Assembly: GCF_024498955.1 (NCBI RefSeq)
Contig: NZ_CP093311.1
Coordinates: 558,001 to 622,000, forward strand
DNA: 64,000 bases
Source: Thermomonas paludicola
Lineage (GTDB): Bacteria; Pseudomonadota; Gammaproteobacteria; Xanthomonadales; Xanthomonadaceae
Direction: 5' to 3'
Shown: piece after piece, positions 1 to 64,000 of the stretch
Numbering within the stretch: position 1 is the first letter of the stretch
How the letters are laid out: every line of letters begins with the position of its first letter
Program-made: the position numbers and the translations under genes
Notes under the pieces: generated by a model
Database searches by the model: none
Told to the model about the DNA's origin: nothing
The model's input: the letters and a program-made list of their open reading frames with translations, nothing else

Positions 1-109
1 CCATGTCCCGGTGCTGATCAACGAGAACATGATCGGTCACAAGCTTGGCGAGTTCGCGGTGACCCGGACGTTCAAGGGTCATGGCGGCGACAAGAAGAGC
101 GGGAAGTAA
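1..109 (+). CDS. rpsS: 30S ribosomal protein S19, C-terminal part
   Basis: The first 109 bases encode the last 35 residues of S19, a protein of the small-subunit head that contacts S13 and 16S rRNA. The reading frame starts at base 2 with [18 protein letters not shown] and ends in the basic GGDKKSGK tail before TAA. The N-terminal part lies outside the window. Its stop is 10 bases before the L22 start, the normal S10-operon order rpsS-rplV-rpsC. Confidence 0.95.
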
Positions 110-119
110 GGAGATGACC

Positions 120-455
120 ATGGAAGCGAAAGCCATCCTGCGCAGTGCGCGCATCTCCCCGCAGAAGGCCCGCCTGGTCGCCGACCAGGTGCGTGGCCTT
201 CCCGTTGCCCGTGCGCTCGACCTGTTGAAGTTCTCGGACAAGAAGGCTGCAGGCATGATCTACAAGGTCGTGTTTTCCGCAGCGTCGAATGCCGAGAACA
301 ACAACGGCGCCGATGCAGACGAGCTGAATGTCATGACCATCATGGTTGATGAAGGTCCCTCGCTGAAGCGCTTCATGGCGCGTGCGAAGGGTCGTGGCAC
401 GCGCATCACCAAGCGCACCAGCCACATCACCGTGATCGTTGGCGAGGGCAAGTAA
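120..455 (+). CDS. rplV: 50S ribosomal protein L22
   Basis: This 111-residue protein is L22, which lines the peptide exit tunnel. [20 protein letters not shown] at the start and the [14 protein letters not shown] end are characteristic, as is the internal [12 protein letters not shown] loop. I chose ATG 120 because GGAG at 110-113 lies six bases upstream; the in-frame ATG at 114 touches that GGAG, and a further in-frame ATG at 81 lies inside rpsS. It is followed two bases later by rpsC. Confidence 0.97.
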
Positions 456-457
456 TC

Positions 458-1210
458 ATGGGTCATAAAGTCAATCCAATCGGCATCCGCCTGGGCATTT
501 CGAAAGACTGGAATTCCAAGTGGTATGCCGGCAAGAAGCAGTTCGCCGGTTACCTGGCCGCCGACCTCAAGGTTCGCGAGATGCTTCGCAAGAAGCTGGC
601 CCAGGCGGGCATCAGCAAGATCCTGATCGAGCGTCCGGCCAACAACGCGCGCGTGACCATCCACACCGCCCGTCCGGGCGTGGTGATCGGCAAGCGCGGC
701 GAGGACATCGAGAAGCTGCGCAAGGAAGTGTCGGACGTGATGGGTGTTCCGGCACACATCAATGTGACCGAAGTGCGCAAGCCCGAGCTCGATGCGCAGC
801 TGGTGGCCGAGTCCATCGCGCAGCAGCTGGAGCGCCGCATCATGTTCCGCCGCGCAATGAAGCGTGCGGTGGGCAATGCGATGCGCCTCGGCGCGCTGGG
901 CATCAAGGTCAATGTCGCCGGCCGCTTGAACGGCGCTGAAATCGCCCGTTCGGAGTGGTATCGCGAAGGCCGCGTGCCGCTGCATACGCTGCGCGCCGAC
1001 ATCGACTATGGCTTCGCCGAGGCGAAGACAACCTACGGCATCATCGGCATCAAGGTGTGGGTGTACAAGGGCGAGATTTTTGATTTCACCCAGATCGGCC
1101 AGGAAAAGCAGGATGACTCCCCGGCACCGCGTGGCGGTGACCGTGAGCGTCCGCGCGGCCCGCGCCGCGACCGTGGCGACCGCGCTGAGCGCGGCGAAGC
1201 GAGGGACTAA
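458..1210 (+). CDS. rpsC: 30S ribosomal protein S3
   Basis: S3 (250 residues) sits at the mRNA entry side of the small subunit. It begins [14 protein letters not shown], as S3 proteins do, and carries the KH-domain GxxG motif as [10 protein letters not shown] near residue 72. After the conserved core ending around residue 215 comes an Arg/Asp/Gly-rich tail ([20 protein letters not shown]). Such a tail is also found in other Xanthomonadaceae S3 proteins and varies in length. It lies between rplV and rplP with 2-3 base spacing. Confidence 0.97.
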
Positions 1211-1213
1211 ACC

Positions 1214-1627
1214 ATGTTGCAACCCAAGCGAACCAAATATCGAAAGGTCCACAAGGGCCGCAATGAAGGCCTGAGCTGGAACGGCAATGCCGTCAGCTTC
1301 GGCGAGTTCGGCCTGAAGGCGACCGCCACCGGCCAGCTCACTGCGCGCCAGATCGAGGCCGCGCGTCGTTCCATCAGCCGTTACGTCAAGCGTGGCGGCA
1401 AGATGTGGATCCGCGTGTTCCCCGACAAGCCGATCACCAAGAAGCCGATCGAAGTCCGAATGGGCTCCGGCAAGGGCAATGTGGAGTACTGGGTCGCGCA
1501 GATCCAGCCCGGCCGCATGATTTACGAAATCGAGGGCGTAAGTGAGGAGGTGGCGCGCGAGGCGTTCCGCCTGGCCGCTGCCAAGCTCTCGGTCACCACC
1601 ACTTTCGTGACCCGGACGGTGCGCTGA
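1214..1627 (+). CDS. rplP: 50S ribosomal protein L16
   Basis: L16 (137 residues) helps form the A-site and binds 23S rRNA. It starts [17 protein letters not shown] and contains the conserved segments [20 protein letters not shown] and [17 protein letters not shown]. The length is normal. Its TGA overlaps the ATG of rpmC in the sequence TGATGG, so the two are probably translationally coupled. Confidence 0.97.
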
Positions 1628-1818
1628 TGGAACTCAAGCAACTGCGTCAGAAGTCGACGGACGAGCTGAAGGCCCACATGGTCGAGCTGCAGAAAGAGCG
1701 TTTTGCGCTGCGGATGCAGAAGGCCACCGGCCAGCTGCCTCCGTCCAAGGCCAATGAGCCACGCCGCGTGAGGCGCGAGATCGCTCGCGTCAACACGTTG
1801 CTCGGCCAGATGAAGTAA
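1627..1818 (+). CDS. rpmC: 50S ribosomal protein L29
   Basis: L29 (63 residues) is a small helical hairpin at the tunnel exit, close to where trigger factor and SRP dock. It starts [20 protein letters not shown] and ends [15 protein letters not shown], both typical. The start codon overlaps the rplP stop by one base, and rpsQ begins 12 bases downstream. Confidence 0.96.
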
Positions 1819-1830
1819 GGAACGGGCGCC

Positions 1831-2094
1831 ATGACCGAACAAACCAAGAAGCTGCATACGGTCGAAGGCCGTGTTGTCAGCAACAAGATGGACAAGACCG
1901 TGACGGTGCTCGTCGAGCGCCAGGTCAAGCACGCGCTGTACGGCAAGTACATCCGCCGCTCGACCAAGCTCCACGCCCATGACGCCGACAACGCCTGCAA
2001 CGAGGGTGATGTGGTGCGGGTGGCCGAGTGCGCGCCGATGTCCAAGACCAAGAACTGGCGGGTGGTGCAAATCCTCACCCGCGCCGCCGAGTAA
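1831..2094 (+). CDS. rpsQ: 30S ribosomal protein S17
   Basis: S17 (87 residues) is a primary 16S rRNA-binding protein. The family core [20 protein letters not shown] and the [13 protein letters not shown] segment are clear. It is the last gene of the classical S10 operon; rplN follows after 15 bases without a visible terminator, so read-through into the spc genes is likely. Confidence 0.96.
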
Positions 2095-2109
2095 CCAGGA
2101 GAGACAGCC

Positions 2110-2478
2110 ATGATCCAGATGCAGAGCTATCTCGACGTTGCCGACAACTCGGGTGCCAAGGAACTGATGTGCATCAAGGTGCTGGGCGGCTCCAAGCGCC
2201 GCTACGCAGGCATCGGTGACATCATCAAGGTGTCGGTGAAGGACGCGATTCCGCGTGGCAAAGTCAAGAAGGGCGACGTCTATGACGCCGTGGTGGTCCG
2301 CACCCGCAAGGGCGTGCGCCGCCCCGACGGCTCGCTGATCCGCTTCGACGGCAACGCCGCCGTGTTGCTGAACAACAAGCAAGAACCCATCGGGACCCGC
2401 ATTTTCGGGCCAGTCACCCGCGAGCTGCGCTCCGAGAAGTTCATGAAGATCGTCTCGCTCGCGCCTGAAGTGCTCTGA
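2110..2478 (+). CDS. rplN: 50S ribosomal protein L14
   Basis: L14 (122 residues) lies at the subunit interface and contacts 16S rRNA. It begins [20 protein letters not shown] and ends [12 protein letters not shown], both near-invariant. The length is canonical. A GGAG sequence precedes the ATG. It is the first gene of the spc operon. Confidence 0.97.
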
Positions 2479-2494
2479 GCGGAGGAAGGAAAAC

Positions 2495-2809
2495 ATGAAC
2501 CGTATCCGCAAGGGTGACCAGGTGGTCGTGACCACTGGCAACAAGAAGATCAAGGGCCAGACCGGCGAAGTGCTGCGCGTCGATGGAGAGCGCGTGTATG
2601 TCGCCAATTTGAACCTGGTCAAGCGCCACACCAAGCCCAATCCCCAGGCCGGCCAGCCCGGTGGCGTGATTGAGCGCGAGGCGTCGATCCACATTTCAAA
2701 CGTGATGCTGCTGAACCCGGCGACGGGCAAGGGCGAGCGCGTTTCCACCAAGGTGCTCGAGAATGGAACGCGCCTGCGCGTTTTCCGCTCCAGCGGCGAG
2801 GCTATCTGA
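2495..2809 (+). CDS. rplX: 50S ribosomal protein L24
   Basis: L24 (104 residues) is one of the two assembly-initiator proteins of the large subunit. It has an N-terminal KOW motif ([21 protein letters not shown]) and the HxKPNPQxxxGGxxxxEAxIHxSN pattern. GGAGGAAGG lies just before the start. The stop is one base before the rplE start. Confidence 0.96.
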
Positions 2810-2810
2810 C

Positions 2811-3353
2811 ATGAACACCAGGCTCGAAAAGTTCTACAAGGACGAAGTGGTGCCGAAGCTGATGCAGCAATTCGGCTACACCAATCCCATGCAGGTGCCC
2901 AAGCTGATCAAGGTCACGCTGAACATGGGCGTGGGCGAGGCGGCCACCAACAAGAAGGTGCTGGAAAGCGCCGTCGCCGAAATGGCCAAGATCTCCGGGC
3001 AGAAGCCGATCGTGACGAAGTCGCGCGTGTCCGTGGCGTCGTTCAAGATCCGCGACGGCTGGCCGATCGGCTGCAAGGTGACCCTGCGCCGCGAACGCAT
3101 GTTCGAGTTCCTCGACCGCTTGATCAACATCTCGCTGCCACGCGTTCGTGACTTCCGCGGCGTGTCGGGCCGTTCATTCGATGGTCGTGGCAACTACAAC
3201 ATGGGCGTGAAGGAACAGATCATCTTCCCGGAGATCGATTTCGACGCCGTTGATGCAATGCGCGGCATGGACATTGCCATCACCACCACCGCGAAGACCG
3301 ACGCCGAGGCCAAGGCCCTGCTCGAAGCCTTCCGCTTCCCGTTCCGCAACTAA
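2811..3353 (+). CDS. rplE: 50S ribosomal protein L5
   Basis: L5 (180 residues) binds 5S rRNA and the central protuberance. I start it at ATG 2811 ([17 protein letters not shown]), which matches the family and begins one base after the rplX stop; the frame stays open upstream inside rplX. Conserved segments include [31 protein letters not shown] and [17 protein letters not shown]. Confidence 0.97.
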
Positions 3354-3362
3354 GGACACGTC

Positions 3363-3668
3363 ATGGCCAAGACTTCCATGATCAATCGCGAGACCAAGCG
3401 CAACAAGCTGGCGAAGCAGCATGCCGCCAAGCGTGAGGCGCTGAAGAAGGTCATCTCCAGCCAGGATGCGTCCTATGAGGACAAGATGGCCGCCGCGGTC
3501 AAGCTGCAGAAGCTGCCGCGCGACTCGTCGCCGTCGCGGCAGACCAGCCGCTGCGTCCTGACCGGCCGTCCGCGTGGCGTGTATGCCAAGTTCGGCTTGG
3601 GCCGCAACAAGCTGCGCGAAGCCACCATGCGCGGCGATGTTCCGGGTCTGCGCAAGGCAAGCTGGTAA
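3363..3668 (+). CDS. rpsN: 30S ribosomal protein S14, zinc-free type
   Basis: S14 (101 residues) is in the small-subunit head. This is the long, zinc-independent form: there is no CxxC pair, and it ends with [24 protein letters not shown]. The C-terminal RCxxTGRPRG motif is present as [16 protein letters not shown]. An unusual 165-base gap follows before rpsH. Confidence 0.96.
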
Positions 3669-3833
3669 AAACCTGCTATACTGCTCCGCTACCTGTCGTA
3701 AACGCGGCAGTAGCGAATCCGGGGCCTCGCAGGAATGCGGGGCCTTGGCCGCAACAAGCGCCGGAAGCGGCGTCCACAATCCGACAGATTTTCGCGAAAG
3801 CGGATATCGGTGCTACTCATCAGGTGAACCTAC
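3669..3833 (+). other. rpsN-rpsH spacer with a promoter-like site and hairpins
   Basis: This 165-base gap interrupts an otherwise tight operon. It holds an extended -10-like TGCTATACT (3674-3682), then a 9-bp hairpin with a GGAA tetraloop (3723-3744, one G-U pair), then a weaker 6-bp hairpin around 3759-3774. No reading frame with ribosomal similarity was seen. It may supply an internal promoter and a structured leader for rpsH and the genes downstream. Confidence 0.55.
3674..3682 (+). promoter_or_regulatory. Candidate internal promoter, extended -10
   Basis: TGCTATACT matches an extended -10 (TGn plus TATACT, 3677-3682). The hexamer 17 bases upstream (AAGGCA, 3654-3659, still in rpsN) is a poor -35, which extended -10 promoters tolerate. 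It would transcribe rpsH onward. Confidence 0.35.
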
Positions 3834-4229
3834 ATGAGCATGACTGATCCCATCGCCGACATGCTGGTCCGCATCAAGAATGCGGCTGCGGTTGGCAAGC
3901 CGGCGGTAAAAATGCCGTCCTCCAAGACCAAGGTTGCGATTGCCGCCGTCCTCAAGGACGAAGGCTACATCGCTGACGCCCGGGTGACCCAGAACGGCGC
4001 CAAGGCCGAATTGGAAATCGCCCTGAAGTATTTCGAAGGCAAGCCGGTCATCGACACCCTGAAGCGCGTTTCGCGCTCGGGCTTGCGTCATTACCGTGGC
4101 AAGGACGATCTGCCGAAGGTGCTTCATGGCCTTGGAATCGCCATCATTTCCACCTCCAAGGGCATCATGACCGACTCGAAGGCGCGCCAGCAGGGCGTCG
4201 GCGGTGAAGTCTTGTGCATCGTGGCTTAA
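3834..4229 (+). CDS. rpsH: 30S ribosomal protein S8
   Basis: S8 (131 residues) binds the central domain of 16S rRNA and, in enterobacteria, also represses spc-operon translation. It starts [18 protein letters not shown], the Xanthomonadaceae form, and ends with [26 protein letters not shown] precedes the ATG. The long structured leader upstream is worth comparing with known S8 target sites. Confidence 0.97.
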
Positions 4230-4242
4230 GGGAGTAACGACC

Positions 4243-4770
4243 ATGTCCCGAGTTGCCAAGAAGCCCGTTGCCCTGGTCAAGGGTGTCGAAATCAACGTCC
4301 AGCCGGAAATCGTCAGCGTCAAGGGCCCCAAGGGCACGCTGAGCATCGCCAAGCCGGCCGGAATCGAAGTCAAGGTCGATGGCGACAGCATGCAGCTGTC
4401 CGCCGCCGACGCCGGTCTGGTCCCGCTGACCGGCACCCTGCGTGCGATCCTCGCCAACATGGTGCATGGCGTCAGCACCGGCTTCGAGCGCAAGCTCGAG
4501 TTGGTCGGCGTGGGGTATCGCGCCACCATGCAGGGCAAGGATTTGAGCCTGGCGTTGGGTTATTCGCACCCGATCCTGTACGCAGCGCCCGATGGCATCA
4601 CCATCAATGCGCCGACCCAGACCGAGATCGTCGTGACGGGTGCTGACAAGCAGCTGGTGGGTGAAGTTGCTGCCAAGATCCGCGGCTACCGCCCGCCGGA
4701 GCCCTACAAGGGCAAGGGCGTGAAGTATTCCGACGAGACCATCATCCGCAAGGAAGCGAAGAAAGCGTAA
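4243..4770 (+). CDS. rplF: 50S ribosomal protein L6
   Basis: L6 (175 residues) is near the GTPase centre. I start it at ATG 4243 ([17 protein letters not shown]), preceded by AAGGGAG; the frame extends upstream only into rpsH. The diagnostic C-terminal motif [16 protein letters not shown] is present near residue 150. It lies 13 bases after rpsH. Confidence 0.97.
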
Positions 4771-4812
4771 TCCCGCGGGATAAAGCGTTTTCAGCTTTCG
4801 GAGAAGAGAACC

Positions 4813-5166
4813 ATGGAAAAGAAGATCGCCCGCCTGCGTCGTGCCAAGTCCACGCGCTCGCACATTCGTGAACTTGGCGTGCCGCGCCTGTCGGTGTTGC
4901 GCACCGGACAGCACCTGTATGCACAGCTGTTCACTGCCGATGGCGCAAAGGTCCTGGCGTCGGCCAGCACCCTGCAGGCCGACGTCAAGGATGGCTTGAA
5001 GAACGGCAAGAATGCCGAAGCCGCTGTTCGCGTCGGCAAGGTGATTGCCGAGCGCGCGAAGGCTGCCGGTATCGAGCGGGTTGCGTTTGACCGTTCCGGC
5101 TACCGTTATCACGGTCGCATCAAGGCCCTGGCCGATGCTGCACGCGAGGGTGGTCTGCAGTTCTGA
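4813..5166 (+). CDS. rplR: 50S ribosomal protein L18
   Basis: L18 (117 residues) binds 5S rRNA together with L5. It begins [20 protein letters not shown] and ends [20 protein letters not shown], both typical. A GGAG lies upstream of the start. It is followed by a 159-base gap before rpsE. Confidence 0.96.
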
Positions 5167-5325
5167 GTGATGGCGCGGTGGGCTCAGGTCCGCGCGCCTT
5201 GCTTATTCGTCGATGCGAGTGGCATCGGACGCCCCGGTCGGTTGCGGCCGCGGCGGAACACCTGCAACACATCACAACCATAAGCGGCCACGCCGCAAAT
5301 TCCATCAATCAATCGAGACATCGAA
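5167..5325 (+). other. rplR-rpsE spacer
   Basis: This 159-base gap has no credible gene. One small hairpin is visible: CGATGC at 5211-5216 pairs with GCATCG at 5222-5227 around the loop GAGTG. No convincing -35/-10 pair was found. rplR and rpsE are usually only a few bases apart, so the length is unusual. Confidence 0.4.
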
Positions 5326-5865
5326 ATGGCAGAACAGCGCGAATCCCGCGGGCGTGATCGCAATCGCGACCGCGAAGAAGTCGATGACGGCATGATCGAA
5401 AAGCTGATCGCGGTCAATCGCGTCAGCAAGACCGTCAAGGGTGGTCGCCAGTTCACTTTCACCGCATTGACGGTGGTGGGTGACGGCGCAGGCAAGGTCG
5501 GCTTCGGCTATGGCAAGGCGCGTGAAGTGCCGGTTGCCATCCAGAAGTCGATGGAATACGCCCGCAAGAGCATGAGCACGGTCGAGCTCAACAACGGCAC
5601 CCTGCATCACGCGGTGAAGGCCGGGCACGGCGCGGCACGCGTGTACATGCAGCCGGCGTCCGAAGGTACCGGCGTGATCGCCGGTGGCGCCATGCGCGCC
5701 GTGCTGGAAGCGGTGGGCGTCAAGAACGTGTTGGCCAAGGCGGTCGGTTCGCGTAACCCGATCAACCTGGTGCGCGCCACGGTCAAGGGTCTGGAGGCGA
5801 TGCAGTCGCCGACCCGGATCGCCGCCAAGCGCGGCAAGAAGGTGGAGGATTTGATCAATGGCTAA
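5326..5865 (+). CDS. rpsE: 30S ribosomal protein S5
   Basis: S5 (179 residues) is at the mRNA entry channel and affects decoding fidelity. After a charged N-terminus (residues 1-23, rich in Arg and Asp) comes the double-stranded-RNA-binding-like domain with [19 protein letters not shown] and [11 protein letters not shown]. The C-terminal domain has [19 protein letters not shown]. Its end overlaps the start of rpmD by 8 bases. Confidence 0.97.
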
Positions 5866-6046
5866 TGACACCAAGACCATCAAGGTCCGCCTGGTCAAGG
5901 GCCTGCGCGGCACCCAGGCGCGTCACCGCTTGTCGGTGAAGGCGCTTGGCCTGGGCAAGCTCAATAGCGTTCGCGAGCTGAAAGACAGCCCGCAGGTGCG
6001 CGGCCTGATCAATCAACTGCATTACCTGGTTCGGGTCGAGGAGTAA
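5858..6046 (+). CDS. rpmD: 50S ribosomal protein L30
   Basis: L30 (62 residues) is a small ferredoxin-fold protein of the large subunit. It starts [18 protein letters not shown] and contains [14 protein letters not shown] and [15 protein letters not shown], as expected. Its ATG lies inside the last codons of rpsE, and rplO follows after 4 bases, so translation is probably coupled. Confidence 0.95.
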
Positions 6047-6050
6047 TCGC

Positions 6051-6488
6051 ATGAAGCTCAATACGCTCAAGCCCGCTGACGGCGCTCGCCAAGACGCACG
6101 CCGCGTCGGTCGTGGCATCGGCTCCGGCCTCGGCAAGACCTGTGGCCGCGGCCACAAGGGTTCGTTCGCGCGCGCCGGCAAGGGCAAGATCAAGGCCGGT
6201 TTTGAAGGCGGCCAGATGCCGATGCAGCGTCGCCTGCCGAAGATCGGCTTCCGCTCGAAGCTGTCCAACGACTGCGCCGAGGTGTTGCTGTACAAGCTGG
6301 ACACGCTGCCGGCGGGCGAGGTGGATTTCGCTGCCCTGCGCGCGGCCAAGCTGGTTCCGGCGTCGGCCAAGCGCGCCAAGGTTGTTGCCAAGGGCGAGGT
6401 CAGCAAGGCCTACGTGCTGAAGGGCATCGCTGCGACCGCTGGCGCCAAGGCCGCGATCGAAGCGGCCGGCGGCAAGCTGGCGGAGTAA
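6051..6488 (+). CDS. rplO: 50S ribosomal protein L15
   Basis: L15 (145 residues) organises 23S rRNA. The Gly/Arg-rich N-terminus is typical: [20 protein letters not shown], then [17 protein letters not shown]. The C-terminal [20 protein letters not shown] matches the family. secY begins 7 bases after its stop, the conserved arrangement. Confidence 0.97.
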
Positions 6489-6495
6489 GCCAGGC

Positions 6496-7848
6496 ATGTC
6501 GCGCAGCGCGGATGCATTGGCCGGGATCATGGGCGCGGGCAAGTTCGCAGAACTCCGCTCGCGCCTGCTGTTCGTCGTGGGTGCGCTGATCGTCTATCGC
6601 ATCGGGTGCTACATCCCGGTGCCGGGTGTGAACCCGGAGGCGATGCTGCAGCTGATGAATGCGCAGAAGGGCACCGTGGTGGACATGTTCAACATGTTCT
6701 CCGGCGGCGCTCTTTCGCGCTTCAGCCTGCTTGCGCTGAACGTGATGCCATACATTTCTGCCTCGATCGTGATGCAGCTGATGGTCCAGATCCTGCCCAG
6801 CCTGAAGGCGATGCAGAAAGAGGGCGAGTCCGGGCGTCGCAAGATCACCCAGTACTCGCGCGTCGGGTCGGTGTTCCTGGCGGTGTTCCAGGCTGCGGGC
6901 ATTGCCATCGCGCTGCAGCACCAGGGCGCCGGAAGCGGCGTACCGGTGGTCTACAACCCCGGCCCTGGTTTCGTGCTGACGGCGGTGGTGTCACTGACCG
7001 CGGGCACGGTGTTCCTGATGTGGCTGGGTGAGCAGGTGACCGAGCGCGGCATCGGCAACGGTGTTTCGTTGATCATTTTCGCCGGGATCGTGGCCGGTTT
7101 GCCTGGCGCGGTGTTGCATACCCTGCAGCAGGCCAGCAGCGGTGACATGCAGTGGATCACGGTCTTCGTGATTCTGGCGATCGTGGTGGCAGTCACCTGG
7201 TTCGTCGTGTTCATGGAAAGCGGCCAGCGCCGCATCACCGTGAATTACGCGCGCCGCCAGGGCGGCCGCGGTGGTTACCAGAACCAGAGTTCGTTCCTGC
7301 CGCTCAAGCTCAACATGTCGGGCGTGATCCCGCCGATCTTCGCTTCGTCGATCATCATGTTCCCGGCGACCGCATCGACCTGGTTCGGCCAGTCGGGCAG
7401 CCCGGCGACGGTGTGGCTGCAGAAGGTGAGTCAGATGCTGTCACCCGGCGAGCCGCTGCACATGATCCTGCTGGCTGCGCTGATCATCGGGTTTGCGTTC
7501 TTCTACACGGCGCTGGTGTTCAATTCGCAGGAAACGGCCGACAACCTCAAGAAGTCGGGTGCGCTGATTCCGGGCATCCGCCCGGGCAAGGCGACCGGCG
7601 AATACATCGACGGCGTGCTGACGCGTTTGACGGGAGCCGGTGCGCTGTATCTGGTCCTGGTTTGCCTGTTGCCGGAGCTGATGCGCACCAAGCTTGGAAC
7701 GTCCTTCTACTTTGGCGGTACATCGCTGCTGATCGTGGTGGTGGTGGTGATGGATTTCATTGCGCAGATCCAGGCGCACCTGATGTCGCACCAGTACGAG
7801 AGCTTGCTGAAAAAGGCCAACCTCAAGGGCGGATCGCGGACGCGTTGA
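6496..7848 (+). CDS. secY: Protein translocase subunit SecY
   Basis: SecY (450 residues) forms the inner-membrane protein-conducting channel with SecE and SecG. It has the start [23 protein letters not shown], the [25 protein letters not shown] region of TM2, and the cytoplasmic-loop motif [20 protein letters not shown]. The C-terminal region has [22 protein letters not shown]. The family has ten membrane helices, consistent with the hydrophobic pattern. It ends the spc operon here; no rpmJ follows. Confidence 0.97.
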
Positions 7849-7902
7849 TGCGTCCGTGGTTTGCACGGTGAAGCTTGTTGCACCGGCCAGGACGGCCGGG
7901 CT

Positions 7903-7923
7903 GGCCTGAACAGGCCGTTTGTT
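7903..7923 (+). terminator. Weak candidate terminator after secY
   Basis: GGCCTG (7903-7908) and CAGGCC (7911-7916) form a short stem followed by GTTTGTT. The stem is short and the T tract imperfect, so termination may be partial. Confidence 0.25.
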
Positions 7924-8176
7924 GGGCCCTGGATGGCAACGAAATACCGCCGGCGTGGAACGAATGCGTCCGCACGGCAACTGGGCGACCTGCGCAATGA
8001 TCCCGCGCGTGGGTGGCCTCGGACCGATCCGCGTGCCGGAGTAGCGCGCGGGCAGGCCAGGGCGATTTGTCTTGGTACTGCCAGTCCGGGGCCGTCGCCG
8101 GAGCATGGGCACACTCCCCATGCCGGGTCTGGCTGCCGCCTCGGTAGCCGGGCTTCCTGAATCGCCGGGATTTGGT

Positions 8177-8182
8177 TATAAT
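8177..8182 (+). promoter_or_regulatory. Promoter -10 for the alpha operon (rpsM)
   Basis: A perfect TATAAT (8177-8182) lies 62 bases before the rpsM start. The best -35 at 17-18 bases spacing is CTTCCT/TTCCTG around 8153-8159, which is weak. The resulting leader of about 55 bases could carry an S4-type control element as in other bacteria; that is inference. Confidence 0.55.
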
Positions 8183-8243
8183 TTCATGTTCACCACGCCG
8201 GGACCTTTGGTTCGGCGTCATTTCGTATATCGGAGATCGCCTT

Positions 8244-8600
8244 ATGGCGCGTATTGCAGGCGTCAACCTGCCTGCCCAGAAGCATGTCTGGGTTGGGTTG
8301 CAAAGCATCTACGGCATTGGCCGTACCCGTTCCAAGCAGGTCTGTGAAGCGGCCGGCGTCAACACGTCGACCAAGATCCGTGACCTGTCCGAGCCGGAAG
8401 TCGAGCGCTTGCGCGCCGAAGTCGGCAAGTGCGTGGTCGAAGGCGACCTGCGTCGCGAGGTCGGCATGGCGATCAAGCGCCTGATGGACCTGGGCTGCTA
8501 TCGCGGCTTGCGCCATCGTCGTGGCTTGCCGCTTCGCGGTCAGCGCACCCGCACCAATGCTCGTACCCGCAAGGGTCCGCGCAAGGCCATCAGGAAGTAA
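8244..8600 (+). CDS. rpsM: 30S ribosomal protein S13
   Basis: S13 (118 residues) joins the small-subunit head to the large subunit and tRNA. I start it at ATG 8244 ([16 protein letters not shown]) with CGGAG upstream; the frame runs 24 codons further upstream without family similarity. It contains [14 protein letters not shown] and ends [20 protein letters not shown], both typical. It is the first gene of the alpha operon. Confidence 0.97.
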
Positions 8601-8610
8601 GGGGTAAATC

Positions 8611-9003
8611 ATGGCCAAGCCAAACGCAGCAAAGACCAAGAAGAAGATCAAGCGCGTCGTCACCGACGGGATCGCCCACGTGCACGCGTCCTTCAACAAC
8701 ACCATCATCACCATCACCGACCGGCAGGGCAATGCGCTGAGCTGGGCGACTTCGGGCGGCGCGGGCTTCCGCGGCTCGCGCAAGTCCACCCCGTTCGCCG
8801 CACAGGTTGCCGCGGAGAAGGCCGGCAAGGCTGCTCTGGACTACGGTGTGAAGGCGCTGGAAGTGCGCATCAAGGGCCCGGGTCCGGGCCGCGAATCTGC
8901 CGTGCGTTCGTTGAACAACGTCGGCTACAAGATCCTCAACATCATCGACGTGACGCCAATCCCGCACAACGGGTGCCGTCCGCCGAAGAAGCGTCGCGTT
9001 TGA
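8611..9003 (+). CDS. rpsK: 30S ribosomal protein S11
   Basis: S11 (130 residues) is part of the platform and the E-site. It contains [40 protein letters not shown] and the C-terminal [18 protein letters not shown]. The N-terminus is basic, as usual. It lies 10 bases after rpsM. Confidence 0.97.
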
Positions 9004-9022
9004 CGCTCGGGAGCACTAGAAC

Positions 9023-9652
9023 ATGGCTCGTTACATCGGTCCCACCTGTAAGCTCGCCCGTCGCGAAGGCGCAGACCTCTCGCTGAAGTCGCCTGCGCGC
9101 GCGCTCGATTCCAAGTGCAAGCTGGAGCAAAAGCCCGGCCAGCACGGCGCCAATGTCCGCAAGGGCAAGCTGTCCGATTACGCCACCCAGCTGCGCGAGA
9201 AGCAGAAGGTCAAGCGTATCTACGGTCTGCTGGAGCGCCAGTTCCGCAACTACTACAAGAAAGCCGCGACCAAGAAGGGCAACACTGGCGAGAACCTCCT
9301 GCAGTTGCTGGAGACCCGCCTGGACAACGTCGTCTATCGCATGGGCTTCGCGGTCACCCGGCCGGCGGCACGCCAGCTGGTCAGCCATCGCGGTGTCACC
9401 GTGAACGGCAAGTCGGTCAACCTGCCGTCCTACGCGGTCAAGGCTGGCGACGCGATTGCCCTGTCGGAGAAGGCGGCCAAGCAGTCTCGCGTCAAGGAGT
9501 CCCTGGACGTCTCGTCGCAGATGAACCTGTCCCCTTCGTGGGTTGAAGTGGATTCGGGCAAGTTCGCCGGCGTGTTCAAGGCCGTCCCGGATCGTGCGGA
9601 TCTGCCCAGCGACATCAACGAAGCGCTGATCGTCGAGCTGTACTCGAAGTAA
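9023..9652 (+). CDS. rpsD: 30S ribosomal protein S4
   Basis: S4 (209 residues) initiates small-subunit assembly and is the usual repressor of the alpha operon. It starts [19 protein letters not shown] and has an S4 RNA-binding domain at residues 98-160 ([20 protein letters not shown], then [16 protein letters not shown]). It has no zinc-binding cysteine cluster. rpoA starts 52 bases downstream. Confidence 0.97.
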
Positions 9653-9704
9653 GCCATTGCCACCGGCCTGCGCCTTGTGCGCAGGCCTGCAGGAGACACC
9701 ACGA

Positions 9705-10703
9705 ATGACGGTTACCGCCACCCAAGTGCTGCGTCCGCGCGGACCGCAGATCGAGCGCATCACCGACACCCGCGCCAAGGTCGTGATCGAGCCGCTGGAA
9801 CGCGGTTACGGCCACACCCTCGGCAATGCGCTGCGCCGCGTGCTGCTGTCCTCGATCCCCGGCTTCGCGATCACCGAAGTCGAAATCGACGGCGTGCTGC
9901 ACGAGTACACCACGGTCGAAGGGTTGCAGGAGGACGTGCTTGAAGTCCTGTTGAACCTCAAGGATGTTGCCATCCGCATGCATAGCGGCGACACCGATAC
10001 CCTGGAGCTGAAGAAGCAGGGTCCGGGCGTCGTCACTGCGGCCGACATCAAGACCAACCACAATGTCGAAGTGCTCAACCCCGGTCACGTGATTGCCAAC
10101 TTGACCAAGGATGTGGCGCTGAACATGCGCCTCACCATCAGTCGCGGTTTTGGCTATCAGCCGGCCGCCGCGCGTCGCCGCCCGGACGAAGAAGCCCGCA
10201 CGATCGGCCGATTGATGCTGGATGCTTCGTTCTCGCCGGTGCGCCGCGTCGCCTACGCCGTGGAAGCTGCGCGCGTTGAACAGCGCACCGACCTCGACAA
10301 GCTGGTGCTGGAAATCGAGACCAATGGCACCATCGACGCCGAAGAAGCCGTCCGCACTGCGGCCGACATCCTCAGCGATCAGCTGTCGGTGTTCGGCGAC
10401 TTCACCCATCGCGATCGCGGCGCCAAGCAGCCCGCCGCTTCTGGCGTCGATCCGTTGCTGCTGCGCCCGATCGACGATCTGGAGTTGACCGTGCGTTCGG
10501 CCAACTGCCTGAAAGCCGAAAGCATCTATTACATCGGCGATCTGATCCAGAAGACCGAAGTGGAGCTGCTGAAGACCCCGAATCTGGGCAAGAAGTCGCT
10601 CACCGAGATCAAGGAAGTGCTGGCCCAGAAGGGGCTGTCGCTCGGCATGAAGCTGGAGAACTGGCCGCCGGTCGGCGTCGCCAGCCATGGCATGATGGGG
10701 TGA
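9705..10703 (+). CDS. rpoA: DNA-directed RNA polymerase subunit alpha
   Basis: RpoA (332 residues) is the assembly scaffold of RNA polymerase. The N-terminal dimerisation domain has [20 protein letters not shown]; the C-terminal domain, which binds UP elements and activators, has [20 protein letters not shown] and [20 protein letters not shown] start it at ATG 9705 ([15 protein letters not shown]) with AGGAGA upstream. The length matches Xanthomonas RpoA. Confidence 0.98.
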
Positions 10704-10972
10704 GTGGACGCCGCCTGGCCGTTGCCCTCAGGCAACGGCTGGCGTTCGCGAACGCCCGGCGCGCTGCGCCGGGCCGGGGTGCAATCGTGGCGCAAGCCGC
10801 GGCTCCCGCCCTGCTTTAGCTCTTCTCGAAAGAAGCAACAACGCCGACGAACCAAAGTTCGCGGCATGGCCGGCAAAGGACGCCGGTTCGGGCCACCCGC
10901 AGCCCAGGACTCCAACGCCAGGACGGCGACAGCGAACTTCAATCGTTTCAACATTCAACAGGAATCAAATCC
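10704..10972 (+). other. rpoA-rplQ spacer with three tandem hairpins
   Basis: This 269-base gap begins with three strong inverted repeats in a row: a perfect 9-bp stem with loop CTCA (10718-10739), the 16-base palindrome GGCGTTCGCGAACGCC (10741-10756) and a 9-bp stem with loop GCT (10754-10774). No T tract follows, so these are not simple terminators. The remaining 200 bases show no gene. The region may attenuate or stabilise the rpoA message or process the rpoA-rplQ transcript. Confidence 0.5.
10718..10774. repeat. Three consecutive inverted repeats
   Basis: Stem 1 pairs GCCGTTGCC with GGCAACGGC around CTCA. Stem 2 is GGCGTT-CGCG-AACGCC. Stem 3 pairs GCCCGGCGC with GCGCCGGGC around GCT, sharing three bases with stem 2. 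All are free of mismatches. Confidence 0.8.
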
Positions 10973-11344
10973 ATGCGCCACCAGAAATCCGGCCGCAAGT
11001 TCAACCGCACCAGCGCCCATCGCCAGGTGATGTTTTCGAACATGGCGGCATCGCTGATCAAGCACGAAATCATTCGTACCACCCTGCCCAAGGCCAAGGA
11101 GCTGCGCCGCGTTGCCGAGCCGCTGATCACCCTGGCCAAGGTGGATGGCGTGGCCAATCGCCGCCTGGCGTTCGCGCGCCTGCGCGACAAGGAAGCAGTG
11201 GGCACCCTGTTCACCGTGCTGGGCCCGCGTTATACGGAGCGCCCGGGTGGTTACCTGCGCATCCTCAAGTGCGGTTTCCGCGCTGGCGACAACGCGCCGA
11301 TGGCCTACGTCGAACTGGTGGACCGTCCGCAGGCCGCCGAGTAA
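10973..11344 (+). CDS. rplQ: 50S ribosomal protein L17
   Basis: L17 (123 residues) lies near the tunnel exit. It starts [20 protein letters not shown] and contains [20 protein letters not shown], both diagnostic, and [19 protein letters not shown] near the end. AACAGGAATC precedes the start. A strong terminator follows, closing the ribosomal region. Confidence 0.97.
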
Positions 11345-11373
11345 TTCCGGCCTCGCCTGGCGCGACATCGAAG

Positions 11374-11403
11374 ACCCCGGGAAACCGGGGTTTTTCGTTT
11401 TTG
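11374..11403 (+). terminator. Rho-independent terminator after rplQ
   Basis: ACCCCGG and CCGGGGT (11374-11391) form a 7-bp stem with a GAAA tetraloop, followed by TTTTCGTTTTT. This closes the alpha operon 30 bases after the rplQ stop. Confidence 0.9.
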
Positions 11404-11447
11404 CGGCCGGCTGCGCCATAATCGGGAAATTCCACCAAGGCGCACCG

Positions 11448-11966
11448 ATGAATCCGTTCCGCTGGTCGTTCCGCAGTCAGTACCTGCTGGGCTTCGCCTG
11501 TTGCGCTGCATTGCTGGCCTATGCGTTGTTCGTGCAGTTCAGGCTCGGCATCGAACCTTGCCCGTTCTGCATCTTCCAGCGCATCTGCTTCGCCGCGCTC
11601 GGCGTGGTGTTCCTGCTGGGCGCAATGCATGCGCCGCGTGCGCCGGGAGCGCGCAAATGGTGGGGAACGCTGGCGTTCGCCGCCGCCGCCGCCGGCATGG
11701 GCGTGGCGGGGCGGCATTCATGGGTGCAGTTGCATCCGCCGGAGCTGCCGACCTGTACGCCGGGCTGGAACTTTCTGGTCGAACAGAATTCGTGGCTGGG
11801 GGTGGTGCGCAAGGTGCTGCTGGCCAATGGCGACTGCAGCAGCATCGATTGGAAATTCCTCGGCCTGTCGATGCCGATGTGGGCGCTGCTGTGGTTCATC
11901 GCGCTGGGCGCGGGGGCCTTGTATGCCGGATTCCAACGGCGTCATTCCCATCGGTTCCGCAGGTAA
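11448..11966 (+). CDS. dsbB: Disulfide bond formation protein DsbB
   Basis: DsbB (172 residues) is an inner-membrane oxidase that re-oxidises periplasmic DsbA and passes electrons to quinone. Hydrophobic segments near residues 12-31, 45-60, 72-87 and 147-163 fit its four helices. The first redox pair is C38-P-F-C41 followed by Q44-R45; a second cysteine pair lies in the periplasmic loop around residues 104 and 131 (PTCTP and GDCSS). I start it at ATG 11448 after the rplQ terminator; CATAAT at 11417-11422 could be its -10. Confidence 0.93.
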   Translation: MNPFRWSFRSQYLLGFACCAALLAYALFVQFRLGIEPCPFCIFQRICFAALGVVFLLGAMHAPRAPGARKWWGTLAFAAAAAGMGVAGRHSWVQLHPPELPTCTPGWNFLVEQNSWLGVVRKVLLANGDCSSIDWKFLGLSMPMWALLWFIALGAGALYAGFQRRHSHRFRR

Positions 11967-12027
11967 CGGTTGCGGCAAACCCGGCCGGGCGGGATGATGC
12001 AATGCAACAGATCGCCTTGACCCGTCC

Positions 12028-13419
<1,392 letters not shown>

Positions 13420-13422
13420 TCG

Positions 13423-15030
13423 CTACTTCGCAGCCGGCGTCACCGTGGGCAGGAAGCGCGGTGGCGTCCGCGCCCGGGTGGCATGTTCGAAGGCATAGCC
13501 CAGTTCGATCAGCCGCGGCTCGCTCCATGCGGTGCCCATGAACACGATGCCGACCGGCAAGCCGTGTACTTGGCCCATCGGCACGGTCAAGCTGGGGTAG
13601 CGCGCGACCGCAGCCGCACCGTAGCCGGCCCCGATGAAATGGTCGCCGTTGATGGGGTCGGTCAGCCACGCGGGGGACATGGCCGGGGCCACCAGCGCAT
13701 CCAGATGCTGCTCCCGCAGCGCCACGTCGATGCCTTGCGGGCCGGCGAGAAGTCGCGCCCTGTCGCGCGCCTCGATGTACGCCGTGTCGGTCAGCGGGCC
13801 CTTCGCCTGCGCCTGCTCGAACAGTTCCTGGGCGAAAAACGGCATTTCGGCAGCAGCATCCCGGGTGTCGAATGCGATCAGGTCGGCCAGCGTCTTGCTT
13901 GGCGCGTGGCTGCCCGCCAGATAGCGATTCACGCCGTCCTTGAATTCGTACAGCAGCACGTCCATCTCGGCAGAATCCCACTGGCCGAGGGTCGGGATCC
14001 GGGCATCCACCACGGTGGCGCCTGCGGTTCTCAGCGCAGCGATGGCGCGTTCCATCGCCGCATCGGTATCCGGCTGGTAGCCCATCAGCTTGCGCACGAC
14101 GCCGATGCGCGCGCCTTTCAGCGCGTCCGGCTTCAGGTGCGCGGTGTAGTCGATCGGCGTGGCGTCGCTGCGTTCGGCGGCGGCGGGATCCCCCGCATCC
14201 GGCGCGGCGATGACGCCCAACAGCGCGGCAGCATCGGTCACGTTGCGCGCCATCGGGCCCGCAGTGTCCTGCGATTGCGAGATGGGGATGATGCCGCTGC
14301 GGCTGACCAGGCCCACGGTAGGCTTGATGCCGACCAGCCCCGCCACCGCCGACGGGCAAATGATGCTGCCGTCGGTTTCGGTGCCGATGCCGACCACCGC
14401 CAGGTTTGCCGCGATGGCGGTGCCGGTGCCGGCGCTGGAACCGCAGGGGCTGCGGTCGAGCGCATAGGGGTTCTTGGTCTGGCCACCGCGCCCGCTCCAG
14501 CCTGAGGTGGAGCGCGTGGAGCGGAAATTCGCCCATTCCGACAAATTGGTTTTGCCCAGGATCACGGCGCCTGCCGTGCGCAGTCGCGCAACCAGGAACG
14601 CATCCGCCTGCGGATGATGGTCTGCAAGGGCCAGTGAACCTGCGGAGTTGGCCATCGGCGTAGCGTCGATATTGTCCTTGACCAGCACCGGGATGCCGTG
14701 CAGCGGGCCGCGCATCGTGCCGGCCTTGCGTTCGGCGTCCAGCGCATCGGCCTCCTTCAGCGCATCGGGATTGAGCTCGATGACCGAGTTCAGCGCGGGG
14801 CCACGACGGTCGAGGGCCGCAATGCGCTCAAGGTAGGCCTGCACCAGCGCATGGCTGGTCAATTTGCCTGCGGCCATCTTCGCCTGCAGATCGGCGATGG
14901 TGGCTTCTTCAAAGGCAAATGCAGGCGCAGCGGGCGCCGCGTTGTCGGCAGTCGCAGGCGGGGTTTGCGGGTTGGGTTGGCAGGCGCCGAGCAAGACGGC
15001 GATTGCAAGTGCAAGCGGCAGGTGGCGCAT
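13423..15030 (-). CDS. Amidase-signature lipoprotein
   Basis: This 535-residue protein belongs to the amidase signature family, which hydrolyses amide bonds with a Ser-cisSer-Lys triad. The likely residues are K118 (PVLVKDNID), S198 (CGSSAGTGTA) and S222 (TETDGSIICPSA). It starts with a lipoprotein signal, MRHLPLALAIAVLLGAC, with C17 as the lipid site, so it should be anchored in the envelope; the frame stays open upstream but without signal or similarity. The substrate cannot be predicted. It may be co-transcribed with the DUF2127 gene upstream. Confidence 0.88.
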   Translation of the reverse strand: MRHLPLALAIAVLLGACQPNPQTPPATADNAAPAAPAFAFEEATIADLQAKMAAGKLTSHALVQAYLERIAALDRRGPALNSVIELNPDALKEADALDAERKAGTMRGPLHGIPVLVKDNIDATPMANSAGSLALADHHPQADAFLVARLRTAGAVILGKTNLSEWANFRSTRSTSGWSGRGGQTKNPYALDRSPCGSSAGTGTAIAANLAVVGIGTETDGSIICPSAVAGLVGIKPTVGLVSRSGIIPISQSQDTAGPMARNVTDAAALLGVIAAPDAGDPAAAERSDATPIDYTAHLKPDALKGARIGVVRKLMGYQPDTDAAMERAIAALRTAGATVVDARIPTLGQWDSAEMDVLLYEFKDGVNRYLAGSHAPSKTLADLIAFDTRDAAAEMPFFAQELFEQAQAKGPLTDTAYIEARDRARLLAGPQGIDVALREQHLDALVAPAMSPAWLTDPINGDHFIGAGYGAAAVARYPSLTVPMGQVHGLPVGIVFMGTAWSEPRLIELGYAFEHATRARTPPRFLPTVTPAAK

Positions 15031-15085
15031 CGGCAGGACTCCCGGGCAATGCGCAAGCATCGCCCGGTCTGCGCCGGCAGGCAAC

Positions 15086-15553
15086 TCAGCGGCGGCGCAC
15101 GGCCAGGTCGCGCGCCAGCACCCACAGCACGACCACGTTGATCGCGACCACGATCCCGGACAACCAGCCCGGATGCCGCACCAGCGCGTACACATCGAAT
15201 GGCAGATACAGCGAGACAGTGATGCAGCCCAGCCACGATGCCCACGCCTTGGCGCGCCACAGGCCCCAACCTTCCAGCAGATGCATGATGCCGTACAGCG
15301 CGGCGACCAGCGCGGCAAGATGCACGCCGCTCGGGTTGATTTCACCGGCCAGCCAGCCGATGGCGCCGTGATTCGGATCCAGCTGGAAGCGCGCGATCAG
15401 CTCATGCACCCAGCGCTGCAGCGGAGCAGGGCCGATGAACTCCAGCCCGCTGGCGGCCAGCAACGCCAGCGCGCCCTTGATGGCTTCGACCAAGGCGATC
15501 ACGTGTAGCCCCGGATGCGAATGTGGATCCGGGTTGTAGTGCTGCGTGCTCAC
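15086..15553 (-). CDS. DUF2127 family membrane protein
   Basis: This 155-residue integral membrane protein has about four hydrophobic segments (residues 17-40, 72-92, 100-118, 130-148). The pattern ALVEAIKGALALLAASGLE near the start, LYGIMHLLEGWGLWRAKAWA in the middle and LPFDVYALVRHP fits DUF2127. The function of the family is unknown. It lies between the amidase and typA on the same strand, with gaps of 55 and 87 bases. Confidence 0.8.
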   Translation of the reverse strand: MSTQHYNPDPHSHPGLHVIALVEAIKGALALLAASGLEFIGPAPLQRWVHELIARFQLDPNHGAIGWLAGEINPSGVHLAALVAALYGIMHLLEGWGLWRAKAWASWLGCITVSLYLPFDVYALVRHPGWLSGIVVAINVVVLWVLARDLAVRRR

Positions 15554-15640
15554 GGCGTTGCCGCCATTGGCCGCGACGGCGTGGATGCCGCCGACGGCAC
15601 CCGGGCATGCGACATGCGCATCGGCTTGATCCGGCTGGCC

Positions 15641-17470
15641 TCAGGCCGAGCGCGACGCGCGCTTGCGGTCGGTTTCGGTCAGGAACTTCTTGCGCAGGCG
15701 GATTTCCTTCGGGGTGACTTCGACCAGCTCATCGTCTTCGATGAAATCCAGCGCCTGTTCCAGCGTGTACTTGATCGCCGGGGTCAGCTTGATCGCATCG
15801 TCCTTGCCCGAGGCGCGCATGTTGGTCAGCGGCTTGGTCTTGATGGCATTGACGGTGAGGTCGTTGTCCTTGGAGTGGATGCCGATCAATTGGCCTTCGT
15901 ACACGTTGTCGCCTTCGGCGGCGAACAGCTTGCCGCGTTCTTCCAGCGGGCCCAGCGAATAGGCGGGCGTGGCGCCGGCCGCGTTGGCGATCATCACGCC
16001 GTTCTGGCGCTTGGCAATGGCGCCCTGTTCGCGCGGGCCGTAATGGTCGAACACGTGGAACAGCAGGCCCGAGCCCTGGGTCAAGGTGCGGAATTCGTTC
16101 TGGAAACCAATCAGCCCGCGCGCCGGGATCATGTAATCGAGACGCACCCGGCCCTTGCCGTCGGGCTCCATGTTCTTCAGCTGCGCCTTGCGCACGCCGA
16201 GTTTTTCCATCACGCCGCCCTGGTGCTGTTCCTCGATATCGACCACCAGTTGCTCGACCGGCTCCATCTGCTGGCCGTCGATTTCCTTGATGATCACTTC
16301 CGGGCGCGACACCGCCAGCTCGAAGCCTTCACGACGCATGTTCTCGATCAGCACCGACAGGTGCAGCTCGCCACGGCCGGAGACCAGGAACTTGTCGGGG
16401 TCGGACCCTTCCTCGACCTTCAGCGCGACGTTGTGCAGGGTCTCGCGCTCCAGCCGCTCGCGGATCTGGCGGCTGGTGATGAACTTGCCGCCGCTGTGTT
16501 CCTTGCTGCCGGCGAACGGCGAGTTGTTGACCTGGAAGGTCATGCTGATCGTTGGCTCGTCCACGGTCAGCGCGGGCAGCGCCTCGGGTGCATCGAGCGC
16601 GCAGATGGTGTCGGAGATGCTGAGGTCGGCCACGCCGGAGATGGCGACGATGTCGCCGGCCTCGGCTTCCTCGACCTCGACCCGCTCCAGGCCCATGAAG
16701 CCGAGCACCTGCAACACCTTGCCCTGGCGCTTCTTGCCGTGACGGTCGATCACGCTGACCGGCATGTTGGTGCGCACCTTGCCGCGCTGGATGCGGCCGA
16801 CGCCGATCAGGCCGACGAAATTGTTGTAATCCAGCTGGCTGATGCGCATCTGGAACGGGCCGTCCAGATCGACGCTGGGTGCGGGCACGTACTGCATGAT
16901 CGCTTCGTACAGCGGAGTCATGTCGCCTTCGCGCGCGCTGTCGTCAAGGCTGGCATACCCGTGCAGCGCGGAGGCATACACGATCGGGAAATCGAGTTGC
17001 TCGTTGGTGGCGCCGAGCTTGTCGAACAGGTCGAACACCTGGTCGATCACCCAGTCCGGACGCGCGCCGGGGCGATCGACCTTGTTGACGACGACGATCG
17101 GCTTGAAGCCCATCGCGAACGCCTTCTGGGTCACGAACCGCGTCTGCGGCATCGGGCCGTCCATCGCATCGACCAGAATCAGCACCGAGTCGACCATCGA
17201 CAGCACGCGCTCCACCTCGCCGCCGAAGTCGGCGTGCCCGGGGGTATCCACGATGTTGATGCGGTTGCCCTGCCAGGTGATGGCGGTGTTCTTGGACAGG
17301 ATCGTGATGCCACGTTCCTTTTCCTGGTCATTGCTGTCCATGACGCGTTCAGCGAGCACGGTGCGCTCGTTGAAGGTGCCGGATTGCTTGAGCAGGCAGT
17401 CGACGAGGGTGGTCTTGCCATGGTCAACGTGGGCGACGATGGCGATGTTGCGGAGGCGTTCGACGGACAT
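15641..17470 (-). CDS. typA: Ribosome-associated GTPase TypA/BipA
   Basis: BipA (609 residues) is a translational GTPase related to EF-G that acts in 50S assembly and stress adaptation. G1 is [11 protein letters not shown]3 is [11 protein letters not shown] and G4 is [13 protein letters not shown]. The C-terminal region specific to BipA has [19 protein letters not shown] and [21 protein letters not shown] start it at ATG 17470 ([16 protein letters not shown]); the frame runs upstream towards the divergent cyclophilin gene. Confidence 0.96.
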
Positions 17471-17548
17471 TATTGCGGGGCTCGTTGAAGCCGCACCGGC
17501 TACCGATGGGGCAGGCAGGGCGCGCGTGGGAAAGGGAGTAAGCCGGGT

Positions 17549-17554
17549 ATTATA
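17549..17554 (-). promoter_or_regulatory. Candidate -10 for typA
   Basis: Read on the minus strand, TATAAT lies 79 bases before the typA start, in the divergent region with the cyclophilin gene. No good -35 is visible at 16-18 bases. Confidence 0.4.
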
Positions 17555-17595
17555 TCGTTTTAATGCGCCCATCCGGGTGCCCGGAGATGAACAAG

Positions 17596-18090
17596 ATGAG
17601 CTTGATTGCCAATTTCGACACCGCGCGCGGCACCATCCGCATCGAACTGGCGGCCGACAAAGCCCCGCTGACCGTGGCCAACTTCGTCAACCTGGCCCAG
17701 CGTGGGTTCTACAACGGGCTGAATTTTCACCGCGTGATCGCCGACTTCATGGTGCAGGGTGGTTGCCCGGAGGGATCCGGCCGCGGCGGCCCCGGTTACC
17801 GCTTCGAGGACGAGACCCGCAATGGCCTGCCGCATGAGCGTGGCGTGTTGTCGATGGCCAATGCCGGCCCGAATACCAATGGCAGCCAGTTCTTCATCAC
17901 CCATGTGCCCTGCGGCTGGCTGGACGGCAAGCACACCGTGTTCGGCAAGGTGATCGAAGGCCTGGACATCGTGGACGCGGTTGCCCAGGGAGATGCGATC
18001 AAGTCGATCACCATCGAGGGCGATGCGAGCGCCGTGCTGGCTGCCAACGCCGATCGCGTGGCGGAGTGGAACAAGATCCTCGCAGCCTGA
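17596..18090 (+). CDS. Peptidyl-prolyl cis-trans isomerase, cyclophilin type
   Basis: This 164-residue cyclophilin accelerates proline isomerisation during protein folding. Active-site motifs are [15 protein letters not shown] (catalytic Arg), [16 protein letters not shown] and [12 protein letters not shown]. It lacks a signal peptide, so it is cytoplasmic (PpiB-like). I start it at ATG 17596 ([12 protein letters not shown]) because GGAG at 17583-17586 is nine bases away; ATG 17587 touches the GGAG. Confidence 0.93.
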
Positions 18091-18098
18091 TCCAACGA

Positions 18099-18125
18099 CC
18101 CCTTCTCCCGCTGCGGGAGAAGGGG
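18099..18125. terminator. Long palindrome between convergent genes
   Basis: A 13-base arm CCCCTTCTCCCGC is followed after one T by its exact complement. It lies between the cyclophilin gene and the convergent lipoprotein gene, with no T tract on the plus strand. It probably acts as a bidirectional transcription barrier; similar CTCCCGC-type palindromes recur in xanthomonad genomes. Confidence 0.5.
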
Positions 18126-18134
18126 GGGGCGGCG

Positions 18135-18713
18135 TCACTTCCAGCGCAGGGTGTCCAGCATCGCGTTGACCTTGGCTTCGTCGCGCGGGTAGTAGTACTC
18201 GACCGGCGCATAGAACAGCGCCAGCGCCAGCCCCCTGTCGTGTTCGAAGGCGGCGGCCATGGCGCGATATTTCAGCCCCGATTCGCTGTCCAGCGTCATT
18301 TCGAAACGCAGGCCCTCGCGCCCGCCAAAGCTGACCGGGCGCAGGTTGCTGGTGGCCACGTTGACCGCTCCGGTGGCGCGCATGCCGTCGGCGATCAGGT
18401 CGCGCAGTTCGTCCGGGCGCATGCCGCGGTGGTAGAACGCGCCATCCGGACGCCGCTTGGTTTGTTTCTGCCCGAGGAAGATGAACTCGCCCTCGCGCAC
18501 GGTGGGCACCAGGTGCAGCGAATTGAGCAGCGGCCCGTCGATGGTCCAGAGCTGTTCGCGTGGCGTGCCCATCCGCGTCCATTCCATCCCGGCATCGATG
18601 CTGAGGTCGCCACCCGCGGTGGTGCGGCCCGGGGTCACCAGCGGGGCGCCGCTGGCACAGGCTGCCAGCAGCAGCGCAAACAGACTCAGCAGTAGCCAAC
18701 GGATCGGTTTCAT
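18135..18713 (-). CDS. Hypothetical lipoprotein, third gene of a protease operon
   Basis: This 192-residue protein has a lipoprotein signal (MKPIRWLLLSLFALLLAAC, lipid-modified C19). The rest is soluble, with no family that I recognise; it includes MRPDELRDLIADGMRA and ends LFYAPVEYYYPRDEAKVNAM. Its ATG overlaps the TGA of the upstream M48 protease gene (ATGA), so the two are coupled. A role beside the protease in the envelope is inference. Confidence 0.75.
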   Translation of the reverse strand: MKPIRWLLLSLFALLLAACASGAPLVTPGRTTAGGDLSIDAGMEWTRMGTPREQLWTIDGPLLNSLHLVPTVREGEFIFLGQKQTKRRPDGAFYHRGMRPDELRDLIADGMRATGAVNVATSNLRPVSFGGREGLRFEMTLDSESGLKYRAMAAAFEHDRGLALALFYAPVEYYYPRDEAKVNAMLDTLRWK

Positions 18714-19888
18714 TGCGTGCTCCCGGTGGTGTCGAGTTCGCGCTGGACGAAGGCGCGGTCTTCGGCCTGCGGTGCGTCTTGCAGATAGCGCTGCAGGGCC
18801 GCGCGAGCACCGGCGGAGTCGCCGGCTGCACGGCGCGCATAGCCGTGTTCACGCCAGGCGGCTGCGGGTGCGCCGGGCAGGGCGATGGCTTGCGCGTAAT
18901 ACCCGGCCGCCCTGGTCTTGTCGTCGCCTTGGCCGCGTCGGCGATAGGCCTCGCCCAGGTAGAAGGTCAGCAGGCCCTTGTCCTCTGCCGGCGCATCCTC
19001 CAGCAGCTCGCTGATGACCAGGATGGAACCGGCATAGCGGCGCTGCGCCAGCTCTTCATCCAGCAATTTGGGGAGCATCGGGCGCACGATGGTGCGGTAG
19101 CGCTCGCGGCCCAGGTCCGTGGGGGGATTGGAAATGGCGTCGGCTTCGGCCTTGATGTCGTTCAACCGCTCCTGCGACGCAGGATGCGTCGAGAAGAGTG
19201 CAAGCGGGCGATCGTACTTGCGGGTCTGTTCCTCGCGCCACATCCGTGCCCACATGTCGGCACCGGCGTGCGGGGCCCAACCGTGCGCCACCACGCTGGC
19301 AAAGCCCAGTCGGTCGGCCTCGCGCTCCATGTCGCGTGAGTACTTGAAAAGCGCTGCCGTGCCGGCCAGGGTGCCAAGTTCCGCCACGCTGCCGGCGCCG
19401 GCCCCGTAGGCCACCATCTGGAAGGCGCCCAGCCACGCACTGGCGCTCTTCATCCGGCGCCATTGCCGAAGCGAGTGCTTGGCAGTGAAGTGGCCGGTTT
19501 CATGCCCCAGCACAAAGGCCAGTTCGGCTTCGTTGCGGATGCGCAGCAGCGCACCGGTCCACAGCAGCAGCATTCCGTTGGGCGACATGCTGGCGTTGAA
19601 TTGCGGTACGTCCATCACGTAGATGCGAATGTCCGCGCAGTGCTCGCCGGCCGCCTTGCAGGCGACGCCGCGCACGTAGTCGTTCAGCGCCGGGTCGCGC
19701 ATCAGCAGGGGCGAGCGCTTCAGTTCGGCTTCGGAGCGCTCCATCGCGTACCAGAGCTCGGCTTCGTCGCTGCCATCCGTCGGCTGGCTGCCGGACGTGG
19801 CGCCCGGCTTGGCGGCGGCAAGCGCGGCGCCAGGCAGGGCCAACGCCAAGGCGCTGGCGAGGGCAATCAGGCGCAGGTGGGCGTTCAT
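18710..19888 (-). CDS. M48-family metalloprotease with TPR-like C-terminus
   Basis: This 392-residue secreted protease carries the zinc motif HETGH at residues 129-133 and the third ligand E190 in EREADRLG, matching M48 (BepA/YfgC-like). The N-terminus (MNAHLRLIALASALALALPG) is a signal peptide, placing it in the periplasm. Residues 300-385 are helical and alanine-rich, suggesting TPR repeats as in BepA, which cares for outer-membrane proteins. It overlaps both neighbouring lipoprotein genes by four bases. Confidence 0.88.
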   Translation of the reverse strand: MNAHLRLIALASALALALPGAALAAAKPGATSGSQPTDGSDEAELWYAMERSEAELKRSPLLMRDPALNDYVRGVACKAAGEHCADIRIYVMDVPQFNASMSPNGMLLLWTGALLRIRNEAELAFVLGHETGHFTAKHSLRQWRRMKSASAWLGAFQMVAYGAGAGSVAELGTLAGTAALFKYSRDMEREADRLGFASVVAHGWAPHAGADMWARMWREEQTRKYDRPLALFSTHPASQERLNDIKAEADAISNPPTDLGRERYRTIVRPMLPKLLDEELAQRRYAGSILVISELLEDAPAEDKGLLTFYLGEAYRRRGQGDDKTRAAGYYAQAIALPGAPAAAWREHGYARRAAGDSAGARAALQRYLQDAPQAEDRAFVQRELDTTGSTQ

Positions 19889-20661
19889 TTCGCCGGCGCC
19901 TGCGGTACGCCCTGAACGCCTTTCAGCAAGTCGTTGGCGGTTTCACGCGCGCCTTGCAAGGTGCGCAGGTCGCCGGTTTGATCGACCAGCAGGTTGTGCC
20001 AGACCACCTGGCCGGTGCGCAAGTCCACCAGTGACGCCACGCCAATCTGCATGCCGCCACCAATGTCGCCGCCCAGCAGGAGCAGGCCGGCGATACGCAT
20101 GGCCTGTCGTCCACCGCTGGCATAACTGTCACGCACATAGGTGAACAGCCCATAGTCCGCCCCGGTGGCCTGCCGCAGATCTGCGGCCCCCGCGCCCAGC
20201 GACCAGTCGAATTTCCCGTGCTTGTTGCGCAGCGGGCCCTGGCCGATGCTGCGACTGAACTGCAGGATGCTCATCGATACCGCCTGGCTGAGCAGATACA
20301 GCTGCCGGCGGCGATCGTCGGGGCCGGCATCCGCCGGCAGCGTGTAGTCGGGCACCATGCCGATGCCCTGGCGCGCCAGCAGTTCGCGCGCCGCCTGCGG
20401 GTAAAGCAGGCGCGCGCTGTTGCTCCACTCCTTGCGCGGCTCGGCCATGCCGCCAGCGGCAAGCTCGGACAACTCGATGTCAGGCTCGATCAGGACCACC
20501 GTCCCGGCGATCGGCAGCGGCTTCCCGGCGGCGTCGGTGGCGGTGCGCACGCTGGTGGAAGCGCAGCCCGAAAGCAGCGCCAGCGCGGCCAGCAGCAGGA
20601 GGGAGGAAAGCCAGCGCACAGGCGTTCCGGAGGCAGTCGAGCGGTGCGGCTGTGTTAGCAT
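19885..20661 (-). CDS. Hypothetical lipoprotein, first gene of a protease operon
   Basis: This 258-residue protein starts with a lipoprotein signal (WLSSLLLLAALALLSGC) after a short basic leader. Conserved-looking parts are VVLIEPDIELSELAAGGMAE and ARQIATGADYG-like sequence near residue 175, and it ends in a region resembling GNA1162/DUF4136-type lipoproteins, but I cannot assign a family. I chose ATG 20661 as start; the Shine-Dalgarno is poor and the frame is open 20 codons further up. Its TGA overlaps the M48 gene start. Confidence 0.65.
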   Translation of the reverse strand: MLTQPHRSTASGTPVRWLSSLLLLAALALLSGCASTSVRTATDAAGKPLPIAGTVVLIEPDIELSELAAGGMAEPRKEWSNSARLLYPQAARELLARQGIGMVPDYTLPADAGPDDRRRQLYLLSQAVSMSILQFSRSIGQGPLRNKHGKFDWSLGAGAADLRQATGADYGLFTYVRDSYASGGRQAMRIAGLLLLGGDIGGGMQIGVASLVDLRTGQVVWHNLLVDQTGDLRTLQGARETANDLLKGVQGVPQAPAK

Positions 20662-20722
20662 TTCAAGGCTTACTCCCACGTCCCCGCCGCGCGTGCGCGG
20701 CCAATTGCAGAGGTTCCCCACG

Positions 20723-21922
20723 ATGCCTCAGTTTGCCCGGCGCATTGGCCGCGCCAAGCCCAGCGTCATCATGCAGGTCGCCGAAAAGGCCAAGCGCCTG
20801 AAGGCTGACGGCCGCGACATTATCAGTTTTTCCATCGGTGTCCCCAACTTCCTGCCCGGCGAGCATGTGTATGCCGCCGCCCGCGAGGCGTTGGCGAAGG
20901 ACAGCGGGCAGTACGGCAGCAATCGCGGCAGCGATGCCCTGCTGGATGCCCTGTTGGCGCACGTTGCCAAGCTGGGGCTGAACGATTACGGGCGCGCCAA
21001 CTGCGCCACCGGCATCGGTGCCAAGCACGTGATCTACAACCTGGCCGAAGCATTGCTGGATGAAGGCGACACCATCGCCTTTGCAGTGCCGTACTGGACC
21101 AGTTATCTGGATATCGCCGAAATCGTCAACGCCAAGGTCGAACTGCTGCCGTGCCCGGCATCGCAGGATTACAAGATGACGCCGGCACAGCTGGATGCCG
21201 CGCTGGCGAAGAAGCCCAAGGTGTTCCTGTTCAACAATCCGTCCAACCCGACCGGCATGGTGTACACCAGCGAAGAAATCGCGGCGCTGGCCGAGGTGCT
21301 GGTGAAGTATCCGGACACCTGGATCATCACCGACGACATCTATAACCGGATGCTGTTCGACGGGCTGGACTACGCGAATTTCGTGCAGTTCCGCCCGGAG
21401 CTGCGCGAGCGCACGATTTTCATCGACTCGCTGTCGAAGACCTACGGCATGCCGGGTTGGCGCGTGGGGTTCATGGTGGGGCCGGAATCGGTGGCCAAGG
21501 CGGTCACCACGATGAATTCCAACCACATCACCAATCTCCCGGAAATCGTCACCGCCGCGGCGATCGCCGCACTGAATGGCCCGCAGGATGTGCCCACGCA
21601 GAAATGCGCGGAGTTCCAGGCCAAGCGCGACCAGGTCATGGCGGTGATGGATGCGATCCCCGGCGTGGTTTGCCCGCGGCCACAGGGTGCGTTCTACGTG
21701 TTCCCGGATATCAGTTGCGCGTTCGGCAAGTCGCATGGCGGCGTGAAGATCGAAAACGACGTCGATTTCTGCAACGTGCTGCTGGAGGCCAAGGGCGTGG
21801 CCTGCGTGCCCGGCTCCGCGTTTGGCGAACCCAAGGCGCTGCGCATCAGCTACACCTGCCCGACGCCGCAATTGGCGCCTGGCCTTGCGCGGTTCCAGGA
21901 ATTCTTTGCCGAGCTCGTCTGA
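20723..21922 (+). CDS. Class I pyridoxal-phosphate aminotransferase, aspartate type
   Basis: This 399-residue fold-type I aminotransferase probably uses aspartate and 2-oxoglutarate. Key motifs are NNPSNPTGMVYTSEEI, ITDDIYNRMLF, the PLP lysine in IDSLSKTYGMPGWRVGF, and RISYTCP, which holds the carboxylate-binding Arg. I start it at ATG 20723 (MPQFARRIGRAKPSV); the longer frame overlaps the divergent lipoprotein gene. It sits 60 bases before mdh, so aspartate, oxaloacetate and malate metabolism are adjacent. Confidence 0.9.
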   Translation: MPQFARRIGRAKPSVIMQVAEKAKRLKADGRDIISFSIGVPNFLPGEHVYAAAREALAKDSGQYGSNRGSDALLDALLAHVAKLGLNDYGRANCATGIGAKHVIYNLAEALLDEGDTIAFAVPYWTSYLDIAEIVNAKVELLPCPASQDYKMTPAQLDAALAKKPKVFLFNNPSNPTGMVYTSEEIAALAEVLVKYPDTWIITDDIYNRMLFDGLDYANFVQFRPELRERTIFIDSLSKTYGMPGWRVGFMVGPESVAKAVTTMNSNHITNLPEIVTAAAIAALNGPQDVPTQKCAEFQAKRDQVMAVMDAIPGVVCPRPQGAFYVFPDISCAFGKSHGGVKIENDVDFCNVLLEAKGVACVPGSAFGEPKALRISYTCPTPQLAPGLARFQEFFAELV

Positions 21923-21982
21923 GCCGGCATCCCCCCAAATCTCCGGCGGGCCTGGCCCCGCCACCCCACAGGAGTCCATGAC

Positions 21983-22966
21983 ATGAAAGCCCCCGTTCGA
22001 GTTGCCGTCACCGGTGCTGCCGGCCAGATTGGTTACGCGCTGCTGTTTCGCATCGCCTCTGGCGAAATGCTGGGCAAGGACCAGCCGGTCATCCTGCAGA
22101 TGCTGGAACTGCCGATGGAAAAAGCCCAGGCGGCGCTGAAAGGCGTGATGATGGAGCTGGAAGACTGCGCGTTCCCGCTGCTGGCCGGCATGGTCGGTAC
22201 CGATGACGCCGAGGTCGCGTTCAAGGACGCCGACTACGCACTGCTGGTCGGCGCGCGTCCGCGCGGGCCGGGCATGGAGCGCAAGGACCTGCTGCTGGAA
22301 AATGCCAAGATCTTCACCGCGCAGGGCGCAGCGCTGAACAAGGTGGCGTCGCGCAACATCAAGGTGCTGGTTGTCGGCAACCCGGCCAACACCAATGCCT
22401 ACATCGCGATGAAGTCCGCGCCGGACCTGCCGGCAAGGAACTTCACCGCCATGTTGCGTCTGGATCACAACCGCGCGCTGTCGCAGCTGGCCAGCAAGGC
22501 GGGCGTGGCGGTGGCTGACATCGAGAAGATGGCGGTGTGGGGCAACCACAGCCCCACCATGTATCCCGATTACCGCTTCGCCACCGTGGGCGGGCAGTCG
22601 CTGAAGGACAAGATCAATGACGCCGACTGGAACGCCGGCACGTTCATTCCCACGGTCGGCAAGCGTGGCGCCGCGATCATCGAAGCGCGCGGCTTGTCCT
22701 CGGCCGCTTCCGCTGCCAATGCCGCCATCGACCACATGCACGACTGGGCGCTTGGGACCAGCGGCAAGTGGGTGACGATGGGCGTGCCGTCCGACGGCAG
22801 CTACGGCATCCCCGAAGGCATCATTTACGGGGTGCCGGTGACCTGCGCCAACGGCGAGTACACCCGCATCGAAGGCCTGCCGGTGGACGACTTCAGCCGT
22901 GCGGCAATGGACAAGACCCTGGCCGAGCTGGAAGAAGAGCGCGCCGGCGTGGCGCATCTGCTCTGA
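21983..22966 (+). CDS. mdh: Malate dehydrogenase
   Basis: Mdh (327 residues) interconverts malate and oxaloacetate with NAD in the citric acid cycle. The NAD fold starts [20 protein letters not shown]; catalytic motifs are [26 protein letters not shown] and the His-containing [12 protein letters not shown]. It is the LDH-like type of about 328 residues found in Xanthomonas and Burkholderia, not the enterobacterial type. A perfect hairpin follows the stop. Confidence 0.96.
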
Positions 22967-22974
22967 TCGAACAG

Positions 22975-22998
22975 CGAGGCGGCCACCTGGCCGCCTCG
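22975..22998 (+). terminator. Hairpin after mdh
   Basis: CGAGGCGGCC and GGCCGCCTCG form a perfect 10-bp stem with loop ACCT, nine bases after the mdh stop. There is no T tract, so termination strength is uncertain. Confidence 0.55.
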
Positions 22999-23015
22999 TG
23001 CTATGGGGGATAGCG

Positions 23016-23633
23016 ATGCGTGATATCCGCTGCGTGGGCGCTGCACTCGTTGCCGTTGCTCTGCTATTGACGATGCCTTGTGCATCCGCGCAGGAAGCGA
23101 CGACAGCGCCCGAGCCCGAGGCGTCTGTGGTTGAGCCTGCGAGTGGCAGGCCGCAATGCCATGCCGAGCTGGCGAAGCGCGGGCCATTCCCGACGCCGAA
23201 TTCCATCGTGCGCAACATCCGCTTGCAGGCAGGCAAGAGCGCGCGTCTGCCGTTTGCAACGGGCGAGAGTCTGGTCGAGGTCGTCCAGTTGCCTGTGTTT
23301 GCGAAGCCGTACCAGATCGAGTTCTGGCTGTCCTTCGACTTGAACCTGCGGAAGGCGAACGAAGTCATGGTGCCTTCCGTGATGCTGGTCGATGCGGACT
23401 TCTGCGAAGTCGCGAATCCGGGTGAGCCGCAGTTCAAGCCGGAAGCCAGTTTCTTCACGGGTACCCGCCAAACCAAAGGGCGTGTCCCGGTGAACGACGG
23501 ATCACCGAAGTACGCGCTGGTCTATACCGACGCACGGCGTGTCGATGAGCCGGCGAAAGTCAGCATCGACAATGTGCCGTTCGATTTCGTGCGGGCCGCA
23601 GAGGGCTATGTGATGGTGCGGTTGAACAAGTAG
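23016..23633 (+). CDS. Secreted hypothetical protein, weakly MalM-like
   Basis: This 205-residue protein has a signal peptide (GAALVAVALLLTMPCASAQ) and so is periplasmic or exported. The middle (residues 100-150) has FDLNLRKANEVMVPSVMLVD and KYALVYTDARR, a layout that recalls the C-terminal half of the maltose-operon protein MalM. The similarity is faint and no maltose gene is nearby. I start it at ATG 23016, in the hairpin tail after mdh. A short orphan frame follows at 23635. Confidence 0.55.
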   Translation: MRDIRCVGAALVAVALLLTMPCASAQEATTAPEPEASVVEPASGRPQCHAELAKRGPFPTPNSIVRNIRLQAGKSARLPFATGESLVEVVQLPVFAKPYQIEFWLSFDLNLRKANEVMVPSVMLVDADFCEVANPGEPQFKPEASFFTGTRQTKGRVPVNDGSPKYALVYTDARRVDEPAKVSIDNVPFDFVRAAEGYVMVRLNK

Positions 23634-23634
23634 C

Positions 23635-23796
23635 GTGCGCTGGGTCTTGCCCGGCGTTTTCGCGGCGGGTCGACCACTACGTGTTCGGCATGAGGATCCG
23701 GTTGCACATATCGCGGAAGTGCGACGCAGCGTGCTGGGAGCGCTGGATGCCGACACGCTGGTGAAACTGCGCGAGCAAAGCAGCCCAGAGTTGTAG
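23635..23796 (+). pseudogene. Short orphan frame, possible gene remnant
   Basis: A 53-codon frame from GTG 23635 ends in a sequence that reads like a real C-terminus (VRRSVLGALDADTLVKLREQ, then SSPEL). There is no Shine-Dalgarno and no similarity that I recognise. It starts directly after the MalM-like gene, so it could be the tail of a decayed neighbour. The call is tentative. Confidence 0.2.
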
Positions 23797-23824
23797 CGCC
23801 TCGGGACCGGGGCGGGTGACGGGG

Positions 23825-23830
23825 TAAAAT
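23825..23830 (+). promoter_or_regulatory. Candidate -10 for prpB
   Basis: TAAAAT lies 23 bases before the prpB start and upstream of its AAGGAG. The -35 region (CGGGAC around 23802) is poor. Confidence 0.35.
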
Positions 23831-23852
23831 ACCGGATTCGCAAGGAGTTGCC

Positions 23853-24731
23853 ATGACCAATACGTCTGCAGGCGCCCGCTTTCGCGCCGCGATCCAGGAA
23901 GAATCCCCGCTGCAGGTGATGGGCGCGATCACTGCCTACGCCGGCCTGATGGCCAGGCGGGTCGGCTACCGGGCGCTGTATTTGTCCGGCGGCGGCGTGG
24001 CGGCCAACTCGCTGGGCATGCCCGACCTCGGCATCAGCACGATGGAAGACGTGCTGACCGATGCCCGCCGCATCGTGGACGCCACCGGGATGCCGCTGCT
24101 GGTGGACATCGATACCGGCTGGGGTGGCGCATTCAACATCGGGCGCACCATCCGCAACTTCGAGCGCATCGGTGTGGCGGCGGTGCACATGGAAGACCAG
24201 GTCGGGCAGAAGCGCTGCGGGCATCGTCCGGGCAAGGAAGTGGTGACCAAGGCCGAGATGGTGGACCGGGTGAAGGCTGCGGTGGATGCGCGCACCGATG
24301 CCGGCTTCGTGATCATGGCGCGCACCGACGCCGCGGCGGTGGAGGGCATCGACAGCGCGATCGAGCGGGCCGTGGCCTATGTCGAAGCCGGTGCGGACAT
24401 GATCTTCCCGGAAGCGATGACGACGCTGGACGACTACCGCAAGTTCAAGGCGGCGGTGCAGGTGCCGATCCTCGCCAATCTCACCGAATTCGGCAGTACG
24501 CCGTTCTATGCCACCGACGAACTGCGCGATGCCGGCGTCGATATTGCCCTGTATTGCTGCGGTGCCTATCGCGCGATGAACAAGGCGGCGCTCAATTTCT
24601 ACGAAACCGTGCGCCGCGAAGGCACGCAGGCGCGCATCATCGACACCTTGCAGACGCGCGCCGAGCTGTATGACTTCCTGGGCTATCACGCCTATGAAGA
24701 CAAGCTGGATGAGCTGTTTGCCAACAAGTGA
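23853..24731 (+). CDS. prpB: Methylisocitrate lyase
   Basis: PrpB (292 residues) splits 2-methylisocitrate into pyruvate and succinate, the last step of the methylcitrate cycle for propionate. The active-site signature is [16 protein letters not shown], and DIDTGWGG holds a magnesium ligand. AAGGAG lies six bases before the ATG. With prpC 740 bases downstream it covers two cycle steps; AcnD/PrpF or PrpD genes are not in the window. Confidence 0.93.
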
Positions 24732-24855
24732 GGGCGGAGATGGGCATGCACTTCATTGCAACTGCCATCGTGCCTGCAGTCGTGCATGGCGATAGGCACT
24801 CGCGAGGCGTTGCGTGGTCGCCGCGCCTGGTGCCGGGAACGTGAAGGGGCAGACC

Positions 24856-25437
24856 ATGGCAAATCCATTCATCGCCACCAAGGTTGACCGCCTCAAGACC
24901 GCGCAGCGGCTGCTGCAGAAGGAGTTGCAGCAGCTGCCTCCGCAGGAGCGGCTGGTGGTGGAGCGCTTCATCGCGCGCCGCAGCGTGGCGCGCAATGTCG
25001 AGCGCGAGTTCCGTGATTCGCGCACGTTTGGAGAGCGCGTGGCTGACCGGGTGGCCACCATCGGCGGCAGCTGGCGTTTCATCATCGCGTTCGGGCTCGT
25101 CCTGGTGGGCTGGGTGGCATTGAACGTGGCGATGGGCAAGCCGTTCGACCCGTACCCCTTCATCCTGCTCAACCTGGTGTTGTCCTGCCTGGCGGCGGTG
25201 CAGGCCCCCATCATCATGATGAGCCAGAACCGGCAGTCCGATTCCGACCGGATGCAGGCGCAGCACGACTACGAGGTGAACATCAAGTCGGAGCTCGAAA
25301 TCATGCAGGTGCACGAAAAGCTCGATCATCTGCGCGAGCAGGACTGGGCGACGCTGGTGGAGTTGCAGAATCGCCAGATCGAGATGTTGGGCTCGCTGCT
25401 GGAGCGCGTTGCGCATCTTGAAACGAACAAGCGCTGA
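24856..25437 (+). CDS. DUF1003 family membrane protein
   Basis: This 193-residue protein has a charged N-terminal helix region, a conserved [19 protein letters not shown] motif leading into the first membrane segment (residues 72-92), a second segment (98-122, with [20 protein letters not shown]) and a soluble, probably coiled-coil C-terminus. That layout matches DUF1003, of unknown function. I start it at ATG 24856. It lies between prpB and prpC on the same strand. Confidence 0.8.
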
Positions 25438-25471
25438 AAGAGCGCAAACAAGGGCCATTGGAGAAACGTCG

Positions 25472-26626
25472 ATGAGTGAACAAACCGCAGTTCCGGGCTT
25501 CAAGCCGAAGAAATCCGTTGCCCTGTCCGGCACCACCGCAGGCAACACCGCGCTGTGCACCGTTGGGCGCAGCGGCAACGACCTGCACTACCGTGGCTAT
25601 GACATCCTCGACTTGGCCAATACCTGCGAGTTCGAGGAAATCGCCCATTTGCTGGTGCATGGCAAATTGCCGACACGCGCCGAGCTGGTGGCATACAAGG
25701 CCAAGCTGAAATCGTTGCGTGGCATCCCGGCGGCGGTCAAGGCAGCGTTGGAGGAACTGCCGCCATCGGCGCACCCGATGGACGTGATGCGCACCGGTGT
25801 CTCGGTGTTGGGCTGCGTGGCGCCCGAGAAAGACGACCACAACCATCCTGGCGCGCGCGACATTGCCGACAAGTTGATGGCCAGTTTCGGGTCGATGCTG
25901 CTGTACTGGTATCACTACAGCCACAACGGCCGCATCATCGATGTGGAAACCGAAGACGATTCCATCGGCGGCCACTTCCTGCACCTGCTGCATGGCGAAA
26001 AGCCGCAGGAGTCATGGGTGCGTGCGATGCATACCTCGCTGATCCTGTACGCCGAGCACGAATTCAACGCCTCCACCTTCACCTGCCGGGTGATCGCCGG
26101 CACCGGAAGCGACATGCATTCCTGCATTGCCGGCGGCATCGGTGCATTGCGCGGCCCCAAGCACGGCGGCGCCAACGAGGTCGCGTTCGAAATCCAGAAG
26201 CGCTATGACAATCCGGACGAGGCCGAGTCCGACATCCGTGCGCGGGTGGAACGCAAGGAAGTCATCATCGGCTTTGGCCACCCGGTGTACACCGTGTCCG
26301 ATCCGCGCAACAAGGTGATCAAGGAAGTTGCGCGCGAGCTGTCCGTCGAACAGGCGAACATGAAGATGTACGACATCGCCGAGCGCCTGGAGTCGGTGAT
26401 GTGGGACATCAAGAAGATGTTCCCCAACCTCGACTGGTTCAGTGCCGTGAGCTACCACATGATGGGGGTGCCCACCGCGATGTTCACCCCACTGTTCGTT
26501 CTGGCACGCACGGCAGGGTGGAGCGCGCACATCATCGAGCAGCGCATCGACGGCAAGATCATTCGCCCCAGCGCCAACTACACCGGGCCGGAAGATCGCG
26601 CCTTCGTGCCGATCGACCAGCGCTGA
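25472..26626 (+). CDS. prpC: 2-methylcitrate synthase
   Basis: This 384-residue citrate-synthase family enzyme condenses propionyl-CoA with oxaloacetate. Its short length and the PrpC-like sequence ([57 protein letters not shown]) separate it from housekeeping GltA of about 430 residues. Catalytic histidines lie in GPKHGGAN and GFGHPVY. Its partner prpB is upstream. A strong bidirectional terminator follows. Confidence 0.92.
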
Positions 26627-26643
26627 GGTCGTTGCCACCCACG

Positions 26644-26674
26644 AAAAAGGCCGCGCTCGCACGCGGCCTTTTTT
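26644..26674. terminator. Bidirectional terminator between prpC and the GST gene
   Basis: AAAAAGGCCGCG pairs with CGCGGCC plus TTTTTT around the loop CTCGCA. The A tract and T tract make it work on both strands, between convergent genes. Confidence 0.92.
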
Positions 26675-26693
26675 GTTTTCCGGAGGCGGGAGC

Positions 26694-27305
26694 TCAGAGC
26701 AGGCCTTCGGCCTTCATCGCCGCCTGCACGCCCGGGTCGGCGGCCATGTGCGCGTCGAAACGCGCCAGATGATCCAGGCCGGACAGGTCGATGCCGGTCT
26801 TCTTTGCCCATTGGGTCACCACGAACAGGTAAGCATCCGCGATCGAGCGGCTGCCGGTCAGCCACTCCTTGCCGGCCAGCTGTGCATCGGCGCGTGCGAA
26901 CAGGCCGCGCAGTTGTTGGCGGGCATTGGCATGGCTTTTGTCGATGGCAGTCTGGTCTTCCAGATAGCCGGTGGCGCCGAACAGCGGTTTGAACGCCGGG
27001 TGCAGGTCGGCATTGACGAAGGCCAGCCAGCGATTGACCTCGGCGCGGCCTTCCGGGGTGCCGTCGCCGCACAGCCCGGCGTCGGGGAAGCGGTCGGTCA
27101 GGTAGTGGAGGATGGCCGAATTCTGGGTCAGCACCCAGTCGCCCACCTGCAAGACCGGCACTGCGCCGGCCGGGTTGAGGGCAAGGAACGCGGGCGTTTG
27201 CCGCTCATCGCGAGTGACGATCTGCGCCTCGAAGGGTGCGCCGATCCAGTGCAGCACGATATGGTCGGCAAGCGAGCAGGCGCCGGGCGAGGTGTAGAGC
27301 TTCAT
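26694..27305 (-). CDS. Glutathione S-transferase, beta-class like
   Basis: This 203-residue GST has the N-terminal thioredoxin-like domain MKLYTSPGACSLADHIVL with C10 at the position used by bacterial beta-class enzymes, the cis-proline motif GAVPVLQVGDW and the glutathione-binding QNSAILHYL. The C-terminal helical domain includes SRSIADAYLFVVTQW. It probably acts in detoxification; the substrate is unknown. Confidence 0.9.
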   Translation of the reverse strand: MKLYTSPGACSLADHIVLHWIGAPFEAQIVTRDERQTPAFLALNPAGAVPVLQVGDWVLTQNSAILHYLTDRFPDAGLCGDGTPEGRAEVNRWLAFVNADLHPAFKPLFGATGYLEDQTAIDKSHANARQQLRGLFARADAQLAGKEWLTGSRSIADAYLFVVTQWAKKTGIDLSGLDHLARFDAHMAADPGVQAAMKAEGLL

Positions 27306-27403
27306 GTGGTGGCCTTCGGTTCAAGGAAGGCCACTATCCCGGATCAGGGGGGAAGCGTCGATGCCAGCCAACGCAACGCTGCGTTGTGGTTGCGGTGCAA
27401 CGA

Positions 27404-27865
27404 TCAGCTGCTGTGGCGCGGCGGCAGGCGTTGCACCTTGTAGAAGGTGTGGTCGCCGATCGTTGCAACTTCGTTCGAGGAGCTCCAGCTGGGGTTGGCG
27501 ATGGCCGTTGCGGCAAAATGGCTGGCGCCAGGCACCACCAGTTTGCGTTGGTCACGGGGCAGCGCCCAGTTGCGTTCGGACTGCATGGCGACGCCGACGG
27601 CCTCGGTCCAGGCGTCGATGTTGGACAGCCGGGTCTGCGGGGACAGCAGTGCCGGCGCAAATTGTTTGCGTGCCGTCACGACCTGGCACAGGTTGCGCCC
27701 CCACAGGCCGCTGTCGCGGCGACGCAGGGCAACTTCAGCGACGGCTTGCTGGCCGAGGGCGGATTGATCGCGTGCTTCCAGATAGACGGTCGTGGACAGG
27801 CACAGCGAATCGGCTGCAGGCTGCGGCAGGACGTGCGCCAGCCAGAGAATCCAGGCCAGTTTCAT
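27404..27865 (-). CDS. Cell-wall hydrolase, SleB family
   Basis: This 153-residue protein has the SleB/Hydrolase_2 signature: LSTTVYLEARDQSALGQQAV with the likely catalytic Glu, then AEVALRRRDSG, and the end motif GASHFAATAIANPSW. A hydrophobic N-terminus (MKLAWILWLAHVLPQPAA) suggests export. The family cleaves peptidoglycan as a lytic transglycosylase. I start it at ATG 27865. Confidence 0.8.
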   Translation of the reverse strand: MKLAWILWLAHVLPQPAADSLCLSTTVYLEARDQSALGQQAVAEVALRRRDSGLWGRNLCQVVTARKQFAPALLSPQTRLSNIDAWTEAVGVAMQSERNWALPRDQRKLVVPGASHFAATAIANPSWSSSNEVATIGDHTFYKVQRLPPRHSS

Positions 27866-28157
27866 GATTGACTCCTTGCTCCGTTGCGGCGCAGGGCGTT
27901 GCGATCGTCGAAACGATGCCGCGCGCATGCGTCATGGCGTACTGGGGAGGGCGGCAGCTCTGTGGCGGCCTTTGCCCGGGCGCGCCACCCGTCGGAAAGG
28001 GGTCGGGCGGCGTGCCGGTTAACCTGGGTGGATCACGCCAAGGGGCGGTCGGTCAGGCGGAAAGTTGGCGCAAGGTAGGGGGTGTTTCCCCAACGCCAGC
28101 TGAATGGCCGGAATGGAAGCTGCTGATTGGATTGGAATTTGTGTGCCGGGTTCCGAC
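27866..28157. other. Intergenic region, no gene seen
   Basis: These 292 bases between the SleB-type gene and the end of fadH hold only frames with no start signal or protein-like composition. I see no repeat, tRNA or clear promoter. Confidence 0.5.
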
Positions 28158-30200
<2,043 letters not shown>

Positions 30201-30267
30201 GTTCGGTGCATGCCTGCGCGCAGCCTCGGGTGGCCCGGGCCGAGGGGGGCGCTTGGCAAAGGAAGAA

Positions 30268-30288
30268 GCGTTATGTTAGTGTTAACGC
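30268..30288. promoter_or_regulatory. Inverted repeat upstream of ompA
   Basis: GCGTTA (30268-30273) and TAACGC (30283-30288) are separated by nine bases. It is an AT-rich patch in the 221-base divergent region between fadH and the ompA-type gene, 110 bases before the latter. It may be an operator or part of a promoter. Confidence 0.3.
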
Positions 30289-30397
30289 GGCTTTCACCTG
30301 CCGAGCGTTATCGTGCGCCGGCTGCGTGCGGACACGGCCGCCAGAAGCAACAAAAATTTTGCGTCGCGGTTTCTTTCACTGAATCAAGGAGTTGAGC

Positions 30398-31480
30398 ATG
30401 AACAAGAAACTTCTCTGTGCTGCCCTGTTGGGCGGCCTGGGTCTGGCGCAGGCTGCGTCTGCCCAAGAGTTTGATGATCGTTGGTATGTTTCCGGGTCGA
30501 CCGGCGTGAACCTGCAGGATCATGACCGTGGCACCGAAGACGCCATCTTTGGCACCGTCGGATTCGGAAAGTTCCTTAATCCGAACGTTTCGCTGGATAC
30601 GGAACTGAACTATCAGAACGCCCACAAGAACATCAATCGCAATCTGTGGTGGAGTCAGTACGGCGTGTCGGTGGACGCGCGCTACCACTTCCGTCATGCG
30701 GATTCCAAATTCTGGCCCTATGTGCGCGGCGGTATCGGCTTGCAGCGTCATGAGGAAGAGTTCAACTCTGCGCCGAACCCCATCAATCCTGGCAGGCACA
30801 AGGATTCCAACGCGGCGGTGAACTTGGGCGTCGGCATGCAGCTGAATCTCGGTCGCGTCAATGTGCGTACTGAAGTCGGTAGCCGCATTGACTTCGACAA
30901 CAAGCAGGCACGTATCGGCTCGCAGGAAAACCTGTTCACCGACGTATTGGCGTCTGTTGGCCTGACCATGGCCCTCGGCCCGGCTCCAGTGGCAGCCGTT
31001 GCGCCTGCGCCGGCCCCGCTGCCGACCTGCGCCGATATGGATGACGACGGCGACGGCGTCAACAACTGCAACGACAAGTGCCCGGATTCGCAGGCTGGCC
31101 AGACCATCGGTCCTGACGGTTGCCCGGTGCCGGTGTCGATCGACCTGAAGGGCGTCAACTTCGACTTCGACAAGGCGACCCTGCGTCCGGACGCCGTGGC
31201 GATCCTGAGCGAAGCCACCGAAATCCTGAAGCGCTATCCGGAGCTGAAGGTGGAAGTGGCCGGTCACACTGACCAGTGCGGCAAGGACGATTACAACCAG
31301 AAGCTGTCCGAGCGCCGCGCCAAGGCCGTTTACGACTACCTGACGAGCAATGGCGTTGACGCTGGTCGTCTGGCGGGCCCGAACGGTTACGGCGAGAGCC
31401 GCCCGCTTGAGGACAAGGGTCAGACCATGCCGGGTTGCAAGAGCGAAATCAACCGCCGTACCGAGCTGAACAGCCAGTAA
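30398..31480 (+). CDS. OmpA-family outer-membrane protein
   Basis: This 360-residue protein has a signal peptide (ALLGGLGLAQAASAQ), an eight-strand beta-barrel region (about 25-200), a linker with thrombospondin-3-like DMDDDGDGVNNCNDKCPDS calcium-binding repeats, and a C-terminal OmpA domain that binds peptidoglycan (NFDFDKATLRPDAVAIL, VAGHTDQCGKDDYNQKLSER). It anchors the outer membrane to the wall. AAGGAG at 30385-30390 fixes ATG 30398; the TTG six bases earlier is too close. Confidence 0.93.
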   Translation: MNKKLLCAALLGGLGLAQAASAQEFDDRWYVSGSTGVNLQDHDRGTEDAIFGTVGFGKFLNPNVSLDTELNYQNAHKNINRNLWWSQYGVSVDARYHFRHADSKFWPYVRGGIGLQRHEEEFNSAPNPINPGRHKDSNAAVNLGVGMQLNLGRVNVRTEVGSRIDFDNKQARIGSQENLFTDVLASVGLTMALGPAPVAAVAPAPAPLPTCADMDDDGDGVNNCNDKCPDSQAGQTIGPDGCPVPVSIDLKGVNFDFDKATLRPDAVAILSEATEILKRYPELKVEVAGHTDQCGKDDYNQKLSERRAKAVYDYLTSNGVDAGRLAGPNGYGESRPLEDKGQTMPGCKSEINRRTELNSQ

Positions 31481-31506
31481 TCGCGGTTGCGCAACAGGTA
31501 AGACAC

Positions 31507-31538
31507 GAAGCCCGGCCGAGTGCCGGGCTTCTTTTTTT
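31507..31538 (+). terminator. Rho-independent terminator after ompA-type gene
   Basis: GAAGCCCGGC and GCCGGGCTTC form a perfect 10-bp stem around CGAGT, followed by seven T residues. Confidence 0.95.
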
Positions 31539-31614
31539 CATGGTCGCGTGCGTGGGCGCGCATGGTCGTCATGCTGCAATCTGGCTACACTGTCCGCACT
31601 TGTTGGGGAGCACC

Positions 31615-32109
31615 ATGATGCTGTTGATCCACCGCGCAGTGTTCGCTGCCGCTTGCTTCGCCGCGCCGCCGTTGGCGCATGCCGGGGGCGAGGTGTGCCA
31701 GGTTGCCGTGGTTTCGGCCACGCCGATCCGTCCGACGGTCGTGTCGTCGGTGGCGATCGAGCTGGCACCGGCCAATCCCCAGCTTGGTGGCGGCAGCGGC
31801 GTGTTGGCGCAGTCGTTCGATGAGGCGCTGTCGGTGGATAACGTGCTGGCCAGGATCCGCATCGACGGTTGCCATGCGATGGCCAAGGCCTCCCTGCCGT
31901 TGCAGGGCGGAAGCATCGATCCGGCGGGTTACAAGCCGCAGACCGCGTTCGACAACACGCCGTGGCGCTTCAACATGACGCAGAACGGCAAGCGCATGAC
32001 CGCCGATGAGTTCGACGCGTGGATGAAGTCGCGTGGCGTGCGCGTGGTCGGGCGCAAGGATGCCTCGCAGCAGGATAGTCCTGCCGCAGCCGTACAGGCG
32101 ACGAAATAA
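31615..32109 (+). CDS. Secreted hypothetical protein
   Basis: This 164-residue protein has a signal peptide (RAVFAAACFAAPPLAHAGG) and probably resides in the periplasm. It contains two cysteines (VCQVAV, DGCHAM) and a C-terminal NGKRMTADEFDAWMKSRGVR region. I do not recognise a family. TACACT at 31586-31591 may be its -10, after the ompA terminator. The pseudouridine synthase gene starts 24 bases downstream. Confidence 0.7.
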   Translation: MMLLIHRAVFAAACFAAPPLAHAGGEVCQVAVVSATPIRPTVVSSVAIELAPANPQLGGGSGVLAQSFDEALSVDNVLARIRIDGCHAMAKASLPLQGGSIDPAGYKPQTAFDNTPWRFNMTQNGKRMTADEFDAWMKSRGVRVVGRKDASQQDSPAAAVQATK

Positions 32110-32133
32110 CCTGCGTCACCGCAGGCGCAGCAC

Positions 32134-32880
32134 ATGGGGAACGATGGCGCGCGCAGGGTCGGGTTGGCGCGCGTTTTGTCCAAGCGCGGGCTATGCTCGC
32201 GCAGCGAGGCGCAGCGCCTCATCCTGTCCGGGCGCGTGCGCCTGGGCGGCCGCATCATCCGCGATCCCGAACATGCGGTGGGCGATCAGCAGCATGCCTT
32301 CATAGAAATCGATGGCGCCCAGGCCGCAGCGATCGAACCGCGCTACCTGATGCTCAACAAGCCGCGCGGACTGGTGACTACCGCCTGCGACGAACATGGC
32401 CGCGCGACCGTGTATCGCTGTTTCGATGGCGCGGACTTGGGCTGGATCGCACCGGTGGGACGCCTGGACAAGGCCAGCGAAGGCTTGCTGCTGTTCTGCA
32501 GCGACCCGCAGTGGGCGGCGCGAGTTACCGATCCGGACAGCGGCCCGGACAAGACCTATCACGTGCAGATCGATTGCGTTCCGACTGCGGCGACGCTGCA
32601 GGCGTTGCAGGCTGGCAGGTTGAGCGAAGGCGAATCATTGCACGCCAAGTCGGCAACGCTGCTGCGCGCGGGTGCCAAGAACGCCTGGTTGGAAATCGTG
32701 CTGGATGAAGGGCGCAATCGCCAAATACGGCGACTGCTTGCGGCGTTCGATATTGCCGTGTTGCGGCTGGTGCGAGTGGCGATCGGGCCGCTGCAGCTGG
32801 GCGATTTGCCGAAGGGGCGATGGCGTGAATTGACTGCGGCAGAAATTTCCGGGTTATCGAAGCAGCAGCCCGCTGTTTGA
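32134..32880 (+). CDS. Pseudouridine synthase, RsuA/RluB/RluF group
   Basis: This 248-residue enzyme converts uridine to pseudouridine in rRNA. It has an N-terminal S4 RNA-binding domain (LARVLSKRGLCSRSEAQRLI), LMLNKPRGLVTT, and the catalytic VGRLDKASEGLLLF with the essential Asp. EGRNRQIRRLLAAF is the second family signature. Sequence alone does not show which rRNA site it modifies. Confidence 0.88.
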   Translation: MGNDGARRVGLARVLSKRGLCSRSEAQRLILSGRVRLGGRIIRDPEHAVGDQQHAFIEIDGAQAAAIEPRYLMLNKPRGLVTTACDEHGRATVYRCFDGADLGWIAPVGRLDKASEGLLLFCSDPQWAARVTDPDSGPDKTYHVQIDCVPTAATLQALQAGRLSEGESLHAKSATLLRAGAKNAWLEIVLDEGRNRQIRRLLAAFDIAVLRLVRVAIGPLQLGDLPKGRWRELTAAEISGLSKQQPAV

Positions 32881-32940
32881 GCCATGGACCCGTGGCAGCC
32901 GGAATGCCGCGGGGCGGGTGAGCGAGCACTGACCCGCGGG

Positions 32941-34155
32941 TCAGCGCTTGATGACGTCGAGTTCCTTCCCGATCTTGATGAACGCATCAATGGCACGATC
33001 CAGCTGCTCGCGGGTGTGCGCCGCGCTGATCTGGGTGCGGATGCGCGCCTGGCCCTTGGCCACCACCGGGAAGAAAAAGCCGATGGCGTAGATGCCCTCT
33101 TCGAGCAGGCGCTCGGCGAAACGCTGCGCCAGCGGTGCGTCGTAGAGCATTACCGGGCAGATAGGATGCACGCCGGGCTTGATGTCGAAGCCGGCAGCCG
33201 TCATCCGGCTGCGGAAATGCGCGGTGTTGTCCTGCAGTCGCGTGCGCAATTCGCCAGCGGAGGCCAGCATCTGGAAGGCCTTGATGCCAGCGGACACCAC
33301 GTGCGGCGGCAGCGAGTTGGAGAACAGGTACGGCCGCGAGCGCTGGCGCAGCAGCTCGATCACTTCCTTTTTCGCGGTGGTGAAGCCGCCCAGCGCGCCA
33401 CCCATGGCCTTGCCCAGGGTGCCGGTGAAGATGTCGATCCTGTCCATCACGCCCTTGACCTCGGCGCTGCCGCGGCCGGTGGCGCCGAGGAAGCCGGTGG
33501 CGTGGCATTCGTCGATATGCACCAGCGCACCGTATTTGGCGGCCAGCGCGGTGATCTCGTCCAGCGGCGCGATGAAGCCGTCCATCGAGAACACGCCGTC
33601 GGTGGTGATCATGATCGTGCGCGCGCCGTCGGCCTTGGCCTGCTGCAGCTGCTTCTCGAGGTCGGCCATGTCGCAGTTGGCATAGCGGTAGCGCTTGGCC
33701 TTGCACAGGCGCACGCCGTCGATGATCGAGGCGTGGTTGAGCGCGTCGGAGATGATCGCGTCGTTCTCGCCCAGCAGCGGCTCGAACAGGCCGCCGTTGG
33801 CGTCGAAGCAGGCGGCGTAGAGGATGGTGTCCTCGGTGCCGAAGAAATCGGCAATCGTCTTCTCCAGTTGCTTGTGCAGGTCCTGGGTGCCGCAGATGAA
33901 GCGCACGCTGGCCATGCCGAAGCCGTGGGTATCCAGCGCGTCCTTGGCGGCGGCGATCACGTCCGGATGGTCGGCCAAGCCCAGGTAATTGTTGGCGCAG
34001 AAGTTCAGCACCTTGCGGCCGTCCGCCAATTGGATTTCGGCCGACTGCGGGCTGGTGATGATGCGTTCGGACTTGAACAGCCCCTGCGCGCGGATGGCTT
34101 CCAGCTCTTCGGCGAAATGGCGGGTCAACAGGGGGGCATTCGCGGAAGACGTCAT
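32941..34155 (-). CDS. kbl: Glycine C-acetyltransferase (2-amino-3-ketobutyrate CoA ligase)
   Basis: Kbl (404 residues) is a PLP enzyme that cleaves 2-amino-3-ketobutyrate with CoA to glycine and acetyl-CoA, following threonine dehydrogenase. Motifs are [45 protein letters not shown] and the PLP lysine in [14 protein letters not shown]. Its partner tdh is on the same strand about 1 kb to the right, but an outer-membrane gene of opposite orientation lies between them. Confidence 0.95.
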
Positions 34156-34334
34156 GGCGTGATCGGTTGGGAGTGGGACTGCAGATTCTAGCCGCCAGCC
34201 GATAACCCGTCGTGAGGTGGTGGTATTGCGCCTTTCCTGGTCACGCAGAAGCGGACACCGGATTTGCTTGCGTTGCCGCCAGATTAGTTAAAAAATGGTG
34301 AAAGTCCCGTCATGCCACTCACCCAGAGCCCACC

Positions 34335-35039
34335 ATGAAGCCTTCCCGTCGCCTGCTTGCCGTTTCCCTGCTGCTGTTGTCCGCGCCGTTTGCCGCCAGC
34401 GCGGAAGACCCCCCTGCGTCGTCTGCAAGTTGGGAGGTCAGCGCGGTCTCGGACTACCTGTTCCGCGGCGTGTCGCAAACCGACGAGAAGCCGACCCTGC
34501 AGGGCGAGTTCACCTGGACCTCGGCGGCGGGCGTGTACGTGGGCAGTTTTGCGTCGGGCGTGGATTTCGGCTCAGGAAGCCCGCATGCGGAAGTCGATTA
34601 TTTCGTGGGTTATGGCCACGCGCTTGGCGACAGCGTCGCCCTTGATGTCTCGATCAACCGCTACAGCTACCCGGGTGCCAGCGAGCTGGCTTACAACGAA
34701 TTGATCACCAAGGCCACGTTTGCCGACCGCTACAGCGCCACCGTGGGCTACAGCAACGACGTGTGGAACAGTGGCAGCACCGGTTGGTACTACGCGGTGG
34801 GCGGTGAATGGGCATTGCCGCACGACCTTGCCCTGTCGGCCAATGTGGGGCGCAGCGTATTCGCCGACAACGTGGCGGTGGCGGCCGAGGATTACACCGA
34901 CTGGAGCGTTGCCGTGAGCAAGACGATGGGCGTCGCAACCGTCTCGCTGGGCTACTACGGCACCGACGGGCAAGGACGCGCCAGCTTTGGCAAGTTGGCC
35001 GACGACCGCGTGCTGCTGTCGGTGAAGATCGCGCGCTGA
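34335..35039 (+). CDS. Outer-membrane beta-barrel protein, TIGR02001 family
   Basis: This 234-residue protein has a signal peptide (LAVSLLLLSAPFAASA) and then alternating beta-barrel sequence beginning WEVSAVSDYLFRGVSQTDEK, the hallmark of TIGR02001 (Gcw_chp). GEFTWTSAAGVYVGSFASGV fits the same family. The function is unknown, possibly a small porin. It is transcribed against kbl and tdh and ends at a shared terminator. Confidence 0.85.
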   Translation: MKPSRRLLAVSLLLLSAPFAASAEDPPASSASWEVSAVSDYLFRGVSQTDEKPTLQGEFTWTSAAGVYVGSFASGVDFGSGSPHAEVDYFVGYGHALGDSVALDVSINRYSYPGASELAYNELITKATFADRYSATVGYSNDVWNSGSTGWYYAVGGEWALPHDLALSANVGRSVFADNVAVAAEDYTDWSVAVSKTMGVATVSLGYYGTDGQGRASFGKLADDRVLLSVKIAR

Positions 35040-35064
35040 TGGCACCCCCGCTGCGCTGCAAATG

Positions 35065-35090
35065 AAAAAGGCACCGCACGGTGCCTTTTT
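35065..35090. terminator. Bidirectional terminator between the OMP gene and tdh
   Basis: AAAAAGGCACCG and CGGTGCCTTTTT form a perfect 12-bp stem around the two bases CA, 25 bases after the OMP stop and 20 bases from the tdh stop. Confidence 0.93.
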
Positions 35091-35109
35091 CGTTTCCGGA
35101 GTTGCGGGC

Positions 35110-36132
35110 TCAGTTCCAGCTCAAGACCACCTTGCCAGCCTTGCCCTGTTCCATCAGGTCGAAGCCTTCCTGGAACCGTTCCACCGGCAGCTGGTGGGTG
35201 AGCACCTTGCCCAGCGGGAAGCCGGACAGCACCAGCTGGGTCATCTTGTACCAGGTCTCGTACATCTTGCGGCCGTAGATGCCCTGCACGGTCAGGCCCT
35301 TGAAGATGATCTTGTCCCAGTCGCAGCCGGCGCCCTTGGGCATGATGCCGAGCATGGCGATCTTGCCGCCGTGGTACATGCAGTCGAGCATGTCGTTGAA
35401 CGCGCGCGGGTTGCCGCTCATCTCCAGGCCCACGTCGAAGCCCTCCATGTGCAGATCCTTCATCACGTCCTTCAACGAGGTGTTGGCGACATTCACCACC
35501 CGCGTGGCGCCCATGTCGGCGGCCAGCTTCAGGCGGAAGTCGTTGACGTCGGTGACCACCACGTTGCGCGCGCCGATGTGCTTGCAGATGCCTGCCGCGA
35601 TGATGCCGATCGGCCCGGCGCCGGTGATCAGCACGTCCTCGCCGACCACGTCGAACTCCAGCGCGCAGTGGGCGGCGTTGCCGTAGGGGTCGAAGAACGC
35701 GGCCAGTTCGGACGGGATCTGGTCCGGGATCGGCCACAGGTTGGATGCCGGCATCACCATGTATTCGGCGAACGCGCCATTGACGTTGACGCCGATGCCG
35801 ACCGTGTTCGGGCACAGGTGCGGACGCCCGCCGCGGCAGTTGCGGCAATGCCCGCAGACGATGTGGCCTTCGGCCGAGACGCGCTGGCCGATGTCATAGC
35901 CGGTCACGCCCGGGCCGATTTCGACGATGCGGCCGACGAATTCGTGGCCGATGGTCAGCCCCGGCTTGATGGTGCGCTGGCTCCATTCATCCCACAAGTA
36001 AATGTGCAGGTCGGTGCCGCAGATCGCGGTCTTCTCCAGCTTGATCAGCACCTGGTTGGGGCCCGGGGTCGGCACCGGCACCTCGTCCATCCAGATGCCC
36101 TTGGTGGCCTCGCGCTTGACCAGCGCGCGCAT
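35110..36132 (-). CDS. tdh: L-threonine 3-dehydrogenase
   Basis: Tdh (340 residues) is a zinc alcohol dehydrogenase that oxidises threonine to 2-amino-3-ketobutyrate, the substrate of Kbl. It has the catalytic-zinc motif [18 protein letters not shown], the structural-zinc cysteines [15 protein letters not shown] and the NAD motif [19 protein letters not shown] start it at ATG 36132 ([14 protein letters not shown]), matching the usual 340-341 residues; two more ATGs at 36150 and 36156 are possible and none has a clear Shine-Dalgarno. Confidence 0.94.
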
Positions 36133-36282
36133 CGTGTTTGCTTGCGTCATGTGCATGACCCGTCGGAGTAGGCGGCCATTTTACCGCCGTTCTCCGGCGC
36201 ACTCGCTGCCTGACCAAGGACACGGGTCGCTGCGCGGCGGGGATGCTCTAATAGGCGTTCATTAGATTGCCGGAGTGATCGC

Positions 36283-38433
36283 ATGCGCCGCCGCCCATTG
36301 ACCATCGCCCTCGCCCTGACCCTCGCCAGCACGCTTGCGCACGCCGACGAAGGCATGTGGATGCCCTCGCAGTTGCCGCAGCTGGCCGCGCAGCTGAAAG
36401 CCGCCGGATTCAAGGGCGACCCCGCCCAGCTGGCCGACGTGACCCGCGCGCCGCTGGCGGCAGTGGTGTCGCTGGGCGGCTGCACCGCCAGCTTCGTGTC
36501 GAAGCAGGGGCTGGTGGTGACCAACCATCACTGTGCGATGGGTGCGATCCAGCTCAACTCCACGCCGTCGAGGAACCTGATCCAGGACGGCTTCATCGCT
36601 GCCACGCATGCCGATGAGGTCTCTGCCGGTCCGGCGGCGCGGGTGTGGGTGACGGTGGGTTTCGACAAGATCACCGATCGCATCCTGGCCCACGCCAAGG
36701 GCAAGACCGGGCGCGCGTATTTCGACGCGGTGGACGCCGCGAAGAAGGCCGAAGTCGCGCAGTGCGAGGCGGATGCCGGGCATCGCTGCAGCGTGTCCGA
36801 CATGTATTACGGCAGTGATTTCTACCTGATCAAGCAGCTCGAGCTTCGCGATATTCGCCTGGTGTATGCGCCGCCGGTGTCGATCGGCAACTACGGCGAC
36901 GAAGTCGACAATTTCATGTGGCCTCGCCATGTCGGCGACTTCAGCTTCTATCGCGCCTATGTCGGCCAGGACGGCAAGCCGGCTGCCTATTCCAGGGACA
37001 ACGTGCCCTATCAGCCGCCAGCGTGGCTGAGTGTTTCCACCGCGCCGGTGAAGGCGGGTGATTTCGCGATGCTGGCCGGCTATCCCGGCGTGACCTTCCG
37101 CCACCGCACCGCGTCCGAATTCGCCCACCAGATCGACTGGCTGTTGCCCAGCCGCGTGGCGATGTACGACGGCCTGATCAACACCATCGGGCAGGCCACT
37201 GCTGGCGACGCCGCAAAGGAAGTGCTGTATGCCTCCAGCGTGGCCAGTTACAAGAACACGTTGAAGCGTGCACAGGGCGAACTGGAGGGGCTGCGGCGCA
37301 GTGATGCGATACGCGTGCGCCGCGAAGATGAATCGGCAATGCTGGCATGGCTGGGCAAGCAGCCGGGCAGCAAACCCGCACAGGCCGACATTCGCGCGCT
37401 GCAGGCGCAGCTGGACGCGGCGGACGCCAGCCGCGAGCGCGACTTCATCCTGCCGTTCCTGCGCCCCGGCTTGTTCGGCGCGGCGGTCACGTTGCAGCGG
37501 CTGGCGCTGGAGCACGGCAAGGCCGACGCGCAGCGCGAGACCGGTTACCAGCAGCGCGACGAGGCGCTGATCGAAGGCAGCCTCAAGCAACTGCAGCGCC
37601 GCTATGACCCCGGCGTGGAGAAGGCGGCCCTGCGCTATGCACTGAAGCGCTACTTCGCGCTGCCGCAGGCGCAGCGCGTGGCCGAGGTCGACGCCGTGTT
37701 CGGTACCAGCGAAGCCGAGGCCGTGCAGCGCCTCGACGCGCTGTACGCAGGCACCCGGCTCGGCGACGAGGCCACCCGGCTTGCCGCGATGAAGCTGGAT
37801 GCCGCCGCACTGGCCGCATCGGACGACGCCCTGCTCAAGGCCGCCGCCACCCTGCAGCCCGCGCTGCTGCGGCTGGAAGCCGAATCCAAGCAGCGCGCCG
37901 GTGAACTGCTGCGGCTACGGCCCGCATACATGCAGGCGTTGATCGCCTATCGCAATGCGCAGGGCCGCGCGGTGTATCCGGATGCCAATTCCACCCTGCG
38001 CGTGAGCTTCGGCAAGGTCAGCGCGCTGAGCCCGCGCGACGGCGTGGACTATCGCCCGCTGACCACGGTGGCCGGCATCGTCGAAAAGCACACTGGCGTT
38101 GTGCCATTCGATGCACCGAAGCCGCTGCTGGAGGCGATTGCCAGGGGCGATTTCGGCAGCACGGCGGATGCGGAGCTGAAGACGCAGACGGTCGATTTCA
38201 TGACCAATCTCGATACCACCGGCGGCAACTCCGGTTCGCCGGTGCTGGATGCGGAGGGCAAGTTGATCGGCCTCAACTTCGACAGCAACTGGGAGGCGGT
38301 CAGCGCCAGCTGGATGTACGACCCGCGCTACAAGCGCGCGATCCACGTGGACATGCGCTACCTGCGCTGGCTGCTGGCCAAGGTCTATCCGGCCCCGAAC
38401 CTGCTGCAGGAAATGGGCCTGCCGGCGCAGTAG
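36283..38433 (+). CDS. S46-family dipeptidyl-peptidase
   Basis: This 716-residue secreted serine exopeptidase removes dipeptides from peptide N-termini. A signal peptide (TIALALTLASTLAHA) precedes MWMPSQLPQL. The triad is H83 in VVTNHHCAMG, an Asp in NYGDEVDNFMWPRHVGDFSF, and S650 in TTGGNSGSPVLD. The residue at the known specificity position, in LNFDSNWE, is Ser, where DPP11 has Arg and DPP7 has Gly. Length and order match the family. Confidence 0.92.
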   Translation: MRRRPLTIALALTLASTLAHADEGMWMPSQLPQLAAQLKAAGFKGDPAQLADVTRAPLAAVVSLGGCTASFVSKQGLVVTNHHCAMGAIQLNSTPSRNLIQDGFIAATHADEVSAGPAARVWVTVGFDKITDRILAHAKGKTGRAYFDAVDAAKKAEVAQCEADAGHRCSVSDMYYGSDFYLIKQLELRDIRLVYAPPVSIGNYGDEVDNFMWPRHVGDFSFYRAYVGQDGKPAAYSRDNVPYQPPAWLSVSTAPVKAGDFAMLAGYPGVTFRHRTASEFAHQIDWLLPSRVAMYDGLINTIGQATAGDAAKEVLYASSVASYKNTLKRAQGELEGLRRSDAIRVRREDESAMLAWLGKQPGSKPAQADIRALQAQLDAADASRERDFILPFLRPGLFGAAVTLQRLALEHGKADAQRETGYQQRDEALIEGSLKQLQRRYDPGVEKAALRYALKRYFALPQAQRVAEVDAVFGTSEAEAVQRLDALYAGTRLGDEATRLAAMKLDAAALAASDDALLKAAATLQPALLRLEAESKQRAGELLRLRPAYMQALIAYRNAQGRAVYPDANSTLRVSFGKVSALSPRDGVDYRPLTTVAGIVEKHTGVVPFDAPKPLLEAIARGDFGSTADAELKTQTVDFMTNLDTTGGNSGSPVLDAEGKLIGLNFDSNWEAVSASWMYDPRYKRAIHVDMRYLRWLLAKVYPAPNLLQEMGLPAQ

Positions 38434-38491
38434 CCGACAGCGCGCGCCCGCATGGACCTGCCGGCGCATCGCCGGCGTTCCCACCTGCGGC

Positions 38492-38887
38492 TCAGTCGTG
38501 CCGGATGTCGTAGTCGAACGTGTAGAAATGCTTGCCATCGACGATGTCGATGGCAATCCTGCCCTGCAGGCCGGTCAACTCGCCGGTGCCGGTGTCGGGC
38601 ACCACGCGCAGATCCAGTGAGGGCGTGCCGCGATCCATGGTGCCGTTGTGCTGGGCGTAGAAACTTCCGGAGCGGCCGTCCAGCGTGCCTTCGATGCGCT
38701 CGATCGCCACATAGGCGCCGGACCCCGCTACCGGCGCCATCACCGCCAGCATGTGCACCACGCTGGATGCCTGCAGGGGGCCGTGGAAGCGCTTGTGGAA
38801 GCGGGAATGGCCGACGGTGGCGCCGCTGCCGATGTCCAGCTCATCCTGCGGGATGCGCGTCACTTCGAATTCGCCCTTGGCTTGCAT
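38492..38887 (-). CDS. DUF3224 family protein
   Basis: This 131-residue protein begins MQAKGEFEVTRIPQDELD and includes FHGPLQASSVVHMLAVM and GTGELTGLQGRIAIDIVDGK. Such GxGELxGLxGxxxIxI..GxHxYxFxY sequences are typical of DUF3224, a small beta-barrel family of unknown function. There is no signal peptide. It is divergent from the phosphatase gene and convergent with the S46 gene. Confidence 0.75.
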   Translation of the reverse strand: MQAKGEFEVTRIPQDELDIGSGATVGHSRFHKRFHGPLQASSVVHMLAVMAPVAGSGAYVAIERIEGTLDGRSGSFYAQHNGTMDRGTPSLDLRVVPDTGTGELTGLQGRIAIDIVDGKHFYTFDYDIRHD

Positions 38888-38991
38888 GCCGGAAGTTCCC
38901 TGATTGCGGTCGCCCAAGCCTACACGCCGCAAAAGAACGGCGGATAACCTGTTAATCTTGTGCGCTGCACAATCGCAGAGCCGCGCAGCGC

Positions 38992-39642
38992 ATGAAGATC
39001 CTGCTTGCCCGCCACGGTGAGACGCCGTGGAACGCCGAGGGCCGCTACCAAGGCCAGGTGGATATTCCCCTGTCCGCCGTGGGCATTGCCCAGGCCGCCG
39101 CGCTGGGCGAGCGCCTCGCCGGCGTGCGCATTGACCGCGCGGTTGCCTCGCCGCTCGCACGTGCCACCCGCACGGCGCAGCTTGCGCTGGGCGAGACGCG
39201 CGCGGCGCAGCTGCTGTTCGACGAGGGCCTGCTGGAGATCGGCCATGGCGAATGGGAAGGCCTGTTGGCCAGCGAGATCGCTGCGCGTGATCCCGAGCGC
39301 CTGCACGCCTGGCGGCATGCACCGGAGACGGTACAAATGCCGGGTGCGGGAGGCGAGTCCCTGCAGCAGGTGCAAGACCGTGCCTGGCCGGCGCTCGCCC
39401 GTGCCTGTGCCGGGCTGGCCGCCGACGACACGTTGCTGGTGGTGGCCCACGACGCAGTCAATCGCGTCGTGCTGGCCAGGGTGCTGGGCATTCCGCTGGC
39501 CAGGTTGTGGACCTTCCGCCAGGCGCCGGCTACGCTCAATCTGCTGGAGGGCGATGCCGTTGATTCGCTGGAAGTCGTGCGACTGAACGACTGCGCGCAC
39601 CACACCGCATTCTTCGGCGAAGCCAAGCACCGGGCGCTGTAG
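38992..39642 (+). CDS. Histidine-phosphatase family protein
   Basis: This 216-residue protein has the phosphoglycerate-mutase-like signature ILLARHGETPWNAEGR with the catalytic His, ASPLARATRTAQ with a second Arg, and the late VVAHDAVNRVVLA His. It may act as a sugar-phosphate or alpha-ribazole phosphatase; the sequence does not decide. folC starts 28 bases downstream, suggesting one transcript. Confidence 0.85.
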   Translation: MKILLARHGETPWNAEGRYQGQVDIPLSAVGIAQAAALGERLAGVRIDRAVASPLARATRTAQLALGETRAAQLLFDEGLLEIGHGEWEGLLASEIAARDPERLHAWRHAPETVQMPGAGGESLQQVQDRAWPALARACAGLAADDTLLVVAHDAVNRVVLARVLGIPLARLWTFRQAPATLNLLEGDAVDSLEVVRLNDCAHHTAFFGEAKHRAL

Positions 39643-39670
39643 GCGCCAGCAGCGGTCCAACACGACGCCC

Positions 39671-40942
39671 ATGCCACGATCACTCGCCGATTGGCTTGAA
39701 TTCATCGAGCGCCAGCATCCAGATGCCATCGCGCTTGGATTGGATCGCGTGCGCCAGGTCGCCGCACGCATGGGCCTGGGTCGGCCGGCGAACCAGGTCA
39801 TGACCGTGGCCGGCACCAATGGCAAGGGCTCGACGGTTGCGTTTGTCGAGGCCATCGCACGCGCACAGGGGCTGCACGTTGGCGCTTACACCTCGCCGCA
39901 CCTGCATCGCTACAACGAGCGCGTGCGCATCGATGGCGAAGACGCCGGCGACGCCGCGCTGGTGGCAGGGTTCGAAGCGGTGGAGGCAGCGCGCGCGGAC
40001 GCCCCGCTGACCTATTTCGAATATGGCACGCTGTGTGCGCTGTGGCTGTTCGAGCGCGCATCGCTCGACCTGGCCGTGCTGGAAGTCGGATTGGGCGGGC
40101 GCCTGGATGCGGTGAACATCATCGATGCCGATGCCGCCATCATCACCACGGTCGATCTGGACCATCAGCAATGGCTGGGCGCCGACACCGAGGCGATCGG
40201 CTTCGAGAAAGCCGGCATCGCGCGGCCGTTCAAGCCGCTGGTGCTGGGCGACGACGATCCGCCGGCCAGCGTGCTGCGCCATGCCTACGCGATCGGTGCG
40301 CCGGCTTGGCGCATCGGCAACGACTTTTTTGCCGAGCCGATTGATGCCGCCACCTGGTGCTGGCGTGAAGTCGGGCATTCGATGCAGCTGCCGATGCCGA
40401 TGCGCGCGCTGGCGGCGCCGGTGCAGTTGCGCAACGCCGCCTGCGCGATCGCTGCGCTGCGCGCGCTGGATCTGCACATCGACGACGACGCGTTCGTGCG
40501 CGGCGTGGCCAATGCCGAAGTGGCCGGTCGCCTGCAGCGGTTCCTGCGCGACGGCGTGGAAGTGGTGGTGGATGTGGGCCACAACCCGCAAGCGGCGCGT
40601 GCATTGGCCGGCTGGCTACGGGCGCAGCCGAAGCGGCGCACGCTGGCCGTGTACGCGGCACTCGGCGACAAGGACGTGGTGGGCGTGGCCAGTGCGCTGG
40701 CGGATGCGGTGGACGCGTGGCATCTGGCCGGCTCGCTGGGCGCGGGTTCGCGCGGTACCGATGCGGCGGCACTGGCGCAGCGCCTGCAAGGCACCCCGGC
40801 GGCTGCCGGCGCGCAGCATGCCGGCGTGGAGGCAGCCCTGCAGGCCGCGCTGGCAGATGCGGCACTGGACGGGCGCGTGCTGGTGTTCGGCTCCTTCCAT
40901 GCCGCCGCACAATCGCTGAATTGGCTGAATCGCGCCGAATAG
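39671..40942 (+). CDS. folC: Bifunctional folylpolyglutamate/dihydrofolate synthase
   Basis: FolC (423 residues) adds glutamate to dihydropteroate and folates. The P-loop is VAGTNGKGSTVAF; other Mur-ligase-type motifs are YTSPHLHRYNERVRIDG, EVGLGGRLDAVNII, ITTVDLDHQQWLG and VVVDVGHNPQAARAL. The gene order folC, SPOR protein, purF is the conserved E. coli order without cvpA. Confidence 0.94.
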   Translation: MPRSLADWLEFIERQHPDAIALGLDRVRQVAARMGLGRPANQVMTVAGTNGKGSTVAFVEAIARAQGLHVGAYTSPHLHRYNERVRIDGEDAGDAALVAGFEAVEAARADAPLTYFEYGTLCALWLFERASLDLAVLEVGLGGRLDAVNIIDADAAIITTVDLDHQQWLGADTEAIGFEKAGIARPFKPLVLGDDDPPASVLRHAYAIGAPAWRIGNDFFAEPIDAATWCWREVGHSMQLPMPMRALAAPVQLRNAACAIAALRALDLHIDDDAFVRGVANAEVAGRLQRFLRDGVEVVVDVGHNPQAARALAGWLRAQPKRRTLAVYAALGDKDVVGVASALADAVDAWHLAGSLGAGSRGTDAAALAQRLQGTPAAAGAQHAGVEAALQAALADAALDGRVLVFGSFHAAAQSLNWLNRAE

Positions 40943-41006
40943 CGCGGCGGCCACCCCGCTATAATTCCACTCCCCGACGCCACCGCGACCCCTGGATGGA
41001 CTGCCG

Positions 41007-42014
41007 ATGGATGCTTCGCTGAAACAGCGCCTGGTTGGCGCGGCCGTACTGGTCGCGCTGGCGGTCATCTTCCTGCCGCTGCTGGTCAAGGGACCTGCGC
41101 CCGACAGCGGGGTGACCGGCGTGTCGATGACCGTGCCCGCCGAGCCGACATCCTCGTCCGGGCTGGTGAGCCAGGATCTTCCGCTGGTGGTGCCGGCAGC
41201 GGCGCCGGCAGCGGGGGTGACGGCGTTGCCGACGGATGCGGCCGCAGCCGCTGATGCGCCCGCGGCGCCCGCTCCGGCCGAATTGGCGGCAGTTGCGGCC
41301 GGCGGCTATGCGGTGGGCTTTGGCAGCTATGCCAGCGATGTGGACGCCGACAAGGTGATCGCGGCGCTGCGCGGCGTGGGGTTGCCAGGCTATCGTGAAG
41401 CAGTGGCGCTGGGCGGGCGGCAGGTGCAGCGCGTGCGGATCGGCCCCTTCGCCGACCGTGCGGTGGCCGAATCGGCGCGCCTGCGCGCAGGGCAGGTGCC
41501 CAGCACCGTGGAGGCGAAAGTCATCGCGTTGGATGCCGCACTGCCGGCTGACGCCAAGGCGCCCGCCGCCGCGGCGATGGCTGCGCCGGACGCATCGAAG
41601 CCCGCGCCGGCGGCCGCGGCCAAGCCCGAGGCCAAGCCCGAGGCCAAGCCTGCTGCCAAGGTCGCGACAAACGTGGAAGCCAAGCCGGCCGCGGCAGCCG
41701 CGCCTGCTGCGCCGCCCAAGCCTGCGGTGCCTGCCGCACCTGCCCAGCCGCCGGCAGCGAAACCGGCCAATCCAGTGGGCACCGGCTTTGTCGTGCAGAT
41801 CGGCGCTTTTGCCTCCGCGCCGGATGCGTTGGCCCAGCGCGATGCGCTGCGCAAGGCGGGTTTCAACGCATTCACCGACACCGTGCCGGGGGCCAATGGC
41901 ACCTTGACCCGTGTGCGCGTCGGGCCGGTCATCACCCGTGCCGAAGCCGAGGCGCTGCAAGCGCAGCTGAAGAGCAAGGCTGGCAAGGACGGCATGGTGC
42001 GTCCGCATCCCTGA
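41007..42014 (+). CDS. DedD-like protein with two SPOR domains
   Basis: This 335-residue protein has one N-terminal membrane helix (RLVGAAVLVALAVIFLPLLV) and then periplasmic sequence. Two SPOR repeats are visible: GGYAVGFGSYASDVDADKVI (about 95-160) and GTGFVVQIGAFASAPDALAQ (about 258-325), joined by an Ala/Pro/Lys-rich linker containing KPEAKPEAKPAAK. SPOR domains bind denuded septal peptidoglycan; E. coli DedD has only one. A cell-division role is inferred from family and position. Confidence 0.85.
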   Translation: MDASLKQRLVGAAVLVALAVIFLPLLVKGPAPDSGVTGVSMTVPAEPTSSSGLVSQDLPLVVPAAAPAAGVTALPTDAAAAADAPAAPAPAELAAVAAGGYAVGFGSYASDVDADKVIAALRGVGLPGYREAVALGGRQVQRVRIGPFADRAVAESARLRAGQVPSTVEAKVIALDAALPADAKAPAAAAMAAPDASKPAPAAAAKPEAKPEAKPAAKVATNVEAKPAAAAAPAAPPKPAVPAAPAQPPAAKPANPVGTGFVVQIGAFASAPDALAQRDALRKAGFNAFTDTVPGANGTLTRVRVGPVITRAEAEALQAQLKSKAGKDGMVRPHP

Positions 42015-42041
42015 TCCACGGATTCAACAGGAAACAACCTC

Positions 42042-43511
42042 ATGTGCGGCATCGTTGGTATCGTTGGCCAGAGCGAAGTGGCCGGGCAGTTGTATGACGG
42101 CCTGACCGTTCTCCAGCATCGTGGCCAGGATGCTGCAGGCATCGCCACCGTCTGTGGATCCCACCTGCGCGTACACAAGGGCAATGGCCTGGTGCGCGAT
42201 GTGTTCGACCCGAGGTCGATGGCCTTGCTGGAGGGCAATTTCGGCATCGCGCACTGCCGTTATCCCACGGCGGGCAGCGAAGGCTGCGATGAGGCGCAGC
42301 CGTTCTATGTCAACTCGCCGTTCGGCATCGCGCTGGCGCACAACGGCAACCTGACCAATACCGACGCGCTGCGCCGCGAGGTGTTCGAGCAGGATCGGCG
42401 CAACATCAATACCGAGTCCGATTCCGAGGTGCTGCTCAACGTGTTTGCACACGAGCTGGGCAAGCAGGCTGCGCTTTCGCCGGCAGCGGTGTTCGCCGCA
42501 CTGGAAGGCGTCAACCGCCGCGCCAAGGGCGGCTATGCGGTGGTATGCACCGTGCTTGGCCTTGGCCTGGTGGCGTTCCGCGATCCGCACGGCATCCGCC
42601 CGCTGGTGCTGGGCAAGCGTTCCAGCGAGGCGGGCGAGGAATACATCATCGCCTCCGAGTCGGTGGCGCTGGACGTGCTGGGTTTCGAGCGGCTGCGCGA
42701 CGTGGCACCGGGCGAGGGCATCGTCATCACCGCGAATGGCGAACTGCACGCACAACAATGTGCGCCGGCGGCGCCGCACGCCACCTGCATTTTCGAATAC
42801 GTCTATTTCGCGCGCCCTGATTCGATGATCGAAAACATCTCGGTGCACAAGGCGCGCATGCGCATGGGAGTGACGCTGGGCGAGAAGATCCTGCGCCTGC
42901 GCCCCGACCATGACATCGACGTGGTGATCCCGATCCCCGACACCAGCCGCGATTCCGCATTGGAAATCGCCAGCGTGCTGGGCGTGAAGTACCGCGAGGG
43001 CTTCATCAAGAACCGCTACGTCGGCCGCACCTTCATCATGCCGGGGCAGGGCGAGCGCGCGAAGTCGGTGAAGCGCAAGCTCAACCCGATCCCGCTGGAG
43101 TTCCGCAACCGCGTGGTGTTGCTGGTGGACGATTCCATCGTGCGCGGCACCACCAGCAAGCAGATCGTGCAGATGGCGCGCGACGCCGGCGCGAAGAAGG
43201 TCTATCTGGCCTCGGCTGCGCCGCCGGTGCGCTATCCGAACGTCTATGGCATCGACATGCCGTCCAGCGAGGAACTGGTGGCGCACGGCCGCAGCGAACA
43301 GGAAATCGAGCAGTTGCTGGGCTGCGATTGGTTGATTTACCAGGACCTGGCCGATCTGGAAGCGGCGGTGGCCGGGCCGAAGTTCCCGGGTCGCAAGTTC
43401 GACAGCTCGTGCTTCAACGGCGAGTACGTGACCGGGATCGATGCCGACTACTTCGAGCGCATCAAGCAATTGCGTTCGGACGAGGCGAAGAAGAAGCGCC
43501 GGGCTTCCTGA
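42042..43511 (+). CDS. purF: Amidophosphoribosyltransferase
   Basis: PurF (489 residues) makes phosphoribosylamine from PRPP and glutamine, the first step of purine synthesis. C2 after processing is the glutaminase nucleophile ([15 protein letters not shown]), with [11 protein letters not shown] next. The PRPP-binding loop is [29 protein letters not shown] precedes the start. It follows the SPOR gene by 27 bases; cvpA, often found here, is absent. Confidence 0.96.
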
Positions 43512-43603
43512 CCCGATGCGATGATGTTCGCAGCGGCGTGCGGCAGACCTCGCTTGGTTGAAACGCATGCCCGTACTCGCCCCGAGAGATCATCGTATTC
43601 GCG

Positions 43604-44407
43604 ATGAAGAGCTTATTCACTGCTGCCCGCGCCTGCCTCGATGCCGCCACGCCGGACGACAAGCCCGCGCTAACGCTGGCGATGGCCGCCGCCTTCGCGC
43701 GCGGCGAGTTGGCGACTGACGGCGATGCACCGCCGCCAGAGCCGATTCGCATGCCGGGCCGGCCCGCGCGCCCGACGCTGGTGCACCCGCGCGATTTGCC
43801 ACGCCGTGGCTTCGGCAGCGATGAAGGACGCGCCGCGTTCATCCACGCGGTGGCGCATATCGAATTCAACGCGATGGACCTGGCCTGGGATGCCGTCTAT
43901 CGCTTCCGCGGGTTGCCGCCCGAGTACTGCGCAGACTGGGTGGCGGTCGCAAACGACGAGGCGCGCCACTTCAACCTGCTGCGCGCGCGGCTGCGCGAGC
44001 TGGGCCACGATTACGGCGACTTCGACGCCCATAACGGGCTGTGGGAGATGGCGGAGAAAACCGCGCACGACGGCCTCGCCCGCATGGCGCTGGTGCCGCG
44101 CGTGCTGGAAGCGCGCGGGCTGGATGTGACGCCGGGCATGATCGTGAAGTTGCGCGGTTTGGGCGACAACGCCACTGCCGATATTCTCGAAGTCATCCTG
44201 CGCGAGGAAGTGGCGCACGTCGCTGCCGGCAGCCGCTGGTATCGTTGGTACTGCGCGCGTGCCGGCGTGGAGCCGAACGCGCGCTTCCGCGAGTTGCTGC
44301 GCGAATACGCCAGCGGCGTGCTGCACAAGCCGTTCAATACCGAAGCGAGGCTGCAGGCAGGCTTCGACCCGGAAGAACTCGTTGCCCTGCTGGCCGCAGC
44401 GAACTGA
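43604..44407 (+). CDS. DUF455 ferritin-like protein
   Basis: This 267-residue protein has a four-helix ferritin-like core with probable di-iron ligands: AHIEFNAMDLAWDA, ANDEARHFNLLRARL (ExxH) and VILREEVAHVAAGSRWY (ExxxH region). GLDVTPGMIVKLRGLGD is a DUF455 marker. The reaction is unknown; some members are linked to tRNA or rhamnosyl modification, which I cannot confirm here. It runs convergently into lpxH. Confidence 0.8.
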   Translation: MKSLFTAARACLDAATPDDKPALTLAMAAAFARGELATDGDAPPPEPIRMPGRPARPTLVHPRDLPRRGFGSDEGRAAFIHAVAHIEFNAMDLAWDAVYRFRGLPPEYCADWVAVANDEARHFNLLRARLRELGHDYGDFDAHNGLWEMAEKTAHDGLARMALVPRVLEARGLDVTPGMIVKLRGLGDNATADILEVILREEVAHVAAGSRWYRWYCARAGVEPNARFRELLREYASGVLHKPFNTEARLQAGFDPEELVALLAAAN

Positions 44408-44419
44408 CCGGCGCAGCGT

Positions 44420-45142
44420 TTACAGGCTGGCCAGTTCCAGCTGGTCGGGGCCAACCCGCAACACCGAACCTTGTTCGTACCAGTCGCCGAGCACGATGCG
44501 CGTGCGGCCGTTGCCTTCGTCGTGAATCGCCGGACGGTGGGTGTGGCCATGGACCATGCGTGTCACGCCGTGGCGCTGGAACGCGTCCTGCACCGTTGCC
44601 GGGGCAACATCGCCAATCGTTTCGGCCATCCCGTTCGCCACCAGTTCGCCATGGCGCGCCTTGCTGGCGGCGCGCGCTTGCGCGGCAAAGGCCAGTCGCG
44701 CTTGCAGGGGCTGCGCCAGGAACTGCGCCTGCCACTGCGGATCGCGCGTCTGCGCGCGGAACTGCTGGTAGGCGGTGTCATCGGTGCACAGCAGGTCGCC
44801 GTGCAGCAGCAGGGTGGGTGTGCCGTACAGGTCGACCACGGTCGGGTCGTCCAGCAGGGTCATGCCGCAGCGGGCGGCATAGGCGTCCCCCAGCAGGAAG
44901 TCGCGGTTGCCGCGGATGAAATACGCCGGCACGCCGGCCTCGACCAGCGCGCGCAGGCGTCCGGCCACCAAGGCGCCGGCCTCGGAGGGATCATCGTCGC
45001 CCACCCAGGCTTCGAACAGGTCACCGAGGATGTAGAGCGCATCGGCATTGCGCGCCTCGCCATCGAGGAAGCGACCGAACAGCGCGGTGATCTCCGGGCG
45101 CTCCGGGTCGAGGTGCAGGTCGGCGACGAACAGGGTGGTCAT
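44420..45142 (-). CDS. lpxH: UDP-2,3-diacylglucosamine diphosphatase
   Basis: LpxH (240 residues) hydrolyses UDP-diacylglucosamine to lipid X in lipid A synthesis at the inner membrane. Metallophosphoesterase motifs are [37 protein letters not shown] and HGHTHRP. I start it at ATG 45142 ([16 protein letters not shown]); the frame continues upstream without similarity. Confidence 0.94.
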
Positions 45143-45294
45143 CCGCGCATTGTAGGACGGGTGGAGGCGGCAGGCAGGCTGCGATGGCTGGGCATGCCGC
45201 AGCTGCGGCATGCCTGGCGCCTTCGCCGCGTCGCAGGCCGGAGGACTGGGCGTCCGCCAGTTAAAATACGCGCATTCCGTTCGATGCCCTGCCC

Positions 45295-46701
45295 ATGACC
45301 ACCCGCACTCGCTTCGCCCCGTCCCCCACCGGCTACCTGCATATTGGTGGCGCGCGCACCGCGCTGTACTGCTGGCTGGAGGCGCGCCGCAAGGGCGGGC
45401 AGTTCGTCCTGCGCATCGAGGACACCGACCGCGAGCGCAGCACGCAGGCGGCCATCGACGCGATCCTGGAGGCGATGGACTGGCTGGGGCTGGATTACGA
45501 CGAAGGCCCGATCTACCAGACCCATCGGCTTGATCGCTACAAGCAGGTCGCGGAACAGCTGGTCGCGGCCGGCCACGCCTACTACGCCTACGAAACCAAG
45601 GAAGAGCTCGAGGCGATGCGCGAGGCGTTGATCGCCGCGGGCGAGAAGCCGCGCTACAACGGCGCCTATCGCGACGCCAACGCCGGCTGGCGCGACGATC
45701 CGAACCGGATCATCCGTTTCAAGAACCCGTTGAACGGCGTGGTGGCCTGGGACGACAAGGTCAAGGGCCGCATCGAGATTGCGAATTCCGAACTCGACGA
45801 CCTCGTCATCTTCCGCAGCGACGGCTATGCCACCTACAACTTCGCGGTGGTGGTGGACGACATCGACATGCGCATCACCGACGTGGTGCGCGGCGACGAC
45901 CACGTCAACAACACCCCGCGCCAGATCAACATCTACCGGGCGCTCGGCGCGCCGGTGCCGCACTTCGCGCACCTGCCGATGATCCTGGACGAGCAGGGCG
46001 CCAAGCTGTCCAAGCGCACCGGCGCGGCCGACGTGATGCAGTACCGCGACGCCGGCTACCTGCCGCACGCGCTGCTGAACTACCTGGTGCGCCTGGGCTG
46101 GTCGCACGGCGACCAGGAAGTGTTCTCGATCACCGAGATGCAGTCGCTGTTCGATCTGGCCGACGTCAACGCGAAGGCCTCGCGGCTCGATTCGGCCAAG
46201 CTGGGCTGGCTCAACCAGCAGTACCTGAAGTCGGACGATCCTGAAGCGGTCGCCACGTATCTCGTTTGGCACCTGGAGCAGGCCGGTTACGACCTGGCGA
46301 ATGGGCCGAAGCCGGCGGAGCTGGTGATCGCGCTGCGCGAACGCGCGCAGACGCTGAAGGAGATGGCGGAGAAATTGGCGGTGTGGTTCGGCCCGCTGGC
46401 GCACTACGACGAAGCCGCCGTGGCCAAGCATTTCAAGGCCGAGGCGCGGGCACCGCTGACGCAGATGCGCGAGCGCTTGGTCGCCCTGGAGCTCTGGGCG
46501 GCCGAGCCCATCCATGACGTGGTCAAGGCGGTGTCGGAGGCGCTGGGCATCGGCATGGGCAAGATCGCGCAGCCGCTGCGCGTGGCCATCACCGGCACGC
46601 CGGTCAGCCCCGACATCGGCTGGACGGTGTATCTGTGCGGCCGCGAGGAAGCGCTGCGCCGGATCGACGCGGCCCTTGCAATGATTCCCGCCAGCACTTA
46701 A
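45295..46701 (+). CDS. gltX: Glutamate--tRNA ligase
   Basis: GltX (468 residues) is a class I synthetase charging tRNA-Glu. The HIGH motif is in [19 protein letters not shown]; the KMSKS-type motif is [12 protein letters not shown]. Other marks are [12 protein letters not shown] and [15 protein letters not shown]. zur begins 9 bases after its stop, so the two may share a transcript. Confidence 0.96.
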
Positions 46702-46710
46702 ATCATCCTC

Positions 46711-47202
46711 ATGGGCAATACGCACGTCTGCACCGATCCCAAGCACCACGTCCACGACGCGGCCGCGTTCGTGTCGGCGGTGGAGCGTGCCTGCGGCGAG
46801 CGCGGGCTGCGCCTGACCGAGATCCGCGCGCGGGTGCTGTCGCTGGTGGCGGAAGCGGGCAAGCCGATCAAGGCCTACGACCTGCTGGAACGGGTGCGCG
46901 ACGGCGAAGGCGCGGGCGCCGCGGCGCCGCCGACGGTCTATCGCGCGCTGGATTTCCTGCTGGCCAATGGCTTCATCCACAAGCTGGAGTCGATCAATGC
47001 GTTCGTGGCCTGCCATCATCCGAACGCCGCACAGCATTCGGTGCCGTTCTTGATCTGCAATCGCTGCCACGCGGCCATCGAGCTGGAGGATGCCAGCATC
47101 GTTGCATCTCTTGACGATGCCGCGCGGGCGCTGGGGTTCGCGCCCCAGGCGCAGACGCTGGAAGTGCATGGCCTGTGCGCGAAATGCGCAAAGTCAACCT
47201 GA
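46711..47202 (+). CDS. zur: Zinc uptake regulator, Fur family
   Basis: This 163-residue Fur-family repressor has a winged-helix region (RLTEIRARVLSLVAEAGKPI, then PPTVYRALDFLLANGFIHKL) and a C-terminal metal-binding domain with CHHPNAAQH, ICNRCHAAIE and HGLCAKCAK. The CxxC pairs and His-rich segments fit Zur rather than Fur or PerR, and the zinc-transport genes downstream agree. It probably represses the promoters at 47221 and 50433 when zinc is sufficient. Confidence 0.88.
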   Translation: MGNTHVCTDPKHHVHDAAAFVSAVERACGERGLRLTEIRARVLSLVAEAGKPIKAYDLLERVRDGEGAGAAAPPTVYRALDFLLANGFIHKLESINAFVACHHPNAAQHSVPFLICNRCHAAIELEDASIVASLDDAARALGFAPQAQTLEVHGLCAKCAKST

Positions 47203-47220
47203 CCCCTGCCGTCAGTCATG

Positions 47221-47265
47221 TTGACGACTTCCGTCTCGTGAATGTTATGTTATAACCTAATCATT
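47221..47265 (+). promoter_or_regulatory. Promoter with candidate Zur box, before the zinc porin operon
   Basis: TTGACG (47221-47226) is a good -35; possible -10s (GTTATG or TATGTT, 47244-47251) lie inside an AT-rich near-palindrome, AATG to CATT at 47241-47265, with GTTATAAC at its centre (47249-47256). The core ATGTTATAACCTAATCA (47247-47263) matches the site before merC at 12 of 17 positions. It resembles the enterobacterial Zur consensus. Confidence 0.6.
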
Positions 47266-47282
47266 CGCGGAAACGTTCCAGT

Positions 47283-48665
47283 ATGCGCAAGTTGTTATTG
47301 ACGGTTGCCCTGTCAGCGGCGCTCAGTGCCCCGGCGTTGGCGGCACCCCAGCAAAGCGACCACGACCGAATTGCCACGCTGGAAGCGCAGGTCCAGGCGC
47401 TGCAAGCCCAATTGCAGGCGATGAAGGCTGCCGCGCCAGCGCCGATCGCGGCTGCGCCGGACGCCGGCACCGCTGCAGCAGGCGCCAATGGCGACATCGA
47501 CGCGCTGGCTGCCGATGCGTCGGGCAATTCCGCGCCAGCCGCGGACGCCGGCATGGGTGTGGCCGCGCCCGAGGCTGGCAGCACCGGCAGTAGCGGTGCG
47601 AATGCGTTCAACCCGGCGATCAGCGTCATCCTCAACGGCAGCTACTCGCAGCACTCGCTGGCGCCGGGCAGCTATTCGCGCGCCGGTTTCCCGTTGGTGG
47701 GCGAGGCCGGCCCGGGCCCGGCAGGATTTTCGCTGGGCGAAAGCGAGGTTTCGCTGGCGGCCAACATCGATGACAAGTTCTACGGCCAGCTGACCCTGGC
47801 GATGGGCAGCGAGGATGGCGAGGATCACCTCGGCGTGGAAGAGGCCTTCATCGACACCACCCATCTGCCCGGCGGGTTCAACCTGCGGATGGGCCGGTTC
47901 TTCTCCAACATCGGCTATCTCAACAGCCACCACGCGCATACCGACAGCTTCTTCGACCGGCCGCTGCCATACCAGGCATTCCTGGGCGGCCACTACGGCG
48001 ATGACGGCGTGCAGTTGCGCTGGGTCGCGCCCACCTCTCTGTTCCTGGAGCTGGGCGGCGAACTGTTGCGCGGGCAGCCGTATCCCAGTGGTGGTGCTCA
48101 GCACGACGGCGTTGGCAGCAAGACCGTGTTCGCGCACGTGGGCGGGGACGCCGGCAGCAACAACGAATGGCTGGCCGGCGTATCGATGCTGAAAACCCGC
48201 ACCGCCGGCGGCGAAGATGGCTTCAGTGGCGATGCCAACGTGTATGTGGCAGATGCAACCTGGAAGTGGGCGCCACAGGGCAATTTCAAGGACGGCGGGA
48301 TTACCTTGCGCGGTGAATACCTGCTGGATGACCGCAACGGCACTTACATCGATCCGGCGGCCCCGCTGAGCAGTGCGCCGTGGTCCGGGCAACGCCGTGG
48401 CGCATATCTGGAAGGCGTGTATCGCTTGAGCCGGCAATGGGATGTCGGCTATCGCTACGACCGCCTGTGGAGCGACGGCAACCTGCCGCTGGCGACGAGC
48501 TTTGACCCCTTCCGGCACAGCGCCGAGCTGACCTGGCGCAACAGCGAATTCAGCCTGTTCCGCCTGCAGCTTGCGCGCGACCGCCCCAATGCCGCCGATA
48601 GCGACAACGTTCTCACCTTGCAATATCAAACCAGTCTCGGCGCCCATGGCGCGCACAAGTTTTAA
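47283..48665 (+). CDS. Outer-membrane porin-like protein, probably zinc-regulated
   Basis: This 460-residue protein has a signal peptide (LLLTVALSAALSAPALAA), a short coiled coil (IATLEAQVQALQAQLQAM, residues 31-48), a low-complexity Ala/Gly linker to about residue 115 and then a beta-barrel ending in aromatic F. Segments such as FNLRMGRFFSNIGYLNSHHA recall phosphate-selective-porin-like barrels. It is first in an operon with ZnuA- and ZnuB-like genes and behind a candidate Zur box, so it may pass zinc or a zinc complex through the outer membrane. Confidence 0.75.
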   Translation: MRKLLLTVALSAALSAPALAAPQQSDHDRIATLEAQVQALQAQLQAMKAAAPAPIAAAPDAGTAAAGANGDIDALAADASGNSAPAADAGMGVAAPEAGSTGSSGANAFNPAISVILNGSYSQHSLAPGSYSRAGFPLVGEAGPGPAGFSLGESEVSLAANIDDKFYGQLTLAMGSEDGEDHLGVEEAFIDTTHLPGGFNLRMGRFFSNIGYLNSHHAHTDSFFDRPLPYQAFLGGHYGDDGVQLRWVAPTSLFLELGGELLRGQPYPSGGAQHDGVGSKTVFAHVGGDAGSNNEWLAGVSMLKTRTAGGEDGFSGDANVYVADATWKWAPQGNFKDGGITLRGEYLLDDRNGTYIDPAAPLSSAPWSGQRRGAYLEGVYRLSRQWDVGYRYDRLWSDGNLPLATSFDPFRHSAELTWRNSEFSLFRLQLARDRPNAADSDNVLTLQYQTSLGAHGAHKF

Positions 48666-48674
48666 GGAACCGAC

Positions 48675-49577
48675 ATGAAGACAATCGCGATGCCCCTGTT
48701 GTTGCTCGCTGCGTTGGCAGCGGCGGCCCCGGCGCAGGCCAAGCTGCGGGTATTTGCCTGTGAACCCGAATGGGGCTCGCTGGTGCAGGAGCTGGCCGGT
48801 GACAAGGTCGATCTGGACGTGGGCACCACCGCACTGCAGGACGTGCACGTGGTGGAGGCCAAGCCCAGCCTGATTGCCAAGGTGCGCGCCGCCGACCTGG
48901 TGGTATGCACTGGCGCCGAACTCGAAGTGGGTTGGCTGCCGCAGCTGATCCGTCAGTCCGGCAACGCCAAGGTTGCCTCCGGCGCGGGTTCGTTCATGGC
49001 CGCGGCGCAGGTAAGGACGCTCGAAAAGCCGACCGCGCTGGATCGCGCCAACGGCGACGTGCATCCGGACGGCAATCCGCATATCCAGATGGATCCCCGG
49101 CGCATCCTGATCGTTGCGCGGCGGCTGGATGCGCGCCTGATCCAGATCGATCCGGCCAATGCCGACACGTACCGGCAGCGTGGCGCCAGCTTCGAGAAGC
49201 GTTGGCTGGCCGCGATGGCGAAGTGGTCGGCGGAGGCCGCGCCGCTGAAGGGCCGCAAGGTCGTGGTCCACCACATCAGCTGGGTCTATCTGTGGGACTG
49301 GTTGGGCATCCAGGAGATCGGCGCGCTGGAACCGAAGCCCTCGGTGCCACCAACCGCCGCGCATCTCGCCGAACTGGTGGGCATCACCAAGTCCAACAAC
49401 ACGCTGGCCATCGTGCATGCGGCCTATCAGGATTCGAAGCCCTCGAACTGGCTGAGCCAGCGCACCGGCGTGCCGGTGCTGAACCTGCCGTTCACCGTCG
49501 GCGGCGATGCGCAGTCGAAGGACCTGTTCGGCCTGTTTGATTCGACGATTGCAAAGTTGCTGGGAGCCGCCAAGTGA
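48675..49577 (+). CDS. ZnuA-like metal-binding protein
   Basis: This 300-residue protein has a signal peptide (MPLLLLAALAAAAPAQA) and the cluster A-I metal-binding fold. Likely ligands are H58 (LQDVHVVEAKPS), H136 (GNPHIQMDP) and H199 or H200 (KVVVHHISWVY), as in ZnuA; there is no His-rich loop. It should deliver zinc in the periplasm to the permease encoded next, whose start overlaps its stop by four bases. Confidence 0.85.
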   Translation: MKTIAMPLLLLAALAAAAPAQAKLRVFACEPEWGSLVQELAGDKVDLDVGTTALQDVHVVEAKPSLIAKVRAADLVVCTGAELEVGWLPQLIRQSGNAKVASGAGSFMAAAQVRTLEKPTALDRANGDVHPDGNPHIQMDPRRILIVARRLDARLIQIDPANADTYRQRGASFEKRWLAAMAKWSAEAAPLKGRKVVVHHISWVYLWDWLGIQEIGALEPKPSVPPTAAHLAELVGITKSNNTLAIVHAAYQDSKPSNWLSQRTGVPVLNLPFTVGGDAQSKDLFGLFDSTIAKLLGAAK

Positions 49578-50386
49578 CCCTGAACATGCAAGGCCTGGAT
49601 ATCAGCATCCTCGGCCCCGCCTGCGTGGCCGGGCTGATCGTGCTGTCCACCCATGTGCCGTTGGGCAAGCAGGTGCTGGGACGCGGGATCATCTTCATCG
49701 ATCTGGCGATTGCGCAGATCGCCGGACTGGGGGTGATCCTGGCCCAATACTTCGGGATTGAAGAACACGGTTTCGGCGTGCAATTGGCCGCCGCCGCAGC
49801 AGCCCTGGCCGGCGCCGGCCTGCTGTCCTGGACCGATCGCCGCTGGCCGCACTATCAAGAGCCGCTGATCGGCACCTTGTTCGTGCTGGCCGCGACCGGC
49901 GGCCTGCTGCTGCTGGCCGACAACCCGCAGGGCGGCGAGCATCTCAAGGACCTGCTGGTCGGTCAGATTCTATGGGTGAGCTATGCGCAGTTGATCCCGG
50001 CGGCGATCTTGTCGTCGCTGCTGTTGGTGGCGATGTGGCTGCGTCGCGGGCGGCTGACCGGTCTGCTGTTTTATGCCATGTTCGCATTGGCGATTACCGC
50101 GTCGGTGCAGTTGGTTGGCGTCTATCTGGTGTTCGCCAGCTTGATCGTGCCAGCGCTGGCCACGATTGGCATGCGTGGCCGCAGCCAGTTGGCCACGGCC
50201 TATGCAATCGGTACGGCGGGCTATGTGGCGGGGCTGGCGCTGTCGGCGGTGCTGGATCTGCCGAGCGGGGCGATGATTGTCTGGACGTTGGCAGGGTGCG
50301 GGCTGCTGGCACAGCTGGTGCCTGCAGTGCGGCGTTCGCATCGACGGCAGGACGTGCCGGTGGCCGCGCTGGACGGAGCCGGTTGA
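49574..50386 (+). CDS. ZnuB-like metal ABC transporter permease
   Basis: This 270-residue protein is very hydrophobic (about eight membrane segments) and belongs to the ABC-3 family: VPLGKQVLGRGIIFIDLAIA near the start and VGVYLVFASLIVPALATIG near the end. Its ATG overlaps the stop of the ZnuA-like gene. No ZnuC-type ATPase gene lies in the operon or anywhere in the window, so the energising subunit must come from elsewhere or the system is atypical. Confidence 0.85.
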   Translation: MTLNMQGLDISILGPACVAGLIVLSTHVPLGKQVLGRGIIFIDLAIAQIAGLGVILAQYFGIEEHGFGVQLAAAAAALAGAGLLSWTDRRWPHYQEPLIGTLFVLAATGGLLLLADNPQGGEHLKDLLVGQILWVSYAQLIPAAILSSLLLVAMWLRRGRLTGLLFYAMFALAITASVQLVGVYLVFASLIVPALATIGMRGRSQLATAYAIGTAGYVAGLALSAVLDLPSGAMIVWTLAGCGLLAQLVPAVRRSHRRQDVPVAALDGAG

Positions 50387-50428
50387 CCGGTGCGCTGGTG
50401 CATGGCGTTCAGACGGGATGGCCTGAAG

Positions 50429-50445
50429 TTGTTATAATGTAACGA
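50429..50445 (+). promoter_or_regulatory. Candidate Zur box overlapping the merC promoter
   Basis: TTGTTATAATGTAACGA contains TATAAT (50433-50438) and is similar to the site at 47247-47263 (TGTTATAAnnTAA shared). The -10 ends seven bases before the ATG, so RNA would start at or next to the start codon. A repressor bound here would cover the -10. Confidence 0.55.
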
Positions 50446-50871
50446 ATGAGCGCCGTGAACCGCATTTCTCGACCCGCAAGTCATTTCCTGGATCGCCTGG
50501 GCGCAACCGGCTCGCTGCTGTGCGCGATCCACTGCGCGCTGTTGCCGCTGCTGATCGCGGCGCTGCCATCGTTGGGGTTGGCTAGCGCGCTGGGCGAGCG
50601 TTTCGAAGAAATCTTCGTGGTCTTCGCCAGCCTGGTGGGCGGCTACAGCGTGCTGTCCGGCTACCGTCGCCATCGCCTGTGGCAGGCGCTGGCATTGATG
50701 CTGCCGGGCCTGCTGGTGCTGTGGGTCGGTGTGCTGTACGCCCCCATTCACCATGCGCCATGGCCGCATGCGGTGGTGATGACGCTGGGCGGAACCCTGG
50801 TCGGGTTGGCGCATCTGGCCAATCTGCGGCTCAACGCGGGACACGCCAACTGCGCAAGTTGCGCGCATTGA
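50446..50871 (+). CDS. MerC-domain membrane protein
   Basis: This 141-residue protein has four hydrophobic segments and the MerC-type motif ATGSLLCAIHCALLPLLI with a cysteine-histidine pair in the first helix, plus a Cys/His C-terminus (HANCASCAH). MerC proteins were first known for mercury uptake, but chromosomal copies under Zur control suggest zinc. No Shine-Dalgarno precedes the ATG and the -10 is only seven bases away, so the message may be leaderless. Confidence 0.82.
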   Translation: MSAVNRISRPASHFLDRLGATGSLLCAIHCALLPLLIAALPSLGLASALGERFEEIFVVFASLVGGYSVLSGYRRHRLWQALALMLPGLLVLWVGVLYAPIHHAPWPHAVVMTLGGTLVGLAHLANLRLNAGHANCASCAH

Positions 50872-50972
50872 CGGGTCCGGAGTCGGGCGATCCCGGTGCG
50901 ATTCTCCTTCCTGCCGGAGCCTCGGGATGCAGGCAGGCGGGTGGGCAGAAACGGACACGCGCCGAATGATGT

Positions 50973-50978
50973 TAAAAT
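50973..50978 (+). promoter_or_regulatory. Candidate -10 for the THX gene
   Basis: TAAAAT lies 56 bases before the THX start in an otherwise GC-rich spacer. No strong -35 was found. Confidence 0.35.
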
Positions 50979-51034
50979 GCCCGACTCGCGCGCGGCGCGA
51001 CAACCTCTTTTACGATTGATCCGGGAGCAACACG

Positions 51035-51205
51035 ATGGGCAAGGGCGACCGCAAGACCGCCAAGGGCAAGCGCTACAACTGCAGCTACGGCAATGCGCGC
51101 CCGCACGTAACCACCAAGGCGGCCGGCACCGCAGCGGCACCGGTGGTGAAGAAAGCCGCAGGCAAGACCGTGGCGAAGAAAGCGGTCAAGAAAGCCGCTG
51201 CCTGA
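51035..51205 (+). CDS. 30S ribosomal protein THX-like, with Lys/Ala tail
   Basis: This 56-residue gene begins MGKGDRKTAKGKRYNCSYGN, matching the start of the small ribosomal protein THX (Thx family), which sits in the small-subunit head. Canonical THX is only about 25 residues; here residues 27-56 form a Lys/Ala-rich extension (VVKKAAGKTVAKKAVKKAAA). CGGGAG precedes the ATG and a terminator follows, so it is a one-gene unit. Confidence 0.8.
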   Translation: MGKGDRKTAKGKRYNCSYGNARPHVTTKAAGTAAAPVVKKAAGKTVAKKAVKKAAA

Positions 51206-51229
51206 TTCCGGCAACCAACGGATCACAAG

Positions 51230-51251
51230 AGCCCCGCACCGCGGGGCTTTT
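51230..51251. terminator. Terminator between the THX and dipeptidase genes
   Basis: AGCCCCGC and GCGGGGCT form a perfect 8-bp stem around ACC, followed by TTT. It lies between convergent genes. Confidence 0.85.
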
Positions 51252-51262
51252 GCATTTCCGGC

Positions 51263-52453
51263 TTACTTCGCTGCGCCGGCTTCGATGACGCCCCATACCC
51301 GCAGCAGGTTGCCGCCGAGGATTTTGCGGATGTCCGCGTCCTTGTAGCCGCGTGCCTGCAGGCCGGCCACCAGGTTGGGATAGTCGGCCACGGTCTTGAG
51401 TTCGTTCGCCAACTCGCCGCCCACGCCGTCGAAGTCGGAGCCGATCCCGACGTGGTCGATGCCGAGCAGCTTCACCCCGTAGTCGATCTGATCCAGCACC
51501 TGCGTGAGCGTGCTGCTGCGCACGGGATGCGCGGCTTCCCAGGCCTTCACGAACGCGTCGCGGTCTGCCTGCGGCTTGCCCTGCGCCTTCAGTTCGGCAT
51601 TGCGGCGATCGAATGCCTGCCGGGCGTGATAGAGGGCTTGCCCGTCGGCGGCACTGGCCGGGTTGATGAACATGGTGCCGAATGGCACCTGCACCACGCC
51701 ACCCTTGGCGGCCACCGCTTTGGCGATTTCGTCGCTGATGTTGCGCTCGAAGCCGGGGGTGAAATGGCGGAATGCGGAGTGGCTGGCGATCACCGGCACC
51801 GTGCTGATCCGGATGGCCTCCAGTGCGGACGCATCGGCCAGGTGCGAGACATCGACCATCATCCCCAGCCGGTTCATCTCCGCCACCACCTGCCGGCCGA
51901 AGTCACTCAACCCGTTCCATTTCTTGTCGGTCGAATAGGAAGAGTCGGCGAGGCGATTGGGCGCGCTATGGGCCAGGGTGATGTAGCGCACGCCGCGATT
52001 GAAGAAGAATTGCACGTTCTCGAGCTTGTCCACCAACGGCGCGCCGTTCTCCATCCCCAGCGGCAGCAGCACGCGCCCCCCTACGCGCAAGCGCGCGGCG
52101 TCGCCCGGTGAGGTGAGCAGGGCGAACTTGTCCGGATGCCGCTGCACCAGCGCGTCCACGCCGTCGATCATCGCGTTGGCAACCTGCCAGGCCGTGTCGT
52201 CTTCGTCTTGCTTCGGCGAGGTGTAGATCGACATGAAGGCCACGTCGAGGCCCCCCTTGCGTGCCTTCACATAATCGAACTCGCGATCCTTCACCTCGCC
52301 GCCCAGGTCGGACCAGCGTTCCAGCAACTCGGTGGGCGCGTCGATGTGGGTGTCCACGAGGATCGCATCCTGCGCCAGCGTGTGCGCCGCGTCCTGCGCG
52401 CGGGCTTGGGTGGCAATCAGCAGGCAGGCAGCGGCAAGCAGGGTCAGGCGCAT
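51263..52453 (-). CDS. Membrane dipeptidase, M19 family
   Basis: This 396-residue protein is a renal-dipeptidase-type zinc peptidase. It has a signal peptide (LTLLAAACLLIATQARA) and metal motifs DTHIDAP (HxD), ASHSAFRHF and DHVGIGSDFDGVG. It should cleave dipeptides in the periplasm. I start it at ATG 52453; the frame runs on towards hutI, whose stop is 14 bases upstream, so it may be co-transcribed with hutI. Confidence 0.92.
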   Translation of the reverse strand: MRLTLLAAACLLIATQARAQDAAHTLAQDAILVDTHIDAPTELLERWSDLGGEVKDREFDYVKARKGGLDVAFMSIYTSPKQDEDDTAWQVANAMIDGVDALVQRHPDKFALLTSPGDAARLRVGGRVLLPLGMENGAPLVDKLENVQFFFNRGVRYITLAHSAPNRLADSSYSTDKKWNGLSDFGRQVVAEMNRLGMMVDVSHLADASALEAIRISTVPVIASHSAFRHFTPGFERNISDEIAKAVAAKGGVVQVPFGTMFINPASAADGQALYHARQAFDRRNAELKAQGKPQADRDAFVKAWEAAHPVRSSTLTQVLDQIDYGVKLLGIDHVGIGSDFDGVGGELANELKTVADYPNLVAGLQARGYKDADIRKILGGNLLRVWGVIEAGAAK

Positions 52454-52467
52454 GGCGATCTCCGGGG

Positions 52468-53685
52468 TCAAGTGAGCTGGCGTCCGCCAACGAAGGCATG
52501 GGCGGCCAGATACCCCCCAAGCCAATAGCACAATTCAGCCGGATGGGTGACGTCCCACGCCACCAGGTCTGCCCGCAGCCCGACGCGCAGCAGGCCGCGA
52601 TCGTCCAACCCCAGCGCCCGCGCAGCGTTGACGGTTGCGCCGCGCAGCGCCTCCTCGGGGGTCAGCCGGAAATGCGTGCAAGCCAGTTGCATGGCCTGTC
52701 GCAACGACAGCAGCGGTGACGTGCCGGGGTTGCAGTCGGTCGCCACGGCCATCGGCACGCCGTGCTCGCGCAACAGCGCGATGGGGGGAAGCCGGGTTTC
52801 GCGCAGCACGTGGAATGCGCCGGGCAGCAGCACCGCAACGGTGCCGTGCGCCGCCATCGCCCGAATGCCGGCCTCACCCGTGAATTCGATGTGGTCGGCG
52901 GACAGGCCGTTGAATTCCGCCACCAGCGCGGCACCGCCGAGATCGCTGAGTTGGTCGGCATGCAGTTTCACCGGGATGCCAAGTGCCCGCGCCGCTTCGA
53001 ACACGCGCCGCGTTTGTGCTGGGGTGAAGCCGATGCCTTCGCAAAACGCATCCACGGCATCCACCAACCCGTCCGCGTGCAGCAGGGGCAGCCATTCGAT
53101 CACCGCATCCACATAACCGTCGGCGTTGTCGCAGTAGTCCGGCGGCAGCGCGTGCGCACCAAGATAGGTCGTGCGCACCTCGATGCCGAGCGCTGCGCCA
53201 AGCTGGCGGGCCACGCGCAGCATCTTGCGTTCGTTGTCGTAGTCCAGCCCGTAGCCGGACTTGATCTCGAGGGTGGTTGCGCCATCGCGCAGCAGCGCCT
53301 GCGCGCGCGGCAGCGATTGCCGCAGCAGCGCGTCTTCGCTGGTTCGCCGTACTGCGCCCACGCTGGAGTGGATGCCGCCGCCGGCACGCGCAATCTGTTC
53401 GTAGCTGGCGCCATTCAGGCGCATGTCGAATTCGTTGGCGCGGTTGCCGGCAAACACCAAATGGGTATGGCAGTCGATCAGGCCCGGCGTCAGCAAGCGC
53501 CCGTCAAGGTCGAGTACGCGCGCCGCCGAGGCGTCAGGCGGCAGTTCCTGCCCTGGGCCAACCCAGGCAATGCGACCATCACTGCAGGCCAGCGCGCCGT
53601 CTTCAATGAGGCCGAATGGCGTCTCACCGGTGCAGGTGGCCAGCGTGGCGTTGGTGAGCAGCAGGTCCCAGGGGGGAGAAGGCAT
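52468..53685 (-). CDS. hutI: Imidazolonepropionase
   Basis: HutI (405 residues) opens the imidazolone ring in step three of histidine degradation. It is an amidohydrolase with the zinc motif [18 protein letters not shown], then [34 protein letters not shown] and [15 protein letters not shown] start it at ATG 53685 ([12 protein letters not shown]). hutG is divergent, 157 bases away. Confidence 0.95.
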
Positions 53686-53779
53686 GGTGCGGTCAGCTCC
53701 GTGGCGGCGCGTTCGTTCCGCGATTATTGCAGACCGGCGCGGATGGCCCGGCAACCCGGGAAGGCCGAAACGGGGCGCT

Positions 53780-53785
53780 TACAAT
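53780..53785 (+). promoter_or_regulatory. Candidate -10 for hutG
   Basis: TACAAT lies 58 bases before the hutG start in the divergent hutI-hutG region. The -35 is weak and I did not find a HutC-type operator. Confidence 0.3.
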
Positions 53786-53842
53786 GGCGATAGTGATCGT
53801 CAGGAGTGTTCACATGCGCCGCCATCTGCAGCAGGTTTCACC

Positions 53843-54793
53843 ATGAACGCCGCCGTCGAGGGTTGGAGCGGCCGGGTCGACCTGCCGGACACTGCGGCGA
53901 CCCGGCGCTGGCACCAATGGGTGCGCGAACCGGTGGCCGGTGCCGCGCCAGGCGTGGCGGTGCTGGGCTTCGCCTGCGATGAAGGCGTGCGCCGCAACCA
54001 CGGCCGGGTGGGCGCGGCCGCTGGGCCTGCGGCGCTGCGCGCGATGCTGTCCAATTTGCCGGTACTGGATGACACGCCGCTGTACGACGCCGGAACGGTG
54101 GCCTGCACCGATGGCGATCTGGAAGGCGCGCAGCGGCGTTATGCCGATCGGCTTGCCGACCTGCTGGATGCCGGCCATTTTCCGGTGGGGTTGGGGGGTG
54201 GCCATGAAATCGCGTTCGCCACCTATCAAGGCCTCGCCAAGCACCTTGGCGCGCGCCGGCCGCGCGTGGCCATCGTCAACATCGACGCGCACTTCGACCT
54301 TCGCCAGCAGGCGCAGGCCAGTTCCGGCACGCCTTTCCTGCAGGCGATCGAGCACGCGGCAGCACTGGGGTTGCCGCTGGACTACTGCGTCTATGGCATC
54401 AGCGCCGCAGCCAATACGCGCGCGCTCTTCGACAGCGCCGATCAACTTGGCGTGCATTACGTTCGCGACGATGAGCTGGGCCTGCTGGCGCTGCCGCAGC
54501 GCCTTGCCGAGTTGCAGGAAAAACTGGCCAAGGTGGATGCGATCTACCTGACCATCGATATCGACGGACTGCCGCACGCGATGGCGCCCGGCGTCAGCGC
54601 GCCGGCGGCGCGTGGCGTGCCGATGGAGGTGGTGGAGCCGCTGCTGGATGTGGTGGCAAGCACCGGCAAATTGCGGGTCATGGACGTGGCCGAGCTGTCA
54701 CCGCCGTTCGACCGCGACAACGTGACCGCACGCGTGGCCGCGCGCCTGATCCATCGCGTCACCCATGCGGCGAGCCGCGCAACATCGCGCTGA
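53843..54793 (+). CDS. hutG: Formimidoylglutamase
   Basis: HutG (316 residues) is an arginase-family manganese enzyme that hydrolyses formiminoglutamate to glutamate and formamide, the last hut step of the five-enzyme or shortened route. Metal motifs are GLGGGHEIAF, NIDAHFDLR and TIDIDGLPHAMAPG. I start it at ATG 53843; the frame stays open upstream across the promoter region. Confidence 0.9.
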   Translation: MNAAVEGWSGRVDLPDTAATRRWHQWVREPVAGAAPGVAVLGFACDEGVRRNHGRVGAAAGPAALRAMLSNLPVLDDTPLYDAGTVACTDGDLEGAQRRYADRLADLLDAGHFPVGLGGGHEIAFATYQGLAKHLGARRPRVAIVNIDAHFDLRQQAQASSGTPFLQAIEHAAALGLPLDYCVYGISAAANTRALFDSADQLGVHYVRDDELGLLALPQRLAELQEKLAKVDAIYLTIDIDGLPHAMAPGVSAPAARGVPMEVVEPLLDVVASTGKLRVMDVAELSPPFDRDNVTARVAARLIHRVTHAASRATSR

Positions 54794-54797
54794 CGCG

Positions 54798-56036
54798 TCA
54801 GTGGGATTCCTGCAGCGCCGGCAGCAACGGCGCAATGTCGCCATCGCCGCCTTCGGGCGCAAGCCCGAGCAGGTACATCAGCAGCGGATACACATCGACG
54901 TTGTCGAACACCGGCAGGCGCACGCCGTGGGCAAACGCCGGCCCGGCGGCGATGAAGCTGGCGCGCATGGAAGGCAGGTCGGGATCGTAACCGTGCGAGC
55001 CACGTGGACTCGGCGGCTGCTGCATGCGGATCTCGAATTTGTTCGCCCGCAGGGCGTCCCATCCCGCATCCATCTGGCAGACGATGGCGGGGATGCGCGG
55101 ATGCGTGCCGTACTGCCAGCGCGCCGGCAGCGCCTGTTTGCGCCAGCACTGGGAGTGGTCATGGCGGCCCAACAGACGTTGCTCGGCGTCGGCGGTCTTG
55201 CCCGGCAGCGGCGCGAAGCCGATGACTTGCCCATCGCTGATTGCCTCGGCGACATCGGGCGGCGCCAAGGCTTCAACCGGCAGCGTATGACCTGGCAGCA
55301 CGGTTTCGAAGCCGTGGTCGGACACGACCAGGACATTGGTCGAAGCCAGCAGCCCGTGCTGCCGCAGGCCATCCAGCAGCATGCCGATTGCGGCATCCAC
55401 CTCGCGCCGTGCGGTGATGGCCTGCGCCGAATCCGGCCCGTGGTCGTGGCTGGCTTCATCCACTTCATCAAGATACAGCGTCACGAAGCGTGGCCGTTGG
55501 TGCGCCGGCACCTCCAGCCAGCGCAGCACCTGGGTCACCGCGGCGGGGGCCGGAAGGTCGTCGTCGTACGCACGCCACGCGCGCGGACGCACGCCCTGGA
55601 TCGCTGCCTCACTGCCCGGCCAGAACATGGTGGCGGTGCGCAGGCCGGCGCGTTCGGCGCTGACCCAGACCGGCACGCCGCCCCACCAGTCCCCGGTTTC
55701 CACCGCCTTGCGGTCGGCGGTGCGGAAACTCCCCAGCGCGGCATCGGCCATCGAATTGTGGATGATGCCGTGGTGATCCGGGCGTAACCCGGTGACCAGC
55801 GTGTAGTGGTTGGGGAAGGTCAGCGCCGGATACGAGGGGCGCATGCCCACGGCGCGCACGTTGGCGTTGCCCAGGGCATCCAGCACGGGCATCTGCGCGG
55901 GCGTGATGTCGGTGGGGCGCAGCCCGTCCACCGACACCAGCAGCACGGCGGCGGGAGCATGGGTGGACGACGTGGACGCGCAGCCGGCCTGCAGCAGGAT
56001 CAACGACAGCGCAACGGTGCGGAAGTGGCGATGCAT
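54798..56036 (-). CDS. Nucleotide pyrophosphatase/phosphodiesterase-family lipoprotein
   Basis: This 412-residue protein belongs to the alkaline-phosphatase superfamily, NPP type. A lipoprotein signal (TVALSLILLQAGC) is followed by VSVDGLRPTDI, the nucleophile threonine in YPALTFPNHYTL, LYLDEVDEASHDHGP and VVSDHGFE. It should hydrolyse phosphodiester or pyrophosphate bonds in the envelope. It lies between hutG and hutU on the opposite strand; no link to histidine breakdown is apparent. Confidence 0.88.
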   Translation of the reverse strand: MHRHFRTVALSLILLQAGCASTSSTHAPAAVLLVSVDGLRPTDITPAQMPVLDALGNANVRAVGMRPSYPALTFPNHYTLVTGLRPDHHGIIHNSMADAALGSFRTADRKAVETGDWWGGVPVWVSAERAGLRTATMFWPGSEAAIQGVRPRAWRAYDDDLPAPAAVTQVLRWLEVPAHQRPRFVTLYLDEVDEASHDHGPDSAQAITARREVDAAIGMLLDGLRQHGLLASTNVLVVSDHGFETVLPGHTLPVEALAPPDVAEAISDGQVIGFAPLPGKTADAEQRLLGRHDHSQCWRKQALPARWQYGTHPRIPAIVCQMDAGWDALRANKFEIRMQQPPSPRGSHGYDPDLPSMRASFIAAGPAFAHGVRLPVFDNVDVYPLLMYLLGLAPEGGDGDIAPLLPALQESH

Positions 56037-56137
56037 ATGCCGATGATAGCCAAGAGCATGGGCTGTGGTTCGCAGGGCCACGGTCGATTCGGATGCGATA
56101 ATCCCGGTTTCAGTGTCCTTTGCCGGAGCCGTGCCTG

Positions 56138-57808
56138 ATGTCCAGCCGCAACGATCCTTCCCGCGTCATCCGCGCCCCGCGCGGCAGTGGCCTCACCTGC
56201 AAATCCTGGCTGACCGAAGCACCGTTCCGGATGCTGCAGAACAACCTGGATGCCGAAGTCGCCGAGAACCCGGCGGAGCTCGTGGTCTACGGCGGCATCG
56301 GCCGCGCCGCGCGCGACTGGGCCTGTTACGACGCCATCATCGAATCGCTGAAGAACCTCAACGACGACGAAACCCTGCTGGTGCAATCAGGCAAGCCGGT
56401 CGGCGTATTCCCCACCCATGCCGATGCGCCGCGCGTGCTGATCGCCAATTCCAATCTGGTGCCGCACTGGGCGACCTGGGAGCACTTCAACGAGCTCGAC
56501 AAGAAGGGTTTGATGATGTACGGCCAGATGACCGCAGGCAGCTGGATCTACATCGGCAGCCAGGGCATCGTGCAGGGCACCTATGAAACCTTCGTCGAAA
56601 TGGGTCGCCAGCATTACAACGGCGACCTCACCGGCAAGTGGCTGCTCACCGCCGGGTTGGGCGGCATGGGCGGCGCGCAGCCGCTGGCCGCATCGCTGGC
56701 CGGCATGAGCAGCCTCAACATCGAATGCCGCCAGACCAGCATCGATTTTCGCCTGAAGACCCGCTATGTCGATGAGCAAGCGACCGATCTTGATGATGCG
56801 CTTGCCAGAATTGACAAATACACGCAGGCCGGCGAAGCGAAATCCATTGCGCTATTGGGCAATGCCGCCGAGATTTTGCCGGAATTGGTCAAGCGTGGCG
56901 TTCGCCCCGATTGCGTGACCGACCAGACCAGCGCGCACGACCCGGTGCATGGCTATCTGCCGATCGGCTGGACGCTGGAGCAGTGGCTGGACGAACAGAA
57001 GACGAATCCGGACAAAGTGCGCGATGCCGCCAAGCAAGCGATGCGCGTGCACGTCGAGGCGATGCTCGCGTTCCACGCTGCCGGCATTCCCACCGTCGAT
57101 TACGGCAACAACATCCGGCAGATGGCATTCGATGCCGGCTGCAGCAACGCATTCGACTTCCCCGGCTTCGTGCCGGCCTACGTGCGGCCGCTGTTCTGCC
57201 GCGGCATCGGCCCGTTCCGCTGGGTCGCGCTCAGCGGCGATCCTGAAGACATCTACAAGACCGACGCCAAGGTCAAGGAACTGATTCGGGATGACGCGCA
57301 CCTGCATCGCTGGCTGGACATGGCGCGCGAGCGCATCAGTTTCCAGGGCCTGCCGGCGCGCATCTGCTGGGTCGGCCTGGGCCTGCGCCACAAGCTCGGC
57401 CTGGCGTTCAACGAAATGGTCCGCAACGGCGAATTGAAAGCCCCCATCGTGATCGGCCGCGACCATCTGGACAGCGGCAGCGTGGCCTCGCCGAATCGCG
57501 AAACCGAATCGATGCGCGATGGCAGCGATGCGGTGTCCGACTGGCCGCTGCTCAACGCCATGCTCAACGTCGCCGGCGGCGCGACGTGGGTGAGCCTGCA
57601 CCACGGCGGCGGCGTCGGCATGGGCTACTCGCAGCACAGCGGCGTGGTCATCGTCTGCGACGGCAGCGAGGCCGCCGACAAGCGCATCGCCCGCGTGCTG
57701 TGGAACGACCCCGGCACCGGCGTGATGCGCCACGCGGATGCGGGCTACGACATCGCGCAGCAGTGTGCAAAAGAGCAAGGCCTCAAGCTGCCGATGTCGT
57801 CAATCTGA
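56138..57808 (+). CDS. hutU: Urocanate hydratase
   Basis: HutU (556 residues) hydrates urocanate to imidazolonepropionate, step two of histidine degradation, using tightly bound NAD. Markers are [50 protein letters not shown] and [18 protein letters not shown] start it at ATG 56138 (MSSRNDPSR) with CCGGAG upstream. hutH, needed for step one, is not in the window. Accessory DNA begins about 120 bases after the stop. Confidence 0.96.
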
Positions 57809-57931
57809 CGCGACGTTGCCTTTGAAGCGAAGCAGTCGCAGCATTTGAGCGTGGAAAGGTTGGGTACTTGTATCCGGTCAGCGACTGTTTTGTGATGTAT
57901 CAGCGCACATAGTGGATAAAGCGCACCCTAG
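57809..57931. other. hutU-IS5 junction, no gene seen
   Basis: These 123 bases between the hutU stop and the IS5 end hold no frame of note and no attC. The last four bases, CTAG (57928-57931), are the left flank of the IS and differ from the right flank TTAG. Confidence 0.5.
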
Positions 57932-59087
57932 GGAAAATCTGAACAACACGCCCCGAATCTTCAATTCCGGGCCACAGAGCAGGTTTTTTGGCTTCGTTAC
58001 CGCGTTTATGCGCCGTTTCCGGCGCTTTTTGGCGGGTTTCCCCGCCTTACAGGCGCACTGACCCCGCCGCCGGCAGCAATTGCCGGCGCGCCATCCACAG
58101 ATTCGACAGGGCGAACAGGGTCAGCACCTGCGCGCTGTTCTTCGCAAGGCCGCGATAGCGCACCTTGACGTAGCCGAACTGCCGCTTGATCACCCGGAAC
58201 GGGTGCTCCACCTTCGCCCGCAGGCTGGCCTTGCAGTGCTCCCAGCGCTCGGCGTAGCGACGATCCCGCTGGTTCTTCATCGCGCGCAGTTTCGACGGCT
58301 TCTCCGCGATCCGGAAGCCGGCGTCCACGTGCTGCAACTCCTCGCGCTTGTCCGCGCCGGTGTAGCCGCTGTCGCCACAGATCGTGGTTTCCCTGCCGTG
58401 CAGCAGCTTGTGTACCTGGGTCACGTCGGCCACGTTCGCCGCCGTGCATTCCACGTGATGCACCAGTCCCGAGACATCGTCAACGCCGATGTGCGCCTTC
58501 ATCCCGAAGTGCCACTGGTTGCCCTTCTTCGTCTGGTGCATCTCGGGATCGCGCTCCCCCTCCCGGTTCTTTGTCGAGCTGGGCGCGGCGATGATCGTGG
58601 CATCCACGATCGTGTCGCTGCGCAGGCTCATGCCCTTGCGCTGCAGGTGCGCATTGACCCTTGCCAGCAGCTTGGCAGCCAGGCCATGTGTCTCCAGCAG
58701 GCGACGGAAGTTGAGGATCGTGGTCTCGTCGGGAATACCATCCAGCCCGCCGATCCCGGCAAAACGGCGCATCACCGGCGTGTCGTACAACGCCTCTTCC
58801 ATCGCCGGGTCGCTGAGTGCGTACCACTGTTGCAGGAAATGGATGCGCAGCATCGTGGCCGGCGCGTACGGCTGCCGGCCGGGACGCCCCAGCGTCGGAT
58901 AGTGCGGCTCGATCAGCGACAGCAGCGCCTTCCACGGCACCACCTGCTCCATCTCCGCCAAGAACACCTCCCGCCGCGTCTGCTTGCGTTGCCCAAGATC
59001 TTCGGCGTCACCAAAAGTCAGTTGCATCAGAAGTCATCCCGGGGTGATGCGCTATTGTCGCCGATGGGGGAGTTGTTCAGACCTTCC
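57932..59087 (-). mobile_element. IS5-family insertion sequence, about 1156 bp
   Basis: The ends are inverted repeats: the right end, read inward, is GGAAGGTCTGAACAAC, and the left end is GGAAAATCTGAACAAC (57932-57947), two mismatches in 16. One full-length transposase gene lies inside on the minus strand. The flanks CTAG and TTAG both fit the IS5 target YTAR but are not the same, so there is no perfect target duplication. Confidence 0.85.
58047..59027 (-). CDS. IS5-family transposase
   Basis: This 326-residue DDE transposase appears intact. The catalytic Asp is in DTIVDATIIAAPSSTKN, the second in ICGDSGYTGADKREE, and the Glu with its YREK-like helix in KVEHPFRVIKRQFGYVKVRY. The N-terminus contains the usual LLSLIEPHYPTLGRPGRQPY and RIHFLQQWYALSDPAMEEAL. 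It is one frame with no frameshift, as in the IS5 subgroup. Confidence 0.93.
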   Translation of the reverse strand: MQLTFGDAEDLGQRKQTRREVFLAEMEQVVPWKALLSLIEPHYPTLGRPGRQPYAPATMLRIHFLQQWYALSDPAMEEALYDTPVMRRFAGIGGLDGIPDETTILNFRRLLETHGLAAKLLARVNAHLQRKGMSLRSDTIVDATIIAAPSSTKNREGERDPEMHQTKKGNQWHFGMKAHIGVDDVSGLVHHVECTAANVADVTQVHKLLHGRETTICGDSGYTGADKREELQHVDAGFRIAEKPSKLRAMKNQRDRRYAERWEHCKASLRAKVEHPFRVIKRQFGYVKVRYRGLAKNSAQVLTLFALSNLWMARRQLLPAAGSVRL

Positions 59088-59125
59088 TTAGCTGCGGAGG
59101 TTGGTATGAGCGATGAAAAGATTGA
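59088..59125 (+). pseudogene. 5' end of a cassette gene cut by an IS3 element
   Basis: Directly right of the IS5 end is TTAG, the core of an attC, then CTGCGGAGGTTGGT with a GGAGG ribosome site and an ATG at 59106. The frame reads MSDEKID and then runs into the IS3 end, adding WTDQLFIDIRTP before a stop at 59166-59168. The original gene is lost. It looks like the start of a small plus-strand cassette gene. Confidence 0.5.
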
Positions 59126-59192
59126 TGTGTGGACCGACCAGCTTTTCATAGACATCCGGACGCCATAATTGATGGCAATGACCGAGGTGTTT

Positions 59193-59474
59193 ATGGGCAA
59201 CAGCAAGCAGTACACGAATGAGTTCCGGGCGGAAGCGGTGAAGCAGGTGCTGGAGCGCGGCTTTACGGTGGTGGACGTCGCCTCCCGGATCGGGATCCCC
59301 AAGCACACGCTGTATGGCTGGGTGCAGGTGGCCAGGAAGACGGTACCGGTGTCCGGCGCGACAGCGGCGCCGAGCGACTCGGCCGAGATCCGCCGGCTGA
59401 AGGCCGAGCTGCGGCGCGTGACCGAGGAGCGCGACATCCTAAAAAAAGCCGCCGCGTACTTTGCCAAGGGGTAA
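59193..59474 (+). CDS. IS3-family transposase OrfA
   Basis: OrfA (93 residues) is the DNA-binding subunit with a helix-turn-helix (YTNEFRAEAVKQVLERGFTV, then GIPKHTLYGWVQVA) and a C-terminal leucine-zipper region (IRRLKAELRRVTEERDILKK). I start it at ATG 59193, with GAGG at 59184-59187. A run of seven A then G (59441-59448) is a programmed -1 frameshift site that would fuse it to OrfB. Confidence 0.9.
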   Translation: MGNSKQYTNEFRAEAVKQVLERGFTVVDVASRIGIPKHTLYGWVQVARKTVPVSGATAAPSDSAEIRRLKAELRRVTEERDILKKAAAYFAKG

Positions 59475-60343
59475 GGGCGAAGTACGCGTTCATACGCGCA
59501 CACATCCGCGAGTTCCGCCTGGTCGCCATGTGCCGGGTGCTGGGCGTGCACCGCAGCGGCTACTACGCTTGGCTGCGCCAGGGAGCCTGTGCCCGCGAGC
59601 GCGAGGACCAGCGTCTGCTCGGGCTGATCAGGCACCACTGGCTGGCTAGCGGTGCGGTGTACGGCTATCGCAAGATCGCGCTGGATCTGCGGGAAGCTGG
59701 CGAGCGATGCAGCCGGCATCGCGTCTGGCGGCTGATGAAGGCGGAGGGCCTGCGGGCGCAGGTGGGCTACGGCGGCAAGCCGCGCCACCGCGGCGGTCCG
59801 GTCGGTGCCGTGGCAAACGTGCTCAACCGGGACTTCTCGCCGCACGCCCCGAACAAGGTCTGGGTCACGGACATCACCTACATCCGCACCTACGAAGGCT
59901 GGCTGTTCCTGGCGGCAGTGATGGACCTGTACTCGCGCCAGATCGTCGGATGGGCGACGGCGCCGACGATGACCAGCGACCTGGTGCTGCAGGCGCTGAT
60001 GGCAGCGGCATGGCGGCGCAAGCCCGGCCCGGGCGTGATGGTCCACTCCGACCAAGGCTGCCAGTTCACCAGCAGCGACTGGCAGTCGTTCCTGAAGGCA
60101 CACCGGATGGTGCAGAGCATGAGCCGTCGCGGGAACTGCCACGACAACGCCGTGGCCGAGAGCTTCTTCAGCGTCCTGAAGAAGGAGCGGATCAAGCGGC
60201 GGATCTACCCGACGCGAGCCACTGCTGCTTCGGACGTGTTCGACTACATCGAGATGTTCTACAACCCGATCCGCCGGCATGGTTCCGCTGGCGGCATGTC
60301 ACCGGTAGAGTTCGAAAAGCGCTACGCGCAGAGCGGCGAATGA
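59441..60343 (+). CDS. IS3-family transposase OrfB, via -1 frameshift
   Basis: The OrfB frame is exactly -1 relative to OrfA and is open from the A7G slippery site at 59441. Alone it has ATG 59528. It carries HTH_21-like SGAVYGYRKIALDLREAGER and the integrase core with D in KVWVTDITYIRT, D in VMVHSDQGCQFTS and E in NCHDNAVAESFFSVLKKE. All three catalytic residues are present, so the element may still be active. Confidence 0.9.
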   Translation, partial: KKSRRVLCQGVRAKYAFIRAHIREFRLVAMCRVLGVHRSGYYAWLRQGACAREREDQRLLGLIRHHWLASGAVYGYRKIALDLREAGERCSRHRVWRLMKAEGLRAQVGYGGKPRHRGGPVGAVANVLNRDFSPHAPNKVWVTDITYIRTYEGWLFLAAVMDLYSRQIVGWATAPTMTSDLVLQALMAAAWRRKPGPGVMVHSDQGCQFTSSDWQSFLKAHRMVQSMSRRGNCHDNAVAESFFSVLKKERIKRRIYPTRATAASDVFDYIEMFYNPIRRHGSAGGMSPVEFEKRYAQSGE

Positions 60344-60377
60344 GTGTCTACGGAACTCTGGTCGGTCCACTTCACAG

Positions 60378-60437
60378 GTCTAACACCTGAGTTAAGCCGC
60401 GCCGCGAAGCGGCGTCGGCTTGAATGAATTGTTAGCG
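60378..60437 (-). repeat. attC site 1
   Basis: GTCTAAC to GTTAG, about 58 bases. The arms TTAAGCCGCGCCGC and GCGGCGTCGGCTTGAA fold around GAA. It is nearly the complement of the aadA-type attC. Confidence 0.9.
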
Positions 60438-60456
60438 CCGTGGAGGGCGCAGAACG

Positions 60457-60750
60457 ATGAGCATTGAAAAGCTGCTGGAAACGTGGGAAGCAAGGGCAAG
60501 GCGGGCGCACCCGTCCGACGCGATGCTAATTAACAAGCACATCCGCGAGTTGCGTGAAACACGGAACAACATCCTTGACGCAGCTTGCCAGTCCGTCGCA
60601 AACAGCGCGGACGCCAGCAGATACAGGTGGATTCGCTCCACTACCGCGCCGGGCTATCTACATTTTCCGAGCGGTGAAATTCAGGACGGACTTGCGCTTG
60701 ATGCACTGGACGCCGCCATCGACGCCGCGATGGCGGGCGCTAACACCTGA
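60457..60750 (+). CDS. Cassette gene, 97-residue hypothetical protein
   Basis: It starts MSIEKLLETWEARARRAHPS 22 bases after GTTAG, with GGAGGGC upstream, and stops inside the next attC (GCTAACACCTGA gives Ala-Asn-Thr-stop). The middle has DASRYRWIRSTT followed by GYLHFPSGEIQDGLALDALD, a pattern seen in small phage and cassette proteins. The family is unknown. It points against the array polarity. Confidence 0.65.
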   Translation: MSIEKLLETWEARARRAHPSDAMLINKHIRELRETRNNILDAACQSVANSADASRYRWIRSTTAPGYLHFPSGEIQDGLALDALDAAIDAAMAGANT

Positions 60751-60797
60751 ATTAAGGCGCGCCGCGAAGCGGCGTCGGCTTCAATGAATTGTTAGCC
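60738..60797 (-). repeat. attC site 2
   Basis: CGCTAAC to GTTAG, about 57 bases, with arms TTAAGGCGCGCCGC and GCGGCGTCGGCTTCAA. One arm has GG in place of the CC of site 1. Confidence 0.88.
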
Positions 60798-60822
60798 GTC
60801 AACGCACGGCATGGAGAACAGA

Positions 60823-61038
60823 ATGCAGAACAATGAACCGTTTTGGCTGGTGTGGAACCCCAAGGGACACGCACCAACGTACCAGCACGGAACGCTTGAC
60901 CAAGCGACCAGCGAAGCCGAACGACTGGCGCGAACGAATCCCGGCCAGACCTTCATTGTGCTGGAAAGCGTGGCGGCGCTGGTGGTGGACAACATTCAAC
61001 GGACTGATCTCCGGCCCCGCGATGAACTGCCTTTTTGA
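60823..61038 (+). CDS. Cassette gene, 71-residue hypothetical protein
   Basis: It reads MQNNEPFWLVWNPKGHAPTY and includes ATSEAERLARTNPGQTFIVL, a layout typical of small helical-sheet proteins of unknown role. GGAG at 60813-60816 lies six bases before ATG 60823, which I prefer to the in-frame ATG at 60811. The stop is just before attC site 3. It points against the array polarity. Confidence 0.65.
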   Translation: MQNNEPFWLVWNPKGHAPTYQHGTLDQATSEAERLARTNPGQTFIVLESVAALVVDNIQRTDLRPRDELPF

Positions 61039-61039
61039 C

Positions 61040-61130
61040 GGCTAACACCTGAGTTAACGCGCACCGCTGCGCGGAGTTGTGAGTACGACGCTGCCACGAA
61101 GCGGTGTCGCGTTGAACGAATTGTTAGACC
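61040..61130 (-). repeat. attC site 3
   Basis: GCTAAC to GTTAG, about 86 bases with a longer, partly paired terminal region. The arms TTAACGCGCACCGC and GCGGTGTCGCGTTGAA show the extra base on the right. Confidence 0.85.
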
Positions 61131-61153
61131 TCAATCGTACATGGGACGAAAAA

Positions 61154-61384
61154 ATGAAAGTTACTCACGAGTTTGAGGTGATGACAGAAGAAAAGCGACC
61201 ACAAGACCCGAGCCTGCGCGGCGATGGTTGGAGATTTGAGACGCTAGAACATGGTGGCGAGTATCCGGACTGCATGCCCCAAGCGATTCGCGCCACCGAC
61301 GCTGAGGGGCGATCTTGCATCTATCACCCTGTCACTCACGGCGGGAGGGTTGTTGATAGCAAGGGATTCCACACTGAGGTCTAA
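61154..61384 (+). CDS. Cassette gene, 76-residue hypothetical protein
   Basis: It reads MKVTHEFEVMTEEKRPQDPS and ends RVVDSKGFHTEV, with TAA supplied by the GTCTAAC box of attC site 4. The ribosome site is poor (GGGACG), and a start at 61079 in the attC is less likely. No family was recognised. It points against the array polarity. Confidence 0.55.
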   Translation: MKVTHEFEVMTEEKRPQDPSLRGDGWRFETLEHGGEYPDCMPQAIRATDAEGRSCIYHPVTHGGRVVDSKGFHTEV

Positions 61385-61487
61385 CACCTGAGTTAAGCCG
61401 TGCCACTGCACGGCCGCAAACAAGAACGAACATACCGAAAAAAATTGCGGCCGTGAAGTGGCATCGGCTTGAACGAATTGTTAGACC
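61379..61487 (-). repeat. attC site 4 (109-bp type)
   Basis: GTCTAAC to GTTAG with a long paired stem (GCACGGCCGCAA against TTGCGGCCGTG) and an AT-rich loop containing seven A. It is identical over its whole length to sites 5 and 7. Confidence 0.9.
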
Positions 61488-61747
61488 TGTGCGCTCTTGC
61501 AATGAGCCATAAAGCGAACAGGCCGGAACGCCAATTTGTACCACGAAATCAAGCGCCGTGTCAGTTGCGCGAAACCCGCTCTGGCTCTTGCTCTACAAGC
61601 GAACGCAGGCTGTAGATCTTGACCTTGATCTTGTTGCAAATTTGAAGGCTTTTGCCGTTGAAGCGAGGTCAAAAAATGTCTTGCCAGATCATGCGCTGTG
61701 CGGGTGTCAATGACATTGCAAAGAAAGCGCGGCAGGTTGCTCTTCAC
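61481..61747 (-). CDS. Possible cassette gene, 88 residues, open in only one of three copies
   Basis: A frame from GTG 61747 runs the whole cassette to TAA in attC site 4 (VKSNLPRFLCNVIDTRTAHD at the start, RPVRFMAHCKSAQV at the end). It has the array polarity and begins 10 bases after the cassette boundary. The two sister cassettes carry one-base insertions that close it early, so coding is doubtful. Confidence 0.25.
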   Translation of the reverse strand: MKSNLPRFLCNVIDTRTAHDLARHFLTSLQRQKPSNLQQDQGQDLQPAFACRARARAGFAQLTRRLISWYKLAFRPVRFMAHCKSAQV

Positions 61748-61749
61748 AG
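61485..61749 (-). repeat. Triplicated cassette body, copy A
   Basis: This 265-base body is closely similar to copies at 61856-62122 and 62828-63093. All begin (minus strand) ACCTGTGAAGAGCAAC and end GCAAGAGCGCACAGGT next to a 109-bp attC. Confidence 0.9.
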
Positions 61750-61858
61750 GTCTAACACCTGAGTTAAGCCGTGCCACTGCACGGCCGCAAACAAGAACGA
61801 ACATACCGAAAAAAATTGCGGCCGTGAAGTGGCATCGGCTTGAACGAATTGTTAGACC
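61749..61858 (-). repeat. attC site 5 (109-bp type)
   Basis: Identical to sites 4 and 7, bounded by GTCTAAC at 61750 and GTTAG at 61851. Confidence 0.9.
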
Positions 61859-62122
61859 TGTGCGCTCTTGCGGTGAACCGCGAAACGAACAGGCTGGAAA
61901 GCGAATTTGTACCACGAAATCAAGCGCCGTGTCAGCCACGTGAAGCCCGCTCTGGCTTTTGCTCTACAAGCGAATGCAGGCTGTAGATTTTGATCTTGAT
62001 CTTGTTGCAAATTTGAAGACTTCTTGCCGTTGAAGCGAGGTCAAAAAACATCTTTCCAGATCATGAGCTGTTGCGGGTTTCAATGACTTTGAAAGGAATG
62101 CGCGGCTTGTTGCTCTTCACAG
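61856..62122 (-). repeat. Triplicated cassette body, copy B
   Basis: This 267-base copy differs from copy A by scattered substitutions and two one-base insertions, one near 62072 and one near 62025. No frame of more than about 60 codons covers it without using the attC. Confidence 0.9.
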
Positions 62123-62183
62123 GTCTAACACCTGAGTTAAGCCGAGCCGCGAAGCGGCTTCGGCTTGAACGAATTGTTAGATT
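62123..62183 (-). repeat. attC site 6
   Basis: GTCTAAC to GTTAG, about 58 bases, with arms TTAAGCCGAGCCGC and GCGGCTTCGGCTTGAA. The HNH gene reads into it from the right. Confidence 0.9.
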
Positions 62184-62709
62184 GCCGCTCGCGAATTATC
62201 TTGGCAAGCTCGTCCGCCTCCGCCAGAAGCCCGAGTACCTCAGTTCTGATCTGGAGAAGCCTCTCGTACTCCGGTGAGCTGTCGGGAACCGAGTCTTGGA
62301 GGGAGAGCGTGGACAGGTACGTTGCAATACGATGCTCCGCTGCCTGATGTGTAGAAGCCGGCAATCCAAGCTCTGCAAGAAAACGGCGCCAGTCTTTGTT
62401 GCCTTTTGCCGAATTGCATGGCTTGCAGCACGGGAGCAAGTTGCCCAGTCGGTGCCCGTGCCCGCTAAAACGCGAGTCCTTGACCGTGGCAAAAACATGA
62501 TCCCACGTTTGAGCGAGGGCTCCACAGTAAGCGCAGAGGAGGTCTTGATCTGGATCTTGGCCGAGAATGGCAACGGCCTCTCTGACGCGCTGATCGTCGT
62601 AGTCGTCGCTCGGCGCGACTGCCGCAGCAAAAGCGTGATTGATCGTCGTTTTTCGCCGCGACACGATCACGTAAGGCTTGAGATGGTTCCGGACTGTCAA
62701 GTAGCGCAT
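62137..62709 (-). CDS. Cassette gene, HNH endonuclease
   Basis: This 190-residue protein has an HNH nuclease core: CAYCGALAQTWDHVFA (first Cys pair and His) and GNLLPCCKPCNSAKGNKDW (Asn and second Cys pair). It starts at ATG 62709 (MRYLTVRNHLKPYVIVSRRK), 18 bases after the cassette boundary. The last residues, SNNSFKPKPLRGSA, are encoded by attC site 6. It follows the array polarity. It could be a defence or mobile-element nuclease; no methylase partner is nearby. Confidence 0.8.
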   Translation of the reverse strand: MRYLTVRNHLKPYVIVSRRKTTINHAFAAAVAPSDDYDDQRVREAVAILGQDPDQDLLCAYCGALAQTWDHVFATVKDSRFSGHGHRLGNLLPCCKPCNSAKGNKDWRRFLAELGLPASTHQAAEHRIATYLSTLSLQDSVPDSSPEYERLLQIRTEVLGLLAEADELAKIIRERQSNNSFKPKPLRGSA

Positions 62710-62721
62710 ATGCTTGGGGCA

Positions 62722-62830
62722 ATCTAACACCTGAGTTAAGCCGTGCCACTGCACGGCCGCAAACAAGAACGAACATACCGAAAAAAATTGCGGCCGTGAA
62801 GTGGCATCGGCTTGAACGAATTGTTAGACC
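62722..62830 (-). repeat. attC site 7 (109-bp type)
   Basis: ATCTAAC at 62722 to GTTAG at 62823; identical to sites 4 and 5 apart from the outermost base. Confidence 0.9.
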
Positions 62831-63093
62831 TGTGCGCTCTTGCGGTGAACCGCGAAACGAACAGGCCGGAAAGCCAATTTGTACCACGAAACCAAGCGCC
62901 GTGTCAGCTGCGCGAAACCCGCTCTGGCTCTTGCTCTACAAGCGAACGCAGGCTGTAGATTTTGATCTTGATCTTGTTGCAATCTTGAAAGCTTCTTGCC
63001 GTTGAAGCGAGGTCAAAAAACGTCTTGCCAGATCATGCGTTGTGCGGGTGTCAATGTCTTTGCAAAGCACGCGCGGCATGTTGCTCTTCACAG
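62828..63093 (-). repeat. Triplicated cassette body, copy C
   Basis: This 266-base copy is closest to copy A but shares the one-base insertion near 62998 with copy B. A minus-strand frame from GTG gives only 50 codons or so before a stop. Confidence 0.9.
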
Positions 63094-63154
63094 GTCTAAC
63101 ACCTGAGTTAAGCCGCGCCGCGAAGCGGCGTCGGCTTGGACGAATTGTTAGGTG
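63094..63154 (-). repeat. attC site 8
   Basis: GTCTAAC to GTTAG, about 58 bases; nearly identical to site 1 (GGACGAATTGTTAG in place of GAATGAATTGTTAG). Confidence 0.9.
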
Positions 63155-63462
63155 CCACCGGCAGCGTCCCGCAAAACTTGCGCTTGACTGCGGATGGTGC
63201 CGAGAAGTGCGTGGCGCATCTCATGGTAGATAGCGTCAGCTCCACCAGGGAAACTGCGGTGTTTCCGATCGCTGTAGAACAGCACCGCAAGCGACGCGAT
63301 TTTGGAGGCTTTCCGCGCTGCGTAGTGGTCAATGCCTGCCATCGACGTTGCAAGGAACTGCAATCGATTCACAGCCACAGAGTTGGCAATAGAAAGATCA
63401 TTTTCCGACAGGACGTTTTCAATTTCGGCGGCAACGCCAAGAATCTGATCAGAGGCAGACAT
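63148..63462 (-). CDS. Cassette gene, 104-residue hypothetical protein
   Basis: It reads MSASDQILGVAAEIENVLSE and later AGIDHYAARKASKIASLAVL, probably all-helical, and ends with TAA supplied by attC site 8 (GCACCTAAC). AGGTG precedes ATG 63462. It follows the array polarity. The family is unknown. Its start codon overlaps that of the divergent gene at 63461. Confidence 0.5.
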   Translation of the reverse strand: MSASDQILGVAAEIENVLSENDLSIANSVAVNRLQFLATSMAGIDHYAARKASKIASLAVLFYSDRKHRSFPGGADAIYHEMRHALLGTIRSQAQVLRDAAGGT

Positions 63463-63694
63463 GAACACACCTATGCACCTAGGGCCATTGACCGTAAAGC
63501 GCGTGTCGCTAATTTTTGTCGCGGCGCTTCTTGGGAGTGGAACAAAGGAGGATCCGGAAAGGACGGCGTTCTTTTACTACAACGACGACGGCGAAATGAT
63601 GGCTTGCTATGACCCGATCTATGGACCGCCAGATTGCCCCAACCAGATGCAGAGGAAAACGGTTGTGGCACCTAACGATCAAGTTCAGCCGTGA
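63461..63694 (+). CDS. Cassette gene, 77-residue secreted hypothetical protein
   Basis: It has a short hydrophobic N-terminal segment (VKRVSLIFVAALLGSG) and then RTAFFYYNDDGEMMACYDPI, ending through the attC box as PNDQVQP. AGAGG lies six bases before ATG 63461; ATG 63473 is an alternative. It may be exported. It points against the array polarity and shares its cassette with the gene at 63148. Confidence 0.5.
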   Translation: MNTPMHLGPLTVKRVSLIFVAALLGSGTKEDPERTAFFYYNDDGEMMACYDPIYGPPDCPNQMQRKTVVAPNDQVQP

Positions 63695-63730
63695 CGCGAA
63701 GCGGCATCGGCTGCAACGCGTTGTTAGGTG
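63669..63730 (-). repeat. attC site 9
   Basis: CACCTAAC to GTTAG, about 57 bases; arms CAGCCGTGACGC and GCGGCATCGGCTG, more diverged than the other sites. Confidence 0.85.
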
Positions 63731-63751
63731 CCAGGACAACAGGAGAACGAG

Positions 63752-63982
63752 ATGAGTGAGTGGCAACCGATTGAAACTGCGCCGAAAGACGGCAGCGCAA
63801 TCCTCGCGGTAGTGAGGTGGATGTGGTCGGATGAGACGCTTGGGGAAGCGCAGGACGTCGTGCATTGGCATCAAGCTGGCTTTTGGGCATGCGCAACACC
63901 GATGAATTATTTGCAGGCGCTAGATGAAGGCGTGAACCCGACGCATTGGCGACCGCTGCCCGCACCGCCAGTAAGCACCTAA
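63752..63982 (+). CDS. Cassette gene, DUF551-like protein
   Basis: This 76-residue protein starts MSEWQPIETAPKDGSAILAV and has THWRPLPAPP near the end, the pattern of DUF551 proteins common in phages and cassettes. AGGAGA lies seven bases before ATG 63752, and TAA comes from the next attC box (CACCTAAC). The function is unknown. It points against the array polarity. Confidence 0.75.
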   Translation: MSEWQPIETAPKDGSAILAVVRWMWSDETLGEAQDVVHWHQAGFWACATPMNYLQALDEGVNPTHWRPLPAPPVST

Positions 63983-64000
63983 CGCCCGAATTGAGCCGGG
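63976..64000 (-). repeat. attC site 10, cut by the window edge
   Basis: CACCTAACGCCCGAATTGAG with GCCGGG at the edge is the left half of another attC. The array therefore continues beyond 64000. Confidence 0.75.

Follow-up and report, generated by a model that had tools for sequence, protein, structure and literature searches.

The cassette array at the right end of this stretch of the Thermomonas paludicola chromosome (the window, 64,000 nucleotides) raises the question of why some of its genes run against its own polarity, and with it the long-open question of the source and spread of integron cassettes. What lies in the window is the distal end, truncated by an IS element, of a sedentary chromosomal integron of Thermomonas. 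Its features are as follows, with bit scores from an attC covariance model and contig positions marked C1.

58047..59027, minus: IS transposase in the gap between hutU and the array (DDE_Tnp_1 PF01609, 4.7e-33; DUF772 PF05598, 4.5e-20)
59129..60370, plus: IS3-family element cutting the distal array end, with 26-nt inverted repeats that are 85% complementary; ORFs HTH_Tnp_1 at 59169-59474 (PF01527) and rve at 59528-60343 (PF00665)
60371..60377: candidate ORF-less cassette remnant by the IS3 element, a weak call on seven bases whose letters equal the end of the 265-nt bodies ahead of the adjoining attC
60378..60437, minus: attC 1 (78.3 bits minus, 26.8 plus)
60457..60750, plus: reversed gene c1, 97 aa (PHROG 4029, E=1.1e-4; found by the SD rule), with SD and ATG 19 nt past its own attC
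60738..60797, minus: attC 2 (71.5 bits)
60811..61038, plus: reversed gene c2, 75 aa, with relatives in phages
61040..61129, minus: attC 3, 90 nt (56.1 bits)
61154..61384, plus: reversed gene c3, 76 aa, a near full-length ORF recognized by reading, missed by the SD rule and without a family match
61379..61486, minus: attC 4, the 108-nt type of the ORF-less family (68.9 bits)
61487..61749, minus: ORF-less body, family of 24
61750..61857, minus: attC 5, 108 nt (68.9 bits)
61858..62122, minus: ORF-less body, family of 24
62123..62182, minus: attC 6 (81 bits)
62137..62709, minus: sense gene c6, HNH endonuclease (PHROG 2118, E=4.7e-11; Pfam HNH 0.006, under cut-off), likely ATG start at 62709 in a frame open to 62766
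62722..62829, minus: attC 7, 108 nt (65.7 bits)
62830..63093, minus: ORF-less body, family of 24
63094..63153, minus: attC 8 (74 bits)
63148..63468, minus: sense gene c8a, an ORF without a family match at E<=0.001 in Pfam or PHROGs
63461..63694, plus: reversed gene c8b, sharing its cassette with c8a (PHROG 14088, E=8.2e-9)
63670..63729, minus: attC 9, a subtype also found on reversed cassettes 14 and 52 (60.7 bits)
63752..63982, plus: reversed gene c9, 76 aa (PHROG 7704, E=2.6e-5; found by the SD rule)
63977..64000, minus: attC 10, cut at the window end with 64 further bases beyond it (whole site C1:621977-622064, 58.7 bits)

The complete array comprises 77 attC sites in 33 kb (C1:618378-651649), starts beside intI and has a single polarity. 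With the covariance model, which was trained on 49 attC from 49 other arrays in other genomes, the 71 top matches in the whole array lie on the minus strand and, in our own count, the best match is on that strand at 77 of 77 sites. An earlier note on the window had described nine complete attC and one partial, all of one polarity with the extra base in the right arm, as an array read from right to left. Each of the ten has its highest score on the minus rather than the plus strand (56-81 bits), the extra base is in the right arm when the plus strand is read, and the 108-nt attC always lie to the left of the ORF-less bodies, so the reading is upheld; only the size of the bodies with small genes, put at 0.3-0.65 kb, needs a minor correction to 242-539 nt in the window. 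A 20-base attC-arm pattern occurs in the 2.7-Mb genome 66 times forward, always within the array, and 0 times in reverse; the pattern read backwards, as a chance control, has 0 occurrences. By reading, the 77 cassettes divide into 30 sense, 16 reversed, 24 ORF-less, and 7 unclear.

The same note had placed attI and intI to the right of position 64000. An intact intI (C1:652228-653259, 344 aa, no internal stops, divergent from the array) is located 30.2 kb beyond the window, within the 5-100 kb proposed for a search; it matches TIGR02249 with 477 bits against a curated cut-off of 265 and is the sole integron integrase above that cut-off. Adjoining it, at about C1:652083-652092 in minus-strand reading, is an attI-like core, GTTAGGT (GTTRRRY expected), identified by eye only. 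The IS-rich side near hutU is the distal end, as had been suggested, but hutU is merely the distal neighbor: its distance from intI ranges from 0.14 to 1.7 Mb in four complete congeners (G237, G249, G150, and G212), whereas intI lies less than 2 kb from nfi (endonuclease V) in 12 of the 14 genomes of the genus in which both were found. The platform beside nfi is conserved within the genus and, because the conserved anchor is nfi and not hutU, the locus is distinct from the ilvD site of Xanthomonas, in agreement with the earlier expectation.

What had appeared as a triplicated cassette with its attC on the left belongs to an ORF-less family with 24 copies in the whole array and bodies of 263-266 nt, 14 of which carry the 108-nt attC, always on the left. 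A sense promoter is predicted in 23 of the 24 copies as compared with 20% of shuffles, although the copies are homologous and their matches therefore amount to one observation. At gathering thresholds, Rfam gave no family in the window, sRNA-Xcc1 included; over the array at E<=0.1, it gave two miRNA matches only, on attC hairpins, which were taken as chance.

By reading, 16 cassettes, and one more that is shared with a sense gene, contain a gene that is antisense to the array and starts just past its own attC, giving 17 reversed proteins in total; the earlier note had passed over these genes running against the array. Codon self-training and amino-acid composition were too weak as gene callers and were replaced by a rule combining SD and ORF, in which a reversed start is an antisense SD and ATG at most 75 nt from its own attC and the reversed sequence serves as the control. 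This gave 16 reversed and 15 sense starts in the array (control 0 and 2). Thirteen of the 16 fall in the reversed cassettes; the others are in cassettes 49 and 50, which are sense cassettes and where the frames probably arose by chance, and in cassette 48, the content class of which is unclear by reading. In the 13 cases given by the whole-body rule (12 of the 16 cassettes and cassette 48), the attC and the ATG are separated by 5-27 nt. A tendency of reversed cassettes to stand in runs was considered and is unsupported (6 adjacent pairs; p 0.05 among all cassettes and 0.29 among coding ones).

Other bacterial arrays are built differently. In 59 of them, with 872 attC, there are 25 reversed and 192 sense starts (control 24 and 24); reversed starts there are at noise level, and the array differs from this set with a Fisher value of 1e-6. 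In contrast, 16 viral contigs and 2 prophages, together 18 loci with 85 attC, have 64 reversed and 5 sense starts (control 4 and 4; Fisher 8.5e-37 against the bacterial arrays). The reversed build is the rule in the viral contigs and prophages with the same attC type examined here, the exceptions among the viral contigs being L110, which is sense, and L179, which is without any start. Four fresh IMG/VR contigs, counted apart from the 16, supplied one informative start, which is reversed.

The bacterial set was drawn from 136 loci that passed (80 + 56), of which the 59 with a polarity lead of at least three strict sites were kept; identical flanks were entered once in the start counts, and the 80 named loci span other phyla beyond the family. 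Length-based orientation calls in the relatives were dropped, five arrays having been judged mis-turned by a tie. The polarity of viral sites was taken from the covariance model, because the pattern scanner was wrong at six of them; requiring at least 20 bits on the best strand reduced 152 matches to 88 sites in 19 loci, and the three sites of L232 were kept outside the total of 85. Sixteen of 27 IMG/VR contigs, which are predicted viruses, were counted. L176, L178, L184, and L187 are repeats of one phage and were uncounted, L111 and L113 were excluded as being without attC by the scanner, and the viral set also omits L218 and L226, which are bacterial arrays or contig ends. L115 and L116 are one contig with attC arrays like those of host integrons and were counted apart (1 sense and 0 reversed starts, 10 sites). 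L190, L196, and L197 were fetched through homology to reversed c2 and c73 and not by attC pattern, L190 being the contig of the pattern-found L177.

Homology divides the two classes of genes in the same way. In tblastn searches with the 17 reversed proteins, c2 alone had relatives, all in viral loci, and the four with polar attC nearby (two distinct contigs) are all reversed; c2 is 72-73% identical to one prophage cassette and one viral-contig cassette, both of reversed layout. Among 28 sense proteins, 7 had relatives, all in bacterial loci, of which the 7 with attC nearby are all sense and 4 are without attC nearby. Of the 17 reversed genes, just 2, one of them weakly, are related to any of the 64 proteins encoded in reverse by the viral loci, which leaves few of the donor phages traceable. 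In 50,697 isolate phage records, blastn with three attC queries found matches in a P1 record, a partial match in a Salmonella record and no more, and the prophage attC found no match.

The attC sites follow the genes to some extent. In a comparison with 85 viral and 882 bacterial attC, reversed cassettes have attC closer to the viral ones than sense cassettes do (Mann-Whitney 5e-4; 0.009 when only the array's attC of at most 95 nt are used). Because a viral site is closer than any bacterial one for just 5 of the 16 attC of reversed cassettes (sense, 2 of 30), this evidence is a shift and not an identity. No reversed attC in the array exceeds 95 nt (0/16), as compared with 10/30 of the sense attC and 201/882 of the bacterial ones; a complete absence of such lengths from phages would be inexact, 1 of the 85 viral sites having 103 nt. 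Sites of 80-95 nt are found on 6/16 reversed and 0/30 sense cassettes of the array and at 17/85 viral sites, but this length was rejected as a general mark of reversal since 59 and 40 attC of that size occur in the arrays of sense genes of congeners G237 and G249. In the four places read, namely cassettes 11 and 75 of the array, G051, and G183, the CTGCGCTGCGGC attC subtype accompanies reversed genes.

We consider that this is a sedentary chromosomal integron of Thermomonas that captured reversed cassettes built in phages, with a probability of about 0.8; the direction of transfer and the function of these cassettes are what we infer. The opposite flow, in which reversed cassettes were born in bacterial integrons and then taken by phages, is unlikely. 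The present data fit transfer in either direction, and the available part of Qi 2023 (PMC9892861) describes phages that carry fragments of the chromosomal integrons of their hosts, but bacterial arrays seldom contain reversed cassettes, which are nearly universal in phage loci. Moreover, genes of the c2 family (48 proteins, c2 of this array included) are present in isolate phages and, in two that were checked, no attC lies within 3 kb of them.

It is still less probable that ordinary bacterial cassettes with promoters of their own, of the toxin-antitoxin or symE/sRNA-Xcc1 style, account for the reversed genes, with no tie to phages. Such exceptions exist in symE/sRNA-Xcc1 of Xanthomonas and in antitoxins named from sequence (RelB-like in L161 and ParD-like in L242), and a PHROG search at E<=1e-3 left 7 of the 17 reversed proteins unmatched. 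The other 10 were matched, one of them to PHROG 12600 at 6.5e-65, against 5 of 23 sense proteins, a modest contrast (p=0.024) in a scan that covered 23 of the 30 sense cassettes. None of the 17 matches a toxin-antitoxin family in Pfam or PHROGs, and the families that can be named are of phage type: Lar (4e-12), DUF4326 (1.3e-21), and a Dam-type methyltransferase, the last under the Pfam cut-off. In the 13 cases given by the whole-body rule, the gap of 5-27 nt between attC and ATG has no room for a promoter, and reversed cassettes are almost missing from other arrays.

Inversion of cassettes inside the array, or their insertion through the top attC strand, which is possible for IntI1 at a lower rate according to the part of Qi 2023 available (PMC9892861), is very improbable because either event would have turned the attC with the gene, whereas the best matches at all 77 sites are on one strand. 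That the reversed ORFs are chance frames is equally hard to credit: cassette genes are short and of odd composition, their codon and amino-acid scores gave a weak signal, and, among the 16 rule starts, two or three probably arose by chance, but the control gave 0 starts against 16, DUF4326, Lar, and PHROG 12600 were matched at the E-values given above, and the c2 family has 48 proteins.

In the reading that we favor, IntI beside nfi would insert circular cassettes at attI, so that the array would grow leftward with its oldest end in the window, where an IS3 insertion cut it. Among the inserted units would be reversed cassettes captured from phage-borne attC arrays and, because the integrase acts on one attC strand, the orientation of gene to attC would survive transfer and mark its origin. 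In the phage, a founder attC may have been opposed to the phage operon; only reversed genes would then be transcribed beside it, and the reversed layout would persist. In the integron, the reversed genes would oppose Pc and would require a promoter pointing at attI or be stored silently.

These results suggest an exchange of genes between phages and bacterial integrons, with the orientation of a unit showing its source. If phages do hold cassettes of opposite build, orientation would be a simple sequence test of phage origin in any integron, phages would be indicated as a source of chromosomal cassettes, antisense cassettes beyond expression from Pc would be accounted for, and a shuffling of counter-defense genes by phages through host integrases would be suggested. 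A wider proposal, which we hold tentatively and at slightly less than even odds, is that Lysobacteraceae phages maintain a separate pool of backward cassettes, with attC at the 5' end of the gene, that is rich in counter-defense genes (DNA methyltransferases, Mom, and Lar) and traded through host integrases, chromosomal integrons being banks of phage genes in which orientation is the tag of origin.

Phage attC arrays themselves have been published, and we found no report of cassette reversal. The phage-borne CALINs of Qi 2023 (PMC9892861) are, like the viral loci here, clusters of attC without an integrase and with DNA methyltransferase genes, and phage attC recombine with attI1. The available part of that paper describes the cassettes of TJE1 and PH101 as sharing one direction, the arrangement typical of bacteria, and reports no reversal rule, whereas 64 of 69 viral starts are reversed here; in MW202573, a phage of that study, 3 of 3 attC sites with at least 20 bits are on the minus strand beside plus-strand genes. 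The sedentary integrons of Xanthomonas, in the part of Colombi 2025 (PMC12444791) available, share with this array an IntI platform, attC of Xanthomonadales type, a recurring "empty" cassette, and mostly unknown genes. They are located at ilvD and not nfi, reach a reported maximum of 33 cassettes as compared with 77, and have symE/sRNA-Xcc1 singled out as opposite to Pc, as compared with 16 reversed cassettes. The gene-less promoter cassettes of Vibrionaceae, as described in the accessible text of PMC11014356, are likewise ORF-less, in a large array and with promoter activity in the sense direction; in the present array, 24 of the 77 cassettes belong to a single family, the promoter of which is predicted only. 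In the Vibrio cholerae superintegron (PMC11023631, available in part), as in the window, an IS3 element is found in the most distal cassette.

The genome that holds the window is a single contig (C1) of 2.72 Mb, the window being C1:558001–622000, and the array extends from window position 60378 rightward to C1:651649 with 77 attC sites, 76 of which came from an arm scan and one of which is an atypical 126-nt site. The ten most distal sites fall inside the window, the tenth being cut at the window end. An attI-like core lies beyond the last attC (approximately C1:652083–652092), and intI is intact (C1:652228–653259), with its transcription pointing away from the array; the platform is thus to the right of the window, as the earlier note had predicted. 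A covariance model trained on 49 attC from 49 other bacterial arrays, with the sites of the present genome excluded, gave 71 best matches in the array region, all 71 on the minus strand, with scores typically of 60–90 bits as compared with 20–40 bits on the plus strand; by our count, minus is the best match at 77 of 77 sites. In the 14 ORF-less cassettes that bear a 108-nt attC, this attC is always left of the body. The array therefore reads from right to left, and the extra base, which is in the right arm on the plus strand and had suggested this polarity in the earlier note, agrees with both results. A 39-base attC-like match is also present far from the array (C1:1418167–1418205), near ORFs that by eye resemble Rhs-repeat proteins.

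Of the 14 genomes of the genus with hits to both intI and nfi, the gene for endonuclease V (PF04493), 12 have the two less than 2 kb apart; in genomes G225 and G167 the two are on separate contigs. The hutU-intI distance is 0.14–1.7 Mb (linear coordinates) in four one-contig congeners. The platform anchor is therefore nfi, not ilvD as in Xanthomonas, and hutU is the distal neighbor in the present genome only; the proposal of a locus unlike that of Xanthomonas stands. Features at the distal end are as follows.

Distal array features (window positions)
59129–60370, IS3-family element cutting the distal array end
61487–61749, ORF-less cassette body
61858–62122, ORF-less cassette body
62830–63093, ORF-less cassette body

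The seven bases separating the IS3-family element from attC 1 are the same as the end of the ORF-less cassette, and the element may therefore have inserted into such a cassette.

From a reading of ORFs on both strands, 30 of the 77 cassettes have a sense gene and 16 a reversed one (antisense to the array, starting just after its own attC), 24 belong to the ORF-less family, and 7 are unclear; cassette 8, counted as sense, has both a sense and a reversed gene. A blind rule (ORF of at least 45 amino acids, with a Shine-Dalgarno and ATG start within 75 nt of an attC) gave 16 reversed starts and 15 sense ones, as against 0 and 2 in a control of flanks read backwards. The 16 reversed starts comprise 13 of the 16 cassettes read as reversed (cassettes 3, 43, and 44 gave no start), unclear cassette 48, and sense cassettes 49 and 50, where they are probably due to chance, as probably are the sense starts opposite the reversed genes of cassettes 2 and 73. 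Under a stricter whole-body rule, 12 came out as reversed and 13 as sense, and one as both (control, 1 and 1). Judging from translations, some coding cassettes are present twice in near-identical form (39/47 and 22/34), and an HNH cassette is duplicated at 99% (window 62137–62709 and C1:635402–635940).

The same rule was applied to 59 other bacterial arrays with 872 attC, identical flanks being counted once. These gave 192 sense and 25 reversed starts (control, 24 and 24), so that reversed starts are at noise level; in our judgment two of the 25 look real, namely the RelB-like antitoxin of L161 and a phage-like gene in L151. Seven congeners contributed twelve further stretches, of which one lacks attC; these gave 37 sense and 5 reversed starts (control, 0 and 4; summed by hand), the latter including two phage-like genes at a contig start in genome G183 and one ParD-like antitoxin; a reversed cassette read by eye in G051 was missed by the rule. 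The present array differs from the 59 arrays (Fisher, 1e-6) and from the congener stretches (Fisher, 5e-4). Few antisense cassettes in otherwise sense bacterial arrays are convincing; they include two antitoxin-like genes named from sequence, ParD-like (L242 14297) and RelB-like (L161 15018). A contig start in Thermomonas G183 (C29; L239 1–1633) has five attC with reversed phage-type genes and may be either an integron end or a prophage. A strong array-specific bias toward one attC type is seen in two congeners, an 88–91-nt type having 59 copies in G237 (C1:762767 onward) and 40 in G249 (C1:2178463 onward).

Pattern scans of IMG/VR for the present attC type, blind to genes, gave 27 contigs. 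Orientation was counted in 16 of these and two prophages, with attC polarity from the covariance model. These 18 loci with 85 attC gave 64 reversed and 5 sense starts (control, 4 and 4), or 52 and 5 with the prophages excluded. Reversed starts were present in 16 of the 18; L110 is a sense viral contig, and L179 gave no start. Four fresh contigs yielded one informative start, which was reversed. Phage hallmarks were looked for in some of the loci.

Phage hallmarks
L191, tape measure protein
L117, tail protein
L112, DNA polymerase
L183, NinB
L190, Mom gene past the last attC
L196 (prophage), integrase and S24-type repressor flanking a nine-attC run

Products of reversed cassettes in the phage loci include N6/N4 methyltransferases (L117 and L180), a weak match to Mom (L188), and DUF5131 (L185). 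In L196, a prophage of G233, the nine attC with reversed small genes (8206–12695) adjoin the phage integrase gene and may be a cassette-based accessory region.

A search with the cassette 2 protein gave 48 proteins, its own included. Among 296 family genomes it has one other occurrence only, inside prophage L196, with 73% identity and the same reversed layout, approximately 106 kb from the intI of that genome. A viral contig has it at 72%, and 14 phage records, including phages of Bordetella, Pseudomonas, and Microcystis, have it at 32–53%; no attC was found within 3 kb in the two records checked. One reversed cassette protein of Thermomonas genome G183 shares 95.6% identity with one in viral contig L114. 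The attC of reversed cassettes are shifted toward viral attC relative to those of sense cassettes (Mann-Whitney, 5e-4; 0.009 with the attC of the present array limited to those of at most 95 nt), but only 5 of 16 reversed, and 2 of 30 sense, are outright nearer to viral than to bacterial attC.

Beyond the arrangement, polarity, gene families, and statistics of the reversed cassettes, which are direct observations, we infer that IntI captured these cassettes from phage attC arrays, with infecting phages or prophages as the source. Cassette orientation is fixed because the substrate that IntI recombines is the folded bottom strand of attC (PMC11023631), and the build would therefore be kept on transfer. 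Of the cassettes inserted at a founder attC in a phage, only reversed ones would share in the transcription of the phage operon, so that this build would persist; a more speculative step is that displacement of the attC bottom strand by phage transcription favors its folding. Once in the integron, such genes would run against Pc.

The 24 ORF-less cassettes (24/77, array C1:618378–652085) have bodies of 263–266 nt that are 84–100% identical, and these near-identical bodies come with either of two attC forms (108 or 60 nt). No frame among the six examined is open across all 24 copies, and for each frame the stop-free runs of at least one copy reach at most 29–42 codons. Among the bacterial and viral loci fetched up to that search, blastn found no relatives of the body. 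The consensus has a promoter-like site in the sense direction (CTGACA, 18 nt, TACAAA), which is present in 23 of 24 copies, in none in the antisense direction, and in 20% of shuffles.

The integron itself is of a known kind. Clusters of attC in phages (Qi 2023, PMC9892861) and single cassettes of opposite orientation (Colombi 2025, PMC12444791) are already known. Neither reversal of phage cassettes as a class nor a chromosomal integron with a large reversed share was found described in a literature search in which subscription journals were thinly covered. The Xanthomonas platform is anchored at ilvD (Colombi 2025, PMC12444791), whereas the present Thermomonas array is anchored at nfi. The ORF-less family would fit the promoter-bearing, gene-less cassettes of Vibrionaceae (PMC11014356), although the promoter here is predicted from sequence.
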